A stretch of 64,000 bases of DNA, taken from assembly GCF_900143235.1 (NCBI RefSeq), contig NZ_FRDF01000002.1, forward strand, positions 62,001-126,000, written 5' to 3'. Under the pieces are notes generated by a model that was given only the letters and a program-made list of their open reading frames with translations, did not search any database and was not told where the DNA came from. The stretch comes from Erythrobacter sanguineus. GTDB taxonomy: Bacteria; Pseudomonadota; Alphaproteobacteria; Sphingomonadales; Sphingomonadaceae. The translations under genes were made by a program, and so were the position numbers. Positions 1 through 64,000 of this stretch are shown here, in pieces; the stretch's first letter is position 1, and each line of letters starts with the position of its first letter.

Positions 1-1
1 G

Positions 2-475
2 GTGGCGCTGTCGGGGTCGATCGCGCATGGAGCCTCGATCCTTGCCGCGCAGGCGCTGCGGGCCGATTTTGCCTATGCGGGCAGCGCCTTCATCGCGACA
101 AAGGAAGCCAACGCCGATGCCGCCTACAAGCAGGGCATTGTCGAAGGATCTTCGGAAGGCATCGTCTATACCAACCTGTTCACCGGGGTGCATGGCAATT
201 ACCTGCGTTCCTCGATCGAACAGGCGGGGCTTGATCCCGACAACCTGCCGGTCAGCGACCCTTCCAAGATGAACTTCGGCAGCGGCGGCAACACCAAGGC
301 CAAGGCGTGGAAGGACATCTGGGGTTCGGGTCAGGGTGTTGGCGCGGTCAAGGAAGTGGGCAGCGTGGAAGATCTGGTGGCGCGGATGGAGCGTGAATAT
401 CACGCGGCCAAGGCCCGGATGCTGGCTAATTCGGGCTATACCTCGTGGGGCGCGATGGCCGAGGCGGCCGAGTAA
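2..475 (+). CDS. Nitronate monooxygenase family protein, C-terminal fragment
   Basis: This is the 3' end of a gene that starts before the window; about 157 residues are visible. The segment reading ADFAYAGSAFIATKEA, then an EGIVYTNLFTGVHGNYLR-like stretch, matches the last strands of the FMN-dependent TIM barrel of the nitronate monooxygenase (2-nitropropane dioxygenase) family. These enzymes oxidise nitronates or related substrates in the cytoplasm. The family call is from remembered motifs, and the true substrate is unknown. The stop lies 7 bp from the stop of the convergent AHH gene, so the two share almost no terminator space. Confidence 0.75.
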   Translation: MALSGSIAHGASILAAQALRADFAYAGSAFIATKEANADAAYKQGIVEGSSEGIVYTNLFTGVHGNYLRSSIEQAGLDPDNLPVSDPSKMNFGSGGNTKAKAWKDIWGSGQGVGAVKEVGSVEDLVARMEREYHAAKARMLANSGYTSWGAMAEAAE

Positions 476-482
476 CCGGGGC

Positions 483-1001
483 TTAATGCGCCGACCACAG
501 CGACCCGGCCATCGCGTCGAGATCGCTGAAGTCGAAGCCGATGCCGAGCGGGTCCTTGCGATTGAGCAGCACCCGCCGGCGCTCGGCCAGAAGCTGGCGG
601 CGCAGTGCATCCTGCAGCAGTTGCAGCCGCATCAACGCCTCGGCCAGGGCGGCATCGGGATCATGGTTGCGGGCCAGCGCCCAGCGTTCCTCGATCCGTC
701 CGACCCGGGCGATGACGACTTCGTTGTAGCGCTGGTGAGGCCCGCGGTGCAGCGGCATCCCGGTGCGGATGGTCGCCTGCTCGTTTGCCGGCAGCAGCAA
801 GCCGTTGGCGCGGAAATTATCGAACCCCACCCGATCACGCCCGATCGCGGCGAACATGGTTCCGAAGCAGCGGCGCGAAAGCAGTTGCCGGGGGAGCAGG
901 TGATGGCGCTGAAGCGACGGGCCATAACCGGGGGTGCCGCGGCGGTTGACCGAGCGAAAGGCAATGGCAATGCGGAAAGCGGTGCGCCCCGGATAGGACA
1001 T
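483..1001 (-). CDS. AHH-domain (HNH/EndoVII superfamily) nuclease-like protein
   Basis: The protein has 172 residues. It shows the AHH signature: QRHHLLP with paired histidines at 33-34, then FDNFRANGLLLP (about 60-71), then a GMPLHRGPHQRYNEVV stretch with histidines at 85 and 89. This layout is that of the AHH branch of the HNH/EndoVII nucleases, known mostly as C-terminal toxin domains of polymorphic toxins. Here the domain is nearly the whole protein, with a short basic N-terminus and a helical C-terminal tail. There is no signal peptide, delivery domain or obvious immunity gene. The ATG directly abuts the stop of the upstream hypothetical gene, so the two are probably translationally coupled. 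The role is unknown; a DNA-processing function or a domesticated toxin fold are both possible. Confidence 0.72.
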   Translation of the reverse strand: MSYPGRTAFRIAIAFRSVNRRGTPGYGPSLQRHHLLPRQLLSRRCFGTMFAAIGRDRVGFDNFRANGLLLPANEQATIRTGMPLHRGPHQRYNEVVIARVGRIEERWALARNHDPDAALAEALMRLQLLQDALRRQLLAERRRVLLNRKDPLGIGFDFSDLDAMAGSLWSAH

Positions 1002-1862
1002 CTACTCGCGCCTCACTCTGACGAACCGGCTGTTGCGCGAGGCCTGCATGACAAGCCGCGTGCCATCCGGCGCGATGATCCGTTCGCTTTCGCCAATCCC
1101 GCCAACGATCACCAACTGGTTGATGAGGCGCACGCCAAGCCTTGTCGCGGCGACCTTGTCGATCGAGAGCGGCGGTTCGATCCGCAATTCCTGGCCGATC
1201 CAGAACGCAAGGCCGACGCTTTGCAGCGCGCCATCATCGCTCTCCTCGAAGGCGGTCAGACCGAGCGCCGGAAAGGCCCCGCCATCGAGCCACGCGGTGA
1301 TGACCGATTCAAAGAACCGCCGCCCGATCGCGCTGCGCGAGGGGCCCCAGTACACCGCTGCCAGATCGGGGAAATGCAAGCTCAGGTCGCGGGCGAGTGC
1401 CAGCATGGCCCGCAGCACCGGAACGCTGCGCCCTCCCCCGGCAAGATGCGGGCCCGGAGCGATCACGAGCGATTCGAAACAGTCCCCATCTGGCGTCGTG
1501 GCAAGATCAAAACGATGGGCAATGTCAGGCGTGCCGCAGGCGGCCCCCGGGGCCAGCCCGTGCAGATCGAAAGTCAATCCGTCGCGCAAAAGCTCAACCC
1601 ACAGCGGGGCAGCATCAGCCTCGGTCGCGCGCAAGTGTTCGCCATCTGCGACGACCAGCGAAAGCGCCGCATCCTCGGTCGGATCATGGCTGAGCGATAC
1701 CGCATGCTGGCGCGAAACAAAGCTCCGGATCGCATCGCACGTGGGACGCATGCCCGGCGCGAACAGCAAGTGCAGCTCTGCGGAATCAGCATGCTGCGAC
1801 TGTGAAATGGCCGATATCCCCTTCTTTTGTGCCTGGCCGGGCCGCGATCCGGCAGGCAACAT
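1002..1862 (-). CDS. Conserved hypothetical protein, possibly DUF4261-like
   Basis: I do not recognise this protein with confidence. The open frame runs from a TTG at 1895; the ATG at 1862 is a more likely start and gives 286 residues. The N-terminus is low-complexity, and the rest looks like a soluble alpha/beta protein. The middle (AVYWGPSRSAIGRRFF, then a tryptophan and LGLTAFEE) and the C-terminal VGLAFWIGQELRIEPP stretch recall the DUF4261 family, which is a weak resemblance. It lies in a minus-strand run between a flavodoxin-fold gene and the AHH gene, whose ATG follows this stop with no gap. An operon of three is likely. Confidence 0.5.
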   Translation of the reverse strand: MLPAGSRPGQAQKKGISAISQSQHADSAELHLLFAPGMRPTCDAIRSFVSRQHAVSLSHDPTEDAALSLVVADGEHLRATEADAAPLWVELLRDGLTFDLHGLAPGAACGTPDIAHRFDLATTPDGDCFESLVIAPGPHLAGGGRSVPVLRAMLALARDLSLHFPDLAAVYWGPSRSAIGRRFFESVITAWLDGGAFPALGLTAFEESDDGALQSVGLAFWIGQELRIEPPLSIDKVAATRLGVRLINQLVIVGGIGESERIIAPDGTRLVMQASRNSRFVRVRRE

Positions 1863-1926
1863 TGGCCTTTTTGCCTGCCATCGTCGAGTCCCCAATCAGC
1901 CTCCCTGTCCCGATAAGGGTCATACC

Positions 1927-2421
1927 CTAGATGATGCCGAGACGCAGCCCCTCGGCCAGCGCTTGTCCGAGTTCCTTGCATTCTTTCAGAACCTTGTCCG
2001 GCACCTGCTTGGGCGCGGCGATCGCTTCGGGGGTCTGCGCAGCGAAGTTGATGATCACCGGCTCGGCCACCCGCCGCAGCCGCCAGCCCGCCGCGATCCG
2101 GTCGATCTGGCGCTGCGCCCCTTCCCCGTCCGACCCGGCGGCGATGATGGTGGCGTAGGGTCGGCCCTCGATCGTGCCCAGCACGTCATAATAGGTGCGG
2201 TCGAACATCTCCTTCATCAGCCCGCTCATGGTGGCGAGGTTCTCCGGGCAGACGAACAGATAGCCCGCAGCGCCCAGCAATGCATCGCCGGTTACGGCAT
2301 CGGCGCGCAACAGCAGCGCATCACCCGCACCATCGGCGGCGGCCTGTGCCATGGCCTGGCTGGCGCCGGTGCGGCTGTGCCAGGCGATCAGCAGGCGCGC
2401 GGCGGAGGTGCTCTGAACCAT
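1927..2421 (-). CDS. Flavodoxin-fold NAD(P)H-dependent oxidoreductase family protein
   Basis: The protein has 164 residues. Its N-terminal strand LLIAWHSRTGASQAMAQ matches the FMN-phosphate-binding loop of flavodoxin-like proteins, with HSRTGAS in place of the usual S/T-rich loop. GYLFVCPENLATMSGLMKEMFDR fits the second flavin-contacting loop seen in NAD(P)H-dependent FMN reductases and WrbA-like proteins. It is probably a cytoplasmic FMN-binding redox protein of unknown substrate. It heads the minus-strand operon that continues into the hypothetical and AHH genes. It is divergent from recJ, with 84 bp between the two starts. Confidence 0.7.
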   Translation of the reverse strand: MVQSTSAARLLIAWHSRTGASQAMAQAAADGAGDALLLRADAVTGDALLGAAGYLFVCPENLATMSGLMKEMFDRTYYDVLGTIEGRPYATIIAAGSDGEGAQRQIDRIAAGWRLRRVAEPVIINFAAQTPEAIAAPKQVPDKVLKECKELGQALAEGLRLGII

Positions 2422-2505
2422 GCGGTCTCACGTGCCGTGCGTTCCTGTCGATTGTCAATCACCTGTGCCTGTCCGCCACCCAGCCTTTGCGCTAGGGACG
2501 GGATC

Positions 2506-4305
2506 ATGGCCTCTGCTTCGTCGTCCCTTGCGCCCCATGCCCATGTTCTGGGCGTTATTGCCTCGCTCTCGGGCAAGGCGTGGCGCTGGCGGGGTGGCAA
2601 CATGGCGCTTGGCGCGGCATCGGCACAGGGGCTGGAGCATTCGATCCTCGACCAGTTGCTGCTGACCCGCGGCGTGGCCGAGGATGATCTTGCGCGTCAC
2701 GCCCGCCCGACCTTGCGCGACTTCCTGCCTGATCCTTCGGCCTTCCGCGACATGGACACCGCTGCCGATCGGCTTGCCCATGCGGTGATGACCAGCGAAC
2801 AGGTGACGATTTACGGCGATTACGACGTGGACGGCGCAACCAGCGCGGCGTTGCTGGTCGAACTGCTGCGCCAGGTGGGCCATGACGCGGGCTATTATAT
2901 CCCCGACCGTCTGCTGGAAGGTTACGGCCCGACGGGCGAGGCGCTGGTCAGGCTGGCCGAGGCAGGATCAAGCCTGATCGTCACGGTCGATTGCGGCGCG
3001 ATGGCGCACGAGGCACTGAGTATGGCCAAGCGCGCCGGCTTGGACGTGATCGTGGTCGATCACCACAAATGCTCGCCCGAACTTCCCGAAGCCGCGGCTC
3101 TGGTCAATCCCAACCGCCTTGACGAAAGCGATCTCGGCGCGGCGCACGGCCATCTGGCAGCGGTGGGGGTTGCCTTCCTGCTCGGCGTCGCGCTGGTGCG
3201 GACGCTGCGCGGCAAGGGCTGGTTCGCACAGCGGCCGGAACCTGACCTCAAGGGCCTGCTCGATCTGGTCGCATTGGGCACGGTTGCCGATGTTGCCGCG
3301 CTGCATGGCCTCAACCGCGCCTTCGTGGCGCAGGGGCTCAAGGTGCTCGCCCGGCGAGAACGGATCGGGATGGCGGCGCTGATTGATGCCAGCCGCCTGA
3401 CCCGCGCCCCGCAGGCAAGCGATCTCGGTTTCGCGCTTGGCCCGCGCATCAATGCCGGTGGGCGGATCGGCGAATCGACGCTGGGCGTGCGGCTGCTGAC
3501 CACCACCGACCCCGAAGAAGCGCGCGCCATCGCCATCCAGCTGTCGCAACTCAACGAGGAACGCCGCGCGATAGAGGCCGAGGTGCAGGAAGCCGCCGAA
3601 GCGCAGGTTGCAGGGCAGCACAACATGGCGGTGCAGGTGCTGTCAGGCCATGGCTGGCACCCCGGCGTGATCGGGATCGTCGCTGGCCGCATCAAGGAAA
3701 AGACCGGCAAGCCCGCGATTGTGATCGCGCTTGACGCTGCGCAAGGCAAAGGCAGCGGTCGCTCGATCAGCGGTGTGGATCTGGGTGCGGCAATCATTGC
3801 CGCGCGTGAGGCCGGGCTGCTGGTGGCAGGCGGCGGCCACGCCATGGCAGCGGGGCTGACCATCGACAGCGGCCGCCTTGCCGATTTCGCGGGCTTCCTC
3901 AACGAACGGCTTGCCCGCGATGTCGAGCGTGCGCGGACCGGGGCAGCGATGTTGCTTGATCTGGCGCTGGCTCCGGGCGGTTTGACTCCGGAACTGGTCG
4001 AGACGCTGGAGGCTGCGGGGCCTTACGGGGTCGGATGGCCCGCGCCGCGCATCGCCGTCGGGCCAGTGCGGATCGTCAAGGCGGATATCGTCGGCAAGGA
4101 TCACCTGCGGCTGGTGGCCAGCGGGATGGACGGGCGCTCGTTCAAGGCGATCGCTTTTCGCGCTGCGGAAACCGAAATGGCCCAGACCCTGCTCCACCGC
4201 AGCAACGGGCGCCGCTTCCATCTCGCCGGGCGCGTCCGGATCGATGATTGGGGCAACCGCCCGGCAGCGGAATTGCATCTGGAGGACGCGGCTTTCGCCG
4301 ACTGA
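2506..4305 (+). CDS. recJ: Single-stranded-DNA-specific 5'-3' exonuclease RecJ
   Basis: The protein has 599 residues, near the usual RecJ length. RecJ degrades single-stranded DNA 5' to 3' in RecFOR recombination, mismatch repair and replication-fork processing. Metal-binding motifs are visible: YGDYDVDG (DYD at 105-107), VVDHHK (DHH at 185-187) and the DHHA1 motif GGGHAMAAG near residue 445. An OB-like C-terminal region follows. The frame is open far upstream (to 1033), but the ATG at 2506 follows AGGGACGGG and is the first start that gives a normal N-terminus. No LexA box is seen upstream. tRNA-Glu follows about 90 bp after the stop. Confidence 0.95.
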   Translation: MASASSSLAPHAHVLGVIASLSGKAWRWRGGNMALGAASAQGLEHSILDQLLLTRGVAEDDLARHARPTLRDFLPDPSAFRDMDTAADRLAHAVMTSEQVTIYGDYDVDGATSAALLVELLRQVGHDAGYYIPDRLLEGYGPTGEALVRLAEAGSSLIVTVDCGAMAHEALSMAKRAGLDVIVVDHHKCSPELPEAAALVNPNRLDESDLGAAHGHLAAVGVAFLLGVALVRTLRGKGWFAQRPEPDLKGLLDLVALGTVADVAALHGLNRAFVAQGLKVLARRERIGMAALIDASRLTRAPQASDLGFALGPRINAGGRIGESTLGVRLLTTTDPEEARAIAIQLSQLNEERRAIEAEVQEAAEAQVAGQHNMAVQVLSGHGWHPGVIGIVAGRIKEKTGKPAIVIALDAAQGKGSGRSISGVDLGAAIIAAREAGLLVAGGGHAMAAGLTIDSGRLADFAGFLNERLARDVERARTGAAMLLDLALAPGGLTPELVETLEAAGPYGVGWPAPRIAVGPVRIVKADIVGKDHLRLVASGMDGRSFKAIAFRAAETEMAQTLLHRSNGRRFHLAGRVRIDDWGNRPAAELHLEDAAFAD

Positions 4306-4396
4306 GCCTGCCCGCGCGATTTTTCCCGCAGGCGAGGCAAACGGGGCTTGACCGATCCGATTCACACCCCTAGTTGCCCGCTCTCGCAGCGGATGT

Positions 4397-4471
4397 GGCC
4401 CCTTCGTCTAGCGGTTAGGACGCGGCCCTTTCACGGCTGAAACACGGGTTCGATTCCCGTAGGGGTCACCA
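4397..4471 (+). tRNA. tRNA-Glu (TTC)
   Basis: It is a 75-nt cloverleaf with an encoded CCA tail. The acceptor arm GGCCCCT pairs with AGGGGTC, and the anticodon loop CTTTCAC carries TTC at 4430-4432. The T arm contains GGTTCGATTCC. A U-rich terminator hairpin follows at 4493. Confidence 0.97.
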
Positions 4472-4492
4472 CCTCCCGGTTGCGATACGAAT

Positions 4493-4523
4493 GGGCGGCA
4501 GGCTTCGGCCTTGCCGCCCTTTT
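4493..4523 (+). terminator. Intrinsic terminator after tRNA-Glu
   Basis: A GGGCGGCA / TGCCGCCC stem is capped by a GGC-TTCG-GCC hairpin and followed by TTTT. It lies 21 bp after the tRNA and 90 bp before phoR, so it should separate the two transcripts. Confidence 0.8.
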
Positions 4524-4612
4524 CGTTGTGCGCGGGTCGTGCGCGAGTCATTGGCCATTCTTGCGGCTTCGGCGCTTTCAACCTTTCCCGCTTGGTTGTA
4601 AGGCGATGCGCG

Positions 4613-5866
4613 ATGGGCATGGGGCAGAACTTTCCGGTCGCCGGCATCCTGCTGGCAGCGGTGACCTTTGTGGCGATGATGCTGCTCGGGGTCGACGCGG
4701 TGATCGCCCTGTCGGTGCTGCTGGTCTGGGTCGGATCACTGCTGGTTGCCGCAGGTCGCCCGCCCGAACCACCCAAGACCATCGTCAAGCGTTCGTTCGA
4801 CCTCGATTCGATTAGCGAACTGATCGAGAATTTCTCGACCCCGCTGATGATTACCGAACGCAACACCATCGCGCTTGCAAATCGTGCCGCGCGCACCATG
4901 CTTGGCCCGCACGTGGTCGGGCAGGATGCGCGGGTCGCATTGCGCCAGCCCGAGGCGATTTCGCTGCTCAATGATGGGCGCAGCGGCGAAGCGATCGTGC
5001 GCGGCCTCGTCCGCCGACAGGACATCTGGCAGGTCAACCATCAGGCAATCGACGATCGGCTCGCGATGCTGGAACTGACCAACCAGACTGCCGAAGCCGA
5101 TATCAGCCGCGCGCATACCGATTTCGTCGCCAATGCCAGCCACGAACTGCGCACGCCGCTGGCTGCGATCCTCGGCTATGTCGAAACCCTGCGCGAGGAC
5201 GATGGCAAGGTCGACACGCCCACCGCACAGAAGTTCCTCGGCATCATCGAACGCGAGGCGCAGCGCCTCCACGCATTGGTGAGCGACCTGATGAGCCTGT
5301 CGCGGGTCGAGGCCGAAAAGCACGACCTGCCGACCGAACGCATCGCACTTGCCCCGCTGGTCGAACGCGCCTCGCGCGATGCGGCAGGATCGGCACGGGT
5401 CGAGCGGATCGAACTTGACCTTGCGGGTGATCCCTGGGTGATCGGCGACCAGCAACAGCTTGAACAGGTGGTGCGCAACCTTGTCGACAATGCGCTCAAA
5501 TATGGCGCGTCTGACCGTCCGGTGAAGGTTGCGCTCGATCTGGTGCCGGGCGATCAGGCGCGGATTGCGGTGACGGATCAAGGCGAAGGTGTCGCGGCCG
5601 AACAGATCCCGCACCTCACCCGGCGATTCTACCGCACCGATCCCGGCCGCAGCCGCGCTTCGGGCGGCACCGGGCTCGGCCTTGCGATCGTAAAGCATAT
5701 CGTGGAGCGCCACCGCGGACGGCTCGACATCAGCAGCAAACTGGGCAAGGGCACCCGCGTGGTGGTGCGTATCCCGCTGGCGGCCCCGGTGAAAACCGAA
5801 GCTCCGGATGCCGGCGAAGAGGATGGCGACGATCCGCGCGAGCCCGAAACCCAAGAACTGTCATAG
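4613..5866 (+). CDS. phoR: Phosphate regulon sensor histidine kinase PhoR
   Basis: The protein has 417 residues. Two N-terminal membrane segments span about residues 9-48. A PAS-like region covers about 65-160, followed by the H-box ASHELRTPL with the phospho-acceptor His at 177. The ATPase domain shows an N box (NLVDNALKYG), DQGEGV and GTGLGLAIV. It senses phosphate limitation through the Pst transporter and PhoU and phosphorylates PhoB, which is encoded at the far end of this cluster. The ATG at 4613 has AAGG upstream; in-frame codons before it (from 4511) encode nothing membrane-like. The acidic C-terminal tail contains the stop codon that overlaps the candidate PHO box. Confidence 0.92.
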   Translation: MGMGQNFPVAGILLAAVTFVAMMLLGVDAVIALSVLLVWVGSLLVAAGRPPEPPKTIVKRSFDLDSISELIENFSTPLMITERNTIALANRAARTMLGPHVVGQDARVALRQPEAISLLNDGRSGEAIVRGLVRRQDIWQVNHQAIDDRLAMLELTNQTAEADISRAHTDFVANASHELRTPLAAILGYVETLREDDGKVDTPTAQKFLGIIEREAQRLHALVSDLMSLSRVEAEKHDLPTERIALAPLVERASRDAAGSARVERIELDLAGDPWVIGDQQQLEQVVRNLVDNALKYGASDRPVKVALDLVPGDQARIAVTDQGEGVAAEQIPHLTRRFYRTDPGRSRASGGTGLGLAIVKHIVERHRGRLDISSKLGKGTRVVVRIPLAAPVKTEAPDAGEEDGDDPREPETQELS

Positions 5867-5875
5867 CTGTGTCTT
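5858..5875 (+). promoter_or_regulatory. Candidate PhoB-binding PHO box upstream of pstC
   Basis: CTGTCAT at 5858-5864 is followed, 11 bp from its start, by GTGTCTT (5 of 7 matches to CTGTCAT). This 11-bp phasing of two 7-bp half-sites is the known PHO-box architecture. It overlaps the phoR stop and lies about 105 bp before the pstC start, in the right place to drive pstCAB-phoU-phoB. The second half-site is imperfect, and the spacer AGCT is less AT-rich than in enterobacteria. Confidence 0.6.
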
Positions 5876-5978
5876 ATTTCTTGAACATCCGCCCGCCATG
5901 GCATCAGGGCGGGGGTCGTTCCGCCAGCAAAGCCGCCCGATTCATGCGCGCCTCATTCGAGGAAAACAGGTTCATTCA

Positions 5979-7364
5979 ATGTCGCCGATCACGCTTATCC
6001 TGATTGCCATCGGGCTTGGCCTTGCCGGATGGCTGGCGGGTCGGGCCAAGGCATGGAGCTTCCAGACCAGCGATCCGGCGCTGCGCCCGGTTTCGCGCCC
6101 GGTCTATCATGCGTGGTATGTCGCCTTGTGGGTCGCGCTGCCGGTGCTGGCCTTTGTCGCCTTGTGGTCGGCAATCGCGCCGCAACTGGTAACGCAAAGC
6201 GTGCTTGCCTCCCCTGCCGCCGCCGATCTGCCCGCCTTCGGTTTCGAACGCGATGCCTTTCTCGGAGAGGCGCGTGCGGTGGCGCAGGGCAATGCGCCGG
6301 GCGTATTCAATGACGAGGCCGAACCGCTGATCGCGCCGTTCCGCGAGGCGCTCTCGCGCTACAACATCATCGGCATTATCGTGACCTTGGTGATTGCACT
6401 GGTCGGCGGCATCCTCGCTTTCCTGCGCCTGAGGCCCGATTTCCGCGCCCGGACGCGGGTTGAGCGGACAGTGATGGTGATCCTGCTGCTGGCATCGCTG
6501 GTGGCGATTCTCACCACCTTCGGAATTTTCGGAAGTCTGGTGTTCGAAACGGTGCGGTTTTTCGGCATGGTTTCGCCGGTCGATTTCCTGCTGGGCTCCA
6601 AATGGGGCCCAGACACGATGGTGAGCCCCGATGCGGTCGATCCCACCCGCTACGGCGCGATCCCGCTGTTCTGGGGTACGATCTTCATCGGGGCGATCAT
6701 TGCCATGGTCGTCGCCATTCCGCTGGGCCTGATGAGCGCGATCTATCTTACCCAATATGCCGATCCGCGCCTGCGCACATGGGTCAAGCCGCTGCTTGAG
6801 ATTCTCGCGGGGGTGCCGACGGTGGTCTATGGCTATTTCGCAGCGCTCACTGTCGCCCCGGCCATCCGCGATGCAGCCGTGTCGATCGGCATCACCAGCG
6901 CCTCGACCGAAAGCGCGCTGGCAGCGGGCGTGGTGATGGGGGTGATGATCATCCCCTTCGTCTCGTCGATGGCGGACGATTCGATGGCCGCCGTGCCAGG
7001 CTCCATGCGCGACGGCAGCCTGGCGATGGGCGCGACCAAATCGGAGACAATCCGGCGCGTGCTGTTCCCCGCCGCGCTGCCGGGCATTGTCGCGGGCATC
7101 ATGCTGGCCGTCAGCCGCGCGATCGGGGAAACCATGATCGTGGTGATGGCCGCCTCGCCCGCCGCCAACCTGACCGCCAACCCGCTCGAACCAATGTCGA
7201 CAGTGACGGTGCAGATCGTCAAACTGCTGACCGGTGAACAGAGCACCGATCACCCCGCAACGCTGAGCGCCTTTGCGCTGGGGTTTGTGTTGTTCATGGT
7301 GACGCTGGCGCTCAATTTTATCGCCCTTCGCGTGGTCAAGCGTTTCCGGGAGGCCTATGAATGA
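5979..7364 (+). CDS. pstC: Phosphate ABC transporter permease PstC
   Basis: The protein has 461 residues, longer than the roughly 320 of enterobacterial PstC because of an N-terminal extension. That extension has two or three extra membrane segments and a periplasmic loop, a form common in alphaproteobacteria. The core shows the permease EAA-type loop (DGSLAMGATKSETIRRVLFPAALPGI) near the C-terminus. With PstA it forms the inner-membrane channel for phosphate. The ATG at 5979 follows GAGGAAAACAGG. The stop overlaps the pstA start by 4 bp (ATGA). No pstS precedes it. Confidence 0.92.
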   Translation: MSPITLILIAIGLGLAGWLAGRAKAWSFQTSDPALRPVSRPVYHAWYVALWVALPVLAFVALWSAIAPQLVTQSVLASPAAADLPAFGFERDAFLGEARAVAQGNAPGVFNDEAEPLIAPFREALSRYNIIGIIVTLVIALVGGILAFLRLRPDFRARTRVERTVMVILLLASLVAILTTFGIFGSLVFETVRFFGMVSPVDFLLGSKWGPDTMVSPDAVDPTRYGAIPLFWGTIFIGAIIAMVVAIPLGLMSAIYLTQYADPRLRTWVKPLLEILAGVPTVVYGYFAALTVAPAIRDAAVSIGITSASTESALAAGVVMGVMIIPFVSSMADDSMAAVPGSMRDGSLAMGATKSETIRRVLFPAALPGIVAGIMLAVSRAIGETMIVVMAASPAANLTANPLEPMSTVTVQIVKLLTGEQSTDHPATLSAFALGFVLFMVTLALNFIALRVVKRFREAYE

Positions 7365-8668
7365 GCAGTTCCGCCCTGCCCCCCGCCGGTTCGATTTCCG
7401 AAGCCATCGCCGCTGGAAGGCCCGAATCGCTCGGCCCGACCCGCACTCCATCGTTCGAGAAACGGCTGGCGAAACGTTACCGCGCCGAACGCAATTTCCG
7501 GCTGCTGGGCGCGTCGGCGGTGGTGTTCTCGGTCGCGGTGCTGGTGTTTCTGCTAGGCAGCATGGCTATGAACGGCATCGGCGGGTTCCAGCGTGCCGAA
7601 CTCAGCGTGACCATCGACTTTCCCGAAAGCGGCGTCACTGGCGATGCCATCTCGCTTACCGCGCCAAGCGCGATCCAGACGCTGGAGATGCAGGGTCTGC
7701 CAGAGGTCGTTTCCTTCTATGCCGAGGAAGAACTTGGCGCCGAGGCCGCCGCGCAGCTTTCGGCCGATGCCTGGCGCGATGTCGCCGCCGCCTTGACGGA
7801 TGATCCAACCCTCATCACCCGCACCCGGAACTTCCAGCTGCCCGCCTCATCTGGCCTCGCCGCCGGATTGGCCGGCGAGGGATCGCCCGAAATGCAGGCG
7901 CTTGCCGCAAGGCTGGCGAAGCAAGGGAGGCTTGCCAGCAACTGGGACTGGGGCTTCCTTGCCCGTTCGGACGCCACCAGCCCGCAGGCGGTGGGCATCT
8001 GGGGCGCGCTCAAGGGTTCGATCCTGACCATGCTGGTAACGCTGGTGCTGGCCTTCCCGATTGGTGTGCTTTCCGCGCTTTACCTTGAGGAATACGCGCC
8101 AAAGAACCGCTGGACCGACCTGATCGAGGTATCGATCAACAACCTTGCCGCAGTGCCTTCGATCATTTTCGGTCTGCTGGGCCTCGCAATCTTCCTTGCG
8201 CTGTTTCCCAACCTGCGTTCGGCCCCGCTGATCGGCGGGATGACCCTGGCGCTGATGACGATGCCGGTGATCGTGATCTCGGGCCGCAACGCAATCAAGG
8301 CGGTGCCGCCTTCGATCCGCGACGGGGCGCTGGCGATTGGTGCCTCGCCGGTGCAGGTGGTGTTTCACCATGTCCTTCCGCTGGCCCTGCCGGGCATAAT
8401 GACCGGCACCATCATCGGCATGGCCCGCGCGCTGGGCGAAACCGCACCGCTGCTGCTGATCGGGATGCGCGCCTTTGTCGCCACCCCGCCCGATGGCTTC
8501 ACCTCGCCCGCCACGGTGCTGCCGATGCAGATTTTCCTGTGGTCGGATGAAATCGACCGCGGCTTTGTTGAACGCACCAGTGCCGCTATCATCGTGCTGC
8601 TGTTGTTCCTGCTCGCGATGAACGGCCTCGCCATCTACCTCCGCAACAAGTTCGAGAAACGCTGGTGA
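7361..8668 (+). CDS. pstA: Phosphate ABC transporter permease PstA
   Basis: The protein has 435 residues. A cytoplasmic N-terminal tail and a membrane anchor (about 52-68) precede a long periplasmic insert, then five or six membrane segments. The EAA-type loop is [20 protein letters not shown]. It partners PstC as the second half of the phosphate channel. The large N-terminal region matches the extended form of PstA seen in alphaproteobacteria and mirrors the extension in PstC. Its start overlaps the end of pstC by 4 bp and its stop overlaps pstB by 4 bp (GTGA), so the genes are translationally coupled. Confidence 0.92.
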
Positions 8669-9453
8669 CTGTGATCCATCCCAACATGACTGACGAAAAC
8701 GCGAAGATCCATGCGCGGGACGTCTCGGTCTTCTATGGCGACAAGAAGGCGATCGACGATGTCTCGATCGACATCTCGCCCGATTACGTCACCGCCTTCA
8801 TCGGCCCGTCGGGCTGCGGGAAATCGACCTTCCTGCGGTGCTTCAACCGCATGAACGATACGATTCCTTCCGCCCGCGTAACCGGCCTGATCGAGCTTGA
8901 GGGCGAGGATATCCATGGTGACAGGATGGACGTGGTGCAGTTGCGCGCGCGGGTCGGGATGGTGTTCCAGAAGCCCAACCCCTTTCCCAAGTCGATCTAC
9001 GAAAACATCGCTTACGGACCGAAGATCCATGGCCTTGCCGAAAAGAAGGCTGATCTCGACGTGGTGGTCGAACGATCGCTGACCCGCGCCGGGCTGTGGG
9101 ACGAGGTCAAGGACAGGCTCGATGATTCGGGCACCGCGCTTTCGGGCGGCCAGCAGCAGCGCCTGTGCATCGCCCGCGCGATTGCGGTCGATCCCGAAGT
9201 GATCCTGATGGATGAACCTGCATCCGCGCTCGACCCGATCGCAACCGCCAAGATCGAGGAATTGATCGACGAGCTTTCGGGCCGCTATGCCATCGTCATC
9301 GTCACCCATTCAATGCAGCAGGCCGCCCGCGTCAGCCAGCGCACTGCCTTCTTCCATCTTGGCAAGATGGTGGAGTATGGTCCAACATCCGAAATCTTCA
9401 CCAATCCCATAGAGGAGCGGACGAAGGACTATATTACAGGAAGGTACGGCTGA
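8665..9453 (+). CDS. pstB: Phosphate ABC transporter ATP-binding protein PstB
   Basis: The protein has 262 residues. It carries Walker A GPSGCGKS (47-54), a Q loop in [19 protein letters not shown] (typical of PstB), the signature LSGGQQQRL, Walker [14 protein letters not shown] and the switch His in VTHSM. It powers phosphate import and, with PhoU, signals phosphate status to PhoR. The GTG start at 8665 overlaps the pstA stop; an ATG seven codons later is the alternative. The stop overlaps the phoU start by one base (TGATG). Confidence 0.95.
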
Positions 9454-10121
9454 TGGCCGAACACACGGTCAAGGCGTTCGATGAAGACATTACCCGTCTG
9501 CGCGGGTTGATCGCCGAAATGGGCGGCCTCGCTGAAGTCGCCATTGCCGAGGCGCTTGACGCGCTGGTGCGGGGCGACGTGGAGCTGGCCGAAAGCGTGG
9601 TTGCCCGGGACAAGCGGATCGACGCGCTCGAAACTGAAGTCGACAAGCTGGCCGTGCGGATCATCGCCCTGCGCGCTCCGATGGCGGATGACCTGCGCGA
9701 AGTGATCGCTGCGCTCAAGATCGGCGGGGTGGTTGAACGGATCGGTGACTATTCCAAGAACATCGCCAAGCGGGTCGGCATGATCGAAGGCCGCGCCCGG
9801 TTCGAACCGCTGACCTTGCTGCCGGCGATGGGCGAACTGGCGAGCGAGATGGTGCATGATGTACTCACCGCCTATGCCGCGCGCGATCCCGATCTGGCAC
9901 GAGAGGTAATCGCCACCGATGCCAAGGTGGACGCCTTCTACAACAGCATTTTCCGCAACCTTGTCAGCCATATGGTTGAAAACCCTTCGACCATTTCAAG
10001 CGCGGCGCAATTGCTGTTCGTGGCCCGCAATATCGAACGGATCGGCGACCATGCGACCAATGTTGCCGAAATGGTGCACTTCGCCGCGACCGGTGTCTAT
10101 CCGCCCGAAGGGGACCGTTGA
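9453..10121 (+). CDS. phoU: Phosphate signalling complex protein PhoU
   Basis: The protein has 222 residues and two PhoU-type helical repeats. Each carries the family's metal-binding motif: RIGDYSKNIAKR in the first half and ERIGDHATNVAEM in the second. PhoU links PstB activity to PhoR, keeping PhoR in phosphatase mode when phosphate is plentiful. Its one-base overlap with pstB indicates co-translation. About 160 bp separate it from phoB. Confidence 0.95.
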   Translation: MAEHTVKAFDEDITRLRGLIAEMGGLAEVAIAEALDALVRGDVELAESVVARDKRIDALETEVDKLAVRIIALRAPMADDLREVIAALKIGGVVERIGDYSKNIAKRVGMIEGRARFEPLTLLPAMGELASEMVHDVLTAYAARDPDLAREVIATDAKVDAFYNSIFRNLVSHMVENPSTISSAAQLLFVARNIERIGDHATNVAEMVHFAATGVYPPEGDR

Positions 10122-10201
10122 TTTTTCGGTCGCGCTGATGCGCGATGCAGACGACCCGCGAATGGTCTGATGCGATCAATGTGGAAAACTTGTCGGCTGC
10201 G

Positions 10202-10262
10202 GTTTCATCAAATTGTAGCCGAAGTGAAACATAGGGTCAGGCATCGCTCCCCCGCGGGAGCC
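10202..10262. promoter_or_regulatory. Inverted repeats in the phoU-phoB leader
   Basis: The 159-bp gap before phoB holds two inverted repeats: GTTTCA (10202-10207) with TGAAAC (10225-10230), and a GC-rich hairpin GCTCCC-N4-GGGAGC near 10246-10261. No U-tract follows the second, so it is not a convincing terminator. It may shape the phoB leader or mark an internal promoter. I see no second PHO box here. Confidence 0.35.
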
Positions 10263-10280
10263 TGAGGAGGCATCACCTGT

Positions 10281-10970
10281 ATGTCCGCTGCCAAATTGCT
10301 GCTGGTCGAAGATGATCCGGCCCTGTCAGAGCTGCTCGAATACCGTTTCCAGAACGAAGGCTACAACGTCCGCTCCACCGGCGATGGTGACGAGGCGCTG
10401 GTGCTGGCGGCCGAGGACGTGCCCGATCTCATCATCCTCGACTGGATGATCGAGGGCACCAGCGGGATCGAGGTCTGCCGCCGGTTGCGCCGCGACAAGG
10501 CAACGGCGCATGTTCCGATCATCATGCTGACCGCGCGCGAGGCGGAGGATGACCGTGTGCGCGGGCTTGAAACAGGCGCGGATGATTATCTTACCAAGCC
10601 GTTCTCCCCGCGCGAACTGCTCGCCCGCGTGGCGGCCGTGATGCGCCGGATCCGTCCGGCGCTGGCGGGCGAGACGATCGAGGTGGGCGACATCCGGCTC
10701 GATCCGGTGGCGCACAAGGTCCAGCGCCGGGGCCGAGCCTTGCAACTCGGGCCGACCGAATATCGCCTGCTCAAGTTCTTCATGGAAAGCCCGGGTCGGG
10801 TGTTCAGCCGCGGCCAGCTGCTCGACGGAGTATGGGGGACGGGTTCCGATATCGAACTGCGCACGGTCGACGTCCATATCCGACGGTTGCGCAAGGCGAT
10901 CGGGATCGACGGGGCGAAAGACCCGATCCGCACCGTCCGCTCGGCCGGATATGCGCTCGAGGCGAGCTGA
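10281..10970 (+). CDS. phoB: Phosphate regulon response regulator PhoB
   Basis: The protein has 229 residues. The receiver domain has acidic residues at 10-12, the phospho-acceptor Asp54 (IILDWM) and Lys106 (TKPFSP). An OmpR-type winged helix follows from about 130, with LGPTEYRLLKFFMESPGRVFSR and a VDVHIRRLRKAIG recognition helix. It binds PHO boxes when phosphorylated by PhoR. The GAGGAGG ribosome site lies just before the ATG. The 159-bp gap after phoU may allow an extra promoter. Confidence 0.95.
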   Translation: MSAAKLLLVEDDPALSELLEYRFQNEGYNVRSTGDGDEALVLAAEDVPDLIILDWMIEGTSGIEVCRRLRRDKATAHVPIIMLTAREAEDDRVRGLETGADDYLTKPFSPRELLARVAAVMRRIRPALAGETIEVGDIRLDPVAHKVQRRGRALQLGPTEYRLLKFFMESPGRVFSRGQLLDGVWGTGSDIELRTVDVHIRRLRKAIGIDGAKDPIRTVRSAGYALEAS

Positions 10971-10986
10971 AAGGCGGGACTCAATC

Positions 10987-13900
10987 CTAATGAAAATCGC
11001 GTGATTTCGGGATAATCCGGGCATCGCGCGGGTGCCCTCCCCCGGCGCGTTCGGGCATCAGGCGATTGACTTCGTCCGCGCGCGCCAGCGGTGTTTCCAG
11101 CATATCGTCCGAAAGCGCGTGCAGGCTGTGCGTCGCATCGGTCATGTGGGCGGCGATGACATGGATCACTTCGTCATCATATTCGACCCGGCCGCGCACC
11201 TCCATTGCTCTGGCACCCATCACCACCTTGCGATTTTTTTCCTTCAGATCGGGCCACACCACCAGGTTGATGACGCCCGTCTCGTCCTCCAGCGTGATGA
11301 AGGTAACGCCCTTGGCGCTGCCGGGGCGCTGGCGGATCAGCACCACGCCTGCGACCTGCACCATGCTGCGGAACTTGCGGCTGCGCAGATCACTCGCCCT
11401 TACAAAGCCGCGCGCGGCGAGATCGGCGCGCAGGAAGGCCATCGGGTGGGCCTTCAGGCTGAGGCGGGTGGTCTGGTAATCGGCCACCACTTCTTCCGAC
11501 AGGGGCATGGCGGGCAAGGCGATCCGCGCCCGTTCAGCCCCCTCCTCGCGCACCCCGGCAGCGCGGAACAGCGGCAGATCTGGCGCGGCAATCAGGCTGC
11601 GCGCATCCCACAGGGCCTGCCTGCGCGAGAGGCCCAGCGAGGTGAAGGCATCAGCGCTGGCGAGCCGCTCGATATGTGACGCAGACAGCCCGGCACGCGT
11701 CCTGAGGTCGGCAAGGTCGCGATAAGCCCCGCCCGCATCGCGCGCGCTCACCAGCGCGGCGGCAACATGTTCGGGCAAGCCGTAGATCTGACGCAAGCCG
11801 AGGCGCAGGGCGAAATGATTGGTTTCTCGCAGAGACGCAGAGGAAGAAGGAAGACGCGGAGGGTTCGCACCTGCGGCGCCGCCGCAATCTGTGCCGAACG
11901 GCGCGACAGGTGGCACGCTTGAAGAAGAGAGAGGTGCATGCGGCACGGACGACATCTCTGCGCCTCTCTTTCCTCCACGCTCTCCGCGAGAAACCCCTTC
12001 CTCTTCCAGCGTGCAATCCCACTGGCTCGCGTTCACATCCACCGGCAGCACCCGCACCCCATGCTCCGCCGCATCGCGCACGATCTGGGCGGGGGCATAG
12101 AACCCCATCGGCTGCGAATTGAGCAAGCCGCAGGCAAAGGCCGCCGGATAATGGCACTTGAGCCAACTCGAAACATAGACCAGCTGCGCAAAACTCGCCG
12201 CGTGGCTTTCGGGAAAGCCATATTCGCCAAAGCCGCGGATCTGGTTGAAGCACCGCTGGGCGAAGTCGCGATCATATCCGCGCGCGACCATGCGTTCGAC
12301 CATCATGTCCTGAAGCTCGTCAACCATACCCCGGCTGCGGAAGGTCGCCATCGCTTTGCGCAGCCGGTTGGCTTCGAGGCTTGAGAATTTCGCGGCATCC
12401 AGCGCGATCTTCATCGCCTGTTCCTGAAAGATCGGCACGCCCAGCGTGCGCCCAAGGATGCTGGTGAGTTCGTCCGGGGGCCCGTGTTCGGGAGCGGGCG
12501 CGGGTATCTGCACAGCTTCCGCGCCCCGGCGGCGCTTGAGGTAAGGGTGCACCATGTCGCCCTGAATCGGGCCGGGGCGGACAATCGCGACCTGGATGAC
12601 GAGATCATAGAACTCGCGCGGGCGCAGGCGCGGCAGCATGTTCATCTGCGCCCGGCTTTCGACCTGAAACACCCCGAGCGAATCGCCCTTGCGCAGCATC
12701 GCGTAGGTTTCCGGGTCTTCGCGCGGGACGGTGGCCAGTGCCAGCGCGCGGCCATGATGCGCCCCCAGCAGATCGAGGCATTTGCGGATGCAGGTCAGCA
12801 TCCCCAGCGCCAGCACATCCACTTTGAGGATACCCAGCGCCTCGATATCGTCCTTGTCCCACTCGATGAAACTGCGTTCCCGCATGGCGCCATTGCCGAT
12901 CGGCACGGTCTCGGTCAGGGCGCTTTCGGTAAGGATGAAGCCGCCCACGTGCTGCCCCAGATGGCGCGGCATGCCGATCATCTGCTCGGTGAGTTTCAGC
13001 ACGCGCCTGAGGTGCGGGTCGGTGACATCCAGCCCGGTTTCGGCGGCGTGTTTCTCGCTGATCTCGCGCCCCCACCCGCCCCACACGGTGCGGGCGAGCG
13101 CGCTGGTAACATCCTCGCTGAGGCCCATCGCCTTGCCCACTTCGCGGATCGCCATGCGCGGGCGGTAATGGATCACCGTGGCGCACAGGCCGGCGCGGTG
13201 GCGACCATATTTGCGGTAGATATACTGGATCACCTCCTCGCGCCGTTCGTGCTCGAAATCGACGTCGATATCGGGCGGCTCCTTGCGTTCTTCGGAGATG
13301 AAACGGTCGAACAGCAGCTGGTGTTTGGCAGGGTCAACGCTGGTGATGCCGAGGACGTAGCACACGGCGGAGTTCGCGGCGCTCCCACGCCCCTGACACA
13401 GGATCGGCGGATCGCAGCCACGCGCGAAATCGACGATGTCCTTGATGGTGAGGAAATAGCGCGCGAGATCGAGCTTGGCGATCAGGGCGAGTTCGCGCGC
13501 AAGCGTGGCGCGCACGGTTTCGGGCAGGCCGTCCGGGTAGCGCCGCCCAGCCCCGGCCCAGACTTCGATTTCGAGGAATTGCTGCGGGGTCTGACCTTCC
13601 GGATAGATCTCCTCGGGGTATTCGTAGCGCAGTTCATCAAGGCTGAAGCGGCACCGGTCCGCCACTTCGCGCGCAGCGGTAATGGCGTGGGGCCAGCGGG
13701 CGAACAGGCGCTGCATTTCGGCTGGGCATTTCAGATGTCGCTCGGCATTGGGGTGGAGCAGGTGCCCGGCCCGCGCCACGGTGGTCTTGTGCCGGATCGC
13801 GGTCATCACGTCATGCAGCGCGCGGCGGTCGGGCGCGTGGTAGTGGACATCATTGGTGGCCAGCAGGCCTAGACCATGCGCGCGGGCGAGGCTGTCGAGC

Positions 13901-14601
13901 CGCTCGATCCGGGCGATATCGTCGCCGCGATAGAGGTAGGCGGCGGCGATGTGGCGCAGGCTGGCAAGCTGGCGGGTCAGGTGCGGGAGGAGGTCGGCGA
14001 AAGCCATCTCCCTCTCGTCATCCCGGCGAAGGCCGGGATCGCTGTCGGCGAGCGGCCCCTGATCAGGTCCGGGACGACGAAAGGGGATGATGTTGCTCGG
14101 GGCCGCGACGGTAAAGCGCGCCTCCGGATCATCGGGCGGCAGCAGGATCAGCTGCACGCCCTCACAATGTTCCGCCAGCATCGCCAGCGTGATCTGGCAC
14201 ACCCCCTTGTCCTGCCAAGCGCCCTCGGGCGTCTGCATCCGTCCGGCGCTGATGAGGCGGCACAACCGGCCATAGGCGGAGCGATCCTCCGGGTAGGCGA
14301 GGAAGGCCAGCCCCTCGACTGTCTCGATCCGGCAACCGATCACCGGGCGCAGTTTCAGCGTCTTCGCCTCGGTATGGAGCCGCACCACCCCGGCCATCGA
14401 ATTGGCGTCCGCAATCCCGATAGCGTCATAACCCTGCGTGTGCGCGGCAAGCACCAGATCAACCGCGTCCGAAGCCCCGCGCAGAAAGCTGAAGCAGCTG
14501 ACGAGGCCGAGTTCGACGAAAGGTGCACGCTGGGGGGCGGTTACCCCTGCGGGATCAAGCTGCAACCTGCGCTTGTCGGGAGTGAGCGGGGCGTCGGGCA
14601 T
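10987..14601 (-). CDS. dnaE2: Error-prone DNA polymerase III alpha subunit DnaE2 (ImuC)
   Basis: The protein has 1204 residues, somewhat longer than typical DnaE2. It is the catalytic polymerase of the SOS mutasome with ImuA and ImuB. A PHP domain begins near residue 30 (LVSCFSFLRGASDAVDL, GIADANSMAGVVRLH). The catalytic aspartates are in EPPDIDVDFEHERREEV. A C-terminal OB fold (VQVAGVVLIRQRP onward) and an IIPKSRDFH tail are typical of DnaE2 rather than DnaE1. Two segments look like repeat DNA inserted in frame: about residues 174-196 (PDQGPLADSDPGLRRDDER) and about 869-927. The ATG overlaps the UdgX stop by one base. It is therefore probably transcribed from the LexA box at 17513. Confidence 0.95.
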   Translation of the reverse strand: MPDAPLTPDKRRLQLDPAGVTAPQRAPFVELGLVSCFSFLRGASDAVDLVLAAHTQGYDAIGIADANSMAGVVRLHTEAKTLKLRPVIGCRIETVEGLAFLAYPEDRSAYGRLCRLISAGRMQTPEGAWQDKGVCQITLAMLAEHCEGVQLILLPPDDPEARFTVAAPSNIIPFRRPGPDQGPLADSDPGLRRDDEREMAFADLLPHLTRQLASLRHIAAAYLYRGDDIARIERLDSLARAHGLGLLATNDVHYHAPDRRALHDVMTAIRHKTTVARAGHLLHPNAERHLKCPAEMQRLFARWPHAITAAREVADRCRFSLDELRYEYPEEIYPEGQTPQQFLEIEVWAGAGRRYPDGLPETVRATLARELALIAKLDLARYFLTIKDIVDFARGCDPPILCQGRGSAANSAVCYVLGITSVDPAKHQLLFDRFISEERKEPPDIDVDFEHERREEVIQYIYRKYGRHRAGLCATVIHYRPRMAIREVGKAMGLSEDVTSALARTVWGGWGREISEKHAAETGLDVTDPHLRRVLKLTEQMIGMPRHLGQHVGGFILTESALTETVPIGNGAMRERSFIEWDKDDIEALGILKVDVLALGMLTCIRKCLDLLGAHHGRALALATVPREDPETYAMLRKGDSLGVFQVESRAQMNMLPRLRPREFYDLVIQVAIVRPGPIQGDMVHPYLKRRRGAEAVQIPAPAPEHGPPDELTSILGRTLGVPIFQEQAMKIALDAAKFSSLEANRLRKAMATFRSRGMVDELQDMMVERMVARGYDRDFAQRCFNQIRGFGEYGFPESHAASFAQLVYVSSWLKCHYPAAFACGLLNSQPMGFYAPAQIVRDAAEHGVRVLPVDVNASQWDCTLEEEGVSRGERGGKRGAEMSSVPHAPLSSSSVPPVAPFGTDCGGAAGANPPRLPSSSASLRETNHFALRLGLRQIYGLPEHVAAALVSARDAGGAYRDLADLRTRAGLSASHIERLASADAFTSLGLSRRQALWDARSLIAAPDLPLFRAAGVREEGAERARIALPAMPLSEEVVADYQTTRLSLKAHPMAFLRADLAARGFVRASDLRSRKFRSMVQVAGVVLIRQRPGSAKGVTFITLEDETGVINLVVWPDLKEKNRKVVMGARAMEVRGRVEYDDEVIHVIAAHMTDATHSLHALSDDMLETPLARADEVNRLMPERAGGGHPRDARIIPKSRDFH
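11821..11995. repeat. 175-bp palindromic element (copy A) inside dnaE2
   Basis: The ends are inverted: it begins GGTTTCTCGCAGAGACGCAG, and the reverse complement of its right end begins GGTTTCTCGCGGAGAG. It is clearly related along its length to the 174-bp element at 16061-16234, sharing CAGAGACGCAGAGG-like ends and TGCGGCACGGACGACATCTCTGCG near the right side (16061 copy: ACAACATC). It encodes a low-complexity Arg/Ser/Pro-rich stretch of about 58 residues between DWDCTLE-type and ALRLGLRQ-type core motifs of DnaE2, without breaking the frame. It looks like a small non-autonomous or REP/MITE-like repeat. Confidence 0.85.
14015..14080. repeat. Short palindromic repeat (CGTCATCCCGGCGAAGGCC type) inside dnaE2
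   Basis: The sequence TCGTCATCCCGGCGAAGGCC followed by GGGATC, then GGTCCGGGACGACGA at the other end, forms a composite palindrome of a type widespread between genes in alphaproteobacteria. Here it lies inside dnaE2 and encodes about 22 residues in frame, reading RRPGPDQGPLADSDPGLRRD. A related element occupies the gap-pgk intergenic region at 46115-46202. Confidence 0.8.
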
Positions 14602-16043
14602 CAGTCCGCCCCCAACCGCTCCCGCACCCGCGCCAGATCGGCGGCGAACAGCGCCGCTTGTTGCTCCCTCGCCTCGCCATCAAGCCTGAGCAGATAGGAG
14701 GGATGCACCGTCACCCACAGCTCGGCTCCGTCATCGAGCATGATCGGTGTGCCGCGCGCCTTGGTCACGCTGAGCGTGCGGCCCAGCAGGCCCCGCGCCG
14801 CGCCTGCCCCCAGCGCCAGCACGATCCGGGGCCGCACAATCGCGCGTTCGGCTTCGAGCCACCAGCGGCAGGTGTCGATTTCCTTGGCGCCCGGTGACTG
14901 GTGCAGGCGTCGCTTGCCTTTCCACGTGAACTTGAAGTGCTTGACCGCATTGGTGACGTAAGCGGCGCTCCGGTCAATCCCGGCACGGGCAAGATATTCG
15001 TCCAGCAACTGCCCCGCTGGACCGATGAACACGCGTCCGGCAATATCCTCCTGATCCCCCGGCTGTTCACCGACAATCATCAGCCGCGCACCCTGCGGCC
15101 CCTCGCCCGCCACCGCACGGGTGCCGCAATCGGCGATGGCGCAATCGCGGCAGGCAGCGATGCCTTGCGCCACCTCGACCAGCGTCGCGGACCGCGCCCG
15201 TTGCTCCCGCTCGCCTGCCGCAACCATCGCCGCCTCCCGCGCCTGCGCGCTGGCGATCAGCTGCGGGATCAGCTCGGCCTCGGGCAGGTTTTTCCAGTAT
15301 TTCTTCGGCATTTCCGACAGCATCGCGCCGACCTTCAGCCGCGCCGGGTTGAAGATCGCAGCATAGTAGGATCGCCACAAATCCTCGACCGGATCACCGC
15401 CGGGCGCATCCTCGGCCCTCGCGGCCGGGCCTTCGCGCATGGCCTTGCCGTCCCAGTGGATACTGCCGCGCGGGGTCAGAATCGACCAGCGCATATTGGC
15501 GAAGCGGCGCATGAAAAATCCCGCCTCGGCGCGCAGAATGTGATGATCGGGCTCGAACCAGGCGACGAAATGCGGCGTGCCGTCGTCATCAGCCACTTCG
15601 CGGAAGCGGACGAAGGCGTGCATCTTGTGCGCATCGCGGCGCACCGCTTTGGCCAGTTCCTCAAGGCGGCGCACCTGGGGATCGGCCTTGTCCTCGATCA
15701 GGCGCGGATTGCGCTGGAGCCGCCACAGCACCTGATAGAGCAGCCCGAACCGCGCCGGATCGGAGTGCAGCGCGGCGCTGCGAGCCACGGTCAGGAACCG
15801 CTGGCTGGCGCGCACGGGCGGAGCATCGGCGGGCGGCACCGGCAGGCGCTTGTCTCCGCGAAAGGGGCCTTGGCTGGCGAACAGATCACCCGTCCCGTCC
15901 GGTTCGATCCACGAGACCCGGTCGGGCGGAACGTCGCACTGCACCAGCCCCCGCGCCCGCTCGCGCCAGAAGGTGAAATCGTCGGGCACGGGCAAATGGA
16001 CGGCATAATGCGCGCCGATCGCGGCATAGGGCATGGTGCTCAT
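14601..16043 (-). CDS. UdgX family uracil-DNA binding protein fused to DUF4130
   Basis: The protein has 480 residues from the ATG at 16043; the open frame before it lies in the repeat element. The N-terminal half (about 1-270) matches DUF4130 (TIGR03915 type), a domain found beside or fused to UdgX. The C-terminal half is the UdgX uracil-DNA glycosylase-like domain: motif GEQPGDQED at 325-333, the R-loop KRRLHQS with the expected covalent-bond His at 381, and VHPSYLLR at 446-453. CxxC at 298-301 plus Cys392 fit an iron-sulfur site. Characterised UdgX removes uracil but stays covalently attached to the abasic DNA. The one-base overlap with dnaE2 and the radical-SAM gene upstream place it in an SOS operon. 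Confidence 0.9.
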   Translation of the reverse strand: MSTMPYAAIGAHYAVHLPVPDDFTFWRERARGLVQCDVPPDRVSWIEPDGTGDLFASQGPFRGDKRLPVPPADAPPVRASQRFLTVARSAALHSDPARFGLLYQVLWRLQRNPRLIEDKADPQVRRLEELAKAVRRDAHKMHAFVRFREVADDDGTPHFVAWFEPDHHILRAEAGFFMRRFANMRWSILTPRGSIHWDGKAMREGPAARAEDAPGGDPVEDLWRSYYAAIFNPARLKVGAMLSEMPKKYWKNLPEAELIPQLIASAQAREAAMVAAGEREQRARSATLVEVAQGIAACRDCAIADCGTRAVAGEGPQGARLMIVGEQPGDQEDIAGRVFIGPAGQLLDEYLARAGIDRSAAYVTNAVKHFKFTWKGKRRLHQSPGAKEIDTCRWWLEAERAIVRPRIVLALGAGAARGLLGRTLSVTKARGTPIMLDDGAELWVTVHPSYLLRLDGEAREQQAALFAADLARVRERLGAD

Positions 16044-16060
16044 ACGAGGCTCAAGGAAAG

Positions 16061-16234
16061 GGTTTCGCGCAGAGACCGCAGAGGAAAGGAGAGACGCAAA
16101 GGGATCGCGTGCGCGGCGAAGCCGCACTCCTCCCCGGACGGTGTGGCAGGCGGCAAGGTTGCAAGTGATAAGAATGCCTGCGGCACGGACAACATCTCTG
16201 CGTCTCCTTTTCCTCTGCGGCCTCTGCGTGAACC
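16061..16234. repeat. 174-bp palindromic element (copy B) between the radical-SAM and udgX genes
   Basis: It begins GGTTTCGCGCAGAGACCGCA and ends with the inverted form GCGGCCTCTGCGTGAACC. It is the sister of the 175-bp element in dnaE2, with terminal inverted repeats of about 36 bp and a more divergent centre. It fills nearly all of the 205-bp gap between the radical-SAM stop and the UdgX start, so an operon transcript would carry it as a large hairpin. No ORF in it is credible. Confidence 0.85.
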
Positions 16235-16248
16235 TCTTCTTGCCACCA

Positions 16249-17487
16249 TCAGAACAGCTCCAGCTGTTCCTGCCGCGGCGCGAGCAGACGGCGCAGATCG
16301 GCACGGTCGGTGAGCAGCGTGGGCCGCCAGTCGATGGTGCAGATGAAAGGACGCACCTTGGCGACCGAGGCCGTCAGCCGCGCGACATCGTCCAATCTCA
16401 GCGTTCGGTGTCGCCGCGCCGCCAGAATCCGTCCCACCGCTGTCGTCCCCAGCCCCGGTACGCGCAGCAATTGCTCTTTCGCCGCACGGTTCACATCGAC
16501 CGGAAAGCTTGCGCGAAATTTCAGCGCCCAGGCCAGTTTCGGGTCGATATCGAGCGGCAGGTTGCCATCCGCTTCGGCCGCATCGGCCACCTCCTGCGCG
16601 GCAAAGCCGTAGAACCGCATCAGCCAGTCCGATTGATACAGCCGATGTTCGCGCAGCAGCGGCGGGCGCTTCAGCGGCAGCACGGCGCTGGCATCAGGGA
16701 TCGGTGAAAAGGCGCTGTAATAGACGCGTCTCAACCCGAACGCGCCATAAAGCCGGCTCGCCTTGCCGATGATCGCCGCGTCATTGGCATCATCCGCGCC
16801 GACGATCATCTGGGTCGATTGGCCCGCAGGCGCAAAGCGCGGCGCGTGGCGGAAGCGTTTGCGTTCATCCTTCGCCTCGATGATCCGCGCCCTGGTGCGC
16901 CCCATCGCGCCCTCGATTTGCCCTGCGTTCTTGTCAGGCGCGAGGCGGGTCAGACCAGCCTGCGTGGGCAGTTCGACATTGATCGACACGCGGTCGGCAT
17001 AAAGCCCGGCCTGATGGATAATCTCGGCATCCGCCTCTGGGATGGTCTTCAAATGGATATAGCCGCGAAAGTCGTGCTCCTCGCGCAGGATCCGCGCGAC
17101 TTCGACCAGCTGCTCCATCGTGTGATTGGCGCTGCGCACGATGCCGGAGGACAGGAACAGCCCCTCGATATAGTTGCGGCGATAGAAATTGAGCGTCAGG
17201 TCAACCACCTCGCGCGGGGTGAAGCGCGCGCGGGCGACGTTGGAGCTCTTGCGGTTGATGCAGTAGTGGCAATCGAAGATGCAGTGGTTGGTCAGCAGGA
17301 TCTTGAGCAGCGAAATGCACCGCCCGTCCGGCGCATAGGCGTGGCAGATGCCCATCCCCTCGGTCGAGCCGACCCCCTTGCCGCCCAGCGAGTTCTTCTT
17401 CGCTGTGCCAGACGATGCGCATGACGCATCATACTTCGCCGCATCGGCGAGGATTTCGAGTTTCTGGCGGAGTGTTTGCTGAGCCAT
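16249..17487 (-). CDS. UdgX-linked putative DNA modification/repair radical SAM protein
   Basis: The protein has 412 residues from the ATG at 17487. A radical-SAM cluster motif CIFDCHYC (Cys69, Cys73, Cys76) binds a [4Fe-4S] cluster. A C-terminal helix-hairpin-helix (LLRVPGLGTTAVGRILAARR, roughly 345-365) is a DNA-binding motif. This matches the TIGR03916 family of radical-SAM proteins that accompany UdgX/DUF4130 genes. The reaction is not known. A perfect LexA box lies 26 bp upstream of the ATG, making this the first gene of the SOS operon radical SAM-udgX-dnaE2. Confidence 0.9.
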   Translation of the reverse strand: MAQQTLRQKLEILADAAKYDASCASSGTAKKNSLGGKGVGSTEGMGICHAYAPDGRCISLLKILLTNHCIFDCHYCINRKSSNVARARFTPREVVDLTLNFYRRNYIEGLFLSSGIVRSANHTMEQLVEVARILREEHDFRGYIHLKTIPEADAEIIHQAGLYADRVSINVELPTQAGLTRLAPDKNAGQIEGAMGRTRARIIEAKDERKRFRHAPRFAPAGQSTQMIVGADDANDAAIIGKASRLYGAFGLRRVYYSAFSPIPDASAVLPLKRPPLLREHRLYQSDWLMRFYGFAAQEVADAAEADGNLPLDIDPKLAWALKFRASFPVDVNRAAKEQLLRVPGLGTTAVGRILAARRHRTLRLDDVARLTASVAKVRPFICTIDWRPTLLTDRADLRRLLAPRQEQLELF

Positions 17488-17512
17488 GGGAACCGTGGGG
17501 AACACCTTTCTT

Positions 17513-17527
17513 GTTCCTTATATGTTC
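17513..17527 (-). promoter_or_regulatory. LexA (SOS) box upstream of the radical SAM-udgX-dnaE2 operon
   Basis: GTTCCTTATATGTTC is a perfect match to the alphaproteobacterial LexA site GTTC-N7-GTTC. It lies 26 bp before the radical-SAM ATG. The box before imuA differs from it only inside the spacer, which supports co-regulation. Confidence 0.9.
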
Positions 17528-17575
17528 CACACCCCCCGATGCCAAATGCAAAGCTTGCAAGCGGCTCGTGACGGT

Positions 17576-17914
17576 TCAGATAGAACGATGCTGGCGTGGT
17601 TCGGCCCGGCTGGCTCCGGTCTGTTCGCACAGGTGATCGAGCATCGCAGGATGCATCATCCCTTCAAAAGCAACCCCGGCCATCGGCCCCTCGATCCAGG
17701 CAATGGTGCCGAGCGGCGCGTTGACGCCCGCGACCTTCATTGTCACCCGGTCACCGAGCTGGGCGAAACCGGCTTTGCCGCGAATCTTGCAGCCGCCTTC
17801 GGAGATATCGACCAGATCCACAAACACCACGCGCGAACGCACCCTGCTCTTCACCATCAGGCTGAGCGAGCGGCGTTGAGACGCGCGGGGGATCGTTTGC
17901 AAATTCATGCCCAT
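17576..17914 (-). CDS. Single-domain PilZ protein (c-di-GMP binding)
   Basis: The protein has about 112 residues from the ATG at 17914. The PilZ c-di-GMP signature is complete: RxxxR in PRASQRR and DxSxxG in DISEGGCKI. The conserved GTIAWIEGPMAGVAFE strand follows. No other domain is present, so it would act as a small cytoplasmic c-di-GMP receptor. The start is uncertain: an ATG at 17974 overlaps the end of imuB and would add 20 residues (MRVKIRAASSGF...), which would couple it to imuB translation. It lies between the imuB stop and the second LexA box on the same strand, so it may be expressed with imuAB. Any link to mutagenesis is inference. Confidence 0.8.
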   Translation of the reverse strand: MGMNLQTIPRASQRRSLSLMVKSRVRSRVVFVDLVDISEGGCKIRGKAGFAQLGDRVTMKVAGVNAPLGTIAWIEGPMAGVAFEGMMHPAMLDHLCEQTGASRAEPRQHRSI

Positions 17915-17964
17915 TGGCAATGGCACGAACAGGTAAAGGAAACCTGATGACGCAGCGCGTATTT

Positions 17965-19596
17965 TCACGCGCATAATCCTTGCAGGAACCAGTCGGGCAC
18001 GCCGCCACGCCCGTCGCCCGCGATCCCCCGGCGATAGATCCAGTAACGCCGCCCGGCAGTATCCTCGATCCGGTAATAATCGCGCAGCCGCGCGGTCGAA
18101 CGTTCGCGCCACCATTCGGGCGCGATGCGTTCCGGCCCCTCCACCCGCACCACCTCGCGCACGTCACCGCGCCAGCGGAAGCGCTGCGGGAAACCGTCGG
18201 GCGAGGCATAGAGCACCGCGATCGGTTCGGGCCGGTCAAGCAGTTTCAGCGGCCGGGCATGGAAGGCGAGCCGGCCCTGCATCGGCAGGAGGGGATCAAG
18301 CGGCGGCTGCCAGCCTTGTGCACGCTCGGGGATGTGGCTGGCATGGGCAACCGGCCGGATCACTGCTTTCGGTCCCAATCGCACGCTCAGCCGGTCAATG
18401 CAGGCGGCGAGCGAGGTGCCATGCTGCTGCGCCGCCTCATCGAGATCGGCCTGCGACAGCGCCAGCGGCTCGCTCCAGCTGGCGCGCAGCTGCACGGCCT
18501 CGATCCCGAACCCGGCATCGACATCATTCAGCCTTGCGGCAAACAGCCGGATCATGTGCGCCGCCTCACGGGTCGCGGCGGCCAGTTCGATCCGGCGCCA
18601 CATTACCTCACCATCAACCCGCCACAGCGCCAGTTCGAGCCGCCGCGCGCCTTCCCCCCGCGCCTCGAGCGCGCGCACCATATCATCGGCAAGATCGCCC
18701 ATCACCCGGTCCAGCAGGCTGCGATGGCGGATCGGCTCCATCAGCCGGCGCTGCACCATCGGTTGCGGGCGGTCGAGCACCGGTAGCAACGGCTCGGGCA
18801 TCCGGCCAAGCAGCTGGTCCAGACGCAGCAGCGGATTGGCGGCGGGCGAACGGCGATTGCGGAACCGGCGGCGGATCGCATCGCGTGCGGCGGCCTCGCG
18901 TGCAGGATCATCATGCGCGCCGCTGATCCCGGCCAGCTCCCCAAGCCGCCTGATCCCCAATCGCCGCAGCACGGTGAGCACATCATCATCGAGCCGCAGC
19001 GCCGCCACCGGCAGATCGCCGAGCAGGCGCAGCGGGTCATCATCAGGGGCAAGGATGGCCCCCGCAGGCGCGAAATGTGCCAGCGCCCAGGCGGCACCGG
19101 CGGTGGGCGCCAGCGCAGCGCGCGCGGTCAGCCCGCGCCGGGCAAAAACGCTTGCGACATCGGCCAGCAATGCCTCATCGCCGCCCAAGAGGTGGCCCGC
19201 GCCGGTGACATCGACCAATACGCCATCGGGCGGATCGAGCGCGCTCCACGGCCCCCAGCGCTGCGCCCACAGGGCCAGATTTTCCAGCGCGGCAAGATCA
19301 CCCGCCGGATCGGCCGGAACCGCCGCCAGCTGCGGGCACAGCGCACGCGCATCGGCCAGCAGCATTCCCGCGCGCGCGCCCGCGGCCAGCCCTGCATCAT
19401 TGGCGGCGGCAATCCGGGGGCCATGCGCGGTCTCGTTGATCAGCGCGGTCGGCGCGCTGTCTGCGGCACCGCGCTCCTCAGGCCCGAGCGCGAGCCGCCA
19501 GCGATCGACCGACAGTCGGGCGAACCAGATCGCCAATATCCGGCGCGGCGGAGACGCTGGCAGACGGTCTGACGATGTGCAGGTGTTCATTGGCAT
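17965..19596 (-). CDS. imuB: Y-family polymerase-like mutasome protein ImuB
   Basis: The protein has about 543 residues. It resembles Y-family DNA polymerases: the first strand reads RRILAIWFARLSVDRW, without the catalytic metal-binding acidic residue expected there. ImuB proteins are considered inactive polymerases that bridge DnaE2, ImuA and the beta clamp. The C-terminal GVPDWFLQGLCA ending is characteristic of the family. GTG 19599, ATG 19596 and ATG 19590 are all possible starts. All of them overlap the 3' end of imuA by more than 100 bp in a different frame, which is unusually long. Confidence 0.92.
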   Translation of the reverse strand: MPMNTCTSSDRLPASPPRRILAIWFARLSVDRWRLALGPEERGAADSAPTALINETAHGPRIAAANDAGLAAGARAGMLLADARALCPQLAAVPADPAGDLAALENLALWAQRWGPWSALDPPDGVLVDVTGAGHLLGGDEALLADVASVFARRGLTARAALAPTAGAAWALAHFAPAGAILAPDDDPLRLLGDLPVAALRLDDDVLTVLRRLGIRRLGELAGISGAHDDPAREAAARDAIRRRFRNRRSPAANPLLRLDQLLGRMPEPLLPVLDRPQPMVQRRLMEPIRHRSLLDRVMGDLADDMVRALEARGEGARRLELALWRVDGEVMWRRIELAAATREAAHMIRLFAARLNDVDAGFGIEAVQLRASWSEPLALSQADLDEAAQQHGTSLAACIDRLSVRLGPKAVIRPVAHASHIPERAQGWQPPLDPLLPMQGRLAFHARPLKLLDRPEPIAVLYASPDGFPQRFRWRGDVREVVRVEGPERIAPEWWRERSTARLRDYYRIEDTAGRRYWIYRRGIAGDGRGGVPDWFLQGLCA

Positions 19597-20260
19597 CACT
19601 CAACATCCATTCGCCCGGTGCGTGAGCCCGCGCGCGGAACAGCTCGGCGTGCCAGTTCGCGGTGCCGGGGGCAGCCGGGTTCCAGCGCGCAGGCGGCGAC
19701 GGGGCGGCACGCGTGCGCCAGCGCATCCGCGCCGAAGACAGGTCAGGCTCGGCATCGAGACGCACCAGCCACAAGGCGACACCATGCCGTTCGGCAGTGA
19801 GGGTAAGGCGGCGCGAAGCGGTGAAGGATAGCGCGCGCGGATTGCCGGCAATTTCGCCGATGACGCAGGCCAGATCACGGCACTTCAGCCCTTCCTCCAA
19901 TGCGAACAACGCATCCTCTGGCGTGGCGGCGGCGACGTGAATCAACCGGTGCCTGAGATCCGGCGGCAGGCCCGCCACACAAGGGCGCCCGCCCTGCCGG
20001 ATCGCCCCCCGGTCCTGCACCCACAAAACCTGACGGGCGTCCTCGCTCTCGCCCGCCGCAGCAAGAGCATCGCGGGCCAGGGCCAGCGCCAGCCCCGCCC
20101 CGCTCGCCTCGCCACCGGAGGCGAATATCTCGGAATGCAAGGGCTGCTGCGACAGGCCCGGACGCCAGCGCGCCTCGGCCCGCCGGGCGGCAAGCACCGG
20201 CGGGATCGGAGAACCGAGAACGGGCGCAGGCGCACCCGAAGGGACAAGGGCATCAGACAT
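19478..20260 (-). CDS. imuA: SOS mutasome protein ImuA
   Basis: The protein has 260 residues and belongs to the RecA/SulA-like ImuA family. Typical segments are LHSEIFASGGEASGAGLALALA, then VLWVQDRGAIRQGGRPCVAGL, then ECRD-like LKCRDLACVIGEIAG and LTLTAERHGVALWLVR. ImuA works with ImuB and DnaE2 in damage-induced mutagenesis. A perfect LexA box lies 39 bp upstream of the ATG. Its last roughly 120 bp overlap the start of imuB, so the basic C-terminal tail (VGRSLAARARA) is written in DNA that also encodes the ImuB N-terminus. Confidence 0.9.
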   Translation of the reverse strand: MSDALVPSGAPAPVLGSPIPPVLAARRAEARWRPGLSQQPLHSEIFASGGEASGAGLALALARDALAAAGESEDARQVLWVQDRGAIRQGGRPCVAGLPPDLRHRLIHVAAATPEDALFALEEGLKCRDLACVIGEIAGNPRALSFTASRRLTLTAERHGVALWLVRLDAEPDLSSARMRWRTRAAPSPPARWNPAAPGTANWHAELFRARAHAPGEWMLSDANEHLHIVRPSASVSAAPDIGDLVRPTVGRSLAARARA

Positions 20261-20298
20261 GGAACGACTCGCTGACCGGACTCGGGCGAGTCCGCTTC

Positions 20299-20313
20299 GT
20301 TCCTATTATGTTC
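20299..20313 (-). promoter_or_regulatory. LexA (SOS) box upstream of imuA-imuB
   Basis: GTTCCTATTATGTTC is a perfect GTTC-N7-GTTC site, 39 bp upstream of the imuA ATG. It is nearly identical to the box at 17513-17527. Confidence 0.9.
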
Positions 20314-20363
20314 CATATCGGGCGCGCGATTGCAACGCCCGGATCGCAGCCATGCGGCTGATG

Positions 20364-21785
20364 TCACCCGAACAGGCCAAAGCCCATGATAACCAGCAGA
20401 ACCACGGGGCACACATACCGCACCAAAGCGCGCCAGACCTGGTTCAGCGTCCCGCTGAGACCATTCTCCGCATCGACCAGCCGAGGTTCTGCCACCCAGC
20501 CGACGAAAATGCAGGTCAGGATCGCGCCGAGCGGCATGAAGATCTTGGCCGTCACACCGTCAAGCGCATCGAAAATATTCGCCTCGGCAAAAATCGGAAT
20601 GAAGCCGAGCGGGCGGACATCGGCCAGTTCATTGAACGAAAGGGCCGACAGCAAGCCAAGCGCCCCGGCACTCAACCCGACAATCAGCGTGCTGGCTGCG
20701 CGTGAAAGGCCAAACCGCTCGATCACCCACGAAGTCGGAACTTCGAGCAGGCCGACTGAACTGGTCAGCGCGGCAAAGCCCACCATGATGAAAAACGCAA
20801 GCCCGATCAGCGACCCGAACGGCATCGCCTGAAAGCCGACCGGAAGGGAAGCGAACATCAGCCCCGGCCCTGCCTCGACCGAAAGATCACCAACTCCAGC
20901 GGCCATTGCGGCAAAGACGATGGGGAACACGCAAAGGCCGGAAATCAGCGCCACGGCGGTGTCCGCGCCCGCGATGATCCCGCTGGTATACCCCAGATTG
21001 ACATCGCGCGAGGCGTAGCTGCCATAGGTGATCATTCCTGCAACCCCCAGAGACAGCGAGAAGAACGCTTGCCCCACCGCCGCCAGCATGACCTGCGGCG
21101 TCAGTTTGGAGAAATCGAAGGTGAACAGGTAAGCGAACGCTTCAGCGCCCGCCCCCGTGGTCAGGCCATAAAGCGTGATCCCTATCAGGAGCACAAAAAA
21201 GGTCGGCATCAGCCAGGTCGCCACCCATTCGATCCCCGCCGAAACACCGCGCATCACGAAGAAGATCGTCACGACAAAGAAGATGATATGGCCGGTCAGC
21301 ATCAGCTGCGCGCTGCCAAAAAGGCCGGGCAGGATGGCCTCGATCTCCTCGCGCGATCGGCCCTCGAACGCGCCGCCGGTCAAACCGCTGGCCATCAGGT
21401 CCACGCCGAAGACATAAATGTAATAGACCACCCATCCGCCAACCACGCAGTAAAAGCTTACAATCATGAAGGCGCTAAGAACGCCGATATTGGCGAGAAA
21501 GTCCCAGCGGGCCGACGCGCCCGATTCTGCCGCCATGCGCCGCATGCTTTCCGGCGCTGAGGCCTGACCATGCCGCCCGATGAGCGTTTCGGAGAGCAGA
21601 ACCGGCAGGCCGATGAAAATGACGCATATGATGTAAAACAGGACGAAAGCACCGCCACCATTCTGGCCAGCCTCAGCCGGAAACCGCCACAGATTGCCCA
21701 GCCCCACCGCCGAACCGATCGCCGCCAGCACGAAAGCCGTGCGCGAAGACCAGCCGTCGCGCGCTGTTGCCGAAGTCGCTACCAT
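20364..21785 (-). CDS. Sodium-dependent transporter, neurotransmitter:sodium symporter (NSS) family
   Basis: The protein has 473 residues with about twelve membrane segments. The N-terminal signature WSSRTAFVLAAIGSAVGLGNLWRFP, with the unwound AVGLGN segment in TM1, is diagnostic of LeuT-fold NSS transporters, which co-import amino acids or amines with sodium. The substrate cannot be told from the sequence. It is in the inner membrane, monocistronic on the minus strand, and divergent from panB with about 139 bp between starts. Confidence 0.9.
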   Translation of the reverse strand: MVATSATARDGWSSRTAFVLAAIGSAVGLGNLWRFPAEAGQNGGGAFVLFYIICVIFIGLPVLLSETLIGRHGQASAPESMRRMAAESGASARWDFLANIGVLSAFMIVSFYCVVGGWVVYYIYVFGVDLMASGLTGGAFEGRSREEIEAILPGLFGSAQLMLTGHIIFFVVTIFFVMRGVSAGIEWVATWLMPTFFVLLIGITLYGLTTGAGAEAFAYLFTFDFSKLTPQVMLAAVGQAFFSLSLGVAGMITYGSYASRDVNLGYTSGIIAGADTAVALISGLCVFPIVFAAMAAGVGDLSVEAGPGLMFASLPVGFQAMPFGSLIGLAFFIMVGFAALTSSVGLLEVPTSWVIERFGLSRAASTLIVGLSAGALGLLSALSFNELADVRPLGFIPIFAEANIFDALDGVTAKIFMPLGAILTCIFVGWVAEPRLVDAENGLSGTLNQVWRALVRYVCPVVLLVIMGFGLFG

Positions 21786-21924
21786 GCTCGCAAGATCCCC
21801 CTGTCGCCTGCCCCGGACGCGTCATCGACGTATCAGCGCATCTGTCACCTCTGTGCAATGTTTCCGGGGCCGCGCCAAGGGGGAGGTTTTGCGTTCTGGA
21901 TGCGCGGAGGCTAAAGGCGGCGTC

Positions 21925-22797
21925 ATGTCCACGACTTTCCAGCTCGACACCAGCACCAGCCGCGCCAACCCCACCCCGCAGCCGATGCGGCGCCTTACCG
22001 TGCCGCGCATCCGCGCGCGCAAGGCTGACGGCGTTACCGCCGAACCGCTGGTGATGCTCACTGCCTATACCGCGCGTCAGGCGCAACTGCTTGATGCCCA
22101 TTGCGATCTCTTGCTGGTGGGCGATTCGCTCGGGCAGGTGATCTATGGCCTGCCTTCGACCATTCCGGTGACGCTGGAGATGATGGCGAACCACGGCGCG
22201 GCGGTGGTGCGCGGGTCCTATCATTCCGTGGTGGTCGTCGACATGCCCTTTGGCAGCTACGAATCCTCGCCAAACCAAGCGTTCGAAAACGCGGCCTCCC
22301 TGCTGAAGCAGACCGGCGCGGCAGCGGTGAAGCTGGAAGGGGGCGCGGCGATGGCGCCGACGGTGGAATTCCTGAACCAGCGCGGCATTCCGGTGATGGG
22401 CCATGTCGGCCTGACCCCGCAAGCGGTCAATGTGCTGGGCGGCTATGGCGCGCGCGGGCGATCGGATGCGGAGGCTGACAAGATCGTGTCCGATGCCATC
22501 GCGCTCGACCGGGCCGGCGCTTTTGCGATCGTCATCGAAGGTGTGGTCGAACCCATTGCGATTGCCGCGACCAAGGCGGTATCCTGCCCCACCATCGGCA
22601 TCGGCGCATCGGCCAAGTGTGACGGTCAGGTGCTGGTGACCGAGGACATGCTCGGCATGTTCGAACGCGTGCCGCGCTTCGTGAAGCGTTACGAGGATAT
22701 TGCGGCCGTGATCGACCGCACCGTCGCGCGCTATGCCGAAGAAGTGCGCACCCGCGCCTTTCCCGGCGAAGATCAGACCTACCAGCCCAAAGACTGA
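21925..22797 (+). CDS. panB: 3-methyl-2-oxobutanoate hydroxymethyltransferase PanB
   Basis: The protein has 290 residues. It makes ketopantoate from 2-oxoisovalerate and 5,10-methylene-THF, the first step of pantothenate synthesis. Family motifs include LTAYTARQAQLLD, LLVGDSLG with the metal-binding Asp, VVVDMPFGSYE, KLEGG, GHVGLTPQ and IGIGAS. An N-terminal tail of about 25 residues precedes the barrel. The ATG at 21925 follows AAAGGCGG. panC is not nearby. Confidence 0.95.
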   Translation: MSTTFQLDTSTSRANPTPQPMRRLTVPRIRARKADGVTAEPLVMLTAYTARQAQLLDAHCDLLLVGDSLGQVIYGLPSTIPVTLEMMANHGAAVVRGSYHSVVVVDMPFGSYESSPNQAFENAASLLKQTGAAAVKLEGGAAMAPTVEFLNQRGIPVMGHVGLTPQAVNVLGGYGARGRSDAEADKIVSDAIALDRAGAFAIVIEGVVEPIAIAATKAVSCPTIGIGASAKCDGQVLVTEDMLGMFERVPRFVKRYEDIAAVIDRTVARYAEEVRTRAFPGEDQTYQPKD

Positions 22798-22853
22798 GCG
22801 CCTTCCACCCCGCCCCTTTTGCCCGCCCCTTTTTCCCAAGGCCCCCACTTGCC

Positions 22854-23927
22854 ATGCAGACCCTGCTGCGCTTCTACACCTTTTCCTTTGCCTTTACGGC
22901 GGTCTGCCTTGCGCTGGCGGGCTATTACGGCTGGGCCAGCACCGGCAGCCTTGGCGGGATGCTTTCGGTGCTGTGGATCGTGTTCGTGCTGTCGATCCTC
23001 GAGATTTCGCTCAGCTTCGACAATGCCGTGGTCAATGCCACGGTGCTGCGCGAAATGGACCCGGTATGGCAGCAGCGCTTCCTCACCATCGGGATCCTGA
23101 TCGCGGTGTTCGGGATGCGGATCGTCTTTCCCATCGCGATCGTCTCGATTGCGGCGCAGATCGGCCCGTGGGAGGCGGTGCAGCTTTCGCTCGGCGATCC
23201 GGAGGAATATGAACGCATCGTCTCCAGCGCGCATATCGGGATTGCCGGATTTGGCGGCGCATTCTTGGCGATGGTCGGCCTCAGCTTCTTCTTCGATTCC
23301 GACAAGGACATCCACTGGATCGCCTCGGTCGAACAGGCGATCAACCGTTTCTCGACCGTGCCTGCGGTCGAAATCGGGCTGGTCCTGTCGCTGGTCTATG
23401 GCGTTTCGACCATGTTGGTACCGGATGATGCGCTGACCTTCCTGACAGCCGGCGTCCTTGGCCTTGTCACCTATATCGGCGTCAATGCGCTGGGCGCGAT
23501 CATCGAACAGCGCGAAGCGGCCAAGAAGGCAAGCGGCGCCATCGTGCGATCGGGCCTTGGCGGGTTCCTGTATCTTGAAGTGCTCGATGCCAGCTTCAGC
23601 TTCGACGGCGTGATCGGCGCCTTTGCCCTGTCGAACAACATGATCGTGATCGCCATCGGCCTGTCCGTCGGCGCGATGTTCGTGCGTTCGATGACGATCC
23701 ACCTCGTCAGGGCCGGGACGCTGGCGGAATATCGCTATCTCGAACATGGTGCGTTCTGGGCAATTATCGTGCTGGGCGCGATCATGCTGGTGTCGGCGCG
23801 CTATCACATTCCGGAAACCTTCACCGGGCTGATCGGCGCGGTGCTGATCGGGCTGTCGCTGTTCTGGTCGATCCGGCACAATCGCGCGGAACGCGCGGCT
23901 AATGGTGGGACTTCGCCAGACGCGTAG
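22854..23927 (+). CDS. DUF475 (TerC-like) integral membrane protein
   Basis: The protein has 357 residues and about nine membrane segments. It has two internal TerC-type motifs with acidic residues inside helices: EISLSFDNAVVNATVL near residues 50-65 and EVLDASFSFDGVIGAFAL near 245-262. Such paired EXXXXFDNA-type motifs are typical of the TerC/LysE-like superfamily, some members of which export Mn2+ or other metals. The substrate here is unknown. It starts 56 bp after panB and its 3' end overlaps the convergent SBF-type gene by 29 bp. Confidence 0.88.
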   Translation: MQTLLRFYTFSFAFTAVCLALAGYYGWASTGSLGGMLSVLWIVFVLSILEISLSFDNAVVNATVLREMDPVWQQRFLTIGILIAVFGMRIVFPIAIVSIAAQIGPWEAVQLSLGDPEEYERIVSSAHIGIAGFGGAFLAMVGLSFFFDSDKDIHWIASVEQAINRFSTVPAVEIGLVLSLVYGVSTMLVPDDALTFLTAGVLGLVTYIGVNALGAIIEQREAAKKASGAIVRSGLGGFLYLEVLDASFSFDGVIGAFALSNNMIVIAIGLSVGAMFVRSMTIHLVRAGTLAEYRYLEHGAFWAIIVLGAIMLVSARYHIPETFTGLIGAVLIGLSLFWSIRHNRAERAANGGTSPDA

Positions 23928-24867
23928 CCAGCGGCGCGGCCAGCACCAACTGGGCGAGATGATAGAGCAGCAGCGGGGCGATGACGAACCCGGCGCTTTC
24001 CGGCGGAAACAAGATCGCAGCTAGCGGTGCGCCGATGGCGACGCTCTTCTGTGATCCGGCAAACAGGAAGGTGATACGGTCGCCGCGGGGAAAGCCCAGC
24101 AAGCCCCCGGCACTCCACGCGGCCCCCAGCGCCAGGGCCAGCAAGACCAGCACCAGCGCCACCAGCACCGCCCAGTCGGCAGGCGAGAACAACCGCGCCA
24201 GCCCCTGTTCGACCGCGCCCGAAAAGGCGACATAGACCGCAAGCCCGATCACCGCGCGATCCAGCCATGCAATGCGCGCGCGCTGGGCGGCAACCCGCTC
24301 GATCACCTTGTCCTGCACCGCCTGACCGATCAGGAACGGCAGCACAAGGATCAGCCCGATGCGGAAAATCGCCTCGCTGCCGATATCCCCCGCACCCCCG
24401 CCGCCCAGCAGCGCGAACAGCGGCGCGCTGACAAACACACCGGCGATATTGATCAGCGCCGCACCCACCACCGCCAGCGCGACATTGCCTTGGGCAAGGC
24501 TGGTATAGGACGTCGCCGACTGGATCGTGGAGGGCAGGCAGCCAAGATAGATGAACCCCAATGCCACCAGCGGCGGCAGAAACGTCCCTGCCAGCGCGGC
24601 AAACCCCACCCCCGCCAGCGCCATGCCGCCGAACACGAACAGCATCAACGGCCCGAAAAACCGCCAGTTGGCGATCCCGCGCGCGATCTCGCTTCGCCGG
24701 ATGCGCATCCCGTTGACGAGGAACAGCACGAAGATGCCGCCGTTCGAGACATGGCGCGCGGCGGCGTGCCCTTCGCCAGTGGCAGGCAGCAACAGCGCAA
24801 GCGTCGTCGCGATCAGCAGCACTGCGATCATCGGATCGAACAGGAAAGGCAGGCGGCGCAGCAGCAT
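23899..24867 (-). CDS. Bile acid:sodium symporter-like (SBF/YfeH-type) transporter
   Basis: The protein has 322 residues and about ten membrane segments. The segments FIYLGCLPSTIQSATSYTSLAQGNVALAVVGAALINI and AGSQKSVAIGAPLAAILF match the two unwound crossover regions of the SBF-like family related to human SLC10A7. It is an inner-membrane transporter of unknown substrate. Its last codons overlap the DUF475 gene on the other strand. It lies downstream of prsT on the same strand with a 49-bp gap, so read-through is possible. Confidence 0.85.
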   Translation of the reverse strand: MLLRRLPFLFDPMIAVLLIATTLALLLPATGEGHAAARHVSNGGIFVLFLVNGMRIRRSEIARGIANWRFFGPLMLFVFGGMALAGVGFAALAGTFLPPLVALGFIYLGCLPSTIQSATSYTSLAQGNVALAVVGAALINIAGVFVSAPLFALLGGGGAGDIGSEAIFRIGLILVLPFLIGQAVQDKVIERVAAQRARIAWLDRAVIGLAVYVAFSGAVEQGLARLFSPADWAVLVALVLVLLALALGAAWSAGGLLGFPRGDRITFLFAGSQKSVAIGAPLAAILFPPESAGFVIAPLLLYHLAQLVLAAPLATRLAKSHH

Positions 24868-24916
24868 GGCGCGAGCGCCCTGCCCCGCCTTGTCCCAATT
24901 GTCGAGCGGGAGCAGT

Positions 24917-26404
24917 CTAACGGACGATCAGCGCGGGCGGCGCGAGGTCTGCCGCCAAGGCGGCGAAGCGCTCCGACCTATCCGAATTGCCAAGTGCGCG
25001 GGCGGCCTTGGCCCGCAGGTGCAACAATCCGGGATCATGCCCGCCGCCAAGCGCGATCGCGTGATCGAGCAGCAGCGCTGTGCGTTCCCAATCGCCGCGC
25101 TGGCCCAGCCCCTGCGCGAGCGCGATCAGTGCCGGGATATTTTCCGGCTCTCCCGCCACATGGCGCGCAAGCAAGGTGTCGGCGGCGGCATCATCGCCCG
25201 TGCTGCGATAGGCGACCATGGCCTTGCGGGTCAGCAGCCACGGTCGGCGCACCCTTGCCATGATTGCATAGGCTTCCAGCGCCGCGGGCGCATCCCCGCT
25301 CAGCAGGGCAGCATCCCCGGCAAGTTGGGCAATATCGCCCGAAAGCGGAAAGCGGGCCCGAAGGCCCTTCGCCCGGGCCTGCGCAGCGCCCGGATTCCCC
25401 GCAGCAGCGCTCGCGCGCAAATCGGATGTCGCCTGCGGCAGACCCGCGCGCTGTGCCAGCACGACGGGGGTGCTGCCGGGCGGCGCATAGGCGCGTTCAA
25501 GCAGCGCGGCCGCGCTGGCGCGGTCGCCAAGCCGCTCGTGCGCTCGGGCGACCAGCATCGCGAGATAGGGCGAGGCTTCGGGACGCGCAGCATCGGCGGC
25601 AAAACGCTCAACCACCTCGGTCTCGCGTCCGCCCAGCAGCAATGCCCGCACCAGCAGTTCGCGCAACCGCGCATTGGCCGGCTGGCGCGCGGCCAGCATT
25701 TCGAGCCGTTCGGCGGCGCTATCGTGATTGCCCTGTTCAAGACTGATCAGCGCATCGAGCAACACCGCAGCCGGAACCTCGCGCGCTGCCATGCCGCTGC
25801 GTTCGAGCAGGCTGCGCGCCAGCACCGCCTTGCCGCCGCGCTGGGCCAGCACGGCTTGCAGGAAGAACACACGGCGGTCTGCGGGCGCAATTTCGGCCAG
25901 CTTGCGCACCGCGCGCAGCATCTCGCCATGGTAACCGAAATCGCCGAGCGTGGCGGCATATTCGGCCCATGCATCGGCGTTGCTGCTGTCTGCTGCCAAT
26001 GCGGCATCGAACCATGGCAGGGAATCGGCAAATCCGTGGGCATCGCGCACCATCAACGCCCGCATCAGCAGCGCCGGTGCGTGACCGGGGCCAAGTTCCA
26101 GCGCCCGGTTCGCCGCATCCAGCGCGGTCAGATGTTCGCCGCCGCGAAACCGCAGGCGGGCGATGGCGACCCAGACGTCGGGATTGTCAGGCTCCAGCGC
26201 CCGCGCCTCGTCAAGCAGGCGGCCCGCCTCGGCCAGACTGCCATCCGCCATCATTGCTCCGGCGACGCGGAGCAGGCGCGCAATATCCGGATTTTCCGCC
26301 CCTGCATCGGGCGCGTGCGGCGGGCTGTCCGCGGCTTGCGCGCAGCCTGCCAGCAGCAACACCGCAGCCAGCAGCGCGGCCGGTCGCCTAGGTCTGCAGG
26401 TCAT
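24917..26404 (-). CDS. TPR lipoprotein of the XrtA/PEP-CTERM system (PrsT-like)
   Basis: The protein has 495 residues. An N-terminal lipoprotein signal ends in the lipobox LLLAGC (Cys21). Most of the rest is TPR helical hairpins, for example EPDNPDVWVAIARLRFRGG and DSSNADAWAEYAATLGDFG. It would sit in the periplasm attached to a membrane and serve as a scaffold. The 17-bp overlap with prsR and the order epsB2-prsK-prsR argue for the TPR protein (PrsT) that accompanies these regulators in exosortase/exopolysaccharide loci. The specific name rests on context. Confidence 0.78.
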   Translation of the reverse strand: MTCRPRRPAALLAAVLLLAGCAQAADSPPHAPDAGAENPDIARLLRVAGAMMADGSLAEAGRLLDEARALEPDNPDVWVAIARLRFRGGEHLTALDAANRALELGPGHAPALLMRALMVRDAHGFADSLPWFDAALAADSSNADAWAEYAATLGDFGYHGEMLRAVRKLAEIAPADRRVFFLQAVLAQRGGKAVLARSLLERSGMAAREVPAAVLLDALISLEQGNHDSAAERLEMLAARQPANARLRELLVRALLLGGRETEVVERFAADAARPEASPYLAMLVARAHERLGDRASAAALLERAYAPPGSTPVVLAQRAGLPQATSDLRASAAAGNPGAAQARAKGLRARFPLSGDIAQLAGDAALLSGDAPAALEAYAIMARVRRPWLLTRKAMVAYRSTGDDAAADTLLARHVAGEPENIPALIALAQGLGQRGDWERTALLLDHAIALGGGHDPGLLHLRAKAARALGNSDRSERFAALAADLAPPALIVR

Positions 26405-27752
26405 ACTGCCTGATCAGGTCATAAAGCGTCGGACGACTGATCCCGAGCAGCTTGGCAGTGCTCGAAATATTGCCTTCGCTGCGGGACAGCGCGTGGCGGA
26501 TCACCCGCCGGTCAGCCGCCTCGCGCGCGGCCTTGAGGTTGAGCACGTCGGCGCTCTCCTCCTCCCCTTCGCCGAAATCGAGATCATCGGCGCTCACCAG
26601 CTTGCCATCAGCCATGATCACTGCGCGCTTTATCCGGTTTTCCAGTTCGCGGACATTGCCGGGCCAATCATGCGCATCAATCGCGGCGAGCGCATCGGGG
26701 GCAAAGCCGGTGACAGCCGGATTCATCTCGGTGGAAAAGCGCTTGAGGAACACCTTGGCCAGCAGCACCGGATCACCGTGGCGTTCGGCAAGGCCGGGAA
26801 TGCGCACCACGATCTCGGCCAGGCGATAGAACAGGTCCTCGCGGAAGGTGCCTGCGCCGATCATGCTTTCGAGATCCTGATGGGTGGCGCACACGATCCG
26901 GGTGTTGACCGCAATCGCCTTGCGCCCGCCGATCCGCTCGATCGTGCGCTCCTGCAGAAAACGCAGCAGCTTGACCTGCAATGGCAGCGGAATATCGCCG
27001 ACTTCATCGAGAAACAGCGTGCCCCCGTCAGCGCTTTCGATCTTGCCCTCGGTGGTCTTGACCGCGCCGGTAAAGGCACCCTTTTCGTGCCCGAACAGCT
27101 CGCTTTCGAGCAGGTTTTCCGGGATCGCGGCGCAGTTGATCGCGATGAACGGCCCATCTGGCCGGTCACTGGCATCATGGAGGCCACGCGCGAGCAGTTC
27201 CTTGCCCGTCCCGCTGGCGCCAAGCAGCATGACTGAAACGCTGGTTTTGGCGACGCGTTCGATGGTGCGGGCAACCTTGACCATCTCGTGCGCGCCAGTG
27301 ATCAGCCGGCCAAGGACGGTCTTGTCGACGCTGGCGCTGGCCAGCAGGCGGCGGTTTTCCTGCTCGATCCGGTGCAGGTTGAACGCCCGCCGCACGATCA
27401 GGCCAAGCGCATCAATATCGAGCGGTTTCTGATAGAAATCATAGGCCCCGCGCGCGATTGCCTGCAACGTGCTTTCGCGGGCTCCGTGGCCGCTGGCGAC
27501 GATCACCTTGGTATCGGGCTTCAGCGCCATGATCGCATCGAGCACGGCAAAGCCTTCGCTGGTACCGTCCGGATCGGGCGGCAACCCGAGGTCAAGCGTG
27601 ACCACCGCAGGCATCTCGGAGCGCAGCGCGGTCAATGCGCTGTCGCGATCCCCGGCGATGATCACATCGAAATCATCATAGGACCATTTGAGCTGGGCCT
27701 GCAGACCCGGATCATCCTCGATCACGAGCAATGGGGGCTTTCTTTCAGCCAT
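26388..27752 (-). CDS. prsR: PEP-CTERM-box response regulator PrsR (sigma-54 activator)
   Basis: The protein has 454 residues. A receiver domain carries Asp54 (VTLDLGLPP). A sigma-54 AAA+ domain has Walker A GASGTGKE, the sigma-54-contacting GAFTGA and Walker B GGTLFLDEVGDI. A Fis-type helix-turn-helix ends the protein (ISSTAKLLGISRPTLYDLIR). PrsR activates sigma-54 promoters of PEP-CTERM and exopolysaccharide genes in response to PrsK. The ATG overlaps the prsK stop by one base. Confidence 0.9.
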   Translation of the reverse strand: MAERKPPLLVIEDDPGLQAQLKWSYDDFDVIIAGDRDSALTALRSEMPAVVTLDLGLPPDPDGTSEGFAVLDAIMALKPDTKVIVASGHGARESTLQAIARGAYDFYQKPLDIDALGLIVRRAFNLHRIEQENRRLLASASVDKTVLGRLITGAHEMVKVARTIERVAKTSVSVMLLGASGTGKELLARGLHDASDRPDGPFIAINCAAIPENLLESELFGHEKGAFTGAVKTTEGKIESADGGTLFLDEVGDIPLPLQVKLLRFLQERTIERIGGRKAIAVNTRIVCATHQDLESMIGAGTFREDLFYRLAEIVVRIPGLAERHGDPVLLAKVFLKRFSTEMNPAVTGFAPDALAAIDAHDWPGNVRELENRIKRAVIMADGKLVSADDLDFGEGEEESADVLNLKAAREAADRRVIRHALSRSEGNISSTAKLLGISRPTLYDLIRQYDLQT

Positions 27753-29881
27753 TACGCGACTTCCCCGTATGGTATTTCATCCGTTCCGTCCTGCCCGCCG
27801 AGCAGCCGGGCCGCCTCGGCCAGCGGCAGCATCACGGAAAAACGTGTGCCGAGCCCCGCGCGGGATTCCACCCCGATCCGCCCGCCCATGCCCTTGACCA
27901 GCTCGCGCGCTTCGAAGGCACCAATACCAAAACCGCCCGACTTGGACGAAACGAAGGGCTTGAACAGGCCGGTCCGGACGAATTCCGGGCTCATGCCCTC
28001 GCCGGAATCGATCACTTCGATCGTGCCATAAAGGCCATCGGCGGTCACGTTGAGGGACACCGGCATCGCGTTGGCGCTGGCATCGATCGCGTTCTGGACC
28101 AGATGCACCAGCGCCTTTTCGAGTGCTTCGCGATTGCCCATCACCCGGACGCTCGCCTCGCGGGTCAGGGCCACGGGATGGACCGCGCGGAATTGTTCGG
28201 CGATGCCGCGCGCAAGCTGCGCCAGATCGATCGGTTTCAGATCATGGACCTGACCCTGGCCATAACGCCCCAGTTTTGCGAGCAGGGCCGAAAGCTTTTC
28301 GGCAGAATTGCGCAAGGTCACCAGCATATCGGCACGAAAAGCAGGATTATCGGCGTGCTTTTCGGCATTGGCGGCAAGCAGCGAAAGCTGGCTGGCGAGA
28401 TTTTTGATGTCGTGCATCACAAACGCCATGCGGCGGTTGAATTCATCAAACCGGCTTGCATCCATCAACGCCTGCTGGCCGGCCTGCTCGGACAGATAGC
28501 TGGCGAGCTGCTGCCCGGCGACCTTGAGAAGATCGAAATCCTCCCAGTCCAGCCGCCGCTCGATCCGCGGCCGGGCCAGCACGATTGCCCCGACCAGACG
28601 ATCAAAATGGATGAGCGGCACAACCGCCCAGGCATCTTCTGCCTCGGTCAGCCAGTCCGGCACGAGCGCAAGCTCGCCGTGATGATCCATTCCCGCGCGC
28701 GCTTCATCCAGCGCCAGTACCAGATTATGCTGTTCGATCAGGCCGGTCAGGCGGTAATCCGCCGCCAGCGCGGGAACGGCAAGGGTCGACCAGTTCCAGC
28801 GCGCCAGCAGTTCGAATCGCGCCTGTTCATCAGGCACCAGCAGCAGGCCCGCCGGACTTTCGGTTATATCGGCCAGGGCCTTGATCGCGCGTTCCTCCAG
28901 ACTGGCACTGCCCGCCCCGCTGCGACCGATCGTGCGGGTGAAGCGCAGCCATTCCTCGCGGTAGTCATAGCGGTGCTGAAAAAGGTGCTTGGTCGCCGTG
29001 ACGCGCAGCCAGCCGCGCAATCGCGGTGACGGAACCGCAAGTGCGACAGCAACAACCGCGAGCAGCACGAACACAAGCTGGCTGGTGCGGGCGATATCGC
29101 CACCGATCAGGGCGAGCGACTTGGCCGCCAGCACCATCAGCACCAGATAGCTGCCGATCAGCAGCAGCGAGAGCGTGCGGAAGGTCACCGCGCGCGACGG
29201 GCTGAATTGCACCCGCGGCCCGACCGGGTTCGTGCCAAGCGCAAACAGCGCCGACATGACACCGGCAAACAGGCCGCGCAGACCGGTCAGAAACGCCGGG
29301 TCATCGCCGCCAAGGTAGGCAATCGTGCCCAGGTTGAGGTCATAGGCAAATATTCCTGCCAGTCCGATCACGCTCCAGCGCAGCAAGGTGCGCGATCCGC
29401 CCGAAGCCCCGGCATAGAGATTGTGCAGCATCATCAGCGCGCCGATGGCCACCAGCATGTCGATCAATGCGCGGACTTCGAATATCAGTTGCTCGGCACC
29501 GCCAAGGCCTGCCGCGCGCCACTGGAACAGCACCACCACAAGCTGGTAAAGTTCGACCAGCACCAGGGCGAAGATCACGGGACGGATCGGCTTGAGGCTT
29601 GCCGCCCGGCCATCAGCGGAAAACAGCCGGAAGATCGCCGCGATCAGGCAAAGGTTGCGGGCGACCACCGCGAGCGCGCTGGCAAGGTGATGAGGCCCGA
29701 GCGCGAACGAGAGCATACACCACAGCGCACTGAAAGCGGCAGCGGCGAACAGCGGCCAGCGATCGGGCCGCGCCGATGCCCCGCTACGCCAGATCCACGC
29801 CGCCGCCCCTGCACTCAGCAAGGCGCCAACCAGCCACGCAAGGCTGGCTGCCAGCGGCATTCCGTTCCACAAGCCGATCAC
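27752..29881 (-). CDS. prsK: XrtA/PEP-CTERM system histidine kinase PrsK
   Basis: The protein has about 709 residues from the GTG at 29881. That start overlaps the epsB2 stop as GTGA and is preferred to the GTG at 29899. Eight to ten N-terminal membrane helices span about residues 5-290. A GAF domain follows (ALADITESPAGLLLVPDE onward), then a kinase domain with H box FVMHDIKNLASQL, N box HLVQNAIDA and G boxes DSGEGM and GFGIGAF. This layout is that of PrsK, which phosphorylates PrsR. The gene is sandwiched between epsB2 and prsR in one operon. Confidence 0.9.
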   Translation of the reverse strand: MIGLWNGMPLAASLAWLVGALLSAGAAAWIWRSGASARPDRWPLFAAAAFSALWCMLSFALGPHHLASALAVVARNLCLIAAIFRLFSADGRAASLKPIRPVIFALVLVELYQLVVVLFQWRAAGLGGAEQLIFEVRALIDMLVAIGALMMLHNLYAGASGGSRTLLRWSVIGLAGIFAYDLNLGTIAYLGGDDPAFLTGLRGLFAGVMSALFALGTNPVGPRVQFSPSRAVTFRTLSLLLIGSYLVLMVLAAKSLALIGGDIARTSQLVFVLLAVVAVALAVPSPRLRGWLRVTATKHLFQHRYDYREEWLRFTRTIGRSGAGSASLEERAIKALADITESPAGLLLVPDEQARFELLARWNWSTLAVPALAADYRLTGLIEQHNLVLALDEARAGMDHHGELALVPDWLTEAEDAWAVVPLIHFDRLVGAIVLARPRIERRLDWEDFDLLKVAGQQLASYLSEQAGQQALMDASRFDEFNRRMAFVMHDIKNLASQLSLLAANAEKHADNPAFRADMLVTLRNSAEKLSALLAKLGRYGQGQVHDLKPIDLAQLARGIAEQFRAVHPVALTREASVRVMGNREALEKALVHLVQNAIDASANAMPVSLNVTADGLYGTIEVIDSGEGMSPEFVRTGLFKPFVSSKSGGFGIGAFEARELVKGMGGRIGVESRAGLGTRFSVMLPLAEAARLLGGQDGTDEIPYGEVA

Positions 29882-31263
29882 CGCGCACCCTCGGGCCACA
29901 GGATCACCCGCACCGTCTGGAGCAGGATCACGAGATCGAGGAAAGGCGTGTAATTCTTGGCGTAATAAAGATCATATTCGAGCTTGCGCCGACTATCCTC
30001 GACCGACGCGCCATAGGGGTAGTTGATCTGCGCCCAGCCGGTGATGCCCGGCTTGACCATGTGACGCTCGCCGTAGAACGGGATCTCCTCTTCCAGGCTC
30101 TCGACAAAAGACGGCACTTCGGGACGCGGGCCGACGAAGCTCATGTTCCCCTTCAGCACGCTCCACGTCTGCGGCAGTTCGTCGATGCGCAACTTGCGGA
30201 TCACACGGCCCATGCGGGTTACGCGCGGATCGTTTTCCTCGGCCCATTTGGCCCCGTCCTTTTCGGCATCGGTCCGCATCGAGCGCAGCTTCACCAGCGT
30301 GAACGGCTCGCCATAAAGGCCCACGCGCTGCTGGCGGAAAAAGGCCGGGCCCTTGCTGTCGAGCTTTACCAGCAAGGCAAACAGCGCAATGACCGGCAAG
30401 GTCAGCGCCAGCAGTGCCATGCTCGCGACAATATCGAAGATACGCTTGACCGCGCTGGAGAACATCCGTCCGCTGGAAAACCCGTCGGAAAAAATCAGCC
30501 AGCTGGGAATGATCGTGTCGAGATCGACCCGGCCCGTCTCGCGCTCGATGAAGCTGGAGAAATCATTGACGTGAACGCCCTTGGTCTTGATCCGGAGCAG
30601 GTCCTTGAGCGGCAGGGAGTTGCGACGTTCCTGCAAGGCCAGCACCACTTCGGACACGCCGAGGTTTTCCACAAAGCGACCGAGATCGTGGATTGCCCCA
30701 CGCGGGATTGCCTCCTCAACCACGCGCTGATCGTCGCTCATGGCGATATAGGAGACGATGGCGAACCCGGTTTCGGGCTTCTCGCCAAGCTGGCGCAGGC
30801 GCTGCGCCCGGTCACCTGCGCCCAGCACCATGACCCGTCGGCGGAAAGCCGAAGACCCAAGGAAACTGGTCAGCAACAAGCGGTCTGCAATCAGGACCAG
30901 AATCGCCAGCCCCATGGTATAGAGCAAGGTCGAGCGCCAGAAGAAGTCGCTGGGAAAGACAAAGTCGATCACCGCCAGCGCGATGATGCCAAGGCTGATC
31001 GCCACCAGCACCCGCGCCCCGGCAAAACGCAAGGATCGCAAGGCATTGGGACCGTAGACCCCAACCGCAATCATCGCCAGCCAGATGACCATCGCAGTGC
31101 CAGCAAGCGGCAGCCAGCGCGTCGCAAAGCCTTGCAGTTCCATGCCGATCTGGCCTGCGCGCAAATGCCACGCCAGCTCGCTTGCCAGCACGATCAAGCC
31201 CAGATCGAGCAGGCCGAGCAGCAGCACTGCGTGAGGGATATAGTGCTTGAACAAGCGGATCAT
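29878..31263 (-). CDS. XrtA/PEP-CTERM system sugar transferase (EpsB2 type)
   Basis: The protein has 461 residues. It has four N-terminal membrane helices, then a nucleotide-binding-like fold (VMVLGAGDRAQRLRQLGE, GFAIVSYIA). A further membrane helix and the bacterial sugar transferase domain (KRIFDIVASMALLALTLP, FFRQQRVG, LRSMRTDAEKDG, RKLRIDELPQ, PEVPSFVESLE) complete it. It should transfer the first sugar phosphate to undecaprenyl phosphate for exopolysaccharide assembly. It matches the TIGR03013 type by length and context. It heads the epsB2-prsK-prsR-prsT operon. Confidence 0.9.
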   Translation of the reverse strand: MIRLFKHYIPHAVLLLGLLDLGLIVLASELAWHLRAGQIGMELQGFATRWLPLAGTAMVIWLAMIAVGVYGPNALRSLRFAGARVLVAISLGIIALAVIDFVFPSDFFWRSTLLYTMGLAILVLIADRLLLTSFLGSSAFRRRVMVLGAGDRAQRLRQLGEKPETGFAIVSYIAMSDDQRVVEEAIPRGAIHDLGRFVENLGVSEVVLALQERRNSLPLKDLLRIKTKGVHVNDFSSFIERETGRVDLDTIIPSWLIFSDGFSSGRMFSSAVKRIFDIVASMALLALTLPVIALFALLVKLDSKGPAFFRQQRVGLYGEPFTLVKLRSMRTDAEKDGAKWAEENDPRVTRMGRVIRKLRIDELPQTWSVLKGNMSFVGPRPEVPSFVESLEEEIPFYGERHMVKPGITGWAQINYPYGASVEDSRRKLEYDLYYAKNYTPFLDLVILLQTVRVILWPEGAR

Positions 31264-31318
31264 TGCTTAGCCGGGCCTCTGGTGCATGCGAGGCTTGGGT
31301 CTAGCGATGAGACCTTAA

Positions 31319-31337
31319 GTGTCGGTAAACTTTACAC
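31319..31337. promoter_or_regulatory. AT-rich palindrome upstream of the epsB2-prsKRT operon
   Basis: GTGTCGGTAAACTTTACAC contains a perfect GTAAA-C-TTTAC palindrome and outer GTGT/ACAC ends. It lies 56 bp upstream of the epsB2 ATG, a plausible activator site for PrsR or another regulator. I could not identify a convincing sigma-54 -24/-12 element next to it. Confidence 0.4.
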
Positions 31338-31388
31338 CGCCCTTCAGCAAAGCTTTTCTGCGGGCTGCAAAGGCTAATGCGCCATGCT

Positions 31389-32738
31389 CTAGCCCGGCCG
31401 GGGACGGGGCAGCGCACCGGCCATCCGGGCGGGAGCCGGGGTCATACATTCTGCCCGCCCGCAACGCAGGCACGGCGTGCCAAGCGGCACCGCATCGGCC
31501 GGATCCAGCGATACCCCGCGGGCATAGGCAAGTTCCCCGGCAAAGCGCGCCTCGATCCCCAGCACCACCGCGCGCCGCGCCGCGCACATTACCCCGTCGC
31601 CGTCCACCGTGCGGGTGATGGTGAACCAGTGACGCGGGCTGGCCTCACCTTCGGCAAAGGTAACGGCCTGGGTCAGCACGGTGCCGGGCCGCTCGAACGC
31701 GGCATAGGGGATCCACGCCGGCCAGCGTGCGCCTTCAAGCGGATAGAGCGCGCCTGCCCCTCCTGCCGTAAAGCCCGCCAACCGTCCCGCGCGGTCAATG
31801 GTCGCCATGAAGAACGGCAGGCCGCGCTCTCCGACCCGGCCGAGTGTGGTAAGCCGCTGGGCGGCCTGATCGAAGCTGACGGCAAACCGGCGCTGCAACA
31901 CCGCCAGATCATAACCGGTTTGCTCGCACGCCCGCAGAAAGCGGCGGTAGGGCAGCAGAAGCGCGCCCGCGAGGTAATCGGTGACATGTTCGCGCAAGAT
32001 GCTCTTCGCTTCGCCCGAAGGCAGATTGGCGCCTGCCACCAGCGTTTCGATCGCCTCACGCATTTCCAGCGCGCCGACCTGCCGGGCGATCTGGAACCGC
32101 CGCGCCGCGCCGGGCAACATTTCGGAAAGTTGCAGCTGCCGGGCGTGGAGATCAAGCCGGTGGACCTGCCCCGGCATCACCTCCGCCGGCAGGATGCGCA
32201 CGGTCATACGGTGCTTTTCACGCAGACGTTCGCCCAGCGCCGCGCTGATCTCCCCGCGCGACAGGCGCAATTCATCGGCCAGATCCTCGGCCGCGTGATC
32301 AAGATCGGCGAAGTGGTTCTGCCAGCGTTCGATCGCCCGGCGCGCGGCGGCAGCGGCGTCGTCACCACCGGCATGCCCACTGCCCGCCTGATCATACAGC
32401 CGGGCAAAGGCGGCGGCGACCTGCGGCGCGGCAGCAAGGAATTCCTGCACTTCCTCGCGGTCGATGCCAAGATCGGCAAAGCGCCTGTCGGCCATGCGCC
32501 GCACCAGCCCGTCCAGCCCCCCGATCGCCTCGTCCTCACGCAAGGAGCGCGGATCGAAATCGAAACGTTCGATCACCTGCACCAGCACGCGTGCGGAAAG
32601 CGGCCGCTGGTTGCGTTCGATGAGGTTGAGATAGGACGGCGAGATGCCCAGCATCGCTGCCATGGCGGCCTGGGTCAGCCCTTCGCGCTTGCGCAAGCGG
32701 CGCAGCGCGGGTCCGGCGAGGAGATTGGTGTCTGCCAT
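31389..32738 (-). CDS. ScfR/RamB-type short-chain fatty acyl transcriptional regulator
   Basis: The protein has 449 residues. The N-terminal HTH_3 domain reads LRKREGLTQAAMAAMLGISPSYLNLIERNQRPLS. An ImmA/IrrE-like central region follows, with EHVTDYLAGALLLPYRRFLRACEQTGYD (a degenerate metalloprotease motif without HExxH). The C-terminal DUF2083 region ends in a Cys-rich CLRCGRAEC. This is the family of RamB, ScfR and PrpC-type regulators of acetate, propionate and glyoxylate genes. It is divergent from isocitrate lyase, whose gene it very likely controls. Confidence 0.88.
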   Translation of the reverse strand: MADTNLLAGPALRRLRKREGLTQAAMAAMLGISPSYLNLIERNQRPLSARVLVQVIERFDFDPRSLREDEAIGGLDGLVRRMADRRFADLGIDREEVQEFLAAAPQVAAAFARLYDQAGSGHAGGDDAAAAARRAIERWQNHFADLDHAAEDLADELRLSRGEISAALGERLREKHRMTVRILPAEVMPGQVHRLDLHARQLQLSEMLPGAARRFQIARQVGALEMREAIETLVAGANLPSGEAKSILREHVTDYLAGALLLPYRRFLRACEQTGYDLAVLQRRFAVSFDQAAQRLTTLGRVGERGLPFFMATIDRAGRLAGFTAGGAGALYPLEGARWPAWIPYAAFERPGTVLTQAVTFAEGEASPRHWFTITRTVDGDGVMCAARRAVVLGIEARFAGELAYARGVSLDPADAVPLGTPCLRCGRAECMTPAPARMAGALPRPRPG

Positions 32739-32742
32739 GGTT

Positions 32743-32753
32743 TTTTGTAAATT
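32743..32753. promoter_or_regulatory. Candidate RamB/ScfR operator
   Basis: TTTTGTAAATT (reverse complement AATTTACAAAA) closely resembles the AATTTGCAAA-type site of RamB regulators. It sits 5 bp upstream of the regulator's own ATG in the divergent region. A second TTGTAAGTTTT-like stretch is at 32809-32819. Recognition is inferred from resemblance only. Confidence 0.45.
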
Positions 32754-32785
32754 ACTTTACTGATTGACACAAGTTTTCGGGTGAA

Positions 32786-32801
32786 TGTCGCTATAGCGAC
32801 A
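32786..32801. promoter_or_regulatory. 16-bp perfect palindrome in the aceA/regulator divergent region
   Basis: TGTCGCTATAGCGACA is a perfect palindrome in the 180-bp space between the regulator and aceA starts. It lies between the two TTGTAA-like stretches, where an operator or promoter would be expected. The binding protein is unknown. Confidence 0.5.
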
Positions 32802-32918
32802 AGATTTCTTGTAAGTTTTCCTGTCATGCTGCGCCGCAACACGCCAAGGCCTGCTTATCCGATGGCGCGCGCCTTTGAAACGGCGCGCCTTACTCCCCAG
32901 GACGGACAGGAGAAGCAC

Positions 32919-34517
32919 ATGACCTACCAGAACACCATCACCCGGATGCGCGAAGTGGTTGCCGCAGGCGGCCCAAGCTGGGCCGCAATCGACCCCGAGA
33001 ACGCTGCCCGCATGGTGATCCAGAACCGTTTCGCCACCGGCCTCGACATTGCCAAGTACACCGCCCAGATCATGCGCGCCGACATGGCCGCCTATGATGC
33101 CAACCCGGCGCAGTACACCCAGTCGCTGGGCTGCTGGCACGGCTTCATCGCGCAGCAGAAGCTGATCGCGATCAAGAAGCATTTCGGCACCACCAAACAA
33201 CGCTACCTCTACCTTTCGGGCTGGATGGTCGCCGCGCTGCGCAGCGAATTCGGTCCTCTGCCCGATCAGTCGATGCACGAGAAAACCTCGGTGCCTGCGC
33301 TGATCGCGGAACTCTATACCTTCCTCAAGCAGGCCGACGCCCGCGAACTGGGCGGCATGTTCCGCGCGCTCGACAAGGCCCGCGAAGCCGGTGACGCGGT
33401 TGAGGCCAAGCGGCTTGAGAACGCCATCGACAATTACGAAACCCACGTCGTGCCGATCATCGCCGATATCGACGCCGGTTTCGGCAATGCCGAGGCGACC
33501 TACCTCCTCGCCAAGAAGATGATCGAAGCGGGCGCCTGTGCGCTGCAGATCGAAAATCAGGTGTCGGACGAAAAGCAGTGCGGCCATCAGGACGGCAAGG
33601 TCACCGTCCCGCACGAGGATTTTCTCCAGAAGATCCGCGCCTGCCGTCACGCCTTCCTCGAAATGGGCGTGGAAGACGGGATCATTGTCGCCCGCACCGA
33701 TTCGCTCGGGGCCGGCCTGACCAAGCAGATCGCTTTCTCCAAGGAGCCGGGCGATCTGGGTGATCAGTACAACAGCTTCCTCGATTGTGATGAAGTCGAT
33801 CCGGCCAACATCACCAATGGCCAGGTCTTCATCAGCCGCGATGGCAAGCTGCTCGCGCCCAAGCGCCTGCCGTCGAACCTCTATCAGTTCCGCGCCGGGA
33901 CGGGCGTTGACCGTGTGGTGCTGGACTGCATCACCAGCCTCCAGAACGGCGCCGATCTGCTGTGGATCGAGACCGAAAAGCCGCATGTCGAACAGATCGC
34001 CAGCATGGTCGATCGCATCCGCGAAGTCGTGCCCAACGCGAAGCTCGTCTACAACAACTCGCCCAGCTTCAACTGGACGTTGAGCTTCCGCCAGCAGATC
34101 TTCGATGCGTGGGCCGAAGCGGGCAAGGACGTGTCCGCCTACGAACGCGACCGGTTGATGAGCGTCGACTACGACGGCACCGATCTCGCCGCCGAAGCCG
34201 ACGAGAAGATCCGCACCTTCCAGCGCGATGGCGCGGCACGGGCGGGCATCTTCCACCACCTCATCACCCTCCCGACCTATCACACCGCAGCCCTCAGCAC
34301 CGACAACCTCGCCCGTGAATATTTCGGCGAGCAGGCGATGCTCGGCTATGTCAAGAACGTGCAGCGCGAGGAGATCCGTCAGGGGATCGCCTGTGTGAAG
34401 CACCAGAACATGGCCGGCAGCGACATCGGCGACGATCACAAGGAGTACTTCGCCGGTGAAGCTGCACTGAAGGCCGGCGGCGCGCACAACACGATGAATC
34501 AGTTTGAGGCTGCATAA
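32919..34517 (+). CDS. aceA: Isocitrate lyase
   Basis: The protein has 532 residues, the length of the longer bacterial isocitrate lyase subgroup. It cleaves isocitrate to glyoxylate and succinate in the glyoxylate shunt. The catalytic Cys near residue 221 lies in DEKQCGHQDGK; the usual KKCGH is EKQCGH here, as in this subgroup. VARTDSLGAGL and YNNSPSFNWT are further family motifs. The ATG at 32919 follows GGACAGGAG. Open frame upstream (32781) crosses the palindromic operator region and is not coding. Malate synthase is not in the window. Confidence 0.95.
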   Translation: MTYQNTITRMREVVAAGGPSWAAIDPENAARMVIQNRFATGLDIAKYTAQIMRADMAAYDANPAQYTQSLGCWHGFIAQQKLIAIKKHFGTTKQRYLYLSGWMVAALRSEFGPLPDQSMHEKTSVPALIAELYTFLKQADARELGGMFRALDKAREAGDAVEAKRLENAIDNYETHVVPIIADIDAGFGNAEATYLLAKKMIEAGACALQIENQVSDEKQCGHQDGKVTVPHEDFLQKIRACRHAFLEMGVEDGIIVARTDSLGAGLTKQIAFSKEPGDLGDQYNSFLDCDEVDPANITNGQVFISRDGKLLAPKRLPSNLYQFRAGTGVDRVVLDCITSLQNGADLLWIETEKPHVEQIASMVDRIREVVPNAKLVYNNSPSFNWTLSFRQQIFDAWAEAGKDVSAYERDRLMSVDYDGTDLAAEADEKIRTFQRDGAARAGIFHHLITLPTYHTAALSTDNLAREYFGEQAMLGYVKNVQREEIRQGIACVKHQNMAGSDIGDDHKEYFAGEAALKAGGAHNTMNQFEAA

Positions 34518-34568
34518 CCACAGCCTCACGGGAAACAGTTCGAAGCGGCATAACAGCTTGGGAGAGCT

Positions 34569-34597
34569 CCGGAGGGCTGCATTTTGTGGCCTTCCGG
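34569..34597 (+). terminator. Hairpin between aceA and the small downstream gene
   Basis: CCGGAGGGC pairs with GCCTTCCGG (one G-U) around an 11-nt loop, 52 bp after the aceA stop. No U-tract follows, so it may be a weak terminator or a processing and stability element that lowers expression of the next gene. Confidence 0.5.
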
Positions 34598-34649
34598 TTG
34601 CCCTCAAAGCCGCCTAAGGACTTCGGGTATTCACCCGAGGAGAGTGACG

Positions 34650-34835
34650 ATGAGCGATAGTGATACCCCCAAGACCGAACCTGCCCGCGCCCGCGCCCTG
34701 CTGTCGACCGCCGACATGAAGCTGCTGCGCCGCGCGCTGGAAAGCCATGCCCGCGCCACCGAAGACCGCGAGGAACTGGCCAAGATCAATGCCCTGCACC
34801 ACCGGCTCGGGACTTACGTGCCGGCATCGCAGTAA
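34650..34835 (+). CDS. Small conserved-looking hypothetical protein downstream of aceA
   Basis: The protein has 61 residues and is not recognised. It is charged and helical (LLSTADMKLLRRALESHARATEDREELAKINALHHRLGTYV), with no signal peptide or membrane segment. A strong CGAGGAGAG ribosome site lies 6 bp before the ATG, which supports a real gene. It follows aceA on the same strand after a hairpin. A regulatory or structural role linked to aceA is possible but unproven. Confidence 0.65.
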   Translation: MSDSDTPKTEPARARALLSTADMKLLRRALESHARATEDREELAKINALHHRLGTYVPASQ

Positions 34836-34867
34836 CCCCCTTTCACAGTTCTCCTGGGGAGGAGAAA

Positions 34868-34952
34868 CGGCCGTCGGAATGCTCCTTCACGGGGCGCTCC
34901 GGCGGCCGAATTTGTGTCATTGCGGCCCTACCGCTTCGCTACTTGAGGGCCG
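34868..34952. terminator. Two stem-loops in the convergent region
   Basis: The first (34868-34908) is an 18-bp imperfect inverted repeat with CGGCCG ends and a TTCAC loop, whose mismatches would be G-U pairs. The second (34923-34952) has CGGCCCT/AGGGCCG arms. They separate the small plus-strand gene from the convergent peptidase gene and probably act as terminators. Confidence 0.5.
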
Positions 34953-34955
34953 AAC

Positions 34956-36272
34956 CTACTTTTTCATCAAATCAAGCGTCGCTGCTGTCAGCGCCTCGGT
35001 TGCGGTGGCGATCACCACCGGGGCATCGGGCGCCCAGAACGGCGAGTGCAGCGAAGGCAGGTCGATCTCGCCCTTCTGCGCCTTTTCCCATTCCTCTGCA
35101 TGAACGCCGCCAACCCAGAAGATCAGCGATTCGACGGTCTCGCGGTCGGCGCGGTAGAACTGGCTGAAATCCTCGCCCCCCATCACCGCCGGAGTTTCGA
35201 AGACGCGGCCTTCGAAACGGGTCTTCAGCCCCGCCATCACCAGATCCGTGAATTCCGGCGTGTTGTAGGTCGCCGGCGTATAGGGATCGGAGACGGTCAC
35301 GCGGGGCAGCTTGTCCTCCGGCATCCCGGCGGCCAGCGCCTCGCCCCTGGCGATCCGGGCAATCCCGTCGAGCAGGTGCTGGCGGGTCTTGTCGGCATAG
35401 CTGCGCACGGTGATCTGCAGCCGCGCTTCGTCGGGGATGATGTTGTGCTTCGACCCGGCCTGAAAGCTGCCGACGGTCACCACGGCCGGTTCCTGCGGGT
35501 CAAGCTCGCGGCTCACCAGCGTTTGCAGCCGGGCGACGATGTGCGAGGCGATGACGATCGGGTCCTTGGTCGTGTGCGGATAGGCGCCGTGGCCGCCCAC
35601 CCCCGGCACCACGATGTCGACGGAATCGACATTGGCCAGCGCAAAACCCTTGGAATAGCCGATCAGCCCCGCCGGAGCCTGCGCAGCGTCGTGGAAGGCC
35701 AGCACGTAATCCGGCTTGGGAAAACGGGTATACAGCCCGTCATCCAGCATCGCCTTTGCGCCCTCGCCGATTTCCTCGGCCGGTTGCAGGATCATCACCA
35801 GCGTGCCTGACCATTGGTCCTTGCGCTCCGCCAGCAGCTGGGCGGTGCCGACCCATGCGGTCATGTGGGTATCGTGACCGCAGGCGTGCATAATGCCGGT
35901 CTCGATCCCGCTTGCAGGAACGCCGGTGCGCTTTGAAGCATAGGGCAGCCCGGTCTGTTCGATCACCGGCAGCCCGTCCATATCGGCGCGCAGCATCACC
36001 GTGGGGCCATCGCCGTTTGTCATCACCGCGACCACCCCGGTCCTGCCGACGCCCTCGGTCACTTCAAAGCCCAGCGCGCGGGCGCGGGCGGCCAGCTTCT
36101 TCGCGGTCTCGACTTCCTGGAACGACAGTTCGGGATTGGCGTGGAGATCCTGATACAGCGCGACCAGCGCGGGCATATCCGCTGCCACCGCATCGCGCAG
36201 TTCGTCCGCCTGCGCCGGCACCGCCATCAGCGCCAGCGCGCTTGCCCCTGCCCGAATCGCCATTAACCGCAT
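34956..36272 (-). CDS. M20-family amidohydrolase with signal peptide
   Basis: The protein has 438 residues from the ATG at 36272, which follows AAAGGGGAATGTG. A Sec signal peptide (MRLMAIRAGASALALMAVPAQA) directs export. The M20 metallopeptidase/hippurate hydrolase motifs are visible: LHANPELSFQE, MLRADMDGLPV, MHACGHDTHM, LQPAEEIGEGA and GGEDFS. It probably hydrolyses N-acyl amino acids or related amides in the periplasm. It lies downstream of the SLC13-type transporter on the same strand with a 190-bp gap; the two may not share a transcript. Confidence 0.9.
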   Translation of the reverse strand: MRLMAIRAGASALALMAVPAQADELRDAVAADMPALVALYQDLHANPELSFQEVETAKKLAARARALGFEVTEGVGRTGVVAVMTNGDGPTVMLRADMDGLPVIEQTGLPYASKRTGVPASGIETGIMHACGHDTHMTAWVGTAQLLAERKDQWSGTLVMILQPAEEIGEGAKAMLDDGLYTRFPKPDYVLAFHDAAQAPAGLIGYSKGFALANVDSVDIVVPGVGGHGAYPHTTKDPIVIASHIVARLQTLVSRELDPQEPAVVTVGSFQAGSKHNIIPDEARLQITVRSYADKTRQHLLDGIARIARGEALAAGMPEDKLPRVTVSDPYTPATYNTPEFTDLVMAGLKTRFEGRVFETPAVMGGEDFSQFYRADRETVESLIFWVGGVHAEEWEKAQKGEIDLPSLHSPFWAPDAPVVIATATEALTAATLDLMKK

Positions 36273-36463
36273 CACATTCCCCTTTGCTTATTCGCCCATG
36301 CGCGCGCCGTGTTGGAGACACATGAGATACTGTACAGGACTGAAAAATCCCCGCCCCCCGCGCCCGCCAACCGGACACCGAAAACATGGTCATGGAGCGC
36401 AGTGCAGCAGATCATCGCGGCAGCATGGCACATTGCACCGCGATTAGGAAAGCGCCCTGCCCG

Positions 36464-38299
36464 TTACAGCCCGTACCACAACACCAGCAACACCGAGAGC
36501 ACCGTCACCATCAGCGCCACCAGCGGTACCCCGGCGCGCAGGTAATCGCCGAATTCATACCCGCCTTCGGACATGATCAGCATGTTGGTCTGATAGGCGA
36601 TCGGGGTGGCGTAACACAGGTTGCAGCCGAACAGCACCGCCAGCACCAGCGGTTCGGGCGGTAATCCCAACTGGGTCGCAAGGCTGAACGCAATCGGCGT
36701 GCCGATGGTCGCCGCCGTGGCGTTGGAGGCAAAATTGGTGACAAGGGTAACGAACAGCATGATCGCCGAAAGCACCAGCGCAGGGGGCAGATAGGCGAGG
36801 CCGAGCGCGAGCGCCTGCCCCAGAAACTCGGCCGCGCCGCTGGCATCGATCACCCGGCCAATCGCGATGCTGGCCGCGATCAGCACGATCACCTTGGCTG
36901 ACAGCGCCCGGCCGACGCGATCAAATTTCACGCAGCCGGTCACGAACATCAGGATCGCGCCCGCCAGCGCGGCAATCGCAATCGGCAGCTTGATCGGGGC
37001 AAAGCCCCCGCCATCGAACCACGGCAGTCCGAGCGATGCGGTCGCAATCGCCCCGGCCATGATTGCACCGGCCAGCACCGCCTTTGACCGGCGCGGCAGC
37101 TCACGCGCGCCTTCGAGCCGCAGCAACCCGTCATTATTGGCAAAGTTCTGGAGGTCTTCCTCGATCCCCATCACCAGCAGCACGTCGCCTTCCAGGATCC
37201 TGAGGTCGCCGGCTTCGCTATAGGTATTGCGTTCGCCCAGCACCCGGTCGGGCCGGTGGATGCCCAGCACCGCTACGCCATAAAGATCGGCGATCCCCGA
37301 ACTGGCCAGCGTGCGGGTGATCAGGCGCGAATCCGCCGTCACCGTCATCTCGACCGCGAAGATATCCTCGCCATGAGCCTTGGAAACGCGGCGGATCCGG
37401 TCAAGCACCCAGGTCGGCGCAAGTTCACCCTTGAGCGCGCGGGCGGCCTCTTCGATGGCCTCGTGGGTGCCGGAAATATGCAGGCGCTGCTGCGGCTGGA
37501 GCGCGCCGGTCGGCTGATCGTGAAAAATGATCCCCGGCGGCAGCTTGTCCTGAATCGCGGAAAGTTCTGCCCCGGCCAGCAGGCTGCTGCTGCCGACCCG
37601 CAGGCGGGTGTGGAAAATGCGCCGGATGTTTTCAGGCACCACCGAATTGTCGCGCAGCAGGCGCGGCATCACCAGCCACAGATAGGGCAGCGCCACCACC
37701 GCGGCGATGAGAACGATCGGAGTGAACTGGAACACCCCGATGGTCTCCATCCCGATATCCTCGGCAATGCTGACCACCAGAATATTGGTCGAGGTGCCGA
37801 TGGTGGTGCCCATCCCGCCGATCAGCACCGCCGAATTGACCGGCATCAGGGTCTTGGACGAAGCCGCCACGCCCTTCCCCGCCAGCGCGACAAGGATCGG
37901 CAGCATCAGCACCATGACCGGCGTATCATTGACGAACATCGACAGCGAGAAGGCGATCAGCAGCGCGAACAGCAGCCCGATTCCGGCATTGGCGCGGAAC
38001 ACGCTTTCAAGCAGGCGGGCAAACGGTTCCAGCGCGCCGGTCACCACCAGTCCGCGCCCCATGATCATCAGCGCACAGATGGTGATCAGCGCCTGATGCC
38101 CGAATCCCCCGAAGGCCAGCGCCAGCCCGTCAGTCGGCTTGGTCCCTTCGAGCGGCGCGAAATACAGCCCCACGCCGATAACCGCGATGGTGATGAGCGA
38201 GATAATCTCGACCGGATAACGCCCGCGCCCGAAGGCGATGAACATCGCGATGGTCACGGCCATGGCGGCTATCGCGTGATAGGATGGGGCTTCCAGCAT
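36464..38299 (-). CDS. SLC13-family anion permease with regulatory TrkA-C domains
   Basis: The protein has 611 residues. Membrane segments flank two central cytosolic TrkA-C-like domains: about residues 220-300 (SSLLAGAELSAIQDKLPPGIIFHDQP) and 300-390 (FAVEMTVTADSRLITRTLASSGIADLYGV). The transporter signature NDTPVMVLMLPI and the C-terminal TNFASNATAATIGTPIAFSLA repeat match the DASS/SLC13 (sulfate/dicarboxylate-type) fold. Substrate is unknown. tRNA-Leu lies directly upstream. Confidence 0.85.
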   Translation of the reverse strand: MLEAPSYHAIAAMAVTIAMFIAFGRGRYPVEIISLITIAVIGVGLYFAPLEGTKPTDGLALAFGGFGHQALITICALMIMGRGLVVTGALEPFARLLESVFRANAGIGLLFALLIAFSLSMFVNDTPVMVLMLPILVALAGKGVAASSKTLMPVNSAVLIGGMGTTIGTSTNILVVSIAEDIGMETIGVFQFTPIVLIAAVVALPYLWLVMPRLLRDNSVVPENIRRIFHTRLRVGSSSLLAGAELSAIQDKLPPGIIFHDQPTGALQPQQRLHISGTHEAIEEAARALKGELAPTWVLDRIRRVSKAHGEDIFAVEMTVTADSRLITRTLASSGIADLYGVAVLGIHRPDRVLGERNTYSEAGDLRILEGDVLLVMGIEEDLQNFANNDGLLRLEGARELPRRSKAVLAGAIMAGAIATASLGLPWFDGGGFAPIKLPIAIAALAGAILMFVTGCVKFDRVGRALSAKVIVLIAASIAIGRVIDASGAAEFLGQALALGLAYLPPALVLSAIMLFVTLVTNFASNATAATIGTPIAFSLATQLGLPPEPLVLAVLFGCNLCYATPIAYQTNMLIMSEGGYEFGDYLRAGVPLVALMVTVLSVLLVLWYGL

Positions 38300-38367
38300 G
38301 GTCTGCCACAGGGGCTAACCAACAGCGTCATGCAAACACAAGCGAATTGTCACAAGCATCAATGCGG

Positions 38368-38452
38368 TGGTGCCCCTGGCCAGACTCGAACTGGCACTTC
38401 TTTCGAAACTCGATTTTGAGTCGAGCGCGTCTACCAATTCCACCACAGGGGC
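38368..38452 (-). tRNA. tRNA-Leu (CAA)
   Basis: It is 85 nt long including CCA. The acceptor GCCCCTG pairs with CAGGGGC. The anticodon stem CTCGA/TCGAG encloses loop CTCAAAA with anticodon CAA. The long variable arm is of class II type. Confidence 0.95.
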
Positions 38453-38506
38453 GCCTGCGCGGATGCCCGCGCTGTTAGCGAGGGCGAAGCGCCAAGGCAA
38501 TGGCCT

Positions 38507-39325
38507 CTATCTCAAGGCTCCGGCGAGCAGCTTGTGCAATTTCGAATGCAGCACATCGTTTGCCGCCAGCACCTGATCGGCATGGATCGGCGCCGAACGC
38601 CCGCGGAAGTCGGACACGAACCCGCCCGCCTCGCGCACCAGCAGGCAGCCCGCGGCGGTGTCCCATTCAGAAAGACCGCTTTCCCAGAACCCGTCGAACC
38701 GCCCCTGCGCCACATAGGCGAGATCGAGCGAGGCTGCGCCGAACCGGCGAATGCCGGCAACTTCGGGGCCGATCGCGCCGAAGATCCGGCTCCATTCGGC
38801 AAAGTCGCCGTGCCCGAAGAACGGCACGCCTGTCGCCACCAGGGCATCGGCGAGGCGCGACCGAGCCGAGACGCGCAGCCGCGCATCCTGCAGCCAGGCA
38901 CCGCGCGATTTTTCCGCCCAATAGGTCTGATCCGTGATCGGCTGATAGACCACGCCCGCCACCACATCGCCCCAGCCCTTTCCGTCTGCACGCGGTTCCT
39001 GCGCGGCGATGGAAATGGCGAAATGGGGAATGCCGTGGAGGAAGTTGCTGGTGCCATCGAGCGGATCGACGATCCAGCGCGGCATACCGGGATCACCCTC
39101 GATCACGCCGGCCTCTTCCATCACGAAGCCCCAGCCGGGCCGCGCAGCGATGAGTTCGTCATAAATCGTGCGCTCTGACCGAATATCCGCCTTGCTGACG
39201 AAATCGGCCGGGCCCTTGCGGCTCGCCTGCAAATGTTCGACTTCGCCGAAATCACGCCGCAAACGCCCACCCGCCTTGCGCGCGGCGCGTTCCATCACGC
39301 GGATCAGGCCGGAAATAGCTGCCAT
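38507..39325 (-). CDS. Inositol monophosphatase family protein
   Basis: The protein has 272 residues from the ATG at 39325. Family metal-site motifs are clear: EEAGVIEG (E-E motif), WIVDPLDGTSNFLHGIPHFAISIA (DPxDGTxNF) and SEWDTAAGCLLVREAGG (WDxAAG). It is a Mg2+-dependent phosphatase of inositol-1-phosphate or a related sugar phosphate (SuhB-like). It follows efp on the same strand, with a palindromic repeat between them. The open frame upstream of the ATG runs into that repeat and is not taken as coding. Confidence 0.92.
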   Translation of the reverse strand: MAAISGLIRVMERAARKAGGRLRRDFGEVEHLQASRKGPADFVSKADIRSERTIYDELIAARPGWGFVMEEAGVIEGDPGMPRWIVDPLDGTSNFLHGIPHFAISIAAQEPRADGKGWGDVVAGVVYQPITDQTYWAEKSRGAWLQDARLRVSARSRLADALVATGVPFFGHGDFAEWSRIFGAIGPEVAGIRRFGAASLDLAYVAQGRFDGFWESGLSEWDTAAGCLLVREAGGFVSDFRGRSAPIHADQVLAANDVLHSKLHKLLAGALR

Positions 39326-39345
39326 GAAAAACTCTCTGCGGTTCG

Positions 39346-39411
39346 CCTCGAGCAAAGTCGAGAGGCGGTTGTCCGGCGCTGGTGTGTCTCGACTTCGCTC
39401 GACACGAACGG
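39346..39411. repeat. Palindromic repeat (TCTCGACTTCGCTCGACACGAACGG type)
   Basis: CCTCGAGCAAAGTCGAGAGG on the left and GTCTCGACTTCGCTCGACAC on the right are near-inverted copies that can fold into a long hairpin. The motif is of a common interspersed repeat type. It lies between efp and the IMPase gene and, if transcribed, would form a stem-loop in the shared mRNA. Confidence 0.7.
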
Positions 39412-39424
39412 GGTTGGTTTGGGC

Positions 39425-39988
39425 TCAGCTCGCCTTGCCGACATAGGCCTGTTCGTAAACATCGACGATGATGCGCGTGCCGCTGCCGATATGCGGCGGG
39501 ACCATGATGCGCACGCCATTGTCGAGGATCGCGGGCTTGTAGCTGGACGAGGCGGTCTGCCCCTTTACCACTGCGTCGGCCTCAACGATCATGGCTTCGA
39601 TCTGCGAAGGCAGTTCGACCGAGATCGGCTTTTCGTCCCACAGCTCAAGATTGACCTGCATCCCGTCCTGCAAAAACGGGCGCGCATCGCCCAGCAGATC
39701 GCCCGGCAGGGTAAGCTGTTCGTAGGTGTCATTGTCCATGAACACCAGATCCTCGCCCTCGGCATAGAGGAACTGGAATTCCTTGGTGTCGAGCCGCACG
39801 CGTTCAATCGTGTCGGCGCTGCGGAAGCGCACATTGGTCTTGCGGCCATCCTGCAGGTTCTTCATCTCGACCTGCATATAGGCCCCGCCCTTGCCCGGCT
39901 GGGTATGCTGGATCTTGGCGACTTTCCAGATGCCGCCTTCATATTCCAGAATGTTGCCGGGGCGAATATCGACGCCGCTGATCTTCAT
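39425..39988 (-). CDS. efp: Translation elongation factor P
   Basis: The protein has 187 residues. EF-P relieves ribosome stalling at polyproline. The tip loop [11 protein letters not shown] carries Lys33, the position modified in many bacteria. The modifying enzyme genes are not in the window. The C-terminal signature ([29 protein letters not shown], then a [13 protein letters not shown] stretch) is typical. It is divergent from the exported 140-residue protein gene, with 172 bp between starts. Confidence 0.95.
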
Positions 39989-40160
39989 AGGGCTACGGGC
40001 CTTTTTCTGAAGGAAATCGTGGGAGGGCGCACCACCGACTGGCAGGCATCCCGCAAATTATGCGCGCCGATAGCCGATAGCGCCCGGCTCGGCAAGCGTG
40101 GGCAAGAGCCATGCGAAAGGCTTGGCGTTGGCCGCAGCAGGCTGGTAGGGCGCGCTGGCC

Positions 40161-40583
40161 ATGCGGAACCGATATGTCATTATGCTTGCGCTGGGCGCGG
40201 CTGCCCTTGCCGGACTGGTTCCGGGCATGGCCGATGCGCAGGATCGCAAGACCTCGCGCCCGCAATCACGCGCCGGAATGGCCGATGGCGGCGTGCTCTC
40301 CACGATGCCGCACGGCCTCTATGAATGCGCCGTTCCCGGCGATGCCGGGGGTGAGGCCTATATCGTGATCGCCGAAGAAAGTTTCCGCATCGGCACCGCA
40401 TCAAGCTATACCAATGCGCAAGGCAACGGCATCTACCTGATGCGCGGGCGCGAACTGGTGTTCACCCGCGGCCCCAAGAAAGACCAGCGCTTCCGCCGGA
40501 TCGGCGACAACATGCTGCAGAAACTCGCAGCCGACGGCAGCCTTGGCAAACTGATCTGCACGCGCCGCGGCAGCCCGGACTGA
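40161..40583 (+). CDS. Exported hypothetical protein
   Basis: The protein has 140 residues and is not recognised. A Sec signal peptide is evident (MRNRYVIMLALGAAALAGLVPGMADA). The mature part is small, with one cysteine pair candidate (YECAVPG and LICTRR). It reads as a beta-rich periplasmic domain: GLYECAVPGDAGGEAYIVI, then an SFRIGTASSYTNAQG stretch, GIYLMRGRELVFTRGP and DNMLQKLAADG. It lies next to efp on the opposite strand. No operon partner follows; the next gene is convergent. Confidence 0.7.
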   Translation: MRNRYVIMLALGAAALAGLVPGMADAQDRKTSRPQSRAGMADGGVLSTMPHGLYECAVPGDAGGEAYIVIAEESFRIGTASSYTNAQGNGIYLMRGRELVFTRGPKKDQRFRRIGDNMLQKLAADGSLGKLICTRRGSPD

Positions 40584-40694
40584 CCAGCCCCGCACTCACC
40601 AGCCCCCGACTGACCAACCGGGCACCGGGGCGCACATGGTTGCGGAGGGTTGATTTCAGCAGGACGCGGGCAGACAGTGCCCTGAAAGCCCGTA

Positions 40695-41789
40695 TCAATC
40701 CACCAACGCGCTCTGGTGGCGGTTTTGCACTCTGGAGGGGGCAGGATTGGTGGGAAGATCCAGCAGATCGCCAAGGCTCATGGGATGGGCAGCCAAGGTC
40801 GGGTGCGGCGAATATCCGTCATGCCAGTATTTGGGTTCGATCATGTCCCGTGCGATGCTCATCCCGAAGAAACGCCGGGCATGTGGCGATCGGTTGTCAG
40901 GCCCGGCATGGAGCAGATCACTCCGATAAAGAATGACCGTGCCCTTGCGCGGCGCCGTCTGCACCAGACAGAACAGGTTATCGAGGGCGCGGCGGTTGCG
41001 ATAAAGCTTCCACAATGTGCCCGGGCCAAGCCTGCGAAGGCTGAATTGGGAATTCTTCCCCAACGCAAAGCGCAGCAGATTTGGCTGGTGCTGATCCCAC
41101 TTGGTCGAGAACACACGGTCACGAAATTCACCCGGTGCCAAAGGAGCCTTTGGGTCCTGGCGCATGCCCCACAGCTTTTTCAGGTTATGTCGGAAGATGC
41201 GATAGTTACATCCTGTCCGAAACAGCTCCATCAAGGCATAGGCCTTGCCGTCATGCCTGTTCCCGGCCCCACCATACATGTGCGTGCCCGGAACAAATAC
41301 CGTCCCGCCCTGCTGTTCCGACACATTTTCGACAGCCGCAAACATGCTGATCACGCCGCTCGGATCGCGGTGGATATACTGATGCGATGAGCCGAAATAG
41401 CTGGTGAACGTGGCCATTTCGAGAACCGGGCGTGAGCGGCCACAATACTCCGACAGAACGCCTTGAAGACGCTGGCACAGGCTGGCGGCAAAGCGCGTTA
41501 CGGGCGGAGACGAAGGAAGCGAGCAGAAATCGCGGCGCAGATAATGATTATCCGTCTCGCTGGCGAAGGACGATCTGCTGCGATCGGGATCGTCGATGGT
41601 TTGCCGCATCAGATCCCGGCCAACATCCGCTTCTTCATCCGACAAAAGATTGGTCAGGACCACCAGACCGTGAAGATCCATCATCGTCAGGGCTTGCCGG
41701 ACACAATGATCCGCAAGCTGGCCCTTGTCATCCAGCACGGCAGGCACTTCAAACGCGGAGGTGTCGTTGGAAACCTTGAATTCAGTCAT
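40695..41789 (-). CDS. Phytanoyl-CoA dioxygenase (PhyH)-like Fe(II)/2-oxoglutarate oxygenase
   Basis: The protein has 364 residues from the ATG at 41789. The iron facial triad is visible as HRD (His140, Asp142) in QYIHRDPSG and the distal His294 in LLHAGPDNRS, with Arg300 for 2-oxoglutarate. An insert between them (about 195-275) is longer than usual. It should hydroxylate an unknown substrate. Its DNA is visibly less GC-rich than the neighbours and its codon use is more mixed. It is flanked by gene-poor DNA, which suggests acquisition by transfer. No partner gene is adjacent. Confidence 0.82.
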   Translation of the reverse strand: MTEFKVSNDTSAFEVPAVLDDKGQLADHCVRQALTMMDLHGLVVLTNLLSDEEADVGRDLMRQTIDDPDRSRSSFASETDNHYLRRDFCSLPSSPPVTRFAASLCQRLQGVLSEYCGRSRPVLEMATFTSYFGSSHQYIHRDPSGVISMFAAVENVSEQQGGTVFVPGTHMYGGAGNRHDGKAYALMELFRTGCNYRIFRHNLKKLWGMRQDPKAPLAPGEFRDRVFSTKWDQHQPNLLRFALGKNSQFSLRRLGPGTLWKLYRNRRALDNLFCLVQTAPRKGTVILYRSDLLHAGPDNRSPHARRFFGMSIARDMIEPKYWHDGYSPHPTLAAHPMSLGDLLDLPTNPAPSRVQNRHQSALVD

Positions 41790-41852
41790 GCCAATCTGCC
41801 TTGTAGCCCTCCGACAATTTCCGGGCGGCCTGCCGTTTGCCGTCACGTTCAT

Positions 41853-42238
41853 GTGTGGCAGTGCCGGAGGGTCTGGAGCCGGGCCCTTTTGTTGGCGCAG
41901 AAATTTCTAGATCGGGTTAACAGGACGCGATTGACGGAGTGTCATACCAATGCCCGATGAGCTTCACTCATCGCGCATTGGATAAGCCCGTGCGGCGCTC
42001 GAGCATTTCCAGCGCGCGATGCGTCAGCATCTTGGCGCGCTGGTATCAGAGGCCGGTTCCTGACCAGACAGGCGCAGGGAAAAAGCAGTCGGGCAACGGG
42101 CCGCAGTTCGGCGGCAGGAATGACCTGCCCTCCCCCAACCTTGCGGCAAAGGGGTGCCAAAGTGGCGGTCGGCTCAGCATCCCAAAGCGGGCGCGCATGC
42201 ATGCGCCCTCAAGGCATATCGCCTTGCCCGCAGAGCGT
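41853..42238. other. Gene-poor stretch between the PhyH-like gene and thiE
   Basis: I see no credible gene in these 386 bp. The only open frame (41942-42202, minus, 86 codons) has low-complexity content and no ribosome site. The one clear structure is the hairpin at 41947-41981. The base composition is close to that of the neighbouring PhyH-like gene, so it may be the remains of an insertion. Confidence 0.6.
41947..41981. terminator. Strong stem-loop downstream of thiE
   Basis: CCAATGCCCGATGAG and CTCATCGCGCATTGG pair over 15 bp with a single mismatch around a 5-nt loop. It is about 260 bp beyond the thiE stop and 160 bp upstream of the PhyH-like gene. No U-tract follows on either strand, so it may be a repeat element or mRNA-end structure rather than a standard terminator. 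Confidence 0.5.
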
Positions 42239-42871
42239 TCAGTCGCGCTTGATCGCCTTGGCAAAGCCCGCGATCGCGGCAACTTCATCTCCGCCCCACA
42301 CTGCGCCCGACACGGCGAGAAAATCGGCGCCGGCTTCCACCAGCGGGCCGCAGTTATCGGGCGTGATCCCGCCAATCACCACGCAGGGGATTTCGAACAC
42401 CGTCGTCCACCAGCGCACGATCTCCAGATCGGGCACTTCGGCGTCCGCGCCCTTGTCCTTCGTGGTCGAAGGGAAGAACGCGCCGAAGGCGATGTAGTCT
42501 GCCCCTGCCTCGCCCGCTTCCATCGCCATATGGCGGCTGGCGTGGCAGGTGACGCCGATCTGCGCCTCGCGCCCCAATTCCTCGCGCGCATCGCGCGGCG
42601 ATCCGTCATCCTGCCCCAGATGCACCCCGTCGGCCTTCAGCCGCTTCGCCAACGCAACCGAATCATTGACGATGAAGGCGACGTCATGCGCAGCGCAAAT
42701 CGCCTGAAGCGGCGCGGCCAGGTCGGCGGCCTCGTGGTTGTCCACACCCTTCACCCGGAACTGGAAAGCGGTGACGAGGCCTTTGCCCGCGGCCAGCGCA
42801 CGTTCAAGCCGCTGGGGAAAGTCGCCGCCGACATCAAGCGGCGAGATGAGGTAAAGCTGGGTATCAGTCAT
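42239..42871 (-). CDS. thiE: Thiamine phosphate synthase
   Basis: The protein has 210 residues. It joins HMP-diphosphate and thiazole phosphate to give thiamine monophosphate. The barrel motifs are GLVTAFQFRVKG (variant of the usual LVQLR-K), AFIVNDSVALAKRLKADGVHLGQDD, VTCHASRHMAMEAGEAGADYIAFGAFFPSTTKDKG and VVIGGITPDNCGPLVEAGADFLAV. No TPP riboswitch is seen upstream. It lies 84 bp after fda on the same strand and may be co-transcribed with it. Confidence 0.92.
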   Translation of the reverse strand: MTDTQLYLISPLDVGGDFPQRLERALAAGKGLVTAFQFRVKGVDNHEAADLAAPLQAICAAHDVAFIVNDSVALAKRLKADGVHLGQDDGSPRDAREELGREAQIGVTCHASRHMAMEAGEAGADYIAFGAFFPSTTKDKGADAEVPDLEIVRWWTTVFEIPCVVIGGITPDNCGPLVEAGADFLAVSGAVWGGDEVAAIAGFAKAIKRD

Positions 42872-42955
42872 GGCCGCGCTGGCTAATCGCTCACGCCGCG
42901 CCTGTCACTATTTAAGGCGTCACCTTAAGGCGTCACCTGTCCAGACGCCACCTGT

Positions 42956-43840
42956 TCAGACGCTCGCACTGGCAATCTGGTCGATCGCCTTGCCCAGCAC
43001 GGTGTCGAATTCATCATCCGACTGACCTTTGCGCAGGTCCTGCAACAGCCCGCGGCTGAAACTGGCGATCATGCCAGGGTTCTGCGCCAGCCGCGCGCAG
43101 GCATCATCGGTGGAGAACCCGCCCGACAACGCGACCATGCGCAGCACCCGGGGGTGGCGCGCCAGCAGAGTGTAAAGGCCCGCAGTCGCCGGGATCGACA
43201 GCTTCAGCATCACCTGCTGGCCTTCGGGCAAGGCGTCCAGATGCTTTGTGATTTCCGCAAGCAGGATCGCCTCACCCGCCGCGCGATCTGCGGCGGTGAT
43301 GTCATATTCGGGCTCGATGATCGGCATCAGCCCGGCGGCGATGATCTGCGTTGCAACTTCGAACTGCTGAGCGACCACGGCGGCGATTCCCCCCGGGTTG
43401 GCCGACTTGATGACCGAACGCATCTTGGTGCCGAACATGCCCGCAGCAACCGATTTTTCGAGCAGCGCCGCCAGCTTCACCATCGGCTTCATCAATTGAA
43501 CGCCATCCGCTTCGTCCGCCAGACCTTCATCGACCTTGATGAAGGGCACGATCCCGCGCGCCTTCAGCGCATCGCCGGTGGACTGGCCGCCCACCAGCCC
43601 ATCCATCGTCCTTTCGAACAGGATCGCACCGATCACCTTGCCGCTGGCGAAGCACGGCGAGGTGATGACGCGGGCACGCATGGCGTGGATCGCGGCGAAC
43701 ATTTCATCATCGCCCGACCATTCGCTGTCTTCCACACCATAACCGCGCAGCGCCTTGGGCGTGGAGCCACCCGACTGATCAAGCGCGGCGATGAAGCCCT
43801 GCCCGGTGGCAATGCGGGTCGTCATTTCGCGGGTGTTCAT
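42956..43840 (-). CDS. fda: Class I fructose-bisphosphate aldolase
   Basis: The protein has 294 residues, the length of the compact bacterial class I aldolases. The N-terminal FIAALDQSGGSTPKAL, FERTMDG, GIVPFIKVDEGL and the Schiff-base lysine region MLKLSIPA are typical. It cleaves fructose-1,6-bisphosphate in glycolysis and forms it in gluconeogenesis. With tkt, gap and pgk upstream on the same strand, it completes a carbon-metabolism block. Two small genes separate it from pgk. Confidence 0.92.
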   Translation of the reverse strand: MNTREMTTRIATGQGFIAALDQSGGSTPKALRGYGVEDSEWSGDDEMFAAIHAMRARVITSPCFASGKVIGAILFERTMDGLVGGQSTGDALKARGIVPFIKVDEGLADEADGVQLMKPMVKLAALLEKSVAAGMFGTKMRSVIKSANPGGIAAVVAQQFEVATQIIAAGLMPIIEPEYDITAADRAAGEAILLAEITKHLDALPEGQQVMLKLSIPATAGLYTLLARHPRVLRMVALSGGFSTDDACARLAQNPGMIASFSRGLLQDLRKGQSDDEFDTVLGKAIDQIASASV

Positions 43841-44008
43841 TGCGGCGTTCTCCAGTGGCGCGGGGCGGGGTATGATAGGGTCTTGGCGGCTGCCCGCACA
43901 GGTTTATGCATACCTATGCAAAGCAGCTTTCGCACGCGCCATTAGCGAGGGTATCGGCTGGCTGCAACCACCCATGCTGCACCTGCACAGCAGGCACCGG
44001 CATGCGGA

Positions 44009-44461
44009 TCAACGCCGGGTCAGCCGCCGGATGATGCCGGTAAAGCTGAGCGCCGGCTTGCCGTCGCCTGTCACCATCCCGCGCACGAAAATCGTCTTGC
44101 CGCCGCCGCGTGTAACCTCGCCGCGCGCCTCGACCAGTGCGCCGGGCGGCACCGCGCCGAGAAAATCGCCCGCGAGGTTGAGTGTCACCGCGTGATCGCC
44201 GTTCAATTCCTCAGTGGCGATGGCGAACAGCGCAAAATCGGCGAAGGTCAGCAGGCAGCCGCCGTGCATGAACCCGCCGCCGTTCATGTGGCGCGGCTCG
44301 GCGCGAAAGGCGCTGAGATAGGAGCCGTCATCCTCGCGCTTCATGTAGAACGGGCCGGAGCGGGTCTCGTACGGATCCTGCGTCCAGTGCCGCCAGCCGG
44401 TAAACTCGCCCTCGGCGCACAGGCTGGCCGAGGCGTAGCCCCAATCATCGGTTTCCCTCAT
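44009..44461 (-). CDS. PaaI-type hotdog-fold thioesterase
   Basis: The protein has 150 residues from the ATG at 44461; a GTG at 44488 overlaps the preceding stop. The hotdog signature NGGGFMHGGCLLTFADFALFAIA followed by HAVTLNLAGDFLGAVPPGALVEARGEV is that of PaaI/YdiI-like acyl-CoA thioesterases. The substrate is unknown. It sits between the DUF4440-type gene and fda. Confidence 0.85.
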   Translation of the reverse strand: MRETDDWGYASASLCAEGEFTGWRHWTQDPYETRSGPFYMKREDDGSYLSAFRAEPRHMNGGGFMHGGCLLTFADFALFAIATEELNGDHAVTLNLAGDFLGAVPPGALVEARGEVTRGGGKTIFVRGMVTGDGKPALSFTGIIRRLTRR

Positions 44462-44478
44462 TCTGCCTATCCCCGTGC

Positions 44479-44904
44479 CTATTTCCACAATTGCAGCTTG
44501 CTGACCGCCCCGGCGAGGTTTTCACCCGGATCGATCCGCGCAAGACTGCGTTCAGCCAGCTTCCACCCGCCGATCGCCCCCTTGCGCCACAAGCCGGTGA
44601 CAAGAAAAGGGCCGACCCACGGCGTTGCTCCCAGCCGCAGTTCCAGCTCGCATCCGGCGACGAACCATGCACTTTTGCCGTGCTGGCGGACGAACACTTC
44701 GTGGAAGGCGAACCGGGTGCAGCCAAACCCGCGTTCGATTCCGGCCGCGAAGCTGGGCCGGTCGAGCAGCTGCGGCGGCAGGGTGCCGATCATCGCCACG
44801 AAATCGCGGGCCAGCAGCTTTTTTGCATCTTTGGCATCGCCCGCCAGCCACGCACGCATCAGGCGCAGTTCGAGCGCTTCGACCTCAGCCGCGGTATCGG
44901 ACAT
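44479..44904 (-). CDS. NTF2-like / DUF4440-type small protein
   Basis: The protein has 141 residues from the ATG at 44904, which lies 1 bp past the pgk stop. It has the cone-shaped NTF2-like fold pattern: an N-terminal helix (EVEALELRLMRAWLAGDAKDAKKLLARDFVAMIG), then strands ending in VTGLWRKGAIGGWKLAERSL. Such proteins are often enzymes or binding domains with no assigned role. Its tight spacing to pgk suggests co-transcription with the glycolytic genes. Confidence 0.75.
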   Translation of the reverse strand: MSDTAAEVEALELRLMRAWLAGDAKDAKKLLARDFVAMIGTLPPQLLDRPSFAAGIERGFGCTRFAFHEVFVRQHGKSAWFVAGCELELRLGATPWVGPFLVTGLWRKGAIGGWKLAERSLARIDPGENLAGAVSKLQLWK

Positions 44905-44905
44905 A

Positions 44906-46108
44906 TCAGGTTTCGAGCGCGGCCACGCCCGGCAGGACGCGCCCTTCCATCCATTCGAGGAAGGCGCCGCCAGCGGTTGAAACGTAGGTGAAATCGTCGG
45001 CCACACCCGCCTGTGCGAGCGCCGCGACCGTATCCCCGCCGCCAGCCACGCTGATCAGCGATCCTTCCAGCGTGAGAGCCGCAGCCGTGCGCGCCAGGGC
45101 GTTTGTTGCGGCATCGAAGGGCTCGGTCTCGAACGCGCCGAGCGGCCCGTTCCACACCAGTGTGCGGCAGGTCTTGAGCACATCCGCCAGCGCCTCGACC
45201 GCCTGCGGGCCAAGGTCGAGGATCATTTCGTCTTCGCCAACCTCGTGGACGTTGCAGGTGCGCAAGGATGCCGGGTTGGCGGCAAATTCCGTCGCCACCA
45301 CCACATCATAGGGCAGGTGGACGGTGCAGCCCGCATGGTCGGCCTCGTCCATGATCCGGGCCACGGTGTCGGCCAGATCATGTTCGCACAGGCTTTTGCC
45401 GACATTGACGCCGCGCGCGGCAAGAAAGGTGTTGGCCATCCCGCCGCCGATGATCAGGTGCTGCACCTTGCCAACCAGATGTTCGAGCACCGCGAGCTTG
45501 GTCGAAACCTTGGCCCCGCCAACCACGGCAGCGACCGGCGCTTGCGGGTTGCCAAGGGCTGCGTCGAGTGCCTTAAGCTCGGCCTCCATCGAACGGCCGG
45601 CATAGGCGGGCAGGAAATGCGCCAGCCCCTCGGTCGTGGCATGGGCGCGGTGCGCGGCGGAAAAGGCATCATTGACGTAAAAGTCGCCATGCGCCGCCAT
45701 GGCCTGCGCAAGGTTGGGATCATTGCCCTCCTCGCCTGGCCAGAAGCGGGTGTTGTCGAGCAGGCCGATATCACCGGCGCGCAAGATCCCGATCGACTGC
45801 GCCACCACGGGCCCCGCGATTTCGGGGATGAACATGATTTCCTTGTCCAGCACCTGTTCGACATCGCCCACCACCATGCTGGTCGACAGGGTCGAGTGCC
45901 GCTTGCCTCCCGGACGCCCGAAATGGGCCAGCAGCAGCACCTTGGCGCCCTTGTCCGCCAGTTCGAGGATGGTCGGCCTCACCGCCTCGACCCGCGTGAC
46001 ATCGGTGGCCGAGCCGTCCTTCATCGGCAGGTTGAGATCAACGCGCACGAGCGCGACCTGACCGGAAAGATCGGCGGGCAGATCATCGAGGGTCTTGAAC
46101 TTGGCCAT
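44906..46108 (-). CDS. pgk: Phosphoglycerate kinase
   Basis: The protein has 400 residues. It interconverts 1,3-bisphosphoglycerate and ADP with 3-phosphoglycerate and ATP. The signature [57 protein letters not shown] and [10 protein letters not shown] are present. It follows gap by 100 bp of palindromic repeat DNA on the same strand. Confidence 0.96.
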
Positions 46109-46114
46109 CTTTCA

Positions 46115-46202
46115 TTCCCGTCTTTCCGGCGAAGGCCGGAACCCAAGAAGGCACCGGCCACGCGTATTCGCTCTGGGCCCCGGCCTGCGCCGGAGTGACG
46201 AC
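46115..46202. repeat. Composite palindromic repeat between gap and pgk
   Basis: TTTCCGGCGAAGGCCGGAAC and CCCCGGCCTGCGCCGGAGTG flank a short core, giving two GC-rich hairpins. The motif belongs to the same CGGCGAAGGCCGG-type family as the element inside dnaE2. In the gap-pgk transcript it could act as a stability or attenuation structure. Confidence 0.75.
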
Positions 46203-46208
46203 AATCCC

Positions 46209-47216
46209 TTACAAGAACTTCGCCATCACCCCGGCAGTGTCGATCATCCGGTTGGAAAAGCCCCATTCGTTATCATACCAGCTGACCACGCGGGCAAGCT
46301 TGCCTTCCATCACGCTGGTTTCAAGGCTGTCGACCGTCGAGGACGCCGGATAGTGGTTGAAGTCCGAGGAAACGAGCGGCTGATCGGTGAAATCGAGCAC
46401 CCCCTTCATCGCCCCGTCGGCAGCAGCCTTCAGCGCGGCGTTGATTTCCTCCGCCGTGGTATCGCGGCCCGGCACGAACACCAGATCGACCATGCTGACA
46501 TTGGGCGTCGGCACGCGCACCGATGACCCATCGAGCTTGCCCTTCAGTTCGGGCAGCACCAGCCCCACAGCGCGCGCAGCGCCGGTGGTGGTCGGGATCA
46601 TGTTCATTGCGCCTGCCCGCGCGCGGCGCAGATCAGAGTGGATCTGGTCGAGCATGCGCTGGTCATTGGTGTAGGAATGGATCGTGGTCATGAACCCGCG
46701 CTCGATCCCGACCGTGTCGTTCAGCACCTTGGCCACCGGCGCAAGGCAATTGGTGGTGCAGCTGGCGTTGGAGATGATCACGTCTTCGGCGGTCAGCGTT
46801 TCATGGTTGACGCCGTAAACGATGGTCTTGGACACGCCGGTCGCAGGGGCTGAAATCAGCACGCGCTTAGCCCCGGCGGCCAGATGCGGGCGGCTGGCCT
46901 CGTCCGACTGGAAGAACCCGGTGCATTCCAGCACGATATCGACGCCCATTGCCCCATGCGGCAGCTTGCCCGGATCGCGTTCCTTGGTCACCGCAATCCA
47001 CTTGCCATTGACGATGATCGCATCGCCATCGGCGCGCACTTCGCCGTTGAAACGGCCATGCACCGAATCATGGGCGAACAGCAGAGCGTTCGCCTTGGCA
47101 TCCGCCAGATCATTGATCGACACGAGATCAAGATCGTGGTCGCTGCGTTCAAGGATCGCACGCGCGACAAGCCGGCCGATGCGGCCAAAACCGTTGATGG
47201 CAACCTTGGTGGCCAT
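46209..47216 (-). CDS. gap: Type I glyceraldehyde-3-phosphate dehydrogenase
   Basis: The protein has 335 residues. It oxidises glyceraldehyde-3-phosphate to 1,3-bisphosphoglycerate. The NAD-binding [18 protein letters not shown] and the catalytic [12 protein letters not shown] (nucleophilic Cys near 155) are visible, with [12 protein letters not shown] at the C-terminus. It lies 15 bp after tkt on the same strand and is certainly in one operon with it. Confidence 0.96.
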
Positions 47217-47231
47217 AATAGAAACTCCTGC

Positions 47232-49208
47232 TTAGCTGTTCAATTTGTTCTGGATTTGCGGGACGATAGCATCGACGGTTAAGCCGAAATGGGCAAACAG
47301 ATCGCTCGCCGGGGCTGATGCGCCGAAGCTGTCGAGCCCGATATTGAGCCCATGCGTCCCGGTGTAACGCTGCCAGCCGAACGTGCTCGCCGCCTCGATC
47401 GAGACAATCAGCGCATCTGCCGGGATAAGATCGGCGCGGTAGGCGGGCGGCTGTTCATCAAACAATTCGCTGCACACCATCGACACGACGTCCACACCCA
47501 CGCCCGCCGTTTCAAGCTGCGCGGCGCATTCCATCGCAAGCGAAACTTCAGAACCGGTGGCAAGGATCACCACCTTGCGCGCCGCGTCTGCCGGCTTGAT
47601 CCGGTATCCGCCCTTGGCCGACAGGTTTTCGCCCGCAGCAAGCCGCAGTTGCGGCAGGTTCTGGCGGGTCAGCGCCAGCACGGTGGGGCGATCAGGCTGA
47701 CGCAGCGCAATCTCCCAGCACTCCGCCGTCTCGACCGCATCGGCCGGACGCATCACCAGCAGGTTCGGCATGGCCCGCAGCGAAGCGAGATGTTCCACCG
47801 GCTGATGGGTCGGCCCGTCCTCTCCCAACCCGATGCTGTCATGCGTCATCACGTAGATCACGCGGGCTTGCTGCAAGGCCGAAAGACGGATCGCGCCGCG
47901 GGCATAATCGGTAAAGACCAGAAAAGTGCCGCCATAGGGGATCACGCCGCCGTGCAGCGCCATCCCGTTCATCGCGGTGGCCATGCCGAATTCGCGGATG
48001 CCGTAATAGACATAGCGGCCGGCGTAATCATTGCGCGAAAACGTGCCGATGCCGCCCGCCAGCGTGTTGTTCGACCCTGTCAGGTCGGCGCTGCCGCCGA
48101 TGGTGTCGGGGAGCAGCGGGTTGATCGCGGCCAGCGCGATTTCGCTCGCCTTGCGGGTGGCGATTTTCTGCGGGGCTTCGATCAGGCCTGCGATGTGGGC
48201 ATCAAGGCTGAAGCCTTGCGGCAGATCGCCTGCCATACGGCGTTCGAATTCGGCCTTGTGGTCGGATGCCTCCAACCGTCCGGCCCACGTGCCGTGTGCG
48301 CGGCGGCCGGGTTCGCCCGCCATGTGCCAATCGGCCAGAATGTCCGAGGGGATCACGAAGGGTTCAGCCGTCCAGCCCAGCGTCTCACGCGCGGCGGCAA
48401 CCTCAGCCGCGCCCAGCGGCGAACCATGGGTGGCGCTGGTGCCCTGCTTGCCCGGTGCGCCCTTGCCGATCACCGTGCGGCAGGCGACCAGCGACGGGCG
48501 CGGATCGGCCTTGGCCTCTTGCAGGGCGCGCTCGATATCGGCGAAATCGTGGCCATCACATTCGGTGACGTGCCATCCGGTCGCGACGTAACGTGCCTTG
48601 ATATCCTCGCTGGTCGAAAGATCGGTGGCGCCGTCGATGGTGATGCGGTTATCATCCCACAGCACATTGAGGTGCCCCAGCCCGAGGTGGCCTGCCAGCC
48701 CGATCGCTTCGTGGTTGATGCCTTCCATCAGGCAGCCATCCCCCGCGATCACCCATGTGCGGTGATCGACCAGATCATCACCGAACACGCTGTTCAGATG
48801 CCGTTCGGCCATCGCCATGCCGACCGCCATCGCAACCCCCTGCCCCAGCGGGCCTGTGGTGCATTCCACCCCGTCGAGCAGGAAGTTTTCCGGGTGGCCC
48901 GCGCACGGGCTGCCAAGCTGGCGGAAGTTGCGGATGTCATCAATTGTCGGCGCGGCATAGCCGGTCAGATACAGCAGGCTGTAGATCAGCATTGATCCAT
49001 GTCCTGCCGACAGCACGAAGCGATCACGGTCGGCCCAGTGCGGCGCGGACGGATCGAACTTCAGATGCCGGGTGAACAGCACCGTGGCGACATCGGCCAT
49101 GCCCATCGGCATTCCCGGATGGCCCGAATTGGCCGCCTCTACCGCGTCCATCGACAGGGCGCGGATGGCATTGGCCATAAGCGGCAGGCGGGCGGGTGCG
49201 ATCGTCAT
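47232..49208 (-). CDS. tkt: Transketolase
   Basis: The protein has 658 residues from the ATG at 49208. The thiamine-diphosphate motif GDGCLMEGINHEAIGLAGHLGLGHLNVLWDDN, the N-terminal ANSGHPGMPMGMADV and the SIGLGEDGPTHQPVEHLASLRAMPN segment identify it. It shuttles two-carbon units in the pentose phosphate and related pathways. It is the first gene of the tkt-gap-pgk block, in the order also seen in alphaproteobacterial cbb-type clusters, though no RuBisCO or phosphoribulokinase is present here. A 228-bp divergent region separates it from the coiled-coil gene. Confidence 0.95.
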   Translation of the reverse strand: MTIAPARLPLMANAIRALSMDAVEAANSGHPGMPMGMADVATVLFTRHLKFDPSAPHWADRDRFVLSAGHGSMLIYSLLYLTGYAAPTIDDIRNFRQLGSPCAGHPENFLLDGVECTTGPLGQGVAMAVGMAMAERHLNSVFGDDLVDHRTWVIAGDGCLMEGINHEAIGLAGHLGLGHLNVLWDDNRITIDGATDLSTSEDIKARYVATGWHVTECDGHDFADIERALQEAKADPRPSLVACRTVIGKGAPGKQGTSATHGSPLGAAEVAAARETLGWTAEPFVIPSDILADWHMAGEPGRRAHGTWAGRLEASDHKAEFERRMAGDLPQGFSLDAHIAGLIEAPQKIATRKASEIALAAINPLLPDTIGGSADLTGSNNTLAGGIGTFSRNDYAGRYVYYGIREFGMATAMNGMALHGGVIPYGGTFLVFTDYARGAIRLSALQQARVIYVMTHDSIGLGEDGPTHQPVEHLASLRAMPNLLVMRPADAVETAECWEIALRQPDRPTVLALTRQNLPQLRLAAGENLSAKGGYRIKPADAARKVVILATGSEVSLAMECAAQLETAGVGVDVVSMVCSELFDEQPPAYRADLIPADALIVSIEAASTFGWQRYTGTHGLNIGLDSFGASAPASDLFAHFGLTVDAIVPQIQNKLNS

Positions 49209-49436
49209 GGGCGCGCGTGTCTCCTGATGCTGTCCGGGCGTTCCTTGCCCCGACCAAGTCCGGCCACGTCTTGCAGGCAGCCGATTCGATCCCTCGTTTG
49301 CGGGCTGTGCCATTGCCGAGCCATGGGGGCAGGTCAACCTTGTGTGCGACACCTCCTGCAACCCTTGCCCAGAGGACTTATCAACAGGCCGCACCAAAGC
49401 TTTGCACGCGCAGGCCTATATTGGTAATTCCAGCTG

Positions 49437-49661
49437 ATGGATACCGACCGTATCGAGGGCGCGCTGAAGCGCATCGAATCCGCGATGGAGCGGATTGCCA
49501 CCGCGCGCGAAACAGCGGCGCCCCAGGGACAACTGACAGGCGGGCCAGCGGGCGGTTCGGCGCGGGTGGTCGAACTGGTCAACACCCATGAAAAGCTGCG
49601 TGAACAAGTTGCGGAAAGCCTTCGCGAAATCGACGATCTGATCGGCAAGCTGGAAGAATAG
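49437..49661 (+). CDS. Small coiled-coil protein upstream of zapA
   Basis: The protein has 74 residues. Two predicted helices with heptad-like pattern (DRIEGALKRIESAMERIATARE and LVNTHEKLREQVAESLREIDDLIGKLEE) flank a Gly/Pro-rich hinge. I do not recognise a named family, but small coiled-coil proteins commonly precede zapA in alphaproteobacteria. The 3-bp gap to zapA suggests translational coupling and a possible cell-division link. Confidence 0.75.
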   Translation: MDTDRIEGALKRIESAMERIATARETAAPQGQLTGGPAGGSARVVELVNTHEKLREQVAESLREIDDLIGKLEE

Positions 49662-49664
49662 CGC

Positions 49665-50114
49665 ATGAGCACCGTCACGCTGACCATCGGCCCGAAGAAT
49701 TACCCCGTGGCCTGCGCCGATGGCGAAGAAGCGCAGGTTCAGGCGCTGGGCGCAATGATCGCTGAAAAATACGCGATGCTGGGCGCATCACGCGCGCCGC
49801 TGGAGGCGCAGAACCTGCTTTTCGCCGCGCTGTTCCTTGCTGATGAACTGGCCGAGGCACGCAAAAACGCGTCCGCTGCCCCAGACCCGGCTGACGAGGT
49901 CGCGGCCCTGCGCGCCGAAATCGCCCGGATCGAAGCCGAACTGGCCGCCGCACGCGCAGCTTCGCCGCCATTGCCAAGCGCGCCCCCCGCACCGCAATCC
50001 AGCCTGTTCGGCGACCCGGAAAAAGCCGCCGCGCTTGCCGAACGGCTCGAGGCATTGGCAACGCAGGCCGAAGCCAGTGCAGCAGCGCTTGAAGCGCTCG
50101 GTGCGAACGCCTAG
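49665..50114 (+). CDS. zapA: Cell division protein ZapA
   Basis: The protein has 149 residues. The N-terminal ZapA domain reads VTLTIGPKNYPVACADGEEAQVQALGAMIAEK, with NLLFAALFLADEL after it. ZapA promotes FtsZ filament bundling at the division site. The C-terminal half is Ala/Glu-rich coiled coil with a Pro-rich gap, longer than the roughly 100 residues usual in ZapA. It follows the small coiled-coil gene by 3 bp and is followed by 6S RNA, as in many bacteria. Confidence 0.92.
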   Translation: MSTVTLTIGPKNYPVACADGEEAQVQALGAMIAEKYAMLGASRAPLEAQNLLFAALFLADELAEARKNASAAPDPADEVAALRAEIARIEAELAAARAASPPLPSAPPAPQSSLFGDPEKAAALAERLEALATQAEASAAALEALGANA

Positions 50115-50122
50115 ATATAGAG

Positions 50123-50300
50123 GTGGCGGGACTGCCCGGCACGAGCCGATTGAACATCCCTGAGGCTATAAGCAATCCACTGGGAGCTGTCCCTGCCCTT
50201 GCTTGCCGGTTCGTCCGGAAGGCTCGGGCATACGGCGCCCACCTGACGTAAAACGCGTCAGAGGATTTCTAGCGCAAACGACCCATGGTGGTTCCGCCAC
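50123..50300 (+). ncRNA. ssrS: 6S RNA
   Basis: The gap between zapA and the fau (ygfA-type) gene is the classic ssrS locus. The sequence folds into one long interrupted rod: GTGGCGG (50123-50129) with CCGCCAC (50294-50300), GAACATCC with GGATTTC, GGGAGCTGT with ACGGCGCCC, and an inner GCCC...GGGC arm closed by CCGG-TTCGT-CCGG. A large central bulge separates these arms, as required for sigma70-RNA-polymerase binding. The ends are approximate: the mature RNA may be shorter (about 50150-50275). It regulates transcription in stationary phase. Confidence 0.75.
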
Positions 50301-50311
50301 GTTCTTGTTTT

Positions 50312-50425
50312 CCGCATCGCATCCGCGATGCGGTTCCTCCAGGGGCCCGGCCCCTGTGGGGCCACCCCTTCGGGCGGGCAGTCGCCCTTGCGGCCCTTTG
50401 GGCCGTGGCCTACCGCAAGGGTGAT
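50312..50425. other. Dense hairpin region between 6S RNA and fau
   Basis: A perfect 9-bp stem CCGCATCGC/GCGATGCGG with a 4-nt loop at 50312-50333 is followed by GGGGCC/GGCCCC-type palindromes and GCGGCCCTTTGGGCC. Such runs of GC-rich stem-loops are common non-coding repeats in sphingomonads. The first may end the 6S transcript, although no U-tract follows. Confidence 0.5.
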
Positions 50426-51004
50426 ATGACCAGGCCCACCAAATCCGAACTTCGTCGCACGCTTCGCGCCGCGCGCAGGGCGCATGTTGCCGCGCTGCCT
50501 GACGCGATTCGCGGGCTGCTGTTCCATCGCCCGCCTGCGCCACTCGCCGCCCGGATCGCGCCCGGAGCGACCATCGGCCTCTATCATGCGGCCCTGGGGG
50601 AAGCCCCGACCAGCGGCTACGCCCGGTTCTTCCTTGAGGCCGGGCACGCCATCGCCCTGCCCCGTTTCGCTTCCCGCAATGCGCCGATGGTTCTGGCCCG
50701 CCACACCGATCCCTATGGCGAATCCGATCTTGAACCCGGCCCCTTCGGCATCCTGCAACCCGAAGCGGCAGCCGATGCGGTGGTGCCGGATGTCCTGTTC
50801 GTGCCGCTGGTCGGTTTCACGGATACCTGCGAGCGGCTCGGTCAAGGCGGCGGGCATTATGATCGCTGGCTGGCGGAACATCCCGGCAGGCTGACGATTG
50901 GGCTGGCATGGGACGTGCAACTTTGCGCCGACCTGCCGATCGAACCTCACGACGTGCCGCTCGACGCGGTGATCACCCCCACCCGGATCTACGGACTCAA
51001 TTGA
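50426..51004 (+). CDS. fau: 5-formyltetrahydrofolate cyclo-ligase
   Basis: The protein has 192 residues from the ATG at 50426 (AAGGGTGAT before it). Basic N-terminal K/R motifs (TKSELRRTLRAARRAH), IGLYHAALGEAPTSGYA, and the ATP/Mg motif LFVPLVGFTDTCERLGQGGGHYDRWL match the family. It converts 5-formyl-THF to 5,10-methenyl-THF. The pairing with zapA and 6S RNA is conserved in many proteobacteria. The stop overlaps the DUF2842 start by one base. Confidence 0.92.
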   Translation: MTRPTKSELRRTLRAARRAHVAALPDAIRGLLFHRPPAPLAARIAPGATIGLYHAALGEAPTSGYARFFLEAGHAIALPRFASRNAPMVLARHTDPYGESDLEPGPFGILQPEAAADAVVPDVLFVPLVGFTDTCERLGQGGGHYDRWLAEHPGRLTIGLAWDVQLCADLPIEPHDVPLDAVITPTRIYGLN

Positions 51005-51255
51005 TGCGCGAAACCCCGACCTGGCGAATTCCCCTCGGTATCTTCGGCCTGTTCATGGGACTGATGGTCTATGGCGTGGTGGTTGCCCGCTATGCGCCGG
51101 GGCTGATCGGAAGCTGGCCGGGCTGGGCGCAGACGATCATCTATGTGGTGCTTGGCCTCGTCTGGCTGCTGCCGCTCAAACGGTTTCTGATCTGGATGGA
51201 AACCGGCCGCTGGAGCGCGCCGCCCGCACCGAAGGACAGCCCTCCCCTGTCCTGA
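51004..51255 (+). CDS. DUF2842 membrane protein
   Basis: The protein has 83 residues. Two membrane helices (about 12-28 and 43-59) are separated by a short loop and end in PLKRFLIWMETGRW. It matches the alphaproteobacterial DUF2842 family by size and pattern. The function is unknown. It is translationally coupled to fau by a one-base stop/start overlap (TGATG). Confidence 0.85.
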   Translation: MRETPTWRIPLGIFGLFMGLMVYGVVVARYAPGLIGSWPGWAQTIIYVVLGLVWLLPLKRFLIWMETGRWSAPPAPKDSPPLS

Positions 51256-51329
51256 GGCCCGCCACGCAGCGAAAGCCTTGCCAGCCGTGCGGGCGCCTTC
51301 CATACACGGGACAGGGACAGGGGAACAAG

Positions 51330-52406
51330 GTGACAAAACGCATCGCGATCGGGCTGATACTGGTGTTGGTGCTGGCGGGTGGGCTGGGGCTGGTCTTCGG
51401 CCAGCGCGCGATCGGCGAACGCCTGTTCGCTCAGGCCATCAACGAACGCGCTGGGACTGATCCTTCGGCCGCCCTTCCCGATGGATTGCACGCCTATGTC
51501 TGCGGCACCGGATCGCCGCTGCCCGACGAGAACCGCGCTGGCCCCTGCATTGCCGTGCTGGCCGGACGCACCGGGCTTGTGTTCGATGCCGGGTCCGGAT
51601 CGGTGCGCAAGCTGGGGGCAATGGGCTTTCCGATGGACCGGCTGGAAGGCGCCTTCCTCACCCACCTGCATTCCGACCATATCGACGGGGTGGGCGAATT
51701 GCTGCTGCAGGCCTGGATGGCAGGCGGCCGGGGTGCGCCGCTGCCGGTTCACGGCCCACCCGGCACCGCGCAGGTGGTGGAAGGTTTTGCCACGGCCTAT
51801 GGCATCGACCGCGAACTTCGCATCGCTCACCATGGCACGGAGACAGCACGCCCCGCCGGCTTCGGCGGCGCGGCACGGGAATTCACGCCCGAGGCTCTCG
51901 CTTCCGGTGTTGTCTACGAAGCAGACGGCGTCACCGTCACCGCGCTCAGGGTGCCGCATGATCCGGTCGAGCACGCCTATGCCTACCGCGTCGATTACAA
52001 GGGCCGTTCGGTGGTGGTCAGCGGGGATACAATCTACCACCCGCCGCTCGGCACCTTCGCGCGCGGCGCAGACGTGCTGTTCCACGAGGCGCTCAACCCC
52101 GATCTGGTCGGCCAGATCGGACGCGCTGCAGGCAGGCGGGGCAATGCGGGCGCGGCCAAGATCATGGCCGACATCCCATCATACCATGCCACGCCCGAAG
52201 AAGCCGCCAAGGTCGCCGAGGCCGCCGGGGCGCGCGAGCTGGTCTATTACCACATGATCCCCGCCCCGCCGCTGGGCCTGCTAAATGCCACCTTCCTCGG
52301 TGACGCGGCCAAGCATTACCGCGGCGATATCCGGATCGCGCAAGACGGCTTGCTGGTCAGCCTGCCCGCGGATGCGGAGACTGTGACCTACGCAGACCTG
52401 TTCTGA
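51330..52406 (+). CDS. MBL-fold metallo-hydrolase with N-terminal signal or anchor
   Basis: The protein has 358 residues from the GTG at 51330. An N-terminal hydrophobic segment (IGLILVLVLAGGLGLVF) is a signal anchor or signal peptide. The metallo-beta-lactamase motif HLHSDHIDG supplies zinc ligands, with further ligands in VVSGDTIY and YYHMIP. The arrangement (GTGSPLPDENRAGPCIAVLAG at the start) resembles RNase Z/arylsulfatase-like MBL enzymes, but the export signal argues for a periplasmic hydrolase. tRNA-Asp lies just after it, convergent. Confidence 0.88.
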   Translation: MTKRIAIGLILVLVLAGGLGLVFGQRAIGERLFAQAINERAGTDPSAALPDGLHAYVCGTGSPLPDENRAGPCIAVLAGRTGLVFDAGSGSVRKLGAMGFPMDRLEGAFLTHLHSDHIDGVGELLLQAWMAGGRGAPLPVHGPPGTAQVVEGFATAYGIDRELRIAHHGTETARPAGFGGAAREFTPEALASGVVYEADGVTVTALRVPHDPVEHAYAYRVDYKGRSVVVSGDTIYHPPLGTFARGADVLFHEALNPDLVGQIGRAAGRRGNAGAAKIMADIPSYHATPEEAAKVAEAAGARELVYYHMIPAPPLGLLNATFLGDAAKHYRGDIRIAQDGLLVSLPADAETVTYADLF

Positions 52407-52420
52407 AGGGGAAGGAGAAG

Positions 52421-52497
<77 letters not shown>

Positions 52498-52613
52498 GCA
52501 TTTCTCTGGCCGCGAACGGTTCCGGCCGCAGCCGCCCCGTTCGTGGAGCAGCGCCATTAGGCTTGGGCGCAAAGGCTGTCAACGCCCTCCTGCCCGCGTG
52601 CGGCGCTATTTTT

Positions 52614-53909
52614 TCACCCCTCGTCGGCCAGCAGCAGAACCGGCGTTTCGAGCAGCTTCTTCATCGCCTGAACGAAGCTGGCCGCATCATATCCGTCGAC
52701 CACGCGGTGATCGCAGGAAATCGAGATATTCATCAGCTTGCGCCTGACGATTCGCTCCCCGCCCATCCCGTCGGGCACGAACATGGGACGTTCGACGATG
52801 CGGTTGGGACCGATGATCGCGACCTCGGGCCGGTTGATGACCGGCGTCGTCGCCACCCCGCCGAGCGGGCCGAGCGAGGTGATCGTGAGGGTTGAACCGG
52901 AGAGTTCCTCCGAGGTTGCCTTGCCGGTGCGCGCCGCCTCGGCCAGCCGGGCAATTTCGCGCGCCAATTGCCACAGGTTGCGGCTCTGCGCGTCGCGGAT
53001 CACCGGCACCATCAGGCCACCATCGGTCTGCGATGCCATGCCGAGATGCACCCTGCCATGGCGGGTGACGATATTGGCCTCGTCGTCATAACGCGCATTG
53101 ATCATCGGATAATCGGGCAGCGCCTTGCAGATCGCCCGGATCAGCAGCGGCAGCATGGTCAGCTTGGGCTTTTCCCCGCGCGCAGCATTGAGCTGTGCGC
53201 GCAGTTCCTCAAGCGCGGTGACATCGCATTCCTCGACATAGGTGAAATGCGGAATGTTGCGCTTGGACGCGGCCATGTTCTGGGCAATGCGTTTGCGCAG
53301 GCCGATGACCTTGATCGTCTCGTCCGGCCGCGCCTTGCCCGCCGCAGCAAACCCACCCTCGGCATTATAGGCAAGGAAAGCATCGAGATCGCCGTGGCGG
53401 ACGCGGCCATCATCGGCGGGCTTCACCTCGGCCAGATCGATCCCCAGATCGCGCGCGCGCTGGCGGACGGCTGGGGAGGCGAGGACTTTGTCTCCCCCTC
53501 CGCGTGGGGAGGGGGTCGTGGGGTGGGAGTTCGACGGCGCGGGGGTTTCTTCCGGTTCGGGCGTGGAGCCCCCATCCCCAACCCCTTCCCCGAGGGGAAG
53601 CGGCTGCTCGGGAGCATCGGACATATCATCTTCGATCTGCGCAGCCTCAGCCTCAGCCTCAGCCGCACCTTCAACCTCGATCACCAGCAGCATCGCGCCG
53701 ATCGCGACCACATCGCCGACCTCGCCTGCAACCTCCACCACGGTGCCCGCCACCGGGCTTTCGATATCGATCGTCGCCTTGTCGGTCATCACGTCGACCA
53801 GATGCTGGTCTTCCTCGACCCGGTCACCGATCTTCACGTGCCATTCGACGACCTCCGCCTCAGCCACGCCTTCGCCCACATCGGGCATCTTGAAAATGAA
53901 CTTCGCCAT
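52614..53909 (-). CDS. bkdB: Branched-chain 2-oxoacid dehydrogenase E2 (dihydrolipoamide acyltransferase)
   Basis: The protein has 431 residues. A lipoyl domain carries Lys44 in DVMTDKATI. A peripheral subunit-binding domain (LASPAVRQRARDLGIDLAEVKPADDGRVRHGDLDAF) and the catalytic acyltransferase domain with SISCDHRVVDGYDAA follow. It transfers branched acyl groups from E1 to CoA. The linker between the first two domains contains a repeat-derived insert, roughly residues 102-140. It lies 7 bp after E1beta. No E3 (lipoamide dehydrogenase) gene is in the window. The acyl specificity is inferred from the E1 pair. Confidence 0.9.
   Translation of the reverse strand: MAKFIFKMPDVGEGVAEAEVVEWHVKIGDRVEEDQHLVDVMTDKATIDIESPVAGTVVEVAGEVGDVVAIGAMLLVIEVEGAAEAEAEAAQIEDDMSDAPEQPLPLGEGVGDGGSTPEPEETPAPSNSHPTTPSPRGGGDKVLASPAVRQRARDLGIDLAEVKPADDGRVRHGDLDAFLAYNAEGGFAAAGKARPDETIKVIGLRKRIAQNMAASKRNIPHFTYVEECDVTALEELRAQLNAARGEKPKLTMLPLLIRAICKALPDYPMINARYDDEANIVTRHGRVHLGMASQTDGGLMVPVIRDAQSRNLWQLAREIARLAEAARTGKATSEELSGSTLTITSLGPLGGVATTPVINRPEVAIIGPNRIVERPMFVPDGMGGERIVRRKLMNISISCDHRVVDGYDAASFVQAMKKLLETPVLLLADEG
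53491..53605. repeat. GC-rich palindromic repeat inside the E2 linker
   Basis: CTCCCCCTCCGCGTGGGGAG and CCCCTTCCCCGAGGGGAAGC are hairpin-forming motifs arranged as an inverted pair around about 60 bp. They belong to a common interspersed repeat type. Here they encode Pro/Gly-rich residues (PLPLGEGVGDGG ... SHPTTPSPRGGG) between the lipoyl and subunit-binding domains, without breaking the frame. Confidence 0.75.
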
Positions 53910-53916
53910 GGTGCGG

Positions 53917-54981
53917 TTACTCGCTCAGAAGCTTGTCGATGGCATCGCCGATGCGGATCGGGCCGGGAAAGTAGGCCCATTCGAGGCTGTGGGGATAGGG
54001 CGTGTCGAAGCCGGTCACGCGTTCGACCGGGGCTTCGAGATGGTAGAAACAGCGTTCGGTGACGAGCGCGGAAAGCTCCGCGCCGAAGCCCGAGGTGCGG
54101 GTCGCTTCGTGGACGATCATGCAGCGCCCGGTCTTTTCCACCGAAGCCTCGATCGCTTCGATATCCAGCGGCACCAGCGTGCGCAGGTCGATGATTTCGG
54201 CATCCACACCCTTGGCGGTGCAGACCGCTTCGGCGACGTGGACCATGGTGCCATAGGTCAGGACCGTCATCGCCTCGCCCGCACGCACGATGCGCGCCTT
54301 GCCCAGCGGGATGCGGTAATAGCCTTCAGGCACCACGCTGTCGGCGTGCTTTTTCCACGGCTCGACCGGCTTGTCGTAAAAACCGGTGAAGGGACCGTTA
54401 TAGATGCGCTTGGGCTCGAAGAAGATCACCGGATCATTATCCTCGATCGCCGCGATCAGCAGCCCCTTGGCATCATGCGGGGTCGACGGGATGACCGTTT
54501 TTAAACCGCTGACATGGGTGAAAATCGCCTCCGGGCTCTGGCTGTGGGTCTGCCCGCCGAAGATACCCCCGCCGAAGGGCGAGCGCACGGTGAGGGGCGC
54601 GATGAAGTCGCCCGCCGAACGGTAACGCAGCCGCGCGGCTTCGGAAATAAGCTGGTCGAGGCCGGGATAGATGTAATCGGCAAACTGGATTTCCGGCACG
54701 GGGCGCAGGCCATAGGCCCCCATCCCCACCGCCACGCCGATGATGCCGCATTCGCTGATCGGGGTGTCGAACACGCGGGTCTTGCCATGCCTGGCCTGCA
54801 AGCCCGCCGTGGCGCGGAAGACACCGCCGAAATAGCCGACATCCTCGCCCATGATGATGACGTCGGGATCGCGGGCGAGCATGATGTCGAGCGCTTCGTT
54901 GATCGCCTCGATCATGTTGAGGCGGCGTTCGGGGGCGGTGTCGGACGCGGCGGCGGCTGCGGCTTCAGTCTGGTCGCTCAT
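53917..54981 (-). CDS. bkdA2: Branched-chain 2-oxoacid dehydrogenase E1 beta subunit
   Basis: The protein has 354 residues. It shows the transketolase-type pyrimidine-binding domain (IEAINEALDIMLARDPDVIIMGEDVGYFGGVFRAT, FDTPISECGIIGVAVGMGAYG) and the C-terminal domain (GTMVHVAEAVC, EIIDLRTLVPLDIEAI). With E1alpha it decarboxylates branched-chain 2-oxoacids from Val, Leu and Ile breakdown. An Ala-rich N-terminal tail precedes it. The ATG overlaps the E1alpha stop by 4 bp. Confidence 0.9.
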   Translation of the reverse strand: MSDQTEAAAAAASDTAPERRLNMIEAINEALDIMLARDPDVIIMGEDVGYFGGVFRATAGLQARHGKTRVFDTPISECGIIGVAVGMGAYGLRPVPEIQFADYIYPGLDQLISEAARLRYRSAGDFIAPLTVRSPFGGGIFGGQTHSQSPEAIFTHVSGLKTVIPSTPHDAKGLLIAAIEDNDPVIFFEPKRIYNGPFTGFYDKPVEPWKKHADSVVPEGYYRIPLGKARIVRAGEAMTVLTYGTMVHVAEAVCTAKGVDAEIIDLRTLVPLDIEAIEASVEKTGRCMIVHEATRTSGFGAELSALVTERCFYHLEAPVERVTGFDTPYPHSLEWAYFPGPIRIGDAIDKLLSE

Positions 54982-56294
54982 CCGAAGGGCCTTTCGGTGC
55001 CGAACTTGGCGATACGTTCTCGGATCGCCTGATCGGCCTGTTCTTCAAGGTGCCAGGGCAGCTCCTCGTAGACATCCTCGAACATGGTGTGGAACGGGTG
55101 GTGAAGGCCGTGGCCGAGGATGCCGTTCTTCTCGGCCTCCTTGGTGGTGGCCTTGACCAGTTCGGCGCATTCCAGATCCATGCCTGCGTGGCGTTGCTCG
55201 TCCCATTCACCGATGGCAATGAGGTGCGCCTTGAGCCGCGTCACCGGATCGCCAAGCGGCCATTCCTCGCGTTCCTGCGCGCTGCGGTAGCCGGAGGGAT
55301 CATCGGAGGTCGAATGGCCTTCCGCGCGGTAGGTGAAATATTCGATCAGCGTCGGGCCGTGATTGGCGCGCGCGCGGTTGGCGGCCCATTGCGCCGCGGC
55401 AAAGCAGGCGAGCGCATCATTGCCGTCCACCCGCAGCGCCGCGATGCCATATCCCAGCCCGCGCGCGGCAAAGGTGGTGCGTTCCGCCCCGGCAAAGCCG
55501 CTGAAGCTGGAGATCGCCCACTGGTTGTTGACAATATTGAGGATAACCGGTGCATTATAAACGGCCGCAAAGGTGCAGGCGCTGTGGAAATCGCCTTCTG
55601 CGGTGGACCCCTCGCCCACCCAGGTTGCGGCGATCCGGCTATCGCCCTTGATCGCACTCGCCATTGCCCAGCCGACCGCCTGCGGGGTCTGCGTGGCAAG
55701 GTTGCCGGAAATGCTGAAGAAGCTGTGATCGCGGCTCGAATACATGATCGGGAGCTGGCGTCCCTTGAGCTTGTCGGCCTTGTTCGAATAGATCTGGTTG
55801 ATCATGTCGAGCAGCGGATAGCCGCGCGCGATCAGGATGCCCTGCTGGCGGTACGACGGGAACACCATGTCATCGCTCGCCAGCGCCATGGCAGGCGCGA
55901 TCGAGGTCGCCTCCTCACCGGTGCATTTCATGTAAAAGCTGGTCTTGCCCTGCCGCTGCCCGCGAAACATGCGTTCATCAAACGCCCGCACCATCGCCAT
56001 GTGGCCGAGCATCTGGCGCAAGGTTTCAGGGTCTAGCCGCGGGTTCCAGGGGCCATGCGCCTGATCGTCATCGCCCAGCACCCGGATCAGACTATAGGCA
56101 AGCTCGCCCATCTGCGAGGGATGCGCGCTTTCATCAGGACGCGGCTGCGCGCCTGCTGTGCCGATGGCGATATCCGAGAAATCGACCGTGTCGCCGGGGC
56201 GATAATTCGGTTCGGGCACATGCAGCGCAAGCGCTGGTCGATTGCCCTCACCCGCTGGCGCGGGCTGGTTCGCAGGATCGGCCGGATCGGCCAT
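54978..56294 (-). CDS. bkdA1: Branched-chain 2-oxoacid dehydrogenase E1 alpha subunit
   Basis: The protein has 438 residues from the ATG at 56294, preferred because GGGAGAG lies 8 bp before it; an ATG at 56321 lacks a ribosome site. The thiamine-diphosphate motif (WVGEGSTAEGDFHSACTFAAVYNAPVILNIVNNQWAISS) and RAEGHSTSDDPSGYR identify the alpha subunit of the 2-methylpropanoyl-transferring enzyme. The long N-terminal extension (RPGDTVDFSDIAIGTAGAQPRPD) is typical of the BCKDH, not pyruvate, version. It heads bkdA1-bkdA2-bkdB. Confidence 0.92.
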   Translation of the reverse strand: MADPADPANQPAPAGEGNRPALALHVPEPNYRPGDTVDFSDIAIGTAGAQPRPDESAHPSQMGELAYSLIRVLGDDDQAHGPWNPRLDPETLRQMLGHMAMVRAFDERMFRGQRQGKTSFYMKCTGEEATSIAPAMALASDDMVFPSYRQQGILIARGYPLLDMINQIYSNKADKLKGRQLPIMYSSRDHSFFSISGNLATQTPQAVGWAMASAIKGDSRIAATWVGEGSTAEGDFHSACTFAAVYNAPVILNIVNNQWAISSFSGFAGAERTTFAARGLGYGIAALRVDGNDALACFAAAQWAANRARANHGPTLIEYFTYRAEGHSTSDDPSGYRSAQEREEWPLGDPVTRLKAHLIAIGEWDEQRHAGMDLECAELVKATTKEAEKNGILGHGLHHPFHTMFEDVYEELPWHLEEQADQAIRERIAKFGTERPFG

Positions 56295-56406
56295 GGCAGC
56301 GCTCTCCCAACAGCTTTGCATCCGCGCGGACGGAGTGCAATCATTGCTTGACCGTGTATTTTTATTTCAACACCCCCATGCGGTCAAGCACGGCGCAACG
56401 CTGTCC

Positions 56407-57375
56407 TCAGACCGCAACAGGTGCCTTGATCGGGGGCAGCGGGGCGTAATCATGCACCACGAAATCATCGATCCGGTAATCGAATATTGTTTCCGGCCTG
56501 CGGGTGATCTCAAGCCGCGGATGGCCCTGCGGCGCGCGGGCAAGCTGTTCCTCGATCAGATGCGCGTGATTGCGGTAGAGGTGCACGTCCCCGCCCATCC
56601 ACACCAGCTCGCCCGGTGCCATGTCCACCTGCTGCGCCACCATGCGGGTCAGCAACGCCGCCGACCACAGGTTGAACGGCAGGCCCAGCGCAACATCACA
56701 GCTGCGCTGATAGAGCAGGCAGTTGAGCCGCGCGTCCTTACCCTCGCCTGCGACATGGAACTGGTAGGTCTTGTGGCACGGGGGCAAGGCCATCCGGTCA
56801 AGCTCGGCGACGTTCCAGCCTTCGATGATATGGCGGCGGCTACCGGGACTGGAGCGCAGGCTTTCGATAACAGCGGCGACCTGATTGATGCCCTCGCCCT
56901 GTTCGTACAGGCCGTCGGGGCGATAGCGGTAGGTCGGCCAGTCCACCCATTGCTTGCCATAAACTGGCCCCAGATCCCCCCAGCGCGCGGCGAAAGCTTC
57001 GTCCTCGGCGATTCGCGCGGCGAAATCATCGATGCTGATGTCCTCGCCCGCCTCGCGGACATAGTTCGCGTGCGGCCATTCGTTCCAGATCTTCACGCCT
57101 TGCTGCACCAGCGGGCGGATATTGGTGCTTCCGGTCAGGAACCACAACAATTCGCGCGTCGCGGTCTTCCAGTAGACCCGTTTGGTCGTCAGCAGCGGCA
57201 TCGCGCCTTCGGCCAGATCATACCGCAGCATGGCCCCGCACACAGAACGCGTGCCGATCCCGGTGCGATCGATCCGTTCGCTCCCGGTCTCCCAGATGGC
57301 GCGCATCAGATCGAGATATTGCTGCTCCGGATGGGGATTTGCAGCATCGGAACGGGGAATCGCAGCGCTGGCCAT
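56407..57375 (-). CDS. thyA: Thymidylate synthase
   Basis: The protein has 322 residues, with a start at the ATG 57375 (57384 is the alternative). It methylates dUMP to dTMP with methylene-THF. The catalytic Cys near residue 200 lies in LPPCHKTYQFHV. The N-terminal GTRSVCGAMLRYDL and C-terminal GDVHLYRNH motifs are normal. An internal segment (about 90-125) is longer than in E. coli ThyA, as in many alphaproteobacteria. dfrA is not adjacent. Confidence 0.95.
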   Translation of the reverse strand: MASAAIPRSDAANPHPEQQYLDLMRAIWETGSERIDRTGIGTRSVCGAMLRYDLAEGAMPLLTTKRVYWKTATRELLWFLTGSTNIRPLVQQGVKIWNEWPHANYVREAGEDISIDDFAARIAEDEAFAARWGDLGPVYGKQWVDWPTYRYRPDGLYEQGEGINQVAAVIESLRSSPGSRRHIIEGWNVAELDRMALPPCHKTYQFHVAGEGKDARLNCLLYQRSCDVALGLPFNLWSAALLTRMVAQQVDMAPGELVWMGGDVHLYRNHAHLIEEQLARAPQGHPRLEITRRPETIFDYRIDDFVVHDYAPLPPIKAPVAV

Positions 57376-57487
57376 GATGGTCACTATAGGCGCGCAATTG
57401 CCCGCTTGCCACTGTGCTCATCCACACCTATAGGGCGCGCCTTGCCTCGACCCGCGCGGGCATTTGCCCATGCGGGACCGACACGGT

Positions 57488-57564
57488 CGGGGAGTAGCTC
57501 AGCCTGGTAGAGCACTGTCTTCGGGAGGCAGGGGCCGGAGGTTCGAATCCTCTCTCCCCGACCA
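57488..57564 (+). tRNA. tRNA-Pro (CGG)
   Basis: It is 77 nt long including CCA. The acceptor CGGGGAG pairs with CTCCCCG. The anticodon stem CTGTC/GGCAG (one G-U) encloses TTCGGGA with anticodon CGG. The T arm has GGTTCGAATCC. Confidence 0.96.
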
Positions 57565-57672
57565 ATTATCGTCTTGCGAGAAGACGCTTGATCCGGGGCC
57601 GGGCGCGCGGCGTTGCGGCCCATCCGGCGGCCGAAAACCCGCGTGAACCACAGATTATCGGAAGCAGAAACG

Positions 57673-57698
57673 AAAAAAGCCCCGGTTGCCCGGGGCTT
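57673..57698 (-). terminator. Intrinsic terminator of the tiny-ORF unit
   Basis: On the minus strand AAGCCCCGG pairs with CCGGGGCTT around a 4-nt loop (57677-57698), and the transcript then runs into TTTTTT (57673-57678). This is a textbook intrinsic terminator. It lies 19 bp after the stop of the 12-codon ORF and about 110 bp after the larger EAL gene. Confidence 0.88.
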
Positions 57699-57717
57699 CT
57701 ATTCGTTCGGCCGTGCC

Positions 57718-57756
57718 CTAGCGCACGCCGAAAATGTGATAAAACCAACCCCACAT
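57718..57756 (-). CDS. 12-residue micro-ORF (MWGWFYHIFGVR) under tandem CtrA-type sites
   Basis: The ATG at 57756 follows a perfect AGGAGG (57762-57767) with 5-nt spacing. Twelve codons read MWGWFYHIFGVR, then TAG. The peptide is very aromatic, with two Trp, two Phe and a Tyr among twelve residues, and ends in basic GVR. A U-tract terminator follows at once and two CtrA-type sites precede it, so the whole unit of about 150 bp looks self-contained. It could be a membrane-active or regulatory microprotein, a translated leader, or the ORF of a dual-function small RNA. The sequence is too short for ordinary gene callers. I know of no named family. Confidence 0.6.
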   Translation of the reverse strand: MWGWFYHIFGVR

Positions 57757-57789
57757 AGCTGCCTCCTGTAGGTTAAGGACCCACAAGAG

Positions 57790-57804
57790 TTAACACAAAA
57801 TTAA
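57790..57804. promoter_or_regulatory. CtrA-type site A (TTAA-N7-TTAA)
   Basis: TTAACACAAAATTAA is a perfect TTAA-N7-TTAA site followed by CC, giving the TTAAC end preferred by CtrA. It lies 33-48 bp upstream of the micro-ORF ATG, in promoter position on the minus strand. Confidence 0.7.
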
Positions 57805-57806
57805 CC

Positions 57807-57821
57807 TTAATCAAGAGTTAA
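57807..57821. promoter_or_regulatory. CtrA-type site B (TTAA-N7-TTAA)
   Basis: TTAATCAAGAGTTAA is a second perfect TTAA-N7-TTAA site, starting 2 bp after site A. It overlaps the last codons and stop of the CHASE2-EAL gene. Two such sites side by side in GC-rich DNA are very unlikely by chance. Confidence 0.7.
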
Positions 57822-60177
57822 TTGCGATTTGGCTCGTTCCCATCATGACCAGCAGCTCCGACATGGGGATTGCAGGAGCATAGAGGAAACCCTGAGCGAG
57901 ATCGCAGCCCATCGCACGAAGCGCGGCCGCGACAGCCTCGTCCTCGACCCCCTCGGCCACGACGACCTTGCCGAGCGAATGGGCGATCTCAATCGTGGCG
58001 CGCACCACGGCGCGGCTTTCTTCCGAGCTGGCCATATGCTGCACGAATTTCTTGTCGATCTTGAGCTCCGAGCTGGGCAGCTTCTCGATATATTCGAGAT
58101 TCGATTGCCCGGTGCCGAAATCGTCAATCGACAGCGAAATGCCGCGTTGCTTGAGCACCTCGATCTGAGGCGCGATCCGCGCGTCCTCAAGCTTGGCGGT
58201 CTCGGTCAGTTCCAGCATCAGGTTCTCTGCCGGAAAACCATGCCGCCCAAGAACCGTCATCATGTCAAACAGCAGGTGCGTATCGCTCAGGCTCTTGGCC
58301 GACATGTTGATCGCAAGCTTGAATTGCGGATCAAGGGCAATCGCATGCCGCCCTTCCGCGAGCGCCGTTTCCATCACCGCGATTGTCAGCTCGTTGATCC
58401 GGTCATTGGCTTCAGCTGCCAGAACCAGTTCCTGAGGATTGACATAACCGCCCCCCTCAGCATGCCAGCGGATCAGTGTTTCAGCCCCGACAATCCGGCC
58501 TGAAGCAAGATCGACCTTGGGTTGGTAGGCCACACCGATCGAGCGTTCCCTGAGACCTTTTTCGAGCACCCGGATGATTTCGATCCGGTGGTTGCGCGCT
58601 TCCAGATAGGCCGGGTTGTTGATGATGAACCGGACGCCGCGATTGGCTGCCTCGTCAGCCGCCTGCATCGCCTTCTTGATGCGCTGACCCAGCGGCAAGG
58701 CATAATTGGTGTCTATCCCGAGCGCTGCTGAACTGCTGGCCGAGCGCCATTCATGACTGATGATCGTCTTGAGCATCAACGCAAGACCATCGGCATGGCG
58801 ATCAAGACTGACCGGGTCCATGCGCGGGCCAAGCCACACCAGCATATCCCGCTCGAACGCCACATCCCCTGCTTCGCCCGGCCCCTTTACATAGGTGATC
58901 AGTGTGTTGACGAATTCTCCCAGTTCACGTGCGCTCCAGTCTTCCGACATCTCTGCGAGGCTGGCGATCTTGAGCGCATATACATCATGTTCGCCATTGG
59001 CTGTCTCCAGGCTCAAGGCCGTCGTCGTCATCGCATTGACTTCGCTGCTGTAATATTTCTGTGCAAGCCGCCGGAACCCGATGCCCGCGCCGAGCAGGGC
59101 CAACATGGCAGACATGATATCAATATTGACGCCGAGCTCGTCGAAAATCAGCGCAAGGCCCGGCAGGCCGAAGAAAGCGAACCACACCGGTCGGGGCGAA
59201 CGCGACCGCGACCATGCCAGCGATGCAATTGCTATCCCGGCGATGAGGATCGCCGGAACCCACATGAGATCAACCGGCGTGCCGCGCTTTAACGTATGCG
59301 CGCCCAGCACATGGAAATAGACGCCGGGAACCTTGCCGTAAAACGGCAGGTTGTAGAAGTCTGGATTCGCGACGAAGGTGTTGCCGATGACGACATTCTT
59401 GCCTTTGAAGGCATCAACATCAAACCTTCCGTGGAGGACATCGGAAAATCTTGCGGTGGGAATTGTCTCAACCCTGAAAGCATAGTCGGGTCGGTACCGC
59501 GCCAATGGCGTGCCACGATAATCTGAAAGCACAGCGGAAATCGACGGCACATCACGTCCGCCAACCACTATTTGGGTGGGGAAGGTCGAGGAAAGCGCGA
59601 ATGGTGCGCCCCAGCCATCCATCCCTGCCCAGTTCGCCTTGGACCTGAACTGCGGCGCAGGGAGAATCCCGTCGCTTTTCTGTAGCATGGTATCCACCGG
59701 AGATGTTGTGCCCAGCCAGACCTTGCCCCTTTGCGCCTCAAGCGTCTGGGCAAACATGGCATCGGCTGCGGGCGTTTCCGGATCGGCGTGGGCGCGGTCG
59801 AACACCACCTTTTGAGCGCCGGCATCGATCAGACGGTCGATCACCGCGCTGTCATGAAACCGCGAAGGTATGGCAACCTGCAACTCGTCAAGAGAGGCGT
59901 CGTCGATGGCGACCACGACGATATCCTGCGGCGCAGGGCGCAATCGGAGCTGCGCGCGGGCGGCCCGAAAGCCATCTTCCACCGGCAGCGGCAGTTCGAT
60001 CGCCGATGATATAATCCCGAACAGGATCGCAAGGATCGCCACCTTGGTGCGCTTGCGCCGCAGCAGCGCCTCACCCGATTGCTGCGATTTTGGATCACCC
60101 GGCACAGGCGAGGGAACGTCCGCAAAGCCGAAGCTGCGCCGCAGGAATGCCGTCAGTGATGCCAGTGATGAAATCAT
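57811..60177 (-). CDS. CHASE2-EAL protein, c-di-GMP phosphodiesterase with degenerate GGDEF
   Basis: The protein has 788 residues. One membrane helix (about 47-63) leads to a periplasmic CHASE2 sensor domain (about 65-300). Three more helices (about 305-370) follow, then a degenerate GGDEF-like region (about 385-520) without a GGDEF motif, then an EAL domain (about 545-788). EAL residues are present: ETLIR (a variant of EALIR), LAINMS, ELTE, DDFGTG near 684, KIDKKF and VVAEGVED. It is therefore probably an active phosphodiesterase that lowers c-di-GMP in response to a periplasmic signal. Its stop codon lies inside CtrA-type site B. Confidence 0.9.
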   Translation of the reverse strand: MISSLASLTAFLRRSFGFADVPSPVPGDPKSQQSGEALLRRKRTKVAILAILFGIISSAIELPLPVEDGFRAARAQLRLRPAPQDIVVVAIDDASLDELQVAIPSRFHDSAVIDRLIDAGAQKVVFDRAHADPETPAADAMFAQTLEAQRGKVWLGTTSPVDTMLQKSDGILPAPQFRSKANWAGMDGWGAPFALSSTFPTQIVVGGRDVPSISAVLSDYRGTPLARYRPDYAFRVETIPTARFSDVLHGRFDVDAFKGKNVVIGNTFVANPDFYNLPFYGKVPGVYFHVLGAHTLKRGTPVDLMWVPAILIAGIAIASLAWSRSRSPRPVWFAFFGLPGLALIFDELGVNIDIMSAMLALLGAGIGFRRLAQKYYSSEVNAMTTTALSLETANGEHDVYALKIASLAEMSEDWSARELGEFVNTLITYVKGPGEAGDVAFERDMLVWLGPRMDPVSLDRHADGLALMLKTIISHEWRSASSSAALGIDTNYALPLGQRIKKAMQAADEAANRGVRFIINNPAYLEARNHRIEIIRVLEKGLRERSIGVAYQPKVDLASGRIVGAETLIRWHAEGGGYVNPQELVLAAEANDRINELTIAVMETALAEGRHAIALDPQFKLAINMSAKSLSDTHLLFDMMTVLGRHGFPAENLMLELTETAKLEDARIAPQIEVLKQRGISLSIDDFGTGQSNLEYIEKLPSSELKIDKKFVQHMASSEESRAVVRATIEIAHSLGKVVVAEGVEDEAVAAALRAMGCDLAQGFLYAPAIPMSELLVMMGTSQIAINS

Positions 60178-60319
60178 GGAGCGCCTGAAATCCGGATGAA
60201 ACCCAAGTTTTCCCTAGCGGGTAATGGTTAATGCATCACAAACGAAGCGGCTCTGGGCTGGAAACTGGACCCCGACGGGTCGACCTGTCGTCCCCGGGCA
60301 ATGTGCAGCAATGCGGCGG

Positions 60320-60790
60320 CTAGATTGCCTGTCCGGCCAGCAGGCCGAGCGCGATGGTCAGGCTGCCAAGGCCTACCGAGAGATGCCAGCGCAGGCGCAG
60401 GAAATCCCCTTGTGCAAAGCCAAGCGCCCGATCGATCAGGGGTGATCCAAGGATCAGCGCACCGAGGTAGAGCAGCGCCGGGCCGGGCCATTCCCAGCCA
60501 AAGGTCCATAGCAGGAACAGGCCCACCGCCAGCAGGCTTGGCATGACCGACACCGCATAGGCCCCGGCGGTCGCCCGGCCGCTGTGCACCGCCTGCCCCC
60601 ACCACACCCCGCCAAGGAAGCTGAAGATCGCCGCAGCATAGGCAAACCCGCCAGCAATCGCGACAAAACGCCATTCATGGCCGGTCAGCACCATGCCAAG
60701 GCAGATAATCTGCGGCAGCAGGCCCGCATAACCCAGCGTCCGGGCAGCGGGAGACAGCGACGAGGCGGAAACCGGAAGGGGTGCATCCAT
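60320..60790 (-). CDS. DUF3429 membrane protein
   Basis: The protein has 156 residues and about five membrane helices. FLGGVWWGQAVHSGR in the middle is the typical DUF3429 motif. The function is unknown. Its start region overlaps, in the opposite orientation, the leader of the SDR gene; the two ATGs are 78 bp apart, divergent. Confidence 0.85.
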   Translation of the reverse strand: MDAPLPVSASSLSPAARTLGYAGLLPQIICLGMVLTGHEWRFVAIAGGFAYAAAIFSFLGGVWWGQAVHSGRATAGAYAVSVMPSLLAVGLFLLWTFGWEWPGPALLYLGALILGSPLIDRALGFAQGDFLRLRWHLSVGLGSLTIALGLLAGQAI

Positions 60791-60867
60791 GGTGGCAGAA
60801 AAGATCGGGCCGCCGGGAGGTTCCCGCGCTCTTGCAGCATCCGCCCGATTGCGCCACGACGCGGCCC

Positions 60868-61641
60868 ATGGACTTGTTCGATCTGTCGGGCCGCACGGCC
60901 ATCATCACCGGGGGCAATCGCGGGCTTGGCCTCGCTATGGCGCGGGGCCTCGCCAAGGCGGGTGCCAATGTCGCGATCTGGGCGCGCAACGAAGCCAGAA
61001 ACGCCGCCGCGCGCACGGAACTTGCCGCGCTTGGCAAGGGCGAGGCGATCACGCTCACCTGCGACATCGCCGCCGAGGAGGACATCGCGGCCGCTATGGC
61101 GGCAACGCTTTCAGCCCTCGGACGCGTGGATATCTGCTTTGCCAATGCCGGGATTTCGGGTGCGGGCACGGCAATCGCCGATATCACCACCGAAGGCTGG
61201 GATCACACCATGGCGATCAACACCCGCGGCGCGGCGCTGGTCTACAAGCACGTGACCCGCCACATGATCACCCGCGCGCAGGATGGCGATGCCGGCGGCA
61301 AGCTGATCGCCACATCTTCCGGGCAATCGATCATGGGGGTCAACCGTTCATCCGATTATGCCGCGTCCAAGGCCGCGCTCAACGGCCTTACCCGCGCAGC
61401 CTCCTTCGAACTGGCCCGCCATCAGATCACCGCCAACGCCCTGCTTTTCGGCTATTACGAAACCGATATCACCGCCAAGGCTGACCCGCGCTTTGGCGAA
61501 TGGATGCAAAAACGCATCCCGCTGCGCCGTCCCGGTGATCATGCCGGGCTGGAAGGGCTGGCGGTGTTCTTTGCCTCGTCGCACAGCGATTACATCACCG
61601 GGCAGTGCCTGCCCGTGGATGGCGGCCTGTGCATTTCCTAG
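60868..61641 (+). CDS. Short-chain dehydrogenase/reductase
   Basis: The protein has 257 residues from the ATG at 60868. The cofactor site ITGGNRGLGLAMA, the NAG motif (CFANAGISG) and catalytic Ser/Tyr/Lys (TSSGQS, then DYAASKAALNGL) are those of classical SDR oxidoreductases. The C-terminal YITGQCLPVDGG resembles FabG/gluconate-5-dehydrogenase-like enzymes. The substrate is unknown. No cognate partner gene is adjacent on the same strand before the AarF-like gene. Confidence 0.9.
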   Translation: MDLFDLSGRTAIITGGNRGLGLAMARGLAKAGANVAIWARNEARNAAARTELAALGKGEAITLTCDIAAEEDIAAAMAATLSALGRVDICFANAGISGAGTAIADITTEGWDHTMAINTRGAALVYKHVTRHMITRAQDGDAGGKLIATSSGQSIMGVNRSSDYAASKAALNGLTRAASFELARHQITANALLFGYYETDITAKADPRFGEWMQKRIPLRRPGDHAGLEGLAVFFASSHSDYITGQCLPVDGGLCIS

Positions 61642-61735
61642 TTGTGCAATAGCCGGGGGACCCCATTTCAGCCGGAACGTGGCCGCTGCCTGACCGTTGC
61701 CGGACAAAGCCTCTCGCAAATGGAAAGCCTTCCCT

Positions 61736-63121
61736 GTGGCCGAAGACGACCAGATCCCCGATTTCGACAAGCTGCCCGAAGACCGTTCGCGTCAGCGCGC
61801 CGTGCCATCGGGCCGGATTGCGCGCTTTGGCACCTTCGGGCGGTTGGTCGGCGGGGTGGCGGGCGGCATGATGGCCGAGGGCGCGCGGCGGCTGGCGAGC
61901 GGGGACAGCGTGTCGGCGCGCGAATTGATCCTGACCCCCGGCAATGTCCAACGCCTGACCGACCGCCTGTCGCACCTGCGCGGCGCGGCGATGAAGATGG
62001 GACAGATGATCAGTCTGGACGCAGGCGATTTCCTGCCCGACGAGCTGTCCAGAATTCTTGCCACCTTGCGCGATCAGGCCAATTTCATGCCGACCAGGCA
62101 GCTTGATTCCGTGCTGAAATCGGAATGGGGGCCGGACTGGCGCAAGCAGTTTCGCTGGTTCAACCCCCGCCCGATCGCTGCCGCCAGCATCGGGCAGGTG
62201 CACAAGGCGCTGACCCGCGATGGCGAGGAACTGGCGATCAAGGTGCAATATCCCGGCGTCGCCAAAAGCATCGACAGCGATGTCGACAATGTCATCACCC
62301 TGCTGAAAATTGCCGGGTTCGCCCCGCCCGAACTGGAGATGGAAAAGCTGATGGCCGCCGCCAAGCAGCAGCTCCACGAGGAAGCCGATTACCAGCGCGA
62401 AGGCGAACAGATGGCACTGTATCGTGAACGGCTGGCGGGTGTGGAAGGCTTTGTCGTGCCGCGCCTGCACGAAGGCCTGACCCGCGGATCAATCCTGGCG
62501 ATGAGTTTTGAAGATGGCGTTTCGATCGAGGAACTCGGGCAGGAGCCGCCCGAACGCCGCGATGAAGTCTTTGCCCGGCTGATCCGGCTGGTGACGCGCG
62601 AATTGTTCGATTTCGGGCTGATGCAGACCGATCCCAACTTCGCCAATTTCCGCTATCGGCGCGAGACGGGCGAGATCGTGCTTCTCGATTTCGGGGCATG
62701 CCGCCCGGTCGATCCGGCGGTTGCCAATGGCTATCGCAAGATGCTGCTCGCAGGGCTTGAAGGCAATCCGCAGGAGGTGCTTGTGGCCACGATCGAGGCC
62801 GGATTCATGATGCCGATCGTCGCGGAAAAGCACCCCGAACGGGTGAACAGGATGATCGACATCGTCATCAACGAAATGCGCGAGGATGCCCCGTTCGATT
62901 TTGGCGACCGGGCCTTCATCCCGTTGCTGCGCGAAGAAGGCTATGCCATCGCGCAGGACAAGGACACCTGGGCCTTTCCGCCGATCGAAACCCTGTTCGT
63001 GCAACGCAAGGTATCGGGCACTGCGCTGTTGGGCGCGCGGCTCAAGGCCAAGGTCAATATCCGCCGGATCACCGAGGAAGTGCTCGCCAGCACCGCCCCA
63101 CTGCCAGCCGCCGCAGCCTGA
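61736..63121 (+). CDS. AarF/ABC1/UbiB-family atypical kinase
   Basis: The protein has about 461 residues from the GTG at 61736 (GGAAAG upstream); a TTG at 61697 gives 474. Family-specific motifs are KMGQMIS (the KxGQ motif in the N-terminal extension), AAASIGQVHKA (Ala-rich loop in place of the P loop), LAIKVQYPG, EADYQREG and LLDFGACR. Members support ubiquinone biosynthesis or lipid homeostasis, probably as ATPases. The usual catalytic loop (HADPHPGN) is QTDPNFANF here. It lies 94 bp after the SDR gene. Confidence 0.88.
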   Translation: MAEDDQIPDFDKLPEDRSRQRAVPSGRIARFGTFGRLVGGVAGGMMAEGARRLASGDSVSARELILTPGNVQRLTDRLSHLRGAAMKMGQMISLDAGDFLPDELSRILATLRDQANFMPTRQLDSVLKSEWGPDWRKQFRWFNPRPIAAASIGQVHKALTRDGEELAIKVQYPGVAKSIDSDVDNVITLLKIAGFAPPELEMEKLMAAAKQQLHEEADYQREGEQMALYRERLAGVEGFVVPRLHEGLTRGSILAMSFEDGVSIEELGQEPPERRDEVFARLIRLVTRELFDFGLMQTDPNFANFRYRRETGEIVLLDFGACRPVDPAVANGYRKMLLAGLEGNPQEVLVATIEAGFMMPIVAEKHPERVNRMIDIVINEMREDAPFDFGDRAFIPLLREEGYAIAQDKDTWAFPPIETLFVQRKVSGTALLGARLKAKVNIRRITEEVLASTAPLPAAAA

Positions 63122-63248
63122 TCTGTCGGGGCTCCGTCCAGATGCTCGGCCTGCCCCGATATTTCCTGCTATCATGCTGATTTACAGCTTTTTAAAGTTG
63201 TAATATTGTTGGCTGGACATATCGGCGCACCCGTAATAACACGCAGTC

Positions 63249-63749
63249 ATGCAGGCGAGTGGGCACGATCAATTGTCGGTGCTGTTCGTGTGTCTGGGCA
63301 ATATTTGCCGGTCACCGATGGCAGAAGGCGCATTCCGCGCAGCAGCGGCGCGTCACGGGCTGGAATGCCATGTCGATTCGGCCGGAACTGCGTCCTATCA
63401 CATCGGCAACCGGCCCGATCCGCGCGCCATTGCCACCGCTCGCGACAGGGGGGTCGATATCGGCGGACAGGCCGCCCGCCAGATCGCGCGCGAGGATTTT
63501 TTCCGCTTCACCCACATCCTCGCCATGGACGAGGCCAATCTGGCAGGCATCCGGGCGCAGACCCCGCGCGATAAGACCGCCCGGATCGCATTGCTGATGG
63601 ACGTGCTTGAAGACCGCAGGGGCCAGTCCATCCCCGATCCCTATTATGGTGACGAGGCGCAGTTCGCCAGCGTCTGGGACGAAATCGCCGAGGCTGCCGA
63701 AGGCCTTGCCCTCCGCTTTGCGCGCGAAGGTATCCACGCGGTGCTTTAA
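63249..63749 (+). CDS. Low-molecular-weight protein-tyrosine phosphatase
   Basis: The protein has 166 residues. The P loop VCLGNICRSPMAEG carries nucleophilic Cys15 and Arg21. The acid loop IPDPYYGDEAQF supplies the catalytic Asp. It is a cytoplasmic tyrosine phosphatase, possibly related to exopolysaccharide control or arsenate-type chemistry. It is monocistronic by spacing, with a hairpin after the stop. Confidence 0.92.
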   Translation: MQASGHDQLSVLFVCLGNICRSPMAEGAFRAAAARHGLECHVDSAGTASYHIGNRPDPRAIATARDRGVDIGGQAARQIAREDFFRFTHILAMDEANLAGIRAQTPRDKTARIALLMDVLEDRRGQSIPDPYYGDEAQFASVWDEIAEAAEGLALRFAREGIHAVL

Positions 63750-63792
63750 TGCGTTTTCGAGCCGGGTGGAACGCCCGGAGGCTCGGAAAACG
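63750..63792. terminator. Long stem-loop between converging genes
   Basis: GCGTTTTCGAGCC and GGCTCGGAAAACGC pair over about 13 bp with one bulge, with an inner GGG/CCC. It lies directly after the phosphatase stop and 28 bp from the stop of the convergent gene, so it can serve both strands. The GCGTTTTC/GAAAACGC ends resemble a common interspersed repeat. Confidence 0.65.
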
Positions 63793-63820
63793 CGGTCATC
63801 CAGAAATCTGGAGCAATATT

Positions 63821-64000
63821 CTAGCCGCCGCGCAGCAGCTGCACGCCCCAGTCCCGTTCGAACAGATAAAGCAGCAGCCGCGCCGCCTCGCCGCGGGCGC
63901 TGGTCAGCCCGCCGTCACGCTCCATCAGCAAGCGGGCATCGGCATGGGCCAGCGGCAGCATGCGCTGCACCTGATCGAGGCTGGCGATGTGAAACGCCGC
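63821..64000 (-). CDS. Probable ATP-dependent DNA helicase RecG, C-terminal fragment
   Basis: Fifty-nine codons and a TAG are visible; the gene continues past the window. The translation includes HADARLLMERDGGLTSARGE, then AARLLLYLFERDWGVQLLRGG. This ending resembles the C-terminus of alphaproteobacterial RecG (an ARLIL-type segment, then a LLYLFERDxxVxxLRxG tail). The helicase core lies outside the window, so the name is tentative. It is convergent with the LMW-PTPase gene. Confidence 0.55.
   Translation of the reverse strand, partial: AAFHIASLDQVQRMLPLAHADARLLMERDGGLTSARGEAARLLLYLFERDWGVQLLRGG

Follow-up and report, generated by a model that had tools for sequence, protein, structure and literature searches.

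A conserved 12-codon microgene with CtrA-type boxes behind a CHASE2-EAL gene of Erythrobacter sanguineus, a candidate dedicated partner of one enzyme subfamily

The question raised by this locus is whether the short unit that follows a CHASE2-EAL gene in a 64 kb stretch of Erythrobacter sanguineus DNA (the whole of which is referred to here as the window) is a real gene and, if so, what its product would do. A preliminary description had read there a 12-codon ORF, a perfect AGGAGG at 5 nt spacing, an intrinsic terminator with six T residues and a tandem pair of perfect TTAA-N7-TTAA sites, and had taken them together for a small gene missed by annotation. All of these elements are present in the sequence (Table 1), and the proposal of a real gene is supported by the retention of the unit at 50 places in the genus, as set out below. 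An 11 bp hairpin was overlooked in that description; according to RNA folding, the AGGAG of the Shine–Dalgarno (SD) sequence sits in its 3' arm.

Table 1. Positions in the window of the elements of the microgene and of its partner gene
Feature	Position	Strand	Basis
Micro-ORF MWGWFYHIFGVR, 12 codons, stop TAG	57718..57756	-	Read directly; ATG at 57756
Shine–Dalgarno sequence AGGAGG	57762..57767	-	Read directly; 5 nt spacing to ATG
Hairpin CTCTTGTGGGT / loop / ACCTACAGGAG, 11 bp	57763..57789	-	RNA folds
First TTAA-N7-TTAA, CtrA full-site pattern	57807..57821	-	Perfect match
Second TTAA-N7-TTAA, CtrA full-site pattern	57790..57804	-	Perfect match
Intrinsic terminator, six-T tract	57673..57696	-	Read directly
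CHASE2-EAL gene, 788 aa, constant partner of the microgene	57811..60177	-	Pfam

The first TTAA box covers the last codons and the TGA stop of the CHASE2-EAL gene. The two boxes are the only perfect TTAA-N7-TTAA sites in the whole 64 kb, the shuffled window having a mean of 0.01 such sites and two of them in none of 100 shuffles. TTAA is indeed scarce in the window, as had been claimed (18 copies vs a shuffled mean of 38), and the two N7-spaced pairs are there, but the number of copies given for this spot has to be corrected from four to five, the segment 57773–57821 holding five of the 18 with the fifth at 57773–57776. A search of both strands between 57550 and 57900 found no sigma-70 consensus promoter. 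A convergent tRNA-Pro(CGG) gene lies just past the microgene terminator (57488–57564, plus strand), and in an Rfam scan of 57400–58000 the tRNA alone reached its gathering score, the sub-threshold scores (bits/gathering) being 26.8/59 for BcKCsr7, 21/106 for sX12 and 17.5/43 for ncS54. Identity with a known Rfam sRNA was accordingly set low.

A DNA search of 61 genomes gave matches in 17, the window's own included, and the same-genus matches share the anatomy described above; one of the 17, in a genome of another family (G058), showed no microgene on inspection. A covariance model built from 15 of the DNA-search sequences was matched over its full length at 50 places, in 48 of the 114 genomes of the genus, again with the window's own included and with short matches confined to the terminator end left out of the count. 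The check that had been suggested for this locus, conservation of the peptide, the SD sequence, the terminator and the TTAA pairs in relatives, has therefore been run, and the unit kept in these genomes consists of TTAA-N7-TTAA boxes, SD-bearing hairpin, ORF and terminator. Because an SD-like stretch was part of the criteria by which other loci were selected, the presence of an SD sequence in them is not an independent count.

Peptides of 12–16 residues are encoded at all 50 places, mostly of the form MW[GA][WY][IF]xx[LI]FGxR. Statistics were calculated on 47 of the 50, a [FLW]G filter having excluded those of G073, G078 and G105 (peptides MWAWFFELIGTR and, twice, MWAWFYELMGTR), and codon statistics on the 39 ORFs of 12 codons (37 distinct). 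In these 39, W2 and G10 are kept in every case, R12 in 35 and F9 in 31, and the conserved residues use varied synonymous codons. The mean pairwise BLOSUM score of the 39 ORFs was 3.07 in frame vs 1.81 and 1.23 in the shifted frames, and differing codons scored 0.63 vs 0.12 (sd 0.06) when columns were shuffled. The synonymous excess was small (0.209 vs a null of 0.188, sd 0.006, with 0.207 as the top of 200 shuffles) and is weak when taken alone; what is found across diverged genomes is amino-acid conservation in frame, as expected of a translated microprotein. The microgene is very likely real. A promoter pattern was present in 26 named contigs, of which 17 are titled Erythrobacter or Porphyrobacter, three Erythrobacteraceae, two Sphingomonadales and three Alphaproteobacteria. 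The remaining one (L073) is 4 kb long, carries the title of a Hyphomonas metagenome bin and may be mis-binned or the result of a transfer.

The protein encoded upstream has Pfam matches to EAL (1.3e-60) and CHASE2 (5.5e-18), and its EAL motifs look, by their residues, like those of a catalytic enzyme. When its N-terminal 500 residues were used as a query against the 114 same-genus genomes, 51 places in 49 genomes were found, and at 48 of the 51 the microgene follows 848–873 nt past the match on the same contig and strand. The other three are all at contig breaks: in G114 and G023 the match runs to the contig end, and in G086 the enzyme match and the microgene are on different contigs, the latter lying near the end of a contig of 20,181 bases, behind a frame of 206 codons that contains the EAL-type motif ELTE. 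In G112, too, the microgene follows an EAL-type frame, and the contig ends about 1 kb away. Two genomes, G025 (L169) and G013 (L170), hold a second, divergent CHASE2-EAL gene whose product is 36–37% identical to the query, and these paralogues carry distinct microgene copies of their own (MWNWCREFFGVR and MWNWFMERFGVR), so that enzyme and microgene seem to duplicate or move as a pair. As the downstream genes vary between groups of loci, it is the upstream gene that is the constant. The preliminary description was right to place a gene of the c-di-GMP phosphodiesterase type just upstream, but this gene is a constant partner rather than a mere neighbour. It is from the linkage that we infer direct binding of peptide and enzyme. 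Only two partner-specific positions of the EAL region passed our filter, the window differing at one of them, and hence no docking site is evident.

The covariance model also matched 14 genomes from five other genera, in all of which a frame of 496–504 codons ends 70–91 nt before the peptide core; the EAL-type E[LIV]TE motif is present in 14 of these 14 frames and the EAL-type R-W motif in 11. A CHASE2 query gave matches in 60 of 298 genomes of the family, three of them same-genus. Sixty of the 65 match rows were taken (left out were G410 and, as their sequences were already available, G244 and the three same-genus rows), and a microgene was judged present in 45 of the 60 fetched loci, some by eye. 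Those accepted by eye despite missing the motif filter were L097, L099, L105 and L110, filter matches at L126, L141, L156 and L160 were discounted for having no SD sequence or boxes, and the weakest members of the family are L105, L108 and L110. The 51 other-genus loci analysed below exclude L117 and L124, which nearly duplicate L116 and L121.

This microprotein family, which extends beyond the genus and had escaped the preliminary description, is defined by a W-rich core and occurs in 32 genus codes of one bacterial family, or 30 without g47 and g117, which rest on the weakest members. The other-genus peptides are of 11–41 residues, with start codons chosen by the analyst, and often consist of a core such as GFWDWLLGG flanked by a basic N-terminal stretch and a tail rich in Gly (for example MAKRTKQPVRGFWDWLLGGGWN, MTKASQTKFDIWEWLYGKPVLA and MWDWLFGGGYWA). 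The peptide of the window is the bare core of the family. The atypical sequence MKKWPWAGWNW at L110 (G420), W-rich and lacking the G-x-R end, may belong to a distant relative or may have been assigned to the family in error. Scans of Pfam and NCBIfam with eight longer members (22–35 aa) gave no matches at an E value of 1, the 12-residue peptide itself being too short for a profile scan, and plasmid records held no match to a longer family member.

A search that did not presuppose the partner gene was made with a degenerate DNA pattern for GFW[DE]WL, a form which does not cover the core of the window's own peptide. In the 298 genomes of the family, 28 had one match each, compared with four for a reversed control, and this is the count that leans least on the analyst's eye. 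Twelve of the 28 matches are behind CHASE2-EAL genes that had previously been located by coordinates, three are inside long unrelated frames of 318–443 codons, and 13 are in short ORFs behind frames of 763–841 codons, every one of which has Pfam CHASE2 and EAL matches. All 25 short ORFs of this form in the 298 genomes are therefore behind CHASE2-EAL genes, and no orphan was seen. Outside the family, the pattern was matched in four of 142 genomes of the class compared with five for the reversed control, so none was above chance; three of the four are in frames of 34–36 codons. Four class-level places with matches to the CHASE2 part showed no microgene, a weak negative given that the frame picked at L162 is only 125 codons and that the other three have very long branches and may not be EAL proteins.

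A quick tree was built from 95 EAL regions, 73 with a microgene and 22 without, and on it the microgene label required three changes vs about 20 when shuffled. Eighteen of the 22 without a microgene form one group (SH-aLRT 95), a second CHASE2-EAL subfamily that lacks the microgene, the other rows being three distant long branches and L141. The latter (in G292) is closely related to loci that bear a microgene yet has none downstream itself, and looks like a loss. Apart from this one apparent loss, linkage and co-occurrence were as expected of a dedicated regulator of the enzyme. The window's own genome has another CHASE2-EAL gene of a different type (L155; G000:C21:237501-238829), which is without a microgene and is a natural control.

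The boxes upstream of the microgene correspond to the sites given for CtrA in an excerpt of one published account (PMC3692519), a full site TTAA-N7-TTAAC and a half site TTAACCAT. A perfect TTAA-N7-TTAA is present upstream of 87% of 47 same-genus and 12% of 51 other-genus microgenes; with up to one mismatch allowed, the figures are 100% (47/47) and 84% respectively, vs 5% of shuffles. Among 15 CHASE2-EAL loci without a microgene, which are GC-richer (0.62 vs 0.47–0.48), 0% have a perfect site and 7% one with up to one mismatch. The half site TTAACCAT, in either direction, occurs in 17% of same-genus loci, 33% of other-genus loci and 0% of the 15 without a microgene. The genome encodes a CtrA orthologue (79% identity, E 1.2e-119, with a Caulobacter CtrA sequence as the query), and from these patterns the microgene is probably CtrA-controlled, which would entail occupancy of the boxes by CtrA. 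A half-site pattern, TTAACCAT, is also found at 60224–60231 on the minus strand, about 47 nt upstream of the predicted CHASE2-EAL start, and CtrA may therefore control the enzyme gene as well.

A terminator-like hairpin follows 46 of the 47 same-genus and 48 of the 51 other-genus microgenes, vs 2% of shuffles. For the 5' hairpin, RNAalifold on an alignment (A1) in which the window hairpin was misaligned returned a 4 bp stem at the SD sequence with one pair showing changes on both sides; on account of this misalignment, arms were compared instead with their own partners and with those of other species. In the genus, pairing with the own partner had a mean of -10.9 vs -7.8 kcal/mol across species (n=47), and 42 of 47 loci beat their cross mean (p 2e-7, a value that ignores kinship); in other genera the means were -8.9 and -6.8, with 38 of 51 better (p 2e-5, again ignoring kinship). 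Against shuffles, p 0.05 was reached by 36 of 47 loci in the genus and 19 of 51 outside it. The hairpin arms therefore covary. Predicted pairing of the SD sequence averaged 0.77 vs 0.56 in simple shuffles (n=46, one locus of the 47 having no recognised SD sequence), with p<=0.05 in only 12 of the 46 single loci, and several loci prefer other folds. The hairpin may thus gate translation, and such masking of the SD sequence would fail if transcription starts inside the 5' arm.

Our working hypothesis, to which we would give a probability of a little over one-half, is that the microgene encodes a translated, CtrA-set microprotein that is a dedicated partner or regulator of one CHASE2-EAL subfamily. 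The microgene would be expressed as a short unit of its own, with an SD hairpin, a terminator and, where the enzyme gene ends, CtrA-type boxes. Its aromatic peptide would most likely dock at the membrane on the partner enzyme and, raising or lowering it, would set the activity or stability of the latter, while the timing of this tuning would depend on the SD hairpin and on CtrA, itself responsive to the cell cycle or to motility state. Of the 50 genomes with the CHASE2-EAL gene and/or the microgene, 40 have a flagellin N-domain match, vs 32 of the 64 with neither (Fisher p 0.0016, a value that ignores kinship). A role confined to flagella was rejected, the association being incomplete: the system is present in ten genomes that lack a flagellin match.

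The most promising rival has the exported peptide itself as the ligand of the periplasmic CHASE2 domain, the two forming a peptide-signal/receptor pair that drives c-di-GMP breakdown. The strict pairing with a protein that bears a CHASE2 sensor domain is in keeping with it, as is the build of those family members that have a basic N-terminal part, an aromatic core and a variable Gly-rich tail, but the 12-residue form is, judged by eye, too short for a classical signal peptide, and we consider this explanation unlikely. Its boldest version, in which a peptide of only 11–12 residues is exported or delivered to the membrane as the CHASE2 ligand, giving a CtrA-set peptide-to-c-di-GMP pair in a Gram-negative bacterium, is to be viewed with the same doubt. 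Somewhat more doubtful still is a reading in which the RNA itself does the work, as an sRNA under CtrA control lying at the enzyme gene's 3' end, and the ORF is secondary (dual-function). A short unit with hairpin and terminator and the covariation of the 5' hairpin arms would fit such an RNA, yet what the genera share is the peptide core, with differences in hairpin sequence, ORF length and spacer, and in the Rfam scan described above no family other than tRNA reached its gathering score.

An amino-acid-sensing leader peptide of the Trp or aromatic attenuator type would likewise present a short ORF rich in Trp and aromatic residues followed by a terminator, as in trpL. It is nevertheless very improbable here: the microgene of the window is followed by the convergent tRNA-Pro gene and a thymidylate synthase gene and not by one for amino-acid biosynthesis, the downstream frames in other genera are varied (judged from translations only), and the W codons form no run while the FGxR end is kept, no Trp-codon run before aromatic biosynthesis genes having been found in the window and same-genus peptides and in the surroundings of the window gene. 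A small hydrophobic peptide akin to type I toxins, its mRNA masked at the SD sequence, is suggested by the short hydrophobic product and the SD-bearing hairpin but can scarcely be reconciled with a single fixed site behind one enzyme subfamily in 32 genus codes and with the lack of a consensus promoter on either strand of 57550–57900.

Six core peptide strings had no occurrence in the open-access papers searched. No description of the microgene was present in the titles and abstract openings listed for open-access papers on CHASE2 with EAL, on small proteins with c-di-GMP phosphodiesterases, on CtrA in sphingomonads or, among the matches listed, on sphingomonad ribosome profiling and small proteins. 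Genes of 12 codons escape annotation and few are known with a kept function; the present one comes with a built-in test set, namely many species, a fixed partner, a sister subfamily without the microgene and a core of a length suited to synthesis. The CHASE2-EAL subfamily gains a candidate partner. Should the peptide indeed tune that partner, c-di-GMP breakdown would have a dedicated protein regulator of very small size, and CtrA control would be linked through it to c-di-GMP in sphingomonads.

Several known systems resemble parts of this one. MgrB is a small protein regulator of the membrane sensor PhoQ, and it resembles the present case in that a short protein is linked to a single signalling protein of the membrane; regulators of the MgrB type are longer, whereas the peptides described here are of 11–41 residues, have an EAL partner and are only candidates for binding to it. 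The trpL leader of S. meliloti contains a very short ORF with Trp codons, which is matched here by a very short Trp-containing ORF in another alphaproteobacterium. Unlike trpL, the microgene has no downstream amino-acid biosynthesis genes and no run of Trp, and it has a fixed linkage to CHASE2-EAL. In the trpL system (rnTrpL/peTrpL), the leader peptide acts in trans, according to an excerpt of the published report (PMC7298713). In the BluF/BluR system of Escherichia coli, with ycgZ-ymgABC, small proteins likewise share a pathway with an EAL-domain protein, as described in part of the corresponding paper (PMC3509220). By that description, on which alone the comparison is made, the BluF system differs in that a degenerate EAL protein acts on the repressor that controls the small proteins. 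As in CtrA-controlled promoters, putative full-site and half-site patterns both occur upstream of the microgenes, and the two full-site patterns of the window stand in tandem, unlike those of the CtrA-controlled promoters with which they were compared.
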